DNA of 37,548 nt, from the NCBI GenBank assembly GCA_031264865.1, contig JAISDJ010000060.1:1-37548 (forward strand), read 5' to 3'. The notes below the pieces were generated by a model. It searched no databases. It was not told the DNA's origin and saw nothing but the letters and a program-made list of their open reading frames with translations. A program made the position numbers and the translations under genes. The stretch is from Tannerellaceae bacterium. GTDB taxonomy: Bacteria > Bacteroidota > Bacteroidia > Bacteroidales > Tannerellaceae. Below, piece by piece: positions 1 to 37,548 of this stretch (its first letter is position 1; every line of letters starts with the position of its first letter).

Positions 1-38
1 AAAAAGGTAGGCATGAAATCACTAATTGTCGTTTGGGA

Positions 39-1640
39 TTAATTATTGTAACCCGGATTTTGTGTCAGATTCGGATTACGTTGTATCTCATTGGCCGAGA
101 TTGGAAAGAGCAAATGTGCTTCTTTAAAGGTTTGTCCCCAAGGATTGGTTGCTCCGATGAAATCGACAAAGGTGACTTTACCCGGACTAGTCTCCGATGT
201 TGTCGGATATTTTCTTGTCCGTTGGATATCATCGAAAATGCGAAATTCATAAACCAATTCCCGCATGCGTTCAATCCATACTTCCTGAATGAAAGCTTCT
301 TTAGATAAGCTACTCAGAAAGGTTGCAATTTCTTCACGTGGAGTTGTGGTGTATGCCCGTGAACGTACGTCCGCCAGATAATTAACGGCTTCGGCAGTTA
401 CTCCTTCCGACTGGGCTATCGCTTCGGCTGCGATCAGTAAGACTTCGGCGAAACGGTAGATCGTAAAGTCTTTGTCGCAGTTGGCCGTTTCCATCGCTGC
501 ACTTTCCTGATACCATAGATGAGCTGCAGGAGAGGCATTCTCCGGGATTTTGAACGCAATGGTTTCTCCATTTTTTTCGTATGTGATTGTATAGGAGAAG
601 AACTGATCTTGCTGCGAACGTAAATCCTTTTCTTTATCATATACATTCATATATTGTTTTACCGGACGGTAACCACTGTTGGTGATTGAATATTTGTAAA
701 CACTCCAAGTCGCCGCGATGTTGGGAAGACTGGATTGTACACGTCCGTTATTGACCGTAATACCTGTTACAAACTCCAGGTTATAGATATATTCCGGATC
801 ATCGTCTACTGTACGGATCATATTATAAGCGCTTTCTTCCGGAGTCGCTCCGTTAGGGATCAGACGATGTTTACCACTGTTGATTACATTACGTGTAGTA
901 GCAGCAGCATCGGCATAGTTGCCCGACTGCAACGGATACCCGCTCATCTGAAGATAAACATGTGCCAAGACCGTTTCCGCCGTGTAACGGCTGATGCGAT
1001 GATTATTATTGCAAAAGGCTTCTGCCGGTAAAACTCCGATCGCATCTTTCAAGTCTTGTACTACCTGCGCATAGACCTCTGTCAGGTTTGTACGGCTCCG
1101 ATAGATATCATCCAGAGATTCAAAAGGATCTAGACTTAATGGCACATCTCCGAAAGTTCTTGCCAGATAGAAATAATTGAAAGCACGGAAGAACTTTGCC
1201 TCTGCAAGCAACGTTGCCTTTTCACTATCGGAAAGTCGCGGAGTTTCCGGAATATATTTGATTGCCGTGTTTGCCCGGTTGATACTTGTGAAGGGATCAT
1301 CCCACATCTTGTCTAATGAATTGGCAATATTCTGAGCTGTAATAGATAGTTTCTGGCTATAATCACATATTATTTCTTGCCCTTTATATTCATTGTCGAA
1401 GAAGCCGGAAAGATAGCCACCATTGGCCGCTGTCTGCATATTATACACACCGCCATCGGCCACAAAGTTTGGCGCTCCAATCCGATACAACGCATTCACT
1501 GCACTCTGGGCATGAGCCGGAGTGGAGAAGTTCTGATTCATACTCATACTAGATTTCGGTTTTTCTTCCAGGAAACCTTCACATGAGACTGCAATACCTA
1601 AAAAGGCAATGCAGCTTAGTTTTACTATTCTATTTTTCAT
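39..1640 (-). CDS. SusD/RagB family nutrient-binding outer membrane lipoprotein
   Basis: 533 aa ORF; lipoprotein-like N-terminus (LSCIAFLGIAVSCEGFLEEKPKSS), SusD motifs (ALLAEAKFFRAFNYFYLARTFGDVPL; RFAEVLLIAAEA; NPGYNN C-terminus); directly downstream of susC-like gene. Confidence 0.95.
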   Translation of the reverse strand: MKNRIVKLSCIAFLGIAVSCEGFLEEKPKSSMSMNQNFSTPAHAQSAVNALYRIGAPNFVADGGVYNMQTAANGGYLSGFFDNEYKGQEIICDYSQKLSITAQNIANSLDKMWDDPFTSINRANTAIKYIPETPRLSDSEKATLLAEAKFFRAFNYFYLARTFGDVPLSLDPFESLDDIYRSRTNLTEVYAQVVQDLKDAIGVLPAEAFCNNNHRISRYTAETVLAHVYLQMSGYPLQSGNYADAAATTRNVINSGKHRLIPNGATPEESAYNMIRTVDDDPEYIYNLEFVTGITVNNGRVQSSLPNIAATWSVYKYSITNSGYRPVKQYMNVYDKEKDLRSQQDQFFSYTITYEKNGETIAFKIPENASPAAHLWYQESAAMETANCDKDFTIYRFAEVLLIAAEAIAQSEGVTAEAVNYLADVRSRAYTTTPREEIATFLSSLSKEAFIQEVWIERMRELVYEFRIFDDIQRTRKYPTTSETSPGKVTFVDFIGATNPWGQTFKEAHLLFPISANEIQRNPNLTQNPGYNN

Positions 1641-1660
1641 CTTATTAATTCATTAGGTTA

Positions 1661-4600
1661 TTAAAATGTTATATTTACGCCCAGTACCCATGTCCGGGGT
1701 TTCGGATACTGATAGAAGAATACATTTTGTCCCCACTGATTAGTGCCCTGAGAAGTTCCTTCCGGATCTAAGCCCTGGAAATCATTGGAATGGATAACGA
1801 AAGCATTATTTACACTGGCGTATATGCGAAAGGCGGACAGTTTCATTGCCGCCGCCGTTTTCCTGTCGAAAGAATAGCCCAACTGGATTAGATTGGTGCG
1901 CAGATAAGAGCCGTCGGCTACCCAATGGGAATCGAGTTGCGAACTTTGCCCGGTAAGGTTATAGTTGCGTATTGCCTGTACCATGGTGTTGGGGTTTGTA
2001 CCATTATACCCTTCTGTCAGAATCGTTTTCAGTCCATTACCCAAGCCAAAACGGTCTTCCGCCGAATGATAGAATTGCTGCAAGACCTCTACACCGGTGA
2101 CAAACTGTATGTCAACTGTCAGATCGAAGTTCTTATAGGAAAAATTGTTAATGAAGCTACCTGTCAAATCAGGTACTCCTTTTCCAAGGATTTTCTTTTC
2201 TGTAGAACGCTTCGCCTGTCCGACACGGGCGCCAACGGCTTTCGCAGCTTCCTCCTCTTCCTGTGTCCATACGCCTAAGCGTTCATATCCCCAAAATGAA
2301 CTTAGCGATTCGCCGACCCGAAGGATAATATTACTACCCGACACGAAGCTCGGTCCCGGTAGAATATCTTCGTCATTTTCTCCCAGTTTTTCTATTCTAT
2401 TTTTGTTGAAGTTCAGGTTGAGAGTGCTGGTCCATTGGAAATCTTTAGTCTGCACATTCACTGTGTTTAGCATAAAATCGATACCTCTGTTAGATACTTC
2501 CCCAATGTTATCCATCACAGAACTATAGCCTGTAGAATGGGGAACCGGACGGTTCAGCAACAAATCTTTTGTCAGCTTATAGTAGTATGAAATATCGAAG
2601 TTCATCCGGTTATCAAACATATTCAAATTGAAGCCGATATCAAACTGATTGGTTTTTTCCCATTTCAAATCCGGATTGGCCAAACGGGAAGGATAAGATA
2701 TGGATTGACGTTGTCCGTTGATCAGCGTGGTTCCCGAAGTAACCATTGCAAGCGAATTGAATGAACCGATTTCCGAGTTTCCGGTGACACCATAACTGGC
2801 ATGTAGCTTCAACTGGTCGATAAACGAAGCATTTTCCATAAACCCTTCATTGGAAACCAACCAACCCAATCCGACAGAAGGGAAGAAGGCATATTTGTGG
2901 TTCTTACCGAACTTTGACGAACCGTCTACACGTCCGGTCACCGTTGCCATATACCGATCGTCGTATGTATAGGCGCCACGTAGGAAGTATGAATTCATTG
3001 ACCAGTTGCTCCAACTAGAACCGGGTGCTCCCGGATCGGTTGCCGCCCCCAGATTATTATAACCGAAAAAGTCGTCGGTGAAACCTCTAACCGCTATATT
3101 CATATTGGTTTCTCTCCGATTTTGCCAAGACAAACCTGCCATTGCATTCAACCGGTGTTTACCCATAATCTTGTTGTAGGTCAGATAGGTCTCTTCCTGC
3201 CAGTATAAAAGTTGGGTATCACTCATGTAAGCATATCCGTTAGGAGCAGAGATGTTGATTAGGTCGGTCGTATAATATTCTTTGAACTTCCGCAGATGCG
3301 CGTCTACCCCAAACTGAGTTTTCAGGTCCAAGCCCGGAGCCAGATGGAATGTGAGAGCCGCATTTCCGAAGATCTGTGTCCGGTAGCGCATCCGTTGTTG
3401 ATTCTCCAATAAATGAACGGGATTGGCTATCGCCTCGAAGGTAAAGTCACCGGTCGATTGGGAGTTTACCCATTCCCCATCCGGCCATTTTACAGGGAAG
3501 ATAGGAGGCATCTCAATCATTGTCCGGCGGGCATACTGCCCTCCACCTCCTTCGTCGGTGTCATTCTGCCAAGTGTGGTTCATTAATACGTTTATGGCTG
3601 TAGACAACCAACTCAAGGGTTTGGCATCGTAGGTTACTTTTGCATTTACACGCTTCATATACGTATTGAGCATAACTCCTTGCTGATCCGTATAGTTCAG
3701 GAATGCACCGATTGATGAGTTTTTACCCCCTTGCTGAATGGATAGCTGATGGCTGTGTGAAAGTGCCGTGCGTGTTCCTTCTTTCTGCCAATCCGTATCG
3801 TATAACGGGTTTCCGTTTGAATCGAATAGGCGCGGATCGTTCCTGCTGAATGTTTGTGTTCCACCATACCATTTCCGGTTGTTCTCAAAAGCGATATCTA
3901 TCGCTTCCATAAATTCGGCAGCATTCATCACGTCCATTCGACTGGCAGGAGTAGCGATGCTGACATTGCCATTATAGCTAAGCCTGATTCCTTCGCCCTG
4001 GATACCGCGTTTCGTGGTGATCATCAATACACCGTTAGCGCCTCGCGCTCCATAGATTGCTGTGGCCGAGGCGTCTTTCAAGACCTCAATACGCTCGATA
4101 TCATTCGGATTCAGGAATTGAAAGTCTTCCATCACCACACCATCCACTACATAAAGCGGATCGGAAGAAGAATTGATCGTTCCAATCCCCCGAATCATCA
4201 CACGTACGGAGCCGCCCGGTTGTCCGGAGTTAGTAAAGATATTTACCCCGGAAGCTTTCCCTTTCAGTCCCGACAAAGCGTTAAAAGGAGAAGATCTCAA
4301 AATATCTTCCGACGTCGCAATCGAAATGGATCCGGTTACATCCGATTTACGTTGTGTACCATAACCCACAACAACGACTTCTTCAAGAGCTTGAGAGTCT
4401 TCTGTTAATGTGAAATTGATAACCGATTGATTGTCTGCAGGCACTTCCTGTGTGAAGTAACCAATGTAAGAAACCTGTAAAACCGCTCCTTTAGGTACTC
4501 CCGCAAGCGTATATTGTCCGTCGTAGTTTGTAATAGCTCCGATCGTAGAGCCTTTCACTATGACATTGGCTCCGATAATGGGTTCACCATTTGTGTCGGT

Positions 4601-4765
4601 AACCAAACCTGTAATTGTTTTTGTTTGTTGGACGATCGGGTAAATTGCTTTTTCAGTCTTTATGTCCTCTGTGGGCTTTTCAATTGTGAATGAACTAAAC
4701 ACGCATAAGGTGGAAAGAAAAGCTGAAATTCTTATAATTCTTAGAAATTTCGCTACATTTATCAT
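1661..4765 (-). CDS. SusC/RagA family TonB-linked outer membrane protein
   Basis: 1034 aa; carboxypeptidase-D-like N-terminal repeat (GLVTDTNGEPIIGANVIVKG), plug (VVVVGYGTQRKSDVTGSIS, RGIGTINSSSDPLYVVDGV), TonB barrel to the C-terminus. Confidence 0.96.
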   Translation of the reverse strand: MINVAKFLRIIRISAFLSTLCVFSSFTIEKPTEDIKTEKAIYPIVQQTKTITGLVTDTNGEPIIGANVIVKGSTIGAITNYDGQYTLAGVPKGAVLQVSYIGYFTQEVPADNQSVINFTLTEDSQALEEVVVVGYGTQRKSDVTGSISIATSEDILRSSPFNALSGLKGKASGVNIFTNSGQPGGSVRVMIRGIGTINSSSDPLYVVDGVVMEDFQFLNPNDIERIEVLKDASATAIYGARGANGVLMITTKRGIQGEGIRLSYNGNVSIATPASRMDVMNAAEFMEAIDIAFENNRKWYGGTQTFSRNDPRLFDSNGNPLYDTDWQKEGTRTALSHSHQLSIQQGGKNSSIGAFLNYTDQQGVMLNTYMKRVNAKVTYDAKPLSWLSTAINVLMNHTWQNDTDEGGGGQYARRTMIEMPPIFPVKWPDGEWVNSQSTGDFTFEAIANPVHLLENQQRMRYRTQIFGNAALTFHLAPGLDLKTQFGVDAHLRKFKEYYTTDLINISAPNGYAYMSDTQLLYWQEETYLTYNKIMGKHRLNAMAGLSWQNRRETNMNIAVRGFTDDFFGYNNLGAATDPGAPGSSWSNWSMNSYFLRGAYTYDDRYMATVTGRVDGSSKFGKNHKYAFFPSVGLGWLVSNEGFMENASFIDQLKLHASYGVTGNSEIGSFNSLAMVTSGTTLINGQRQSISYPSRLANPDLKWEKTNQFDIGFNLNMFDNRMNFDISYYYKLTKDLLLNRPVPHSTGYSSVMDNIGEVSNRGIDFMLNTVNVQTKDFQWTSTLNLNFNKNRIEKLGENDEDILPGPSFVSGSNIILRVGESLSSFWGYERLGVWTQEEEEAAKAVGARVGQAKRSTEKKILGKGVPDLTGSFINNFSYKNFDLTVDIQFVTGVEVLQQFYHSAEDRFGLGNGLKTILTEGYNGTNPNTMVQAIRNYNLTGQSSQLDSHWVADGSYLRTNLIQLGYSFDRKTAAAMKLSAFRIYASVNNAFVIHSNDFQGLDPEGTSQGTNQWGQNVFFYQYPKPRTWVLGVNITF

Positions 4766-4772
4766 AACTTTG
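4765..4772 (+). promoter_or_regulatory. Bacteroidetes-type -7 promoter motif TAACTTTG, antisense to susC start
   Basis: Exact match to TAnnTTTG on + strand, overlapping the susC start codon region; only a weak TTTC at ~4748 in the -33 position. Confidence 0.4.
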
Positions 4773-4821
4773 TATTTGATTTATTAATACTTGATTTATT
4801 TGTAATCCGGTGTTAATTTCC

Positions 4822-4858
4822 GATCGGAAAGTGTTGCCGCACTTTCCGGTCTTTTTTT
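4822..4858 (+). terminator. Intrinsic terminator on + strand, in the gap between GH38 and susC (antisense to both)
   Basis: GATCGGAAAGTG-TTGCCG-CACTTTCCGGTC hairpin (12-bp stem with one G-T pair) followed by TTTTTTT on + strand. Confidence 0.75.
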
Positions 4859-4919
4859 GTTTTTTTTGACTTTATCTCATAGGCATTCTCAGATTTAATA
4901 GTTTTACAAAAGATAAATA

Positions 4920-7799
4920 TTACCAGCTAATTTTTATAAACTTGCTCTCCCATGGATTGAATTCGGTTGTTTTATTTTCGGGTAAAGGATCGCCCAAAGC
5001 GTCGCAAGCAGTACTATTCCGGATGTTTATTCTATCCGAATGGACAGTCAGGCCGGATTTCTTTCCTCCAATCTCCCGCATCTGCAATAACACAGCGTTT
5101 TCTCCTTCTATCGGTTTCATATTGACCAGTAACAAATTTTCTTCTTCTATCCGGAAAATAGAGGCGGGTTGCAATGGGTTGTTTTGCTTTTCTCCTTTTG
5201 GGAATATACGTGTCAGGAGGGGAATCCGGTTCTCCCAAGCAAACCGGGTAGCACATGCAACTGAAGGATCTTTGTCTGAACGGATAAAGTAACACCATTG
5301 AAGTTCACCCATTTGGTCGGCATTGAAATTGGTTACCCAGTAGTTGTTCATCGGCCAGGAATACATATTGGTTGATTGCGGAACGGCTTCGGCCATGTAG
5401 CGTCCGGTATTGATCTCGCCGAACTGCATCAACGGAATTTCCTGACTACCCATAACGATTTGCATCTCATTGTTTCGTGCCGTTGCAAAGTTCTGCACAG
5501 TATACCAGTCGTTAGAGGAACCTGGAATTTGCTCTACACCTGCTTCTATCGTTCCACCCGGCACATCTGTATATATCTTGCCATTTGCTACTTCAAACGG
5601 AAAGGAGATATAAACCGCTTCCGGATCTATAATCGCTTTCTTTCGTAGGCTATATACAATCTCGATCTTCTTTTCTACATTGAATATCCGGTATTCAACC
5701 ATCAGATTATTCGGTTCCCTGCCGGCAACAGTCTCTCCGCGGAAACGATACGTATCCCATATCGCTCCTTTTTCATAGGCTTCAAATTGTATCTTTTCGG
5801 GTGGACGACGAATAAACTGAGGTTTACGATATTGTTCCATCGGTCGGCGGCTATCAGCAATCTCGTAGATAAATTCGCCTAATTGCCACTCAGCATTCGG
5901 AGTGAGCAGTTGTTGGTTCAGTTCTTTATCGAACAAGCTACTGATTGTTCCACGGCGAAGATTGAATTCGATGGCATACCAATTATTTTCAATACATGGT
6001 TGAGTTAATCCGGTAGAACTGACTGTCGATTCACGTGGCTCGTTCTTTACCCGGATATAATACTGCGCATATCCCAAGGCAGGAACATTTTTCGCATAAA
6101 TCGACCAGTAAGTACCATCCGAACGGCTTGCCCCGGCCTGTGCGGGTATGATATTACCTTTGGCATCGACAATTTCGAACTGCTTATCCCGTGGGAGTAT
6201 CTGGTGGTCTATATACGCTTTGGCAAGGCCACTATAACTCCAATTCAATGTATTGAAAATGATAATCGAAGGAGTTTCAGCCTTTGGAATATATGTTTGT
6301 AACAATCCCATTGCAACTTCCCCTGTCATACCTGAGCGGCGAAAAGCTTCCCAGGCATAAGACTGCTTCAATGAACGCTGTTCCCAAGTGTCTTTCCCGT
6401 ATGGATTACGTACACTCTGACTGAAACCGAATGTATGTTCATCGTAGAAAAGAAGCGCCTTGTTGATCTCGTTAATCTGATCATCAATCGTAGCAGGCAA
6501 AGTAGCTCCCATCATCTTGGCAAACGAAAGCCCTGCCTGGGTAGCGATTACATCCGAATGGGTAATGCGCGAAATTGCGGCTTCTCGTGCACCCGAACCA
6601 AAACCATCTGTCCACCAGTCTGGCCATGCGCCACGTATCGTTTCGATCTTATCGGCATATTTTGTTTCGACTTCTTTAATGAAGTCGGCAGAGACCGCTG
6701 TTCTAAGCTTTGGCCATTCATACTTCTCATTCCACTGCTGTAGCAATTCGCAACATTGTGTGGAAGGAGGAGAATTATCTGTGTGGTAACCGGAATATTG
6801 AACAGCCAGAAGGTCATACGGATAATCCTTGGCGGCAATCTCATCCAAGTAGTTTAACACTCTTTGTTCAAAGAGTTCGAAGTCGGTGGTGTGAACACCA
6901 AAGAAGTTTCCGAGGTGATAATGTTCTGCGCGGTAAGTCAATATTTTCTTTCCGGAAGGAGATTCCCACCAGAAGACAGTTGGTTTGTCGAAACAGATCA
7001 GTGCCCGGTGTCCATGTGTACCCATTGTTACATATTTAATACCCAGATCATGGAAATATTCACTGAAACACCAACCAATTCCATTCACATCGTTTTGCAT
7101 CGCCACTTCTGTTTTCAGTCCGGCTTCACGGAATTGCTTTAAGGGATAGAGCGAGGCCGCCAAAGTTTGTTCGTCGGGCAATTCATCAAAATTAAGGTAC
7201 ATTCCTGCCAGTTCTATCCGGCCTTCTTCCACTCTTTTTTTCAAACGGGCAATCTGTTCTGCCGGACGGCTTTTCAGGTATTCGCTTACGGCCCAGGCTG
7301 TTTCGCATACCCAGCGGAATTTAGCAAAGTCTGGATAGTTGTCCGTTGCATCGCAATAATCCAACGCATAATCGATATACCGCAATTGCTCGGCCAGGAT
7401 TTCCATTTGCGAGCGGGTATAACCGATATCCGTATGTGTGTGTTGCACAAAATTCATATACCAGTTACGGACAGGACTTACGGTTACGGGCGTTGTCAAT
7501 TGTTTTTTATTACAGATTAATGTTACTTCCAGTTGTTTTGCGGAAGTAACCGGATCAACTTCGAGTTGGAACAGGTTTTTCCCGTTCTCCAGTTTTTCTA
7601 TCCGGCTTTTCCCGTCCCAGGCCAAGGTTGCAGTCATCGGTTTCCCTTCATAGTCGATTGCGACCTCTATCTTCTGCTTCGGCCCGTTTTTTGCTTTATA
7701 CAATGCCGGCAACTGACGGGTTTCGATCTTTACGGTCTGTGCCGCCAAGGTTGCAGAAATCAGCAACAGACAAGTTAATAGTAGATTTCGTGTTTTCAT
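4920..7799 (-). CDS. Glycoside hydrolase family 38-like alpha-mannosidase, secreted
   Basis: 959 aa; signal peptide; GH38-like HTHTDIGYT, YLNFDELPDEQTL, AMQNDVNGIGW; C-terminal mannosidase beta domains. Confidence 0.85.
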   Translation of the reverse strand: MKTRNLLLTCLLLISATLAAQTVKIETRQLPALYKAKNGPKQKIEVAIDYEGKPMTATLAWDGKSRIEKLENGKNLFQLEVDPVTSAKQLEVTLICNKKQLTTPVTVSPVRNWYMNFVQHTHTDIGYTRSQMEILAEQLRYIDYALDYCDATDNYPDFAKFRWVCETAWAVSEYLKSRPAEQIARLKKRVEEGRIELAGMYLNFDELPDEQTLAASLYPLKQFREAGLKTEVAMQNDVNGIGWCFSEYFHDLGIKYVTMGTHGHRALICFDKPTVFWWESPSGKKILTYRAEHYHLGNFFGVHTTDFELFEQRVLNYLDEIAAKDYPYDLLAVQYSGYHTDNSPPSTQCCELLQQWNEKYEWPKLRTAVSADFIKEVETKYADKIETIRGAWPDWWTDGFGSGAREAAISRITHSDVIATQAGLSFAKMMGATLPATIDDQINEINKALLFYDEHTFGFSQSVRNPYGKDTWEQRSLKQSYAWEAFRRSGMTGEVAMGLLQTYIPKAETPSIIIFNTLNWSYSGLAKAYIDHQILPRDKQFEIVDAKGNIIPAQAGASRSDGTYWSIYAKNVPALGYAQYYIRVKNEPRESTVSSTGLTQPCIENNWYAIEFNLRRGTISSLFDKELNQQLLTPNAEWQLGEFIYEIADSRRPMEQYRKPQFIRRPPEKIQFEAYEKGAIWDTYRFRGETVAGREPNNLMVEYRIFNVEKKIEIVYSLRKKAIIDPEAVYISFPFEVANGKIYTDVPGGTIEAGVEQIPGSSNDWYTVQNFATARNNEMQIVMGSQEIPLMQFGEINTGRYMAEAVPQSTNMYSWPMNNYWVTNFNADQMGELQWCYFIRSDKDPSVACATRFAWENRIPLLTRIFPKGEKQNNPLQPASIFRIEEENLLLVNMKPIEGENAVLLQMREIGGKKSGLTVHSDRINIRNSTACDALGDPLPENKTTEFNPWESKFIKISW

Positions 7800-7809
7800 T
7801 TACATATAT

Positions 7810-8955
7810 TTAATTGAGTTTAAATGATAGAACAGATAAATAAATCAGGCAAACAAGCAAGAGTGACAATCCCGCGACCTGCTCGAAGCTATCCGATATA
7901 ATTCCCATAAGCGGAGTGATCAAAGCGCCACCCGATACACCCATTATCATCAATGCCGATATTTCATTATTCCGTTCAGGTTTATGACGTAAGGCAAATG
8001 AAAAGATAATAGAGAAAACATTGGCGCACGTCAAGCCGACAGCCACAATCATCGCATACATCACCCAAGGTACATCTGCAATTAATAGAAGAATAAATGC
8101 CGCGATAGCTGCAAACATACTCAACCGGAAGAAATGTCCCGCCGCATATTTGGCAAGCAGGATAGCTCCAACGAAAGAGCCGATCGTACGTGCTGCAAAG
8201 TAAAGGCTTATTCCCAAGCCAGCTTCATTCAGGGTAATCCCGGTTTTATCCATTAATAACTTGGGAATTGTTGTGTTTAGTCCTACATCGATCCCTACAA
8301 TAAAGAGTATCCCCAGAAACAATAATACAATGTATTTGTCTTTAAAGAGAGACAATGTAGTAACTAAAGTCGCATTTGCTTTGCCTGTCTCTTCCTTTCC
8401 AGGGATAATCGAAATAAGCCATACCAGAGAAAGCAATGAAGTCAGCGCATATACGATGAAGATCAGCTTCCAGTCACCCCAAAAAGACGCTGCCGTGGCG
8501 GCAATGATCGGTCCAAGGAAAGAGGATATTGCCTTGATAAACTGTCCCAGAGTGAGTACACTTGTTATCTTATCCGGATTAACCACACTCGCAATCATTG
8601 GATTTAGCGACACCTGCAAAACTGTATTTCCAATCCCTAACAAGGCAAAAGCCAGTAGTATGAAAGAAAATTCATAGAAGAAAAGAGGAATAAGCATAGC
8701 AATCATCGTGACAAGCAATGAAATAGCTACCGTATTGCGCCTTCCGATCTGACTCATTACGATACCTGCCGGAATGGAGAATAAGGCAAACCAAAGAAAC
8801 ACCATCATTGGCAGGAGGTTTGCCAGCGTATCAGACAATTGGAAATCAGCCTTCACATAATTAGTAGCAATACCAACCACATCCACAAACCCCATGACGA
8901 AAAAGCCAAACAAGATTGGAAGTATAACCTTTTGTGAACTCTTGTGTGTTTGCAT
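7810..8955 (-). CDS. MFS sugar permease (FucP-like)
   Basis: 381 aa, about 12 hydrophobic segments; GIVMSQIGRRNTVAISLL MFS loop motif; adjacent to sugar kinase. Confidence 0.85.
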   Translation of the reverse strand: MQTHKSSQKVILPILFGFFVMGFVDVVGIATNYVKADFQLSDTLANLLPMMVFLWFALFSIPAGIVMSQIGRRNTVAISLLVTMIAMLIPLFFYEFSFILLAFALLGIGNTVLQVSLNPMIASVVNPDKITSVLTLGQFIKAISSFLGPIIAATAASFWGDWKLIFIVYALTSLLSLVWLISIIPGKEETGKANATLVTTLSLFKDKYIVLLFLGILFIVGIDVGLNTTIPKLLMDKTGITLNEAGLGISLYFAARTIGSFVGAILLAKYAAGHFFRLSMFAAIAAFILLLIADVPWVMYAMIVAVGLTCANVFSIIFSFALRHKPERNNEISALMIMGVSGGALITPLMGIISDSFEQVAGLSLLLVCLIYLSVLSFKLN

Positions 8956-8965
8956 GTTTCTATAT

Positions 8966-10060
8966 TTAATTATTCAAGTGGTTCAATGCATAAACATAGG
9001 CGCCCATGGATACGGAGCGGTTAGTTCCTTGTTTACTGAATATTATTCCGATTCGTTTCTGTGGATCATAATCGACAGTTTGTTCGGTTCCCGGAACGGC
9101 TGTTTTCAGGGTTTCCCCTTTAACAAAGGCTTTAAACTGCTCCTCATCATTTAGGTTGAATACTTTCATTTGAAGTCGATTGAACGTACTGCCGTCAAGC
9201 ATAGATAGAGTCCCGTTCATCTCTTTTAACAATGCCGGGAGGATGTATTTGGAAGCGCTGGCAAGACCGCCTCCGATCACGATAATGCCATCGATCAGCG
9301 TAACGGCCGTAGACAGCACATCACCAGCCATCTCCCCCAATTCGGACAAAGAGGCAACAGCCGCATTGCGATCTCCTGTTTTCGTTCCTTCTGCAATATC
9401 AAAGATATCTTTGGGTGTCAGTTCGGATGAATCCCCGCTAAGTTTCCGATAAATATGCCTGACGGCACGGATACTTACACTTTCTTCTGCAATCAGGTTG
9501 GGATATTTTTTGTTTCTCAGGCACCATACATCACCGCCTGCTCCGTTATCACCAGTGAGCAACTGCCCGTTGATCACAACACCGGCACCGAATCCGGTTC
9601 CTAAAGTGATTCCTATCAGGTTCTTGTATTGCCTTATGCTCCCCGCTTTGTGTAAACGACGATTTATCTCCGGCAAGATTCCTGTCAAGGCCTCTCCATA
9701 AGCAAAAAGGTTCCCGTCATTATTAATAAACACCGGTATCCCAAAATGTTTCTCCAGAAAGGGGCCCAATGCTACCCCTCCACGGAAAGCCGGGAAGTTA
9801 GGCAGATCACCTATAATGCCTGCCGCATAATCCGCCGGACCGGGGAAAGCAAAGCTGATTGCAACAGGAGCTTCAACTAAAGAATCGCGAACCATCCCAA
9901 ATCCCTTAATCAGAGAATCTAAACATACGGTCAAATTATCAGGTGAAGTCGGTAATATGATTGGCTCAATCAGCTCCTTACCAGCCTGGATTGCAGAGAA
10001 GGCTAAGTTTGTACCTCCGGCATCCAATGTCATTACTATTCGTTGATCGTTTTTATACAT
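8966..10060 (-). CDS. ROK family sugar kinase
   Basis: Likely start ATG at 10060 (MYKNDQRIVMTLDAGGTNLAFSAIQ) rather than the longer ORF start; ROK motifs DAGGTN, INNDGNLFAYGEA, GITLGTGFGAGVVINGQLLTGDNGAGGDVW. Confidence 0.9.
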   Translation of the reverse strand: MYKNDQRIVMTLDAGGTNLAFSAIQAGKELIEPIILPTSPDNLTVCLDSLIKGFGMVRDSLVEAPVAISFAFPGPADYAAGIIGDLPNFPAFRGGVALGPFLEKHFGIPVFINNDGNLFAYGEALTGILPEINRRLHKAGSIRQYKNLIGITLGTGFGAGVVINGQLLTGDNGAGGDVWCLRNKKYPNLIAEESVSIRAVRHIYRKLSGDSSELTPKDIFDIAEGTKTGDRNAAVASLSELGEMAGDVLSTAVTLIDGIIVIGGGLASASKYILPALLKEMNGTLSMLDGSTFNRLQMKVFNLNDEEQFKAFVKGETLKTAVPGTEQTVDYDPQKRIGIIFSKQGTNRSVSMGAYVYALNHLNN

Positions 10061-10100
10061 GGTACTATTTCTTAAACTGCGATGATAGAGTGGTTGTTTT

Positions 10101-11840
10101 TTACTCCCTGAAACGCACATACGCTTTAATTGTTCCGCATTCTTTCGTTGGGTCAGCCGGCCGGATCGTATAATTACCAACAGCCGCGGGAATGATAAAT
10201 GTCTCGGCATAATGCACAGTGAAAGGTTCGAAAGTATCTGTTGGACTTTCCACGATCAGTTCGTCTCCTTCAATCGCATTCAACACATTGACTCCGCCGC
10301 CCGTATGATGCGTTACCTTTCCGGTAAACCAATGCCGACGTGTTTCAATAAATTCATTTTCATGCAAACCTGTACGTTCTTCCTGCCAATCATTGCCTTC
10401 GGCGACAGTCTCCATCCTATTAATCAATTGGGTGCGGGTATATTCCGTATCCCTGTCCCATTGCAACACACGGGAACCATGTTCGATATTGATCGGGCGA
10501 GGTTTGCCGTCTAATCCCATCCGTCCCCAATCCCATAGTTTAAAGGTGAAAATGCTGGGAGTCGAACTTATCTCCAGTACCATTGCACTCTGCCCGGAGC
10601 AGTGAATCGTCCCGCTTGGAATCAGGTAATGATCGTGTTTTTTAGCAGGCCATTTGTTTACATACTGTTCAACATCAAAGCTTATCCCTTCCTGTTGGGC
10701 TTTCTGCAAATCGGCGATCATTTCCCCGGGATCAATACCTGTCTTCAGTCCTAAATAAACCGTTGCTCCTTCTGTTGCATCCAACAGGTAGTAACTTTCA
10801 TCCTGTGTATAATAAATCCCGAACGTATCCCGAATATATTGCGTTGTAGGATGTACTTGCAGACTGAGGTTTCCTCCTTGCATTGTATCCAGGAAGTCAA
10901 AGCGGATTGGAAAGTCTTGTCCGAACCTGGCTTCTACCGGTTCTCCCAGAAGCGCCTCTGTCTGATAAAATACCAGATTATTAGCAGGCATCTCAAACAA
11001 TTCACCTGAAACATTCAAATATAAACTGTTTTCTTCCGGTACACAATCAAAACACCATCCATAATTATTAGTACCCCGATCAAGATTGCAAACCTCTTTC
11101 ATCCATTGCCCTCCCCAGGGAGCCGGATCAAAGAAAGGAACGACACGGAAAGGACGATTGGCTGTTTTGATTAACCCGCTCAGTACCGTCTCTTTACTGA
11201 TCATCTTCGGATTGTCTGACTGATGAGTATCCAACCAATAATCCACCCTTTCAAACAGCCCCTTCTTTATGTTATCACATACGATCCAATCAATAAAATA
11301 TCCCCGTTTATAATGAATAGAAGGTTCGTCATTTCGGTTTTCTACGCCTAATCCATTGATTTCTTTCCGGCGAAAACGTTGTTGTATCTCCCAACGAGCC
11401 ATATCGACATAGATCAACAGATCGGGATTCGGACATATCGCGGAGGCTCCATATCCATATATTAATGTAAAGCCTTCTTGTCTATCCAACTTCTTTTTCG
11501 CTACAGCCAATTTTTCGTCATCAAAGAAATCCGTGATAGAAAAGGAAGTTCTTCGGCCGAAAATACGATCATCCGTCAGATAAGGAGCCGTCATGGCTTC
11601 CACCTTTGCAGGCGTCTTAAACAATTGAAGCATATCAATCAGGCAATCGGGGCGTAGGGCAAGAAACCGATTTAATAACTCCTTATAATAAACACCTTGA
11701 TAACACTCAACAACACAGACAAACCGGCCTTTTCCTCCGGATATCTCTTCCTTTAGTTTATCAATAATCGTATTCCATCCTTTCCAGAACCGTCCGTCGA
11801 TAATCGTTGCCGGACTTTTATCATAATTACTTCTACGCAT
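10101..11840 (-). CDS. Type I mannose-6-phosphate isomerase-like protein with extra N-terminal kinase-like domain
   Basis: 579 aa; C-terminal PMI domain (FFDPAPWGGQWM, NLSLQVHPT, HYLIPSGTIHCSGQSAMVLEIS); N-terminal ~220 aa resembles a nucleoside/uridine kinase fold without a Walker A. Confidence 0.8.
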   Translation of the reverse strand: MRRSNYDKSPATIIDGRFWKGWNTIIDKLKEEISGGKGRFVCVVECYQGVYYKELLNRFLALRPDCLIDMLQLFKTPAKVEAMTAPYLTDDRIFGRRTSFSITDFFDDEKLAVAKKKLDRQEGFTLIYGYGASAICPNPDLLIYVDMARWEIQQRFRRKEINGLGVENRNDEPSIHYKRGYFIDWIVCDNIKKGLFERVDYWLDTHQSDNPKMISKETVLSGLIKTANRPFRVVPFFDPAPWGGQWMKEVCNLDRGTNNYGWCFDCVPEENSLYLNVSGELFEMPANNLVFYQTEALLGEPVEARFGQDFPIRFDFLDTMQGGNLSLQVHPTTQYIRDTFGIYYTQDESYYLLDATEGATVYLGLKTGIDPGEMIADLQKAQQEGISFDVEQYVNKWPAKKHDHYLIPSGTIHCSGQSAMVLEISSTPSIFTFKLWDWGRMGLDGKPRPINIEHGSRVLQWDRDTEYTRTQLINRMETVAEGNDWQEERTGLHENEFIETRRHWFTGKVTHHTGGGVNVLNAIEGDELIVESPTDTFEPFTVHYAETFIIPAAVGNYTIRPADPTKECGTIKAYVRFRE

Positions 11841-11864
11841 TTCTCACACTGTGATTATTTTATG

Positions 11865-11904
11865 CAAATATAGATACTTGTTCGATTGTTAATAAGTATA
11901 TTTG
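11865..11904. promoter_or_regulatory. Divergent promoter pair between PMI operon and AraC gene
   Basis: CAAATATA at 11865-11872 (minus-strand TATATTTG) and TATATTTG at 11897-11904 on + strand; both fit TAnnTTTG. Confidence 0.5.
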
Positions 11905-11933
11905 TTCCGATTTGCTTATACTATATTACGATT

Positions 11934-12845
11934 ATGATTAAACGAAAAGAAGGATTCAAAGGAGAACGTTTTATTTCATTGCCGGAAGGTTTGCTGCTCC
12001 GTTACAGTAAAGAACCACTGATAGGGAATTTATATATACGTAAAATCGGATTTTTCCCGAAAGTAAAATACCACTACATACAAAAGGAGAAAGGAGTGGA
12101 TTACGCCATGCTGATCTATTGCACGGACGGGAAAGGCTGGTATAATCTGTACGACAAAAGGTATGATCTGAAGGAAAACCAGTTTGTCATACTCCCGCCT
12201 CATCTCCCTTATTCTTTCGGTGCGGATGAGAAAGAACCCTGGACAATCTACTGGTTACACTTCCGGGGGCAACTTACTTCTTCCTTTTTGCTTTCACATC
12301 CGGCTCCTTTGTCGATCTTGCCTAACGATTATTCCCGTTTACAGGAACGGATCGAGTTATTCGAAGAGATATACAACTGTTATTCGTTGGGATATATCCG
12401 GGAGTATATGATTTATTCTTCCATGTGCCTTTATCTTTTTCTGTCTTCTTTTCTATGGGTCGAACAGTATCGCCATATAAAGCTTCCGAGTCTGAAAGAA
12501 TATCCTTTCTCTTCACGGGTAATCCATTATATGCAAGAGAATCTGGAAAAGAAATTGTCTCTCTATCAGCTTTCTACTTACTTTAATTATTCACCTTCCT
12601 ATTTCTCTATGCTTTTCCAAAAAGAGACAGGTGTTTCTCCAATTAATTATTTTATCCGATTGAAAATACAAAAGGCTTGCCAGTATATTGCCCTGACAAA
12701 CCTCAAACTGAACGAAATCGCAACCAAACTGGGTTTTGAAGAACCTGCCTATTTCACTCGGATATTTACAAAGATCATGGGAATATCCCCCTCTGCTTAC
12801 CGGAAGAAAGAATCGGAACACAAGGATTATCCTTTTAATGTCTAA
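11934..12845 (+). CDS. AraC family transcriptional regulator
   Basis: AraC_binding-like N-terminus and C-terminal double HTH (LSLYQLSTYFNYSPSYFSMLFQKETGVSPINYFIRLKIQKACQYIALTNLKLNEIATKLGFEEPAYFTRIFTKIMGISPSAYRKK); ATG at 11934 preferred over the TTG ORF start at 11886. Confidence 0.92.
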   Translation: MIKRKEGFKGERFISLPEGLLLRYSKEPLIGNLYIRKIGFFPKVKYHYIQKEKGVDYAMLIYCTDGKGWYNLYDKRYDLKENQFVILPPHLPYSFGADEKEPWTIYWLHFRGQLTSSFLLSHPAPLSILPNDYSRLQERIELFEEIYNCYSLGYIREYMIYSSMCLYLFLSSFLWVEQYRHIKLPSLKEYPFSSRVIHYMQENLEKKLSLYQLSTYFNYSPSYFSMLFQKETGVSPINYFIRLKIQKACQYIALTNLKLNEIATKLGFEEPAYFTRIFTKIMGISPSAYRKKESEHKDYPFNV

Positions 12846-12880
12846 AAATTAAACAAATGTTGTCGCGAGGGATAATTATT

Positions 12881-13744
12881 TCATGGATTGTTCCATACTT
12901 CTTTGATCGTTTCTTCTTGGGAATAACCTACGGGGCAGGCTTCGCTCTTGGTGTTGGCATGGTAATACCCGTTTGTTTCATTAGGGCAGGTAATCATACG
13001 GTTACCGGGCATTTGTAGGTGTCCGTTCGGGTCGATTTGTCTTATCCGGTTATAGGCATATTTTATCCAATTGTTACGGTATTGTTCGTCTTGGAGAGAA
13101 AACCAGGATATTTCGTCCCATCCCCAGATAAAATGTGAATCCAATGTCGCTTCGCCGGGTGTTTGGCTTCGACCGAAATTGTCGAACTCTACCAGGAAGG
13201 GGAGGTGTTGGCAGTTCCAACCACTGGGAGTTACGCAGGCCTTACTTTTGTTGTAAATGCCGTCGAGATAGTTTGCTTCTATTTTTCCTTCACGAGGTTT
13301 TTCCGGTGTTTCTTTTATGCGGAGAGGGAATGAATTAAAATCAATGAGGCTTATGCCGTCTTTAACCATGCCTCCGTAGGGAACATGTGCGTCGATAATT
13401 ACCCAATTGCGACGGGCATGTTTGGAGGCATATTCTCTGATCTTTGTGAGGATGGCAGCCCAGTGGTCTTTATAAGGATCGTTCATTCCGATGAGTTCTA
13501 CCTGACCGATGTGGAAGGCTTCGCAACCTATATCTATGTAGGAGCCGGCGAGGAAGTAGAACCATAGCTTCGTTTCTATCTTGCTGATATCGGGAACACT
13601 GCTTTTTCCCCAGTGGTTTACCATGATGCCTTTGTCGTTCAGCATGGCATCGTACGAGAAGTTTCGGTTTTCTACGGGGAGATTAAAGTCGTAAAATACC
13701 CATGCAGGGATTGGTATATTGTTTACGTCTTGTGTAATTATTTA
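12881..13744 (-). pseudogene. 5'-truncated gene of unknown function (possible carbohydrate-active enzyme)
   Basis: Protein-like frame continues upstream of the ORF's ATG (ITQDVNNIPIPAWVFYDFNLPVENRNFSYDAMLNDKG) to an in-frame TAA near 13747, with no start or signal peptide. Confidence 0.55.
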
Positions 13745-13750
13745 AAAGGG

Positions 13751-13786
13751 TGCACCTGATTTCCAAAAAGGATGCACCCGATTTCC
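13751..13786. repeat. Two 14-bp direct repeats TGCACC(T/C)GATTTCC, 22-bp period
   Basis: TGCACCTGATTTCC at 13751-13764 and TGCACCCGATTTCC at 13773-13786, abutting the truncated gene. Confidence 0.75.
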
Positions 13787-13815
13787 ACCCCGTCAGGCCG
13801 GGCAACTTAGCTCCT

Positions 13816-16305
13816 TTAGCTCCTTTTAGAATACGGCTTTCCCATAAGCTCTTCGTATGCTTTGGTAAAGTGGGCAAAGACTTGTTTGGCCTGGCTTTTT
13901 TTCCCGGCGGCGCTTAATGAGGAGCATTTTATGAGGATGGCTTCTTCATTCAGTGGGTCGATCATTAGCAAATGCTCAGCGATGTGGTAGCGGAGAGTGG
14001 TGTTATTTTTGTTTTCAGGCAGATTCAATAATAGGCTGAGTATATCTGTCACCTCTTTTGTATAATTGGATTTATAGAAGGCGGCCCATTCCGCCTGGAG
14101 GTTAGGTAGCAGTTCTCCGGTCTGTAATAATCCTATCAAACGGCAGGTTTCGTTTGCCGAAAGGACGTCTGTTTTAGCTTTAGAGATGAGTTCCATAACC
14201 TCTAAGTAATCGCAATACGTAGTATCTCCGAATTGAAGGCTCCATAACGAGTGTATGTTTATTACTTCAATGCTTCCCGTTTCTTCAAGGACCGTGCGTA
14301 GCTTGCTGATGTTCACGTTTCTGTTGTTACGTGCGCTGCCGCCGGTTTTATCATGCCAAAGCGCTTCGTCTAGCCGGGCAGATGTAACCCCTCTTCTTTC
14401 TTTTGCCGAATGGAATAATAAAAAGAGAAATAATTGCTTTAATGTAGGAGAAAAAGAAGAGGTGATGTTTTCTTCTTTTGCATTAAATGCCTGGAAACCT
14501 CCCAGTAAATAGATGGCGGATACCTGGCGCCTTCGTATAACAGGCAAAGGTTCCAGACTGGCATTTGCTTTCATAGAAATGCGCCTGTTTCTCTTTCTAA
14601 GGACAAAGATTATCAAAAAGATCAATATAACAGTTGATACGACGCCCATCGCATAAGAAAGGGGGAAACGATTGGCCGGCGGGCGTTGCAACACTTCTTC
14701 CATTGCAAGGGGAGGATAGGCAATGGCATATAAAGCAATGGTGTTCCGATGGGCGATAACGGCTATCAGATTGGATTTTTCTTCATTTAAATAGAGATAC
14801 GTCCACGTTTCGGTATCACGGAATTTAAAAGGGATACTGTCGCCAACAATCTTCATTTCCGGTTGGGAAATGCCGAACCGGGCTAATTGCAGGTAAGAGT
14901 CGTAATAACCATTATTAAATAATAAGGCATAAAAACTGTCTGTTGAAGGATCGGCAACTAATGTCTCGGCCGGTACAAAAGGGGATAACGGAGCCGGCAA
15001 TGTCCATAACGGCGTGAATGAGTAATCAAGCAGGCTAAACTCGTATAAATCATAATAAGAACGTGGCGATAATTCCTGCCTGCCCGATTTACTACCGTAA
15101 CCGCCGAAAACAAGTATCTTATTGTCGCCCAGATGTCCGGCGCTGCTTAAATAGCGGGGCGCGATCTGGTCGCTTCGGTCTATCTGTTTCCATGTGCTTT
15201 CTTTTTTATTATATATATTAACCACGCCTTTATACCGGTAATGACCGTATCCCAGGATAGTAACCAACGAACTGTCTTTAGAGGAAATAAATTTATTGTT
15301 ATGTCCGTAAACAGACAGATTCGTTTCCGGGCGCTTAACTGTCCATTTACCCGTTTTCAGGTTAAAGCGATTGATTACCGGATTGGGAAAATCATACGAC
15401 CATAGTTCGCCGGTATATTTATTATAGATGAGGTCGTGCCTGGTTTCACTCCTGTAAGGACGCCCTTCCGTAAACGGGATTGTGTCAATTTCCAGCGATT
15501 TATAGTGCAAATAATAAGCGGCTTTATCATCAAGAAAGAATATCCCTTTTCCAACCGCATCGGAAGTAACGCCATTCAGGTTTTCAACCTCCATTTCCGT
15601 AAGTTTTTGCCATTGGATGTATTTGTCGATAAGCCAGTTCGGGTTTTCCACCCGTGCTTCGGCGAGCCGTATGTTGTCGTATGTTTTATTTCCGTAATGT
15701 TTTCCAAGTATCCACTGGCGGAATAGTTTATGTTCCGGTTTGTAGATAGACACGTTTTTAATACTCATCGGGCAAACATCCGTACTGTGGAAACTAGGCG
15801 CTTTGCAAATACCGAAATAGATTTGAAAGTCTTTTAAATTTGATAAACCGTGCGACTGGATTTCCTGCCTTTTTTCATTAAAGGAGGCTACTAACCGGGC
15901 ATTTTTTGTGTCGAAGTCGATACGGACCCTTACCCACTGACCAAAGTCAATAGAAGGAAGGTCGGCCCATTTATAGCTCAGCAGAATCTCATCCTTATAG
16001 ATCAACCATATATTGGCGTCGTCGGATATTACATTGGAAACCAGGTCGATGTTTGTATCCCCGTTTGCGATGATCCGGAAAATATATCCGTAGTATCCGT
16101 CATCCTGCCTGAAATTAACATCAAATTCAATAGAGAAGCCGTTTGGAAACCGAAAGGGTTTATCGGGCGTTAAATGGAGCGAAGTTCGTTCATCCTGTAC
16201 TACTTCGTGCGATGAGAAAAACAAGCCCGGTGATTCGGCTTGGGCAAAAAGCGCAAGCTTACAGAAAAAGAAAAAAACAACTAATATCGTAGATATTCTA
16301 ATCAC
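13816..16305 (-). CDS. Membrane-anchored SARP/BTAD-type transcriptional regulator with LamG-like and Kelch-like sensor region
   Basis: 829 aa: signal peptide; LamG/ConA-like region; Kelch-like repeats (HLGDNKILVFGGYG); TM (LSYAMGVVSTVILIFLIIFVLRKRNRR); cytoplasmic SARP-type wHTH (IYLLGGFQAF...TLKQLFLFLLFHS...VTSARLDEALWHD) and BTAD-like helical domain. Confidence 0.75.
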   Translation of the reverse strand: MIRISTILVVFFFFCKLALFAQAESPGLFFSSHEVVQDERTSLHLTPDKPFRFPNGFSIEFDVNFRQDDGYYGYIFRIIANGDTNIDLVSNVISDDANIWLIYKDEILLSYKWADLPSIDFGQWVRVRIDFDTKNARLVASFNEKRQEIQSHGLSNLKDFQIYFGICKAPSFHSTDVCPMSIKNVSIYKPEHKLFRQWILGKHYGNKTYDNIRLAEARVENPNWLIDKYIQWQKLTEMEVENLNGVTSDAVGKGIFFLDDKAAYYLHYKSLEIDTIPFTEGRPYRSETRHDLIYNKYTGELWSYDFPNPVINRFNLKTGKWTVKRPETNLSVYGHNNKFISSKDSSLVTILGYGHYRYKGVVNIYNKKESTWKQIDRSDQIAPRYLSSAGHLGDNKILVFGGYGSKSGRQELSPRSYYDLYEFSLLDYSFTPLWTLPAPLSPFVPAETLVADPSTDSFYALLFNNGYYDSYLQLARFGISQPEMKIVGDSIPFKFRDTETWTYLYLNEEKSNLIAVIAHRNTIALYAIAYPPLAMEEVLQRPPANRFPLSYAMGVVSTVILIFLIIFVLRKRNRRISMKANASLEPLPVIRRRQVSAIYLLGGFQAFNAKEENITSSFSPTLKQLFLFLLFHSAKERRGVTSARLDEALWHDKTGGSARNNRNVNISKLRTVLEETGSIEVINIHSLWSLQFGDTTYCDYLEVMELISKAKTDVLSANETCRLIGLLQTGELLPNLQAEWAAFYKSNYTKEVTDILSLLLNLPENKNNTTLRYHIAEHLLMIDPLNEEAILIKCSSLSAAGKKSQAKQVFAHFTKAYEELMGKPYSKRS

Positions 16306-16494
16306 ACAGGTTACGTTTACAGGTATAAATGCTAAAATGAACTTCCCAAAAATAGATAATATTATTGAATTTAAACATAAAGGAGAAGCATTAATCCTAT
16401 TTTAATACGATATTAATAGGATTGTTTAGTTGCCTGTTAATAAGGTCGGCTTATTTTTGAAACTTATTTATTGGCAATAAATTAAAAACACTAT

Positions 16495-16671
16495 ATGAGT
16501 ACATCAAAAAAACCAATTATTCTCTTTTTCTTAGGCCTTTGCGGCTGCCTCTTCTCTGTGCAGGCACAAGAGAATGGACGACCAACAGACGCACGTAGCG
16601 TATGCTCCCTCTCAAGGGCGTAGCATCTGGAATACGGCCTTGGACAAAATAGAGGTAGAAGGCAAAACTAA
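16495..16671 (+). pseudogene. Remnant of exported protein gene: signal peptide followed by frameshift and truncation
   Basis: MSTSKKPIILFFLGLCGCLFSVQAQEN then stop at 16621; the next frame reads MDDQQTHVAYAPSQGRSIWNTALDKIEVEGKTKCI*. Confidence 0.4.
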
Positions 16672-16719
16672 ATGTATCTAAAAAGAAAGGATTCATCCAT
16701 TAATAGTGAAATAACGATT

Positions 16720-17682
16720 ATGAAAAATGTAGTATTCTCAATTGTAGCTGTTTTGATAGCTTTAACCGGTTGTAAAAAACAAACCAAACAGGAAGAAGTA
16801 ATTCTTGCCGAAAACCCGTTTGTCCGTCACCTGTATACGGCAGACCCATCTGCTCATGTGTGGGACGACGGACGGTTGTATGTATATGCTTCGCACGATA
16901 TCGATCCACCGCGTGGGTGCGACTTGATGGACAGGTACCATGTATTCTCTACCGATGATATGGTGAACTGGACAGACCATGGCGAAATCTTAAACTCAGG
17001 TCAGGTACCCTGGGGACGTCCTGAAGGCGGATTTATGTGGGCGCCCGATTGTGCGTACAGGGATGGTATGTATTATTATTATTTCCCGCACCCCAGCGGA
17101 ACGGACTGGAATCATACCTGGAAGGTAGGAGTGGCAACCAGTAAGCAACCGGCCGGCGACTTCGTAGTACAAGGATATGTGGAAGGACTGGGCGATGACA
17201 CCTTTGCCATGATAGACCCCTGTGTTTTTATTGACGACGACGGACAGGCTTATTTCTATTACGGTGGAGGTGCCCGTTGCGCTGGCGCCCGACTAAAAGA
17301 AAATATGATAGAACTGGCCGAACCATTGACTTTTATGGAAGGATTAACCGATTTCCACGAAGCAACCTGGGTACATAAAAAAGACGACGTTTACTATCTG
17401 TCTTATTCCGACAATCATCCCAAAGAAGGAAACCGCATGAACTATGCAACCAGCAATAGTCCGTTAGGCCCATGGAAATATCAGGGAATTTATATGGATC
17501 CGACAGGATGCGATACAAACCATGGCTCTATCGTAGAATACAAAGGCCAATGGTATGCATTCTATCACAACAAAGTATTATCCGGCCAGGGAAACCTCCG
17601 CTCTATCTGTGTTGATAAACTGTATTATAATCCCGATGGAACCATACAGAAAGTAGTACAAACCGGAAGAAGCAAGGAATAA
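16720..17682 (+). CDS. Glycoside hydrolase family 43-like lipoprotein (beta-xylosidase/arabinofuranosidase type)
   Basis: ATG at 16720; lipobox LTGC; ENPFVRHLYTADPSAHVWDDGRLYVYASHD, MWAPDCAYRDGMYYYYFP, DPCVFIDDDGQAYFYYGG, NHGSIVEYKGQWYAFYHN are GH43 signatures. Confidence 0.92.
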   Translation: MKNVVFSIVAVLIALTGCKKQTKQEEVILAENPFVRHLYTADPSAHVWDDGRLYVYASHDIDPPRGCDLMDRYHVFSTDDMVNWTDHGEILNSGQVPWGRPEGGFMWAPDCAYRDGMYYYYFPHPSGTDWNHTWKVGVATSKQPAGDFVVQGYVEGLGDDTFAMIDPCVFIDDDGQAYFYYGGGARCAGARLKENMIELAEPLTFMEGLTDFHEATWVHKKDDVYYLSYSDNHPKEGNRMNYATSNSPLGPWKYQGIYMDPTGCDTNHGSIVEYKGQWYAFYHNKVLSGQGNLRSICVDKLYYNPDGTIQKVVQTGRSKE

Positions 17683-17697
17683 ACAGAGAAGAAATAC

Positions 17698-18195
17698 TTA
17701 TTTTCTCAAATATCTCTTCAATAAGGTTTTCATTATGACTTTATGAAACGGCTTTACAGGAAGAAAGTAAAGCCGTCCCCATAGGTTATTGAAATGAACC
17801 AACGTTGTCAGATATATAGCACCCTCAGCCTTATCATTCATAATCGATGCCCTGAAATTCAAGTGTTTGTCATCTTCTCCCATGATGATTTCTTCTTCAT
17901 TCTTTTCAATTAGCGTAAAAAAAGTTTCTTGTTCCGGGTTTTGTTTATCAGTTTTCAGTCCAAAGGCCTTTACAAGCAAATTTCTCAACTTAAGCAAGGC
18001 AAGAACCCATTTGGGCAACACTAGTAATTCCTTTGAAATTTCTTCCGCACTTTTATCCGATGTCTTTTTTATCGAATAGATATCCTGATAGTCGATTGTA
18101 CCGAATCCATTTGCAACATTGGATTTTTGTGGGAAGTAATAATAACGAATGCAATTGAGTTTATCTTCCATGCTCTTTACTGTTCTTTTACCCAT
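17698..18195 (-). CDS. DUF2867-like protein
   Basis: 165 aa; C-terminal LTTLVHFNNLWGRLYFLPVKPFHKVIMKTLLKRYLRK typical of DUF2867 proteins. Confidence 0.7.
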   Translation of the reverse strand: MGKRTVKSMEDKLNCIRYYYFPQKSNVANGFGTIDYQDIYSIKKTSDKSAEEISKELLVLPKWVLALLKLRNLLVKAFGLKTDKQNPEQETFFTLIEKNEEEIIMGEDDKHLNFRASIMNDKAEGAIYLTTLVHFNNLWGRLYFLPVKPFHKVIMKTLLKRYLRK

Positions 18196-18374
18196 GTAGG
18201 ATCGTTCTTTCCCACAAAGGTATAAATTTTCAAGATTCGCCTTGACATACAGTTTAAATAGGTGTTGAATATTTTAAGAAATAGATTTGGAGATTTCACA
18301 TAAGATGCTTATTTTTGGAATGTTATACACAATCATTGCGATAAAAGGCATCAAAATAATCAAAGATTCTAGAA

Positions 18375-18965
18375 ATGCGCAAAAGATTCGAGCCACAATT
18401 AGCAATAGGTCAACTGTTAATAGAAGATACACCTACCCCCCGAAGCAGAGATGGGATGGCCGACTTAGTAATAGCGCTTCGTGAATTGTACAAAAACCAA
18501 TCATACAGAGATCAAGTATTAGATATCCTGGAATCCATACTAATCAAAGGAAAATCCCAGACGGGCCGTCCGGGGATGGATTTATGGCGATTGTTTGTCT
18601 TGGCTCAACTTCGTTTATCCAAGCAATTGAGTTATGACGAACTTCACCTACAAGCCAATTATAACAAGTTGGTTAGACAAGTAATGGGAGTAGAAAGAAC
18701 GTCGGACTTTGAGGAGATAACGTTTGCTTATCAAACCATAGTGAATAATGTCAGCTTACTGGACAATAAGAGTATACAACAAATTAACGATGTCATAGTA
18801 TCCTTTGGACAAGGCGAAGTATTCAAAAAAAAGAGAGGAGGAAGACTTACAGTTAAAAGCCGATAGCTTTTAGCAGTCGCGAGGAAAATACCTTAGCCCA
18901 AACTCAGGTTTCCAACCAAAATACAAAAAAGCGCTCCGTATCGAAGGATGTATATCAAATAAATA
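18375..18965 (+). pseudogene. ISNCY-like transposase remnant, frameshifted and internally deleted
   Basis: N-terminal fragment MRKRFEPQLAIGQLLIEDTP...GRPGMDLWRLFVLAQLRLSKQLSYDELHLQANYNKLVRQVMG; frame disrupted at an A8 run; alternative frame reads KKREEEDLQLKADSF* then ...SGFQPKYKKALRIEGCISNK*. Confidence 0.7.
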
Positions 18966-19003
18966 AAAAAGTTGTATGTAAATTATGTATCTCTAAAAAG
19001 AAA

Positions 19004-19031
19004 AAAGACTTACGAGAAATCGTAAGTCTTT
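19004..19031 (-). terminator. Intrinsic terminator downstream of tRNA-Val
   Basis: Perfect 12-bp stem AAAGACTTACGA/GAAA/TCGTAAGTCTTT; T-rich tract follows on minus strand. Confidence 0.8.
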
Positions 19032-19041
19032 AATTTTCAAG

Positions 19042-19116
19042 TGGGCGTTGAGGGATTCGAACCCCCGACCCTCTGCTTGTAAGGCAGATGCTCTGAACCA
19101 GCTGAGCTAAACGCCC
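19042..19116 (-). tRNA. tRNA-Val (anticodon TAC)
   Basis: Reverse complement GGGCGTTTAGCTCAGCTGGTTCAGAGCATCTGCCTTACAAGCAGAGGGTCGGGGGTTCGAATCCCTCAACGCCCA folds as a cloverleaf; loop CTTACAA. Confidence 0.97.
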
Positions 19117-19352
19117 TTGTTTTTGTTTCTTTCTTTATAGCTTTTCCGTTGAAAAGCGTTGCAAAGATATAGCTTTTTCTTTTACCTCCAAATGTATTTG
19201 AAAATATTTTTGCAAAAATCTGAATGGGATATAGTAAATGTATTGATTATGAACAAAAAAATTCATTCGAAATAGAGTTGAATTTTTGTAGTATTTATTG
19301 ATTTTTAAGGTGATAAAATTCCCTTATTTACTTTTATATTAGATAAAAACAT

Positions 19353-19360
19353 TAACTTTG
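19353..19360 (+). promoter_or_regulatory. Putative -7 promoter motif TAACTTTG upstream of purB
   Basis: Matches TAnnTTTG, ~22 bp before the start codon. Confidence 0.4.
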
Positions 19361-19381
19361 CAGTCCGATTTAGGAATTTAT

Positions 19382-20725
19382 ATGATGTTGTCAACACTAA
19401 CAGCTATTTCTCCTGTTGATGGGAGATACAGAAATAAAACAGAAAAACTGGCATCTTACTTTTCTGAATATGCCCTTATTAAGTATAGGGTACGTATTGA
19501 GATAGAGTATTTTATTTGTTTTATGGAATTTGTTCCACAATTAAAAACTCTGCTTACAAAGGAAAAGAAAGAATCGTTACGTGCAATCTATTATGAGTTT
19601 TCACTTGAAGATGCTTTACGCATTAAAGAAATAGAAGAAGTGACAAATCATGATGTGAAGGCTGTAGAATATTTTCTGAAGGAAAAATTTGATTTACTGT
19701 CCTTGCAAGAATATAAAGAATTCATTCATTTCGGTTTAACGTCGCAAGATATCAATAATACATCTGTTCCTCTTTCTCTTAAAGAAGCGTTAGATGAGGT
19801 TTATTATCCCGAGCTTCAGCATGTAATAGATATTTTGAAAAAGTATGCTGATGAATGGAAAGATATTCCGATGTTAGCCCGAACACATGGACAGCCGGCC
19901 TCACCAACCCGTTTGGGGAAAGAAGTGATGGTATTTGTTTATCGTTTAGAGCAACAGTTGATATTATTAAAAGGAATTCCGTTATCGGCAAAATTTGGAG
20001 GAGCTACAGGTAGTCTGAATGCTCATAAGATTGCTTATCCCGAATTAGATTGGAAATCTTTTGTTACTGATTTTGTTACGGATATAGTAGGTTTATCCCG
20101 TGAAGAATATACAACGCAAGTATCAAACTATGATAACCTTGCCGCTGTTTTCGACGGATTAAAGAGAATAAACACCATTTTGATAGATTTATCCAGAGAT
20201 TTTTGGCAATATATATCAATGGACTATTTTAAACAGAAGATTAAAACTGGCGAAGTGGGTTCTTCTGCCATGCCTCATAAAGTAAATCCTATAGATTTTG
20301 AAAATGCAGAAGGTAATCTGGGGATTGCTAATGTTATATTAGACCATCTTGCAATAAAACTACCGATTTCCCGTTTGCAAAGAGATTTGACGGATTCTAC
20401 AGTATTAAGGAATATAGGTGTGCCGTTGTCGCATATTGAAATTGCATTTAAAAGTTTAACAAAAGGACTTGAGAAGTTGTTATTGAATAAAACGGCGTTA
20501 TATGAAGATTTAGAGCAATGTTGGGCTGTCGTTGCAGAAGGTATACAAACGATCTTACGGAGAGAAGGATATCCGAAGCCATATGAAGCATTAAAGGCTT
20601 TAACGCGTACAAATGATGAGATTACTGAAAAATCTATTCATAATTTTATTGATAATTTGAATGTTGATGATAGAGTAAAAGCAGAATTAAGGGCGATATC
20701 GCCACATAATTATACAGGTATTTAG
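19382..20725 (+). CDS. purB: Adenylosuccinate lyase
   Basis: TAISPVDGRYRNKTEKLASYFSEYALIKYRVRIE, HFGLTSQDINNTSVPL, ARTHGQPASPTRLGKE, VGSSAMPHKVNPIDFENAEGNLGIAN signature; ATG at 19382 or 19385. Confidence 0.97.
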   Translation: MMLSTLTAISPVDGRYRNKTEKLASYFSEYALIKYRVRIEIEYFICFMEFVPQLKTLLTKEKKESLRAIYYEFSLEDALRIKEIEEVTNHDVKAVEYFLKEKFDLLSLQEYKEFIHFGLTSQDINNTSVPLSLKEALDEVYYPELQHVIDILKKYADEWKDIPMLARTHGQPASPTRLGKEVMVFVYRLEQQLILLKGIPLSAKFGGATGSLNAHKIAYPELDWKSFVTDFVTDIVGLSREEYTTQVSNYDNLAAVFDGLKRINTILIDLSRDFWQYISMDYFKQKIKTGEVGSSAMPHKVNPIDFENAEGNLGIANVILDHLAIKLPISRLQRDLTDSTVLRNIGVPLSHIEIAFKSLTKGLEKLLLNKTALYEDLEQCWAVVAEGIQTILRREGYPKPYEALKALTRTNDEITEKSIHNFIDNLNVDDRVKAELRAISPHNYTGI

Positions 20726-20793
20726 TATTAATTTAAAAAGAGAGTAGCCGGGAGGCCACAAATGTTAGTGTTAATTTATTATAATTCAGAACA

Positions 20794-22230
20794 ATGAGTA
20801 CAGAAGAAAGAGATGAAACTCAACCGCGCCCCAAAAAAGTGATACCAAGTATCAGAAGGGAAAACACAGACCAGGAAGGTGAAAGAAGACCTTACAATCA
20901 GGGATATGACAGACCTGATGGAAACTATGAACGGAGATCATATAATAATCGCCAGCAAGATGACAGGGGTGGTTATAACAGGTCTTACGGAGATCGCCAA
21001 AACCGTCCTCGTTACGACAATCGTGACAGTGGATATGGTAACCGTGATGGGGGGTATAACAATAACCGTGATGGAGGAGGATACAATAACAACCGTGACG
21101 GAGGGGGATACAACAATCGCGCCTCTTCTTATGGAAACAACCGTCCTTCTTACGGGAATAATAATTATAACCGTCCATACGGAAATAATGATCGTCAATA
21201 CAATCGCCCTCGCCAGGAAGGATATAGTGACAGGCCTGTAAGAGCCTATTCGGCTACTCCAACCGGTGATGGAATGTCGGGAGAAGGTGTAAAGAAAAGA
21301 AGGCCTCGCGTTGGCGATACCCGTACAAACACGTATGATAACCATGGTGGAGGAAACAGGCCTTCCTATGGTAATAATAATCGTGGAGGAGGGTATGGTA
21401 ATAATAACAAAAGGCCTCAGCAACAAAAATTCCATTCGTCGGACTATAATCCCAATGCCAAATATAGCGTACAGAAACAGCTAAAATACAAAGAGGTATT
21501 GGCCGATCCGAACGAACCGATCCGTTTGAATAAGTTCCTTTCGAATGCAGGTGTTTGCTCACGTCGTGAAGCAGATGAATTTATCCAGAAAGGCCTCGTA
21601 AAAGTAAATGGAGAAGTAATAACGGAATTAGGTACAAAAATTACCCGTCAGGATGAAGTATTGTTCAATGATCGGACGGTTCATATTGAAAGTAAACTAT
21701 ACATTGTATTGAACAAACCGAAAAATACGATGACAACATCCGACGATCCGAAAGAGCGTAAAACTGTAATGGATTTGGTTAAAAATGCTTGTACGGAACG
21801 CATTTATCCGGTAGGACGTTTAGACCGAAATACGACAGGAGTGCTTTTACTTACAAATGATGGTGATTTGGCTTCTAAGCTTACCCATCCTTCATATAAG
21901 AAAAAGAAAATCTATCACGTGTGGCTGGATAAGAATGTAGTTATTGAAGATATGGAAAAAATAGCGAATGGTTTAGAATTGGAAGATGGTGAAATTCATG
22001 CGGATGCCATCAGCTACGCAAGCGAAGATGATAAAAGCCAGGTAGGTATAGAAATCCATTCCGGCCGGAATCGTATCGTGCGTCGTATCTTTGAATCGTT
22101 AGGTTATCATGTAATGAAGTTAGACCGTGTCTATTTTGCCGGTTTAACGAAAAAGAATCTTCCTCGCGGAAAATGGCGTTACCTGAATGAAAGAGAAGTA
22201 AACGCACTCAGGATGGGAGCATTTGAGTAA
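20794..22230 (+). CDS. rRNA pseudouridine synthase (RsuA/RluB family) with long low-complexity N-terminus
   Basis: S4 domain (IRLNKFLSNAGVCSRREADEFIQKGLVKVNGEV) and catalytic motif (YPVGRLDRNTTGVLLLTNDGDLASKLTHPS); N-terminal ~210 aa Asn/Gly/Arg/Tyr-rich. Confidence 0.93.
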   Translation: MSTEERDETQPRPKKVIPSIRRENTDQEGERRPYNQGYDRPDGNYERRSYNNRQQDDRGGYNRSYGDRQNRPRYDNRDSGYGNRDGGYNNNRDGGGYNNNRDGGGYNNRASSYGNNRPSYGNNNYNRPYGNNDRQYNRPRQEGYSDRPVRAYSATPTGDGMSGEGVKKRRPRVGDTRTNTYDNHGGGNRPSYGNNNRGGGYGNNNKRPQQQKFHSSDYNPNAKYSVQKQLKYKEVLADPNEPIRLNKFLSNAGVCSRREADEFIQKGLVKVNGEVITELGTKITRQDEVLFNDRTVHIESKLYIVLNKPKNTMTTSDDPKERKTVMDLVKNACTERIYPVGRLDRNTTGVLLLTNDGDLASKLTHPSYKKKKIYHVWLDKNVVIEDMEKIANGLELEDGEIHADAISYASEDDKSQVGIEIHSGRNRIVRRIFESLGYHVMKLDRVYFAGLTKKNLPRGKWRYLNEREVNALRMGAFE

Positions 22231-22282
22231 TCCTCTCTATCTCCTCTTTCTGGGGAGAGTGAAATAAAAACAAATAGTTTGG

Positions 22283-22325
22283 TCTCTCTACACCTCCTTT
22301 AAGAGGAGGGTAGGAGAGGCTTTTA
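22283..22325 (+). terminator. Putative terminator hairpin between pseudouridine synthase gene and asnS
   Basis: CTCTCTACACCTCCT-TTAAG-AGGAGGGTAGGAGAG imperfect stem then CTTTTATT. Confidence 0.5.
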
Positions 22326-22340
22326 TTAATTAATACAAAT

Positions 22341-23747
22341 ATGGAAGCAATTAAAAGAACAAAGATTGTAGATGTGCTTAAAAGTAAAGCATTCGGCACA
22401 ACCGTTAATGTGAAAGGATGGGTTCGTACCCGCAGAGGTAGTAAACAAGTCAATTTTATTGCACTGAACGACGGTTCTACAATACATAATGTTCAAATCG
22501 TTGTGGATGTGGATACATGGGGAGAAGAGTTTCTGAAACCGATTACAACCGGCGCTTGTATTAATGTAAACGGTACGCTGGTGGAATCGCAGGGACAAGG
22601 ACAGGATGCTGAAATTCAAGCTAAAGAAATTCAGATTTATGGGACGGCAGACCCTGCTACCTATCCGTTACAAAAGAAAGGACATTCATTTGAATTCCTC
22701 CGTGAAATAGCACATCTGCGTCCACGTACAAATACATTCGGTGCAATATTTCGTATCCGCCATCATATGGCTATCGCCATTCATACGTTTTTCCACGACA
22801 GGGGATTCTTTTATTTTCATACACCCGTAATTACGGCTTCCGATTGTGAAGGAGCCGGCCAAATGTTTCAGGTGACTACCATGAATTTGTATGATTTAAA
22901 GAAGGATGAGAAAGGTTCTATTGATTATACAAACGATTTCTTTGGCAAGCAAGCCAGCTTAACGGTTTCAGGTCAATTGGAAGGAGAATTGGCCGCTATG
23001 GCTTTAGGTGCTATTTATACATTTGGCCCTACTTTCCGTGCTGAAAATTCGAATACGCCACGTCATCTGGCCGAATTTTGGATGGTTGAACCGGAAGTTG
23101 CTTTCAATGAAATTGCAGAAAATATGCAATTGGCTGAAGACTTCATTAAATATTGTATCCAATGGGCGTTGAATAATTGTTTGGATGATATCCGCTTTCT
23201 TAACAATATGATAGATAAAGAACTGATTGAACGTTTAAACTTTGTATTAAAACAGGATTTTATCAGACTGTCATATACCGAAGGAATAAAAATCCTGGAA
23301 GAAGCTGTTGCTAATGGACATACGTTTGAGTTTCCTCTATTTTGGGGAGCGGATTTAGCCTCGGAACATGAGCGTTATCTGGTGGAAAATCATTTTAAAT
23401 GCCCGGTTATCCTGACGGATTATCCGAAAGAAATAAAGTCTTTCTATATGAAGCAGAATGATGATGGTAAAACGGTTCGTGCCATGGATGTATTATTTCC
23501 AAAAATTGGCGAGATCATTGGCGGTTCACAACGTGAAGAAGATTATGATAAACTGTCTGCCCATGCAAAAGAAATGGGAGTACCTACAAAAGATATCTGG
23601 TGGTATCTGGATACACGTCGTTTCGGAACAGCTCCCCATGCAGGTTTTGGCTTAGGTTTCGAGCGATTATTATTATTTGTAACCGGTATGACAAATATCC
23701 GGGACGTGATACCATTCCCGAGAACACCGAACAATTGCGAATTTTAA
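22341..23747 (+). CDS. asnS: Asparaginyl-tRNA synthetase
   Basis: OB-fold [25 protein letters not shown]; class II motifs ([79 protein letters not shown]). Confidence 0.98.
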
Positions 23748-23759
23748 TTCGCAATTGTT
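23730..23759. terminator. Palindromic hairpin at asnS 3' end, between convergent asnS and Lrp/AsnC gene
   Basis: AACAATTGCGAATT-TT-AATTCGCAATTGTT perfect 14-bp stem overlapping the final asnS codons. Confidence 0.55.
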
Positions 23760-23765
23760 AATTAC

Positions 23766-24239
23766 TTAGGATTCTTCTTCTAAATCAATTGGTATTTGTT
23801 TTTTGAAGGCTTCTTTGAAGGAAATCAGCGATTCAGTGCGAGCTAATCCCAGGGGTTGTAGTTTTTTATGAATAATACTCAATAAATGCTGGTTGTTTTT
23901 TGCATAGATTTTTATGAATAAGTCATATTGTCCGGTAGTATAATGGCATTCCACTACTTCCGGAATTTCTTTTAATGCGGCTGCCACTTCGGAAAATTGT
24001 CCCGGCGAGTTAAGGAACAGTCCAATATAAGCACATGTTTCATAACCTACTTTTGTATTATCAATAATAAATTCTGAACCTTTTATTACTCCTAAATTGG
24101 TAAGTTTCTGGATACGCTGGTGGATAGCAGCTCCCGAAACGTTACATTCCCGCGCTACTTCAAGGAAAGGCATTCGAGCATTATTGATAATAAGCTTTAA
24201 TATTTTTTCGTCCAATGTATCTAATTGATGATGCGCCAT
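23766..24239 (-). CDS. Lrp/AsnC family transcriptional regulator
   Basis: MAHHQLDTLDEKILKLIINNARMPFLEVARECNVSGAAIHQRIQKLTNLGVIKGS HTH plus RAM domain; ATG at 24239 preferred. Confidence 0.93.
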   Translation of the reverse strand: MAHHQLDTLDEKILKLIINNARMPFLEVARECNVSGAAIHQRIQKLTNLGVIKGSEFIIDNTKVGYETCAYIGLFLNSPGQFSEVAAALKEIPEVVECHYTTGQYDLFIKIYAKNNQHLLSIIHKKLQPLGLARTESLISFKEAFKKQIPIDLEEES

Positions 24240-24370
24240 GTTCTTTATATTTATATCTGATTCCCTAATAAAAGACAAATGTACTTAATTATTAATAATC
24301 AGCAATTCATTTGTTATTTAATATTCTTAAATGAAATAGATTATTACCAGCTTGTTTTAAGATGAAATTT

Positions 24371-27037
24371 TTAAAGCTTATGTATTACCCGTAGCATTTG
24401 TTCTCCCAAGCCAATGGTGTATCCTTGTGACACAAATACCACCCGGCCAAACGTATCGGCAATCACAAAAACAGGTAATATCGTACTGTTTGGTAATTTC
24501 ATAGCCGAGGCTAGCATATCTGTAATCCTATTATCACTGTCTATACCATAAATAATAGTAGCAGGAAGTGTTCCAAACTCATTTGTATCGAAATTTTTCC
24601 GCCCTTGTTCATCTTTAAATAATAAGATGATGCTCCGGTTCCATTCCTCTAAGTCTTTCGAAACGGCTGCGATGTCACGCATCGCATGATTGGTTGGTTC
24701 CTGCCGTGCGCCAAGAATCCCTATTACAAAATAACCCCGTCCGGTTGTAGATAAGATACTTTTTTCCTCTCCACTGTCGGCCAACCTGAATTTTTCTTCT
24801 GCATTAATACTACCGATTACCTGTATATCGTCCTGATTTTCCCGCATTACTAAAGAGATTTTAGTCGTTTTATCTGGCATGATACGGAAAGATGAAAGGT
24901 TGGCTAATACATTTCCTTTGGCCATACGAGCACCCGTAACTAGCACATAATTACCTTCATCTATCGGAAGGGGCTTTTTGAGTAGTTGGCTCCATGTATC
25001 ACCTAATCCCATATCTACCTGATTTCCGGCTTCAAAATTTAATGTTTGCAGTTTGCCGTCAGGCAGTATCTTAGCAATCGTGAAATGACTGTAATATTTA
25101 GGATCGTCAAGCGCTTTTACAGGCGTGTAAGATGCCTTTACTTTACCTTGTGCGGATATGGCCGGAGCGCTTGCTTCAAAATCGATGTCTGTCCAGTTCG
25201 GATTGGCGAAATATTGTACTTTACCTGCCACCGGTTCGATACGTGCAGGTATCCCCAAACTTCTGGCTATGGATACAAAGAATATATTCCGCGAATCCGT
25301 ATCAGCTACCCGTGCATTCCATACGCCCATAGGCATAACAGGGATTCGTTGTGGATTCAGTTCATCTTTTAGGCTAATATTCTTCTTTACCCATTCTACC
25401 AATGCTTGTGGATTCTCTTTCGCCTGCGAGGCTAATTCCGTTTGTATCGCCTGTTGGAAAAAGGAGCGATAGCTTGTTACTAACTCATTTCGTACCCTAG
25501 GGTTTTGTACGTAATCGTAAAACAACGAACTATTATCTCCTGATGAGTTTATCAAATGATCTGTAAATGCCGAAGCTGGCGTATCCCGTAAATCTTTGGA
25601 AGAAACAGTTTCCAGCAACGCCATGGCAGCAGGAAGCTTATCGGTAGCAGTCGAACGCAGGAAGTTTTCTATTTCCATCCAATTGCCACGGCTGCGGAGC
25701 AAGAATTGGGTTGTTTTCTCCGGATCCGTTCCCAGTTCGTTTGCTAATGCATGTGCTTTTTCTTCTGTATAGAAAGTAGCTACATATCGATTGCGAATCA
25801 CATCCTCTTCCTCCATCCGCAGGGCATTTTTTTCTTTTTGTTCTTCGGTAACCTGTACGGGTATGGAGCCATCGACGGGAGGAATTATATCCAGCGGTAA
25901 ATCAAACGTATCCCCCGGCTTTTTATCTAATGTAATAGAGACTTCAGCGTCTTTTCCGAATGATATTTTACCAAAGCCAAACCAGCCGTCTTTTGTTACC
26001 CAAACCAACATATCTCCCTTACCGGCGGAAAGGAATGTTTTCCCTTCGGCATTGGTGAATTTATTGGCTACGGTAAAGAATTCGGCATAATTATATATTT
26101 TAAATTCAACCTGGGCATTGCCGGCCGAAGCTCCGTCTGCATCTGTTACGGTAACAATACATTGGGCTATAGGAGCATAATTTTCCGTTACATTTATTTC
26201 TGTATAGCAACCGGTCGTTTCCATGATCTCTTCCGGTCCGTCATAACTACCAAACACTTTTGTGTGCATTAGCATACCCCGAAAAGCCGGTCCGTTAAAC
26301 CAACCCATATTCAATACAGGTTCCGGTTCGCATGCTCCTAAGAAATACCATTTGCCATCTACCCACGCTTCCACCCATGCGTGATTATCATCGGTATGCG
26401 CCCAGCGAGGCGTATATACCTGACGGGCAGGAATACCTACCGAACGCAAAGCTGCAACGGTAAAAACAGATTCTTCGCCACAGCGCCCATAGGCTGTTTT
26501 GACGGAAGCTAATGGAGAAGAAGTGCGCGAATCGGATGGCGTATAAATCACTTTTTCATGACACCAGTGGTTCACTTCCAATACGGCATCATACAAGGAA
26601 AGGCCTTTTACCCGATTTTTTAATTCCTCATAGAAAAGCATGCGGCTCTCGTCTAAGTTCTCATTATTGACTCTTATTGGCAATACAAAATGACGGAAGA
26701 TCATTTCCGGTATCTCTTTCCCCCAGGGCATTTCTGTTTTAGCCTGAAAGGTTGTTCGGATATTTTTCAGATAAAAGTCGCCACTATAATCTGTTATATC
26801 TCCTAAAGGCATATAAGCATATAAAAAAGAAAGCGCCTCTTGTTCTTCTCCGGTTAATTGTTCATTGAAGATGGAGAATAAGTCCCCATTGGAAAGGACG
26901 GTCTGTTTGTTTTGAAAATCATTTACAACTTGTTCTCTAATTACTTTATCGGTAATAAAGTGGCCGGTTTTGCTGCATCCGGCGGCAATTATTAAGAAGA
27001 TGCTCAGATATATGGCGATACACTTTTCTTTACTCAT
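24371..27037 (-). CDS. Lipoprotein with transglutaminase-like domain(s) and C-terminal thioredoxin-like domain
   Basis: Start MSKEKCIAIYLSIFLIIAAGCSK at 27037; TG core YGRCGEESVFTVAALRSVGIPARQVYTPRWAHTDDNHAWVEAWVDGKWYFLGACEPEP; C-terminus resembles TlpA-type thioredoxin fold. Confidence 0.88.
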   Translation of the reverse strand: MSKEKCIAIYLSIFLIIAAGCSKTGHFITDKVIREQVVNDFQNKQTVLSNGDLFSIFNEQLTGEEQEALSFLYAYMPLGDITDYSGDFYLKNIRTTFQAKTEMPWGKEIPEMIFRHFVLPIRVNNENLDESRMLFYEELKNRVKGLSLYDAVLEVNHWCHEKVIYTPSDSRTSSPLASVKTAYGRCGEESVFTVAALRSVGIPARQVYTPRWAHTDDNHAWVEAWVDGKWYFLGACEPEPVLNMGWFNGPAFRGMLMHTKVFGSYDGPEEIMETTGCYTEINVTENYAPIAQCIVTVTDADGASAGNAQVEFKIYNYAEFFTVANKFTNAEGKTFLSAGKGDMLVWVTKDGWFGFGKISFGKDAEVSITLDKKPGDTFDLPLDIIPPVDGSIPVQVTEEQKEKNALRMEEEDVIRNRYVATFYTEEKAHALANELGTDPEKTTQFLLRSRGNWMEIENFLRSTATDKLPAAMALLETVSSKDLRDTPASAFTDHLINSSGDNSSLFYDYVQNPRVRNELVTSYRSFFQQAIQTELASQAKENPQALVEWVKKNISLKDELNPQRIPVMPMGVWNARVADTDSRNIFFVSIARSLGIPARIEPVAGKVQYFANPNWTDIDFEASAPAISAQGKVKASYTPVKALDDPKYYSHFTIAKILPDGKLQTLNFEAGNQVDMGLGDTWSQLLKKPLPIDEGNYVLVTGARMAKGNVLANLSSFRIMPDKTTKISLVMRENQDDIQVIGSINAEEKFRLADSGEEKSILSTTGRGYFVIGILGARQEPTNHAMRDIAAVSKDLEEWNRSIILLFKDEQGRKNFDTNEFGTLPATIIYGIDSDNRITDMLASAMKLPNSTILPVFVIADTFGRVVFVSQGYTIGLGEQMLRVIHKL

Positions 27038-27155
27038 GATTGTATTTTGTTTGGTACAAATGTAATAAACCTTTTTTATACTGCGTACAGTATAGGCATA
27101 TCCACTTACAATTTTTTTTAAATTTCTCCCATCCCCCCTCGCTGATAAAGTCATT

Positions 27156-27195
27156 AAGTTAAGGGTTGACGCTGTACGGTGTCAACCCTTAACTT
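27156..27195. repeat. Perfect 15-bp inverted repeat in divergent intergenic region
   Basis: AAGTTAAGGGTTGAC-GCTGTACGGT-GTCAACCCTTAACTT; no T-run on either side. Confidence 0.85.
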
Positions 27196-27366
27196 GACAT
27201 TGTCCCCGCCGGATTCGAAAGGATAGTATACAAAATAGCTACTGTTTTCCGTGAAATCCTGTGAAATATGCGAAATATCCAATAATTCTATTGTTACAGA
27301 CTTGCGTTTTTGCCTGATTTTCGCTTATTTTGCTGAATAAAGATTGTAAATTAAACCATCCCGCTT

Positions 27367-28887
27367 ATGCTTCACGGATTATACTCATTGGTCAGCAGCG
27401 CTGAATCTATCTTATTAATAGTATCAATTATACTGTTCTTTAGTATTTTTGCCGGTAAAGCCGGTTTTCGTTTTGGACTGCCTTCTCTGCTTATTTTCCT
27501 TGGAGTGGGGATGTTATTCGGTAGTGATGGGCTGGGAATCCAGTTTAGTAATTCGGGCGTAGCCCAGTTTATTGGTATGTTGGCATTAACCATCATCTTG
27601 TTTTCGGGCGGTATGGATACCAAATACAAAGATGTTAAGCCGATAGCTACCCAAGGTGTCATACTGGCTACTGTCGGGGTATTAGCTACTACCTTTATTA
27701 CAGGGGGATTCATCTATTATCTGTTTTTGTGGATAACGGGACATCCGACCCTTACGTTTCCGGAATCGTTATTATTAGCGGCGGTTATGTCGTCAACAGA
27801 TTCGGCATCTGTATTCTCTATTCTCAGAAGTAAAGGTATCTATCTGAAAGAGAAGCTTCGTCCTACCCTTGAATTGGAAAGCGGTAGCAACGACCCGATG
27901 GCTTATATGCTTACCTTGTTGATGATATCTTATATACAGACAGGAGGTATGAATTTAGGGGAAGCGGTATTAACCATGGTTGTTCAATTGGTATGGGGAG
28001 CGGCGGCAGGATACTTGCTGGGCAAACTAACCGTTTGGACGATTAATCGTATCAATCTCGACAACGAAGCGATGTACCCCGTTCTTCTCATGGCGGCAGC
28101 CTTCTTTACATTCGCCGCTACAACGCTTATGAAAGGGAATGGTTATCTGGCTGCTTACATTGCAGGATTAGTAGTAGGAAACAGTAAACTTATTCATAAA
28201 AAAAGTATCGGGACGTTCTTCGATGGTTTCACCTGGTTATGGCAAATCGTTATGTTCCTGACATTGGGTTTGCTGGTAAATCCTCATGAGCTTTTATCGG
28301 TCGCGGTTACAGGGCTTGCAGTAGGTGTATTCATGATCGTGTTTGCCCGTCCGATAAGTGTGTTCCTGTGTTTGATACCTTTTAAAAATTTCTCTTTCAG
28401 AGGTAAATGTTATATATCATGGGTAGGACTTCGCGGCGCCGTACCTATTATCTTTGCAACCTATCCGCTTACAGCCGGGATCGAACATGCCGGACTTATT
28501 TTTAATGTCGTATTCTTTATAACCATACTTTCATTGCTGATACAAGGAACTACCGTTACATCCGTGGCTAAATTCCTAGGTATGGTAGACGAACCGGAAC
28601 GGCAAGATGTTTTCGGAATAGAACTTCCCGACGGAATAAAGAGTGCAATGAGTGAAATAGAAATCACGCCGGCTGTATTAGAACATGGAAACAAGCTAAT
28701 GGAGCTGACTCTTCCAGATCATACATTAGCGGTAATGGTCATGCGCGACGGACGATATTTTATCCCTAAAGGAAGTACAATCTTAAAAGAAGGTGATATT
28801 CTGTTAATGATTTCAGACAATGACGAGGCTCTATTGCAGTCATACCAGGCACTAGGAATCACGGATTATACAATGAAAAAGAACTAA
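27367..28887 (+). CDS. CPA1-type potassium/proton antiporter (CvrA/NhaP2-like) with RCK_C domain
   Basis: 506 aa multi-TM (LPSLLIFLGVGMLFGSDGLG; SSTDSASVFSILR; WVGLRGAVPIIFATYPL) plus C-terminal TrkA_C-like domain. Confidence 0.9.
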   Translation: MLHGLYSLVSSAESILLIVSIILFFSIFAGKAGFRFGLPSLLIFLGVGMLFGSDGLGIQFSNSGVAQFIGMLALTIILFSGGMDTKYKDVKPIATQGVILATVGVLATTFITGGFIYYLFLWITGHPTLTFPESLLLAAVMSSTDSASVFSILRSKGIYLKEKLRPTLELESGSNDPMAYMLTLLMISYIQTGGMNLGEAVLTMVVQLVWGAAAGYLLGKLTVWTINRINLDNEAMYPVLLMAAAFFTFAATTLMKGNGYLAAYIAGLVVGNSKLIHKKSIGTFFDGFTWLWQIVMFLTLGLLVNPHELLSVAVTGLAVGVFMIVFARPISVFLCLIPFKNFSFRGKCYISWVGLRGAVPIIFATYPLTAGIEHAGLIFNVVFFITILSLLIQGTTVTSVAKFLGMVDEPERQDVFGIELPDGIKSAMSEIEITPAVLEHGNKLMELTLPDHTLAVMVMRDGRYFIPKGSTILKEGDILLMISDNDEALLQSYQALGITDYTMKKN

Positions 28888-28913
28888 CGCCGTTTAGTAG
28901 TAAAACAAGAACG

Positions 28914-30464
28914 ATGGTAGCAAAACAAGACAGGATACTTTGGGCCGATGATGAGATTGATTTATTGAAACCTCATATTCTCTTTCTACAAGATAAAGGG
29001 TATGAGGTCGTACCCGTAGTCAGCGGGCAAGACGCGATAGACCGATGTAAAGAAGAGACGTTCGATATTATTTTCCTCGATGAAAATATGCCGGGACTGA
29101 CGGGGTTGGAAACATTGTCGGTTATCAAAGAGATAGACCCGACTGTTCCGGTAGTAATGGTAACAAAAAGCGAGGAAGAGAGTATTATGAATCAGGCTAT
29201 TGGAAATAAAATAGCCGACTACTTGATTAAGCCGGTAAATCCGAACCAACTACTCCTCTTCATAAAAAAGAATGTGCATAAGGATAAGTTTATCACTGAG
29301 ACGACAACAGTAAGTTACCAACAGGAGTTTTCCCGTATCGGGATGCAAATAAACGATTCGCTTACGGCAAACGATTGGATAGAAGTATATAAGAAACTTG
29401 TATTCTGGGAATTAGAACTCGAAAGCGGACAAACGCAAATGATGGATATGCTTCGTATGCAAAAGAAAGAAGCCAATAATTCATTTGGAAAGTTTGTGAA
29501 AAAACATTATATCGATTGGATACAACATCCCGACGACCGTCCGCTGATGAGCCCGGATTTGTTCAAGAAAAAGATATTCCCATTGCTTGATAAAGATGAA
29601 AAATTATTCTTTATCCTGATAGATAATTTTCGTCTCGACCAATGGCGCGTGATAAAGGAACTATTGGCCGGTTACTTTACATTTGAAGAAGATTTATATT
29701 ATACAATCCTTCCTACCGCTACCCAATATGCCCGTAATTCCATCTTTTCGGGACTGATGCCGGTACAGATAGAACAACTTTTCCCGGATTTATGGGTAGA
29801 TGAAGAAAGTGAAGAAGGAAAAAATCTGAATGAAGCTCCTCTTATTCAGACACAGTTCGACCGTTTCCGAAAGAAATATTCCTTCTCGTATAATAAGATA
29901 AATGATTCGATGCATGGCGAAAAACTACTGAATAATGTTCATTCGCTTATGCAAAATCAGTTAAATGTTGTTGTGTTGAATTTTATCGATATGTTGTCTC
30001 ATGCCCGTACCGAAATGAAAATGATTCGTGAACTGGCACAAAGTGAAGCAGCGTATCGTAGTTTGACGAAATCATGGTTTCAACATTCTACTACGTTGGA
30101 GCTTTTCCGCTGGATTGCCGATAAAGGTTATAAAGTAATCCTGACTACCGACCATGGAACGATTCGTGTAGATGACCCAATAAAGATTATAGGCGATAAA
30201 AATACAAATACCAACTTACGATATAAAGTAGGGAAAAACCTTAGCTATAATCCAAAAGAAGTATTTGAAATACGGGAACCCGAAAAGGTAGGTTTGCCTT
30301 CGCCCAACCTGAGTAGTAAGTATATCTTTGCCGTGAATGAAGGTTTCTTTGCTTACCCTAATAATTACAATTATTATGTGTCTTATTTTAAGAACACCTT
30401 TCAGCATGGAGGTGTTTCAATGGAAGAAATGATGGTACCGTTCATAACGATGAATCCGAAATGA
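28914..30464 (+). CDS. porX: PorX, response regulator with PglZ/alkaline-phosphatase-like domain (T9SS regulator)
   Basis: REC domain ([25 protein letters not shown]...[17 protein letters not shown]...KPVNPNQLL) plus PglZ-like effector ([13 protein letters not shown]...TTDHGTIRV). Confidence 0.93.
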
Positions 30465-30901
30465 AACAGATACAAATAAAATCAGTAGAAGAGATAAAAC
30501 AAGCCGCCCGAACTTTTGTTGAGACATCTATTTCTTCATCCGTTTTTGCTTTTCATGGGAGTATGGGAGCGGGGAAAACTACTTTTATCAAAGCTATTTG
30601 CGAAGAGTTGGGAGTAGAGGATGTAATCAACAGCCCGACATTTGCTATTATTAATGAATACCGGAGCGGAAAGTCCGGCGAACTTATTTATCATTTTGAT
30701 TTTTATCGTATCAATAAATTAAGCGAAGCGGAAGATTTGGGCGTAGGAGATTATTTCTATAGTGGTGCATTATGCTTTATCGAATGGCCGGAGAAGATAG
30801 AAGAGCTTCTACCGGAAGACGTTGTTAATGTATCTATTACCGAAAACCCAGATAGCACACGTACCGTTTCTATCTACACAGCTTCTGAAAAAATGTATTA
30901 A
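30461..30901 (+). CDS. tsaE: tRNA threonylcarbamoyladenosine biosynthesis ATPase TsaE
   Basis: Walker [55 protein letters not shown]; 4-bp overlap with porX stop. Confidence 0.96.
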
Positions 30902-32691
30902 TACGGAACAGGTACATTTATTTGTCCTGACAAACCTCTGAGTCGGGGCATTACATTATTTGAACGTGGAAATTGCCAGGCATTTTCAGCAGAATTCCAT
31001 TCATCCATAGGGGGAGCGCTCATTAATCCACGCCATTCAATACCATTACGAATGGTGTTTACCCTTCCCCAGTTCCCATCTGATACATAGGCATAGTTAT
31101 CCGATAAAAAACGTGAACTTGTCGGAGAGTTAATAAGTTGTCCCACAATACGGAATGTATTTCCTTCTATTCCGTTCAGATAAGATAATGCAGCAACGCA
31201 CCGGTCTATCCTTGGGCTTGTATTGGCTTTGTCGGCTTTGCGTATTCGTCCGACAATGCCTCCGCTGACAGCAGAAGATTGTTCATTTTTGTTCACGGTA
31301 CCGGCGGCAAAGCAATCTTGTATGATAGCCGACAATGTGTGGTTCGGGCCATTCCCGTTTGTACTAATCCATCCGCCAAGGCCTCCTACACAACCTCTTT
31401 TTCCGGAGATATCGCCTGCGTTGTAACAGTTACGCATGCTGAATGCGCCATATCCATACCCTTTTCCCTGTTCATCGCCCGAAGCGGAAGCAGAAGAACA
31501 GCCAAAGATACCTCCTACGGAAGTAATGGTCTCTTTATCTGATGCATTTCCACTGACAATAATACCCCGGTTAGCGCATGAGGTGATCGTAAACTTCCCT
31601 GAACCATATCCGTTTCCGTTGTTTATCGTATCATTAATACTTGACTTATCACCATAGCCATACCCGTCTCCATAACCAAAAATACCGCCGGCGAACGACA
31701 TGGCATTCGGACTGCTTGCATTGCCCCCTTTCACGAAACCATTGTTGACACATAAATAGACCATAAAAACGCCGGAACCATCACTAAAGCCATATCCGTC
31801 GCCCGAAGCATATCCATATCCGAATATACCGCCGGCAGAGCTAACTGCTTCATCGCCCTTGGTACGCCCTCCGGTAATTGTTCCGTTGTTCATGCAAGAA
31901 GAAATGATAAAAGAGCCGGAAGACGACATGGCGCCATCACAATATCCATGTCCCCGTCCTTTACCAATGATACCTCCGGTATAGGGATAATTAGAGGATG
32001 CGGCTATAACATCCCCGGTATTGGAACAATCTTCTATCAGAATATATACAGCGCCGTCTCCATCGCAGAAAGCATACCCTTCGCCTATTAAACCTCCTGT
32101 ATTTGAATGATCGGTTTCACCGCCGACAACAGTTACGTGTTTGTTATGGCAGTTACGGATAATAATAGAATCTTCGCTGCTGGCGGCATTACAAAGCATA
32201 TAGCCTGCCAGGCTCCCGGTATAAGAAATAGATTGACTAACATCCCCGGTTATTTCGCCTCCTTCAATCGTAAGGTTCTCAATCCGGGCTCCATTGCTCA
32301 AATACCCAAATAAACCGGATGCAGGATATCCTTCCGAATTAGAATTATTTATGTACAGGTTATAGATTGTCTTTCCGTTGCCATCAAAATTTCCCTGGAA
32401 TGGATGGGCTGCATCACAACCGATAGATATCCAGTAATGAGCGCCGATATCAAGGTTTTTTGTCAGCATAAAGTAAACTCCGTGATAGGAATTTCCGGGT
32501 GTCATATTAACCTGGTCGGCTAAATAAGTGAGGCCGGAAACGGAGGATATCAGGAAGGGTTCTCTTTTTGTGCCTAAACCTTCAAACGTATATCCTCCTT
32601 CATCGTTGTACCAGTCGCCTGTTTGTGCAAGCAATTGACCGACAAAAAGGAATAAAATCAACGAGATGTTACATGATATCCTCCACATCAT
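30898..32691 (-). CDS. Exported GLUG-motif repeat protein with Gly/Tyr/Asp-rich insertions
   Basis: Signal peptide [23 protein letters not shown]; about 6-7 imperfect repeats C.N.G.I.GG...S.GGIFGYGY. Confidence 0.75.
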
Positions 32692-32719
32692 CTTTCTTAT
32701 ATAGGCTATCCATATTCTT

Positions 32720-33694
32720 TTACCGGATGTATGTCTCCATAAATTTAGCACCAGGCGCCGGTTGAATGGTTACCGATAGTGTATCGGCAGGAATCAATAC
32801 GGTTTGTCCCTGATGAATGGTAAGCGTATTTCCTTTATTATCCAGGATAGAGGCCTTACCAGCCATACAAATATATACCACAAAAGAATCTAAAGAAGAT
32901 AAATCGAGGCTGATAACGGTGTCAATATCCAATAAACGGGTGGTAAAATACGTACAGTCAACCAATGGCACAGGTGTATCTTTGCACGCTTTATAATGGG
33001 TACGATAATCATCGTGATACGTATAATCGATGGCATCTTTGGCCAATTCGGTATGCAGTTCGCGGGTATTTCCGTTGGCGTCTTTGCGGTTGTAATCGTA
33101 AATACGGTAGGTAATATTACTTGTCTGTTGGATTTCGGCAATAAAACATCCGGCTCCAATAGCATGTACTCGTCCGGCAGGAAGGAAAAATACATCTCCG
33201 GGCTTCACCTTATAACGCTGCATCACCTCCATAATCGTGTTATTCTCTACCCGTTTCACATACTCATCGGCATCTATTTGTTTGGAGAAACCAGAATACA
33301 AGGCAGCTCCTTCGGCAGCCTTAATGACATACCACATCTCTGTTTTGCCAAATGAATGATGGCGTTTTTCCGCCAATTCATCATCAGGATGTACCTGGAT
33401 AGATAAATTATCGCGAGCATCAATAAATTTGATAAGCAAAGGAAACCGGTCGCCAAATTGCGCCATTACTTTACCCCCCACCAACTGTTTGCCGTATGTA
33501 TGAATAAGCTCGTCCAGACTTTTCCCGGCCAGGCATCCATTAGCTACAATGGAATAGTTGTTATCAACATGCGAGAGTTCCCAACTCTCGCCAATACCAT
33601 CTTGTAGAGGAGTAATCCCTTTAAAAGGACAAATCTCGGAACCACCCCAGATAATCTTCTTTAATATAGGTTTAAATGTAAAAGGATATAACAT
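32720..33694 (-). CDS. manA: Mannose-6-phosphate isomerase, class I
   Basis: 324 aa; PFTFKPILKKIIWGGSEICPFKG, NLSIQVHPDDELAEKRHHSFGKTEMWYV, FFLPAGRVHAIGAGCFIAEIQQTSNITYRIYDYNR. Confidence 0.96.
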   Translation of the reverse strand: MLYPFTFKPILKKIIWGGSEICPFKGITPLQDGIGESWELSHVDNNYSIVANGCLAGKSLDELIHTYGKQLVGGKVMAQFGDRFPLLIKFIDARDNLSIQVHPDDELAEKRHHSFGKTEMWYVIKAAEGAALYSGFSKQIDADEYVKRVENNTIMEVMQRYKVKPGDVFFLPAGRVHAIGAGCFIAEIQQTSNITYRIYDYNRKDANGNTRELHTELAKDAIDYTYHDDYRTHYKACKDTPVPLVDCTYFTTRLLDIDTVISLDLSSLDSFVVYICMAGKASILDNKGNTLTIHQGQTVLIPADTLSVTIQPAPGAKFMETYIR

Positions 33695-33953
33695 ATTTAT
33701 TTAACGATTAATTCTACTTTAGCACATAGCTACTTAATTCAGTATTTTCCCGATCCGACGGCTAAAGTAATCTTTTTTTCACTTGTATCCAAATATTGCA
33801 ACGAATCACTTACGGATCGCATACCTCCCCCCATCTCTTTTCTCAAGAGGTGCTTACCTTTTTTGAGAAAGATAGGCATGAAATAAGAAAACCACAGCCC
33901 TGAAAAGGGTATAGGAAACCGACAAAAAAACAAGACGAAATGTATTTGCAGGA

Positions 33954-34224
33954 GTAATCACGCCCCATCAGGGCTAAAGATTGGGGGGAGGTTTACGTGC
34001 GATAGGGTTGAAACCCTATCCTCAGTTCTCCATTCCCTACGGGAAACAACCACGTTGTGGTAACTATTGCATCGTCACTATCTGTTTACAGAATGACTAC
34101 ACCGTGGTCTATTCCCACCGTGAATCTATTTCAAACGAGGGCCTATTCCCGCAGGGAATAAATACCTAAGGATAGGGTTTCAACCCTATTGCCCGTAGAC
34201 CGTCCCCCAATCCTTAGCCTGCAG
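33954..34224. repeat. Palindromic structured repeat, copy 1
   Basis: ~257-bp core paralogous to copy 2 at constant 412-bp offset; internal inverted repeats; right end diverged. Confidence 0.88.
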
Positions 34225-34364
34225 ATATACTTGCGCTAACGATTGTCCCATAGTTAACCGTTTTGGGTTGTTAGTGGTACGAATTTACAATAAAATATGA
34301 ATATGTTGTTCTAATGAAAGGAGTGAAATTGTCGGTCAAATATAATTAAAATTAACGAATGAAG

Positions 34365-34650
34365 ATAAATTACGCCCTATCCGGGCTAAAGGTTGGAGGG
34401 CAGTCGCCGGTCGATAGGGTTGAAACCCTATCCTCAGTTCTCCATTCCCTATGGGAAACAACCACGTTGTGGTAACTATTGCACCGTCGCTATCTGTTTA
34501 CAGAACGACTACACCGTGGTCTATTTCCACTGTGGATCTATTTCAAACGAGGGCCTATTCCCGCAGGGAATAAATACCTAAGGATAGGGTTTCAACCCTA
34601 TTGCCCGTAGACCGTCCCCCAATCCTCAGCCCTGAAGGGGCGTAATTTAT
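34365..34650. repeat. Palindromic structured repeat, copy 2, with intact outer inverted repeats
   Basis: Outer IR ATAAATTACGCCCTATCCGGGCTAAAGGTTGGAGGG / reverse complement of right end ATAAATTACGCCCCTTCAGGGCTGAGGATTGGGGG; inner hairpins ATAGGGTT-GA-AACCCTAT and ATAGGGTT-TC-AACCCTAT. Confidence 0.88.
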
Positions 34651-34806
34651 CTATATGCGGTTCGTATTCTCCCATATCATAAAAAAGATTAAAATGATAC
34701 TTTTTCAAATTATTATCATAAGTTTGTAAGAAATTTCTCTTTTAATCGTAGAGAATTTTCTGGAAAACTGGAAAAGATAAGATTTACTTTTAATTATTCA
34801 AACCTT

Positions 34807-35667
34807 ATGATTAACCTGTTTTATTTAAATGAGTATCATGCCAATGATATGAAGAAATCCGAATTTGACCCTGTGTTTAAATATGGGGGGATTAGAGAAG
34901 GTGATTCTATTTTGAATACCGGAATGGTTTATAATCATTTATTATTTCTGAAAGATGGATTAATCAAAATAAATTGTGATGAGTTTTATGACAGGCAACT
35001 GAAGAAGGAACAATGTATTTTAATACCTAAAGGCGCTAACATATCGTTGACCGTTTTGCAATCGGGATCGTTGCTGGTATTTATTTTTGATATGTTGAAA
35101 AATCCTTTTGAAAACCATGTTCTTCATTCGTATCAAACGATTCAATCCAAAATCAGTTATACCTTTACTCCTGTTCCGATTAGAGAACCGTTAACTTCCT
35201 ATCTGGAACTTATTCTTTATTATAAAGAGAAGGGAATGGACCACAAACAATTGTACGAAATTAAAGAAAGAGAACTCTTTTTATTGCTCCATTCGTGTTA
35301 TACGCAAGAGGAAGTTATAACCTTATTATATCCTATTATCAGGATGTCTAATTTTAAAAACTTCGTAATCAAAAATTATCCTAAAGTAAAAAATGTTGCT
35401 GAATTAGTACGTATTTCCGGAATGGGAAGAACGGCATTCGACTATACGTTTCGGAATGTTTTTGGTACTTCGGCAAGGCAATGGATGCTTACGCAAATAG
35501 CCAAACAAGTACAATATAAGGCTATGGAACCCGAGATTACTATAAAAGACCTTATAAAAGAATTTAAGTTTGATTCGGCTTCACATTTTAATCGTTTTTG
35601 CAGGAAGCAATTCGATTGCACACCCGGAGAATTGATAAAAAATTCAAGTAAAAGCTATTTTAGTTGA
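34807..35667 (+). CDS. AraC family transcriptional regulator
   Basis: 286 aa; C-terminal AraC HTH (KNVAELVRISGMGRTAFDYTFRNVFGTSARQWMLTQIAKQVQYKAMEPEITIKDLIKEFKFDSASHFNRFCRKQFDCTPGELIK). Confidence 0.9.
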   Translation: MINLFYLNEYHANDMKKSEFDPVFKYGGIREGDSILNTGMVYNHLLFLKDGLIKINCDEFYDRQLKKEQCILIPKGANISLTVLQSGSLLVFIFDMLKNPFENHVLHSYQTIQSKISYTFTPVPIREPLTSYLELILYYKEKGMDHKQLYEIKERELFLLLHSCYTQEEVITLLYPIIRMSNFKNFVIKNYPKVKNVAELVRISGMGRTAFDYTFRNVFGTSARQWMLTQIAKQVQYKAMEPEITIKDLIKEFKFDSASHFNRFCRKQFDCTPGELIKNSSKSYFS

Positions 35668-35740
35668 CTATTTTTAAGTAAGTGGTGATTTAGCCAATAT
35701 TATCGGCGGTTTAGGCAATATTCATGTGAAAAAATATATT

Positions 35741-35748
35741 TACGTTTG
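35741..35748 (+). promoter_or_regulatory. Putative -7 promoter motif TACGTTTG upstream of DUF3575 gene
   Basis: Matches TAnnTTTG; implies a ~140-nt 5' leader. Confidence 0.4.
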
Positions 35749-35896
35749 CACAGTAAGAAAAGTCTTTTATAGAAAGAGAACCGATTTTAAAACAGAAAAA
35801 GTAGTACGTAAAGAAGATTTAGGTATTTTGTTTTATTCTTTTTGTATATCGTAAATGCATGATCTACAATTAGACTAACCAGATAAAAAGATAAAG

Positions 35897-36451
35897 ATGA
35901 GACGAACTTTGGTGTTAATTATTGTATTGATGGTTGTATTTTGTTCTGCAAAGAGTCAGAGTATTGCTTTAAAATCTAACATTTTATACGATGTTACCAG
36001 TACTATTAATTTAGGATTGGAAATTGGTTTGGCTCCAAAGTGGACGCTGGAATTGCCTGTTAATTATAATCCCTGGAATTTCTCAGACACTGAAAAAATA
36101 AAACATTGGCTGGTTCAGCCTGAGGCGCGTTATTGGTTTTGTGAAAAATTCAATGGACATTTTATGGGTTTACATGCGCTTGTGGGTGGATATAATGTAG
36201 GCGGTATCAATATGTTCGGGCTAAAAGATCATCGGTATGAAGGGAATATGTATGGAGGTGGCGTTTCATACGGCTACCAATGGATACTCAATAATCATTG
36301 GAGTATTGAAGCCACTGTGGGCGTTGGTTATGTCTATCTTGAACATGGCAAGTATCCCTGTAAAAAATGTGAGACTAAGCTAGACAATTTTACCAAAAAC
36401 TGGTTTGGTCCTACCAAAGCAGGCGTCAGTATCATCTATGTCATTAAATAA
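35897..36451 (+). CDS. DUF3575 domain-containing protein (fimbrial-locus accessory)
   Basis: 184 aa; signal peptide; ALKSNILYDVTSTINLGLEIGLAPKWTLELPVNYNPWNFSDTEKIKHWLVQPEARYWFCEKFNGHFMGLHALVGGYNVGGI. Confidence 0.88.
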   Translation: MRRTLVLIIVLMVVFCSAKSQSIALKSNILYDVTSTINLGLEIGLAPKWTLELPVNYNPWNFSDTEKIKHWLVQPEARYWFCEKFNGHFMGLHALVGGYNVGGINMFGLKDHRYEGNMYGGGVSYGYQWILNNHWSIEATVGVGYVYLEHGKYPCKKCETKLDNFTKNWFGPTKAGVSIIYVIK

Positions 36452-36469
36452 GAGGGGGAGCAGCAGGAT

Positions 36470-37548
36470 ATGAAAAAGATATGCAATATATACAGGGTTG
36501 TTTTGGCAGGATTACTAATTACTGCAACTTTTGATAGCAGCGCCCAGACAGAGGCTGTGATCTTCGACGGACAAATCCCTGTAAAAATACAACGATTGCG
36601 CCAAACGGAAGATTCCGTTCAATTGGTGATGGATATTGATTTGACAAACGTAAAAATCAGTACGGAGCGTTCGATTGTGCTGACGCCTATACTGATCTCG
36701 CCTCAGGGACGTGAAGTGAAGTTGAAAAACATCCTGATAAACGGACGCCAGCGTCATAAAGCCTTTGTACGTGAAATTGCATTAAACGGATGGGAGCGTG
36801 ATGTTAAAAAGGCGCATTACGGCGTAATTCCCCTTACAAAAGAAAACCGTAAAGTACATCACTATACGCAATCGGTTGGTTTTGAGAGCTGGATGCGTGA
36901 AGCCCGGATGAATATAGAAACAGACTTATGCGGCTGTGCAGCAGGGAGCATACAACAAGTAGCATCCGAGAAAGTAGCGAGTCGTATTGTGCTTGAAGGA
37001 GCAAAAGAATACCGTGCGTTGCCGAATGTAGCTTATATCCGTCCGGAAGTGGAACAAATCAAAGCGCGCAGTGAATCATGCGATGTATTTCTTGATTTCC
37101 CGGTAGCCCGGACGGAGATTAATCCGAGTTTTGGAAACAATCCCCGCGAGTTGGCTAAAATAGAACAGATTATGAATGAGATCCGTACGGATAAAAATCT
37201 TACCGTAACAGGTGCAATAATTTCCGGTTATGCTTCTCCTGAGGGAGATGTTAGCTTTAACAATCAATTATCACGCGGCCGTGCCGAGGCTTTACGAAAC
37301 TACCTGTCTATGCGTGCAGGTATGCCTGGCTATTTATACCAGGTGGGTTTTGGAGGCGAAGACTGGGAAGGTTTAGCCCGATTGGTACAAAATTCGTATA
37401 TCGAACCCAAAGGTACGATTCTTTCAATTATCAATTATTACAATCCGATGGAGCGTAAGAACCGTTTGAGAGCATTGAACGGCGGCCGTACCTATCAACA
37501 GCTATTACATACACTCTATCCTCAATTGAGACGAGTAGTGGCAAAGAT
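36470..37548 (+). CDS. DUF3868/OmpA-like protein (partial, runs off window end)
   Basis: Open frame from ATG 36470 (MKKICNIYRVVLAGLLITATFDSSAQTEAVIFDGQIPVKIQ...) with no stop before window end; OmpA-like VTGAIISGYASPEGDVSFNNQLSRGRAEALRNYLS; absent from ORF track. Confidence 0.85.
   Translation, partial: MKKICNIYRVVLAGLLITATFDSSAQTEAVIFDGQIPVKIQRLRQTEDSVQLVMDIDLTNVKISTERSIVLTPILISPQGREVKLKNILINGRQRHKAFVREIALNGWERDVKKAHYGVIPLTKENRKVHHYTQSVGFESWMREARMNIETDLCGCAAGSIQQVASEKVASRIVLEGAKEYRALPNVAYIRPEVEQIKARSESCDVFLDFPVARTEINPSFGNNPRELAKIEQIMNEIRTDKNLTVTGAIISGYASPEGDVSFNNQLSRGRAEALRNYLSMRAGMPGYLYQVGFGGEDWEGLARLVQNSYIEPKGTILSIINYYNPMERKNRLRALNGGRTYQQLLHTLYPQLRRVVAK

Follow-up and report, generated by a model that had tools for sequence, protein, structure and literature searches.

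Why should the 154-bp gap between a GH38 alpha-mannosidase gene and the susC gene downstream of it, both read from the minus strand, hold an intrinsic terminator that faces the other way? Antisense RNAs of polysaccharide utilization loci (PULs) are known yet poorly understood, and a first-pass annotation of the 37,548-nucleotide stretch analyzed here (the window) had proposed that this terminator and a promoter box over the susC start codon together specify a cis-antisense RNA of ~80 nt comparable to DonS. On re-reading the window, the positions and sequences that it gave for box and terminator proved exact to the base. Its description of the terminator as perfect holds for a strong hairpin followed by T7, the stem being perfect save for G-U pairing, and its remark that all genes lie on the minus strand is true of 39-11840 but not of the window as a whole. 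The features on which the argument turns are the following.

39..1640, minus strand: susD (PF07980/PF14322)
1661..4765, minus strand: susC, 1034 aa, without an STN domain (TIGR04056, 852 bits)
4765..4772, plus strand: TAACTTTG box, putative sigma-ABfr -7 element of the antisense promoter (sequence; recurrence in SusC leaders)
4779..4858, plus strand: predicted antisense RNA of ~79 nt, a 5' stem-loop and then a terminator (folding; family sizes)
~4783..4817, plus strand: 5' stem-loop of the predicted antisense RNA, UUAAUAC ... GUGUUAA (folding; conservation)
4822..4858, plus strand: intrinsic terminator, hairpin 4822-4851 plus T7 4852-4858 (sequence; terminator scan; recurrence)
4878..4884, minus strand: GCCTATG(A), putative -10 element of an ECF-sigma-type susC sense promoter, ~112-119 nt upstream of the ATG (conservation)
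4920..7799, minus strand: GH38 alpha-mannosidase gene, upstream of susC (PF01074)

The box TAACTTTG begins at the base opposite the A of the susC start codon (ATG, 4763-4765), and the terminator reads GATCGGAAAGTG-TTGCCG-CACTTTCCGGTC at 4822-4851 on the plus strand, with T7 at 4852-4858. Its stem comprises 12 bp including one G-U, or 13 pairs around a 4-nt loop in the version returned by the terminator scan, and it ranks strongest among the plus-strand terminators of the window; when the window was shuffled 60 times with its dinucleotides preserved, both strands together yielded a single terminator of at least 11 bp plus T6, so that ~0.02 are expected per window. With the 5' end assumed to lie 7 nt past the box, the length from box to T-run predicts an RNA of ~79 nt, in keeping with the size first proposed, that would pair along its whole length with the susC 5' leader, between about -14 and -93 counted from the ATG. 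For this RNA (4779-4858) the predicted folding energy is -29 kcal/mol (z = -7.3), a stability reached by 0 of 200 shuffles, and its 5' stem-loop folded by itself gives a z of -4.0. The promoter motif by itself is poor, weak evidence, as TAnnTTTG occurs 57 times in the window against 36.6 +/- 7.0 expected; a -33 TTG at the expected distance from the box is absent in the window, and the family of similar leaders from the same genome, described below, lacks a clear -33 signal. The signal rises above chance because the box sits over the susC start codon in an exact register and because the pair of box and terminator recurs in homologous loci. A sigma-70 scan returned a separate candidate, TGGAAA-16-TATAAT at 4711-4738, which was set aside because it lies inside susC and is of a promoter type that Bacteroidota are not known to use.

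To establish how far the pair recurs we used 88 TonB-plug (mostly SusC) leaders of the source assembly (draft, 4.69 Mb in 376 contigs, contamination 6.9%), 38 of them from genes with an STN extension and 50 from genes without, a split made by N-terminus length with which a PF07660 search agrees in general. The box CATANNTTTG stood exactly over the start codon in 22 of the 38 STN-SusC leaders and in a single one of the 50 non-STN leaders, namely that of the window; with the window left out, the comparison is 22/38 versus 0/49 (Fisher p about 1e-10). Between 40 and 160 nt ahead of the start, the antisense strand carried a hairpin with a T-run in 14/38 STN and 2/50 non-STN leaders, the latter being the window and one symmetrical repeat, which leaves 14/38 versus 1/49 without the window (p 2e-5). 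The same terminator search on the sense strand, run as a control, yielded 0/38 and 1/50, respectively. Both box and hairpin were found in 20 leaders; in about 20 leaders hairpins of differing sequence share one distance from the ATG, and the RNAs predicted for the family measure 76-123 nt. Doubtful members of this family are L101, where the box lies at an internal ATG, L098, which has no real hairpin, and L108, whose perfect inverted repeat would terminate both ways. The last of these (G000:C208) has its perfect 40-nt inverted repeat 94-136 nt before a non-STN susC, with T-runs on both sides, and is a candidate bidirectional terminator.

Promoter and terminator, whose conservation as a pair the first-pass annotation had suggested checking, thus occupy the same site in ~20 other SusC leaders of this genome, and they do so in the homologous leaders of related genomes as well. 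An alignment of eight leaders (that of the window, one from each of six further genomes of its genus, and that of a paralogue located on contig C78) has in common CATAACTT(TG), the 5' stem TTAATAC...GTGTTA, the terminator, and CATAGGC past the terminator, with the exception of L005, in which an insertion breaks the box. Pairing within the 5' stem is preserved, a U-G pair being present in 8/8 homologues. RNAalifold recovered this stem from the eight-sequence alignment, but a bulge that displaces one arm led it to mis-pair part of the terminator. For this reason the assessment of the terminator relied on a strand-neutral test of G-U against A-C oppositions and not on column pairs. With stems chosen without regard to strand, antisense-only oppositions (G-U) numbered 42 versus 6 sense-only oppositions (A-C; p = 1e-7), and the G-U pairs in the hairpin of the window would be A-C on the susC mRNA. 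On the strength of this 42:6 ratio we conclude that the hairpin is kept as an antisense, plus-strand RNA.

This result bears on the reading of the hairpin as a sense-strand 5' UTR element of the susC mRNA, acting in stability or attenuation, next to which the antisense promoter would be a coincidence. The minus strand does fold the hairpin too, with less stability, but the ratio of oppositions favours the antisense strand, the T-run stands on the antisense side only, and box and hairpin turn up together in a single register, so that we consider a sense-strand element barely credible. Transcription termination for GH38 by a bidirectional hairpin was ruled out as well, because the minus strand, which has an A-run ahead of the hairpin, has no T-run behind it.

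The antisense module of box, hairpin and T-run extends well past these relatives. A strict pattern with T7 matched in 32 of 125 genomes of the taxonomic family (a single hit with the reversed-pattern control), and a relaxed pattern with T6 in 22 of 393 genomes of the order (control, 3 hits). Of 33 loci taken from both searches, 27 have a SusC-like ORF whose first codon is exactly the ATG that the box covers; these come from at least 10 Bacteroidales families, and in 27/27 the carboxypeptidase-like domain begins near residue 120-145, behind an N-terminal extension as in STN-SusC. A looser order-wide pattern, CATANNTTTGN{85,115}CATAGGC, was dropped as noisy since its reversed control also matched, and the T-run version was therefore used instead. 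The linkage of the module to an STN-type SusC with ECF sigma/anti-sigma genes, an association found in the present analysis and not taken from the founding DonS paper, holds for nearly all copies other than that of the window. The signature of an antisense -7 box on the start codon, a hairpin with T-run, and GCCTATG upstream marks STN-SusC genes in at least 10 Bacteroidales families; it would allow such RNAs to be annotated without RNA-seq and points to precise mutations for testing how they work.

Sequence comparison thus establishes the elements, their register, their conservation and the strand of the hairpin. Because the same layout stands at other SusC genes, the hairpin is selected on the plus strand and the pattern finds SusC starts across families, our best explanation, to which we assign a probability of roughly 0.75, is that the window carries a plus-strand gene for a ~79-nt DonS-like PUL cis-antisense RNA that would lower susC expression by the mechanism proposed below. 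This supports the DonS-kind reading of the first-pass annotation, as far as sequence can. DonS family RNAs of 78-128 nt have been reported (PMC7366714), a range that agrees with the 79 nt predicted for the window and the 76-123 nt predicted for the family described here, and 32 PUL antisense RNAs are described in B. thetaiotaomicron (PMC10994844). Like DonS family members, the predicted RNA, of ~80 nt, lies antisense to a susC homologue and points away from it, preceded by a sigma-ABfr-type promoter, ended by an intrinsic terminator, and placed in a glycan PUL (a mannoside locus in the window), a likeness drawn from layout, size and published description. Unlike them, it faces a SusC without an STN domain, with no adjoining sigma/anti-sigma genes and with a susC that, instead of leading its operon, comes 154 bp after GH38; the Tannerellaceae relatives of the window are, moreover, suspected to be termite-associated, whereas the DonS family comes from human-gut Bacteroides. 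The kind of RNA is thus already known from DonS and its relatives in Bacteroides, and the window, judged by its predicted features, is a further member. The literature covered, which does not extend to the founding DonS study, was not found to describe the fixed placement of the box over the start codon, the sense motif GCCTATGA just upstream, the pairing with STN-SusC, or an STN-less copy set behind GH38 in a mannoside operon. A search of the predicted RNA against Rfam matched no family above its cut-off. A sub-threshold match to SymR (RF01809; 4783-4854, plus strand; 22.2 bits against a cut-off of 61, E 0.044) reflects a similar arrangement, in that SymR, antisense to symE in E. coli, also covers a start site with two hairpins and a similar terminator stem; the window holds no SymE toxin gene, and the resemblance is in the way of working only.

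Action in trans on other susC leaders has a precedent in FopS and GibS, the RbpB-associated RNAs of B. thetaiotaomicron that repress SusC-type transporters at translation initiation and end, like the predicted RNA, in an intrinsic terminator (PMC11697453). That related susC leaders have segments such as TTAATACTTAATT in common, and that antisense RNAs account for 4 of the 14 FopS members (PMC11697453), would suit a mainly trans-acting role. FopS RNAs, however, are paralogous, mostly intergenic and equipped with a single-stranded 5' seed ahead of the terminator, whereas the 5' half of the predicted RNA folds as a hairpin and its complementarity is perfect in cis only; we regard a principal role in trans as very improbable.

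A putative sense promoter lies ahead of susC, with the motif GCCTATGA just upstream. CATAGGC, which is GCCTATG on the susC strand, is invariant in the eight homologues, and of 23 own-genome members 16 carry GC[CGA]TATG; an AAC-containing motif usually precedes it by 12-15 nt, a spacing that is 16 in the window. The predicted start of susC transcription would lie ~10 nt past the end of the antisense RNA, which would therefore span nearly the whole leader. As an observation in its own right, GCCTATG(A) recurs ~112-134 nt before STN-susC start codons, in the window and its homologues; it is likely to serve as the -10 element that the ECF sigma factors encoded there recognize, and could help to assign ECF promoters.

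For the DonS-like cis-antisense RNA we infer transcription, the type of the sense promoter, repression of susC and its route from this arrangement. RNA polymerase with the housekeeping factor sigma-ABfr would start at ~4779 from the -7 box inside the susC start codon, run away from susC across the whole leader and stop at 4852-4858, so that the RNA ends a few bases before the point where susC transcription is predicted to begin. Whenever the sense promoter is silent or weakly active, the antisense RNA would pair with the leader of whatever susC mRNA is present, read-through transcripts of the GH38 operon among them. The duplex would cover the leader next to the start codon and block translation and/or open the mRNA to RNases; strong susC transcription would override it. 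Because the two promoters converge, mutual interference between polymerases is an added possibility. A repressive effect is likely but not automatic: PMC7366714 and PMC10994844 cite reports of repression by DonS of B. fragilis, and the sign of the effect is uncertain because some PUL antisense RNAs of B. thetaiotaomicron correlate positively with their susC (PMC10994844).

The pair of box and terminator could serve insulation only, antisense transcription acting by polymerase collision or barring pervasive antisense transcription from upstream genes, with the RNA a non-functional by-product. The antisense promoter is indeed convergent with and downstream of the sense promoter, and a large part of the antisense transcription in B. 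thetaiotaomicron is considered spurious (PMC7366714). Collision alone, however, needs neither a conserved 5' stem-loop nor a narrow size range, and repression by DonS is reported for this RNA family (PMC10994844), which makes pure insulation quite unlikely. We tentatively entertain, as a rather speculative idea, that -7 box and susC start codon are fused into a single composite element of fixed layout (sense CAAANNTATG) at which sigma-ABfr polymerase on the antisense promoter and a ribosome or sense polymerase at the susC start would exclude each other. Together with the ECF-type sense promoter at the far end of the leader, this would make a compact switch from housekeeping to ECF sigma factors and back, shared by STN-SusC genes across Bacteroidales and, in the window, perhaps rewired to another input after loss of the sensor domain.

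The setting of the window is atypical for this cis-antisense RNA because its SusC lacks the STN domain and because GH38, not a FecR anti-sigma gene, lies upstream. A PF07660 (STN) search of the window SusC gave no match, whereas four homologues matched, and neither a sigma nor a FecR gene was found among the genes examined around susC. Among candidate ECF sigma genes, that of contig C78 comes first, its anti-sigma being the nearest (67% identical). The operon runs ManA-like gene, ROK kinase, MFS transporter, GH38, susC, susD, with an AraC-type gene divergent. By SusC, the closest named relative is the Tannerellaceae MAG Nc350_bin62 (82% identical), and the nearest STN-bearing homologues, G017 and G014 (78% identical), lie in units of the order sigma - FecR anti-sigma - susC - susD, which carry the same antisense module. 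The window SusC retains a signal peptide and a leader homologous to the STN-bearing form, and since alignment to the 78% homologues holds on both sides of the gap, over the signal peptide and over the part that follows STN, STN was evidently lost in frame. GH38 orthologues (67-74% identical) occur in many genomes of the family, and only one of 11 GH38 loci inspected (L151) has a related susC downstream, which is STN-less and has a different leader and no module.

The window is the only STN-less copy of the module seen, which raises the reading that the module is a relic, inherited from an STN-SusC with its sigma/anti-sigma genes and perhaps still transcribed but regulating nothing in the rearranged operon. 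G017 and G014 unite sigma, FecR anti-sigma, antisense RNA and susC-susD, while the window has lost STN and both regulators; the spacing within its sense promoter is altered; and the module is absent from two STN-less homologues, G004 and G009 (82% identical), the latter judged on the 121 bp upstream that remain before the contig edge. Against a relic, the box, the 5' stem and the terminator with T7 are all intact in the window. G009, moreover, is also STN-less with a similar junction, so that STN loss may predate the split between the two, again subject to its short upstream sequence; if so, the module has been kept for a long time. Retention in the window could be either functional or a relic, and we consider the relic unlikely. 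The window copy offers a natural experiment, in which the RNA module occurs without the SusC sensor domain and without an adjoining sigma/anti-sigma pair.

Several minor observations accompany these results. At 95-122 of L135 (G009:C108) there is no in-frame ATG, GTG or TTG before the signal peptide of the STN-less homologue, for which we suspect the contig edge or a sequence error. The ROK ORF (8966-10210, minus strand) and the ManA-like ORF (10101-11840, minus strand) overlap by 110 nt as called from their first ATG, and the true ROK start is probably further in. At 28914-30464 on the plus strand lies a PorX-like fusion of a response regulator and a PglZ domain, adjoining a TsaE gene at 30461-30901.
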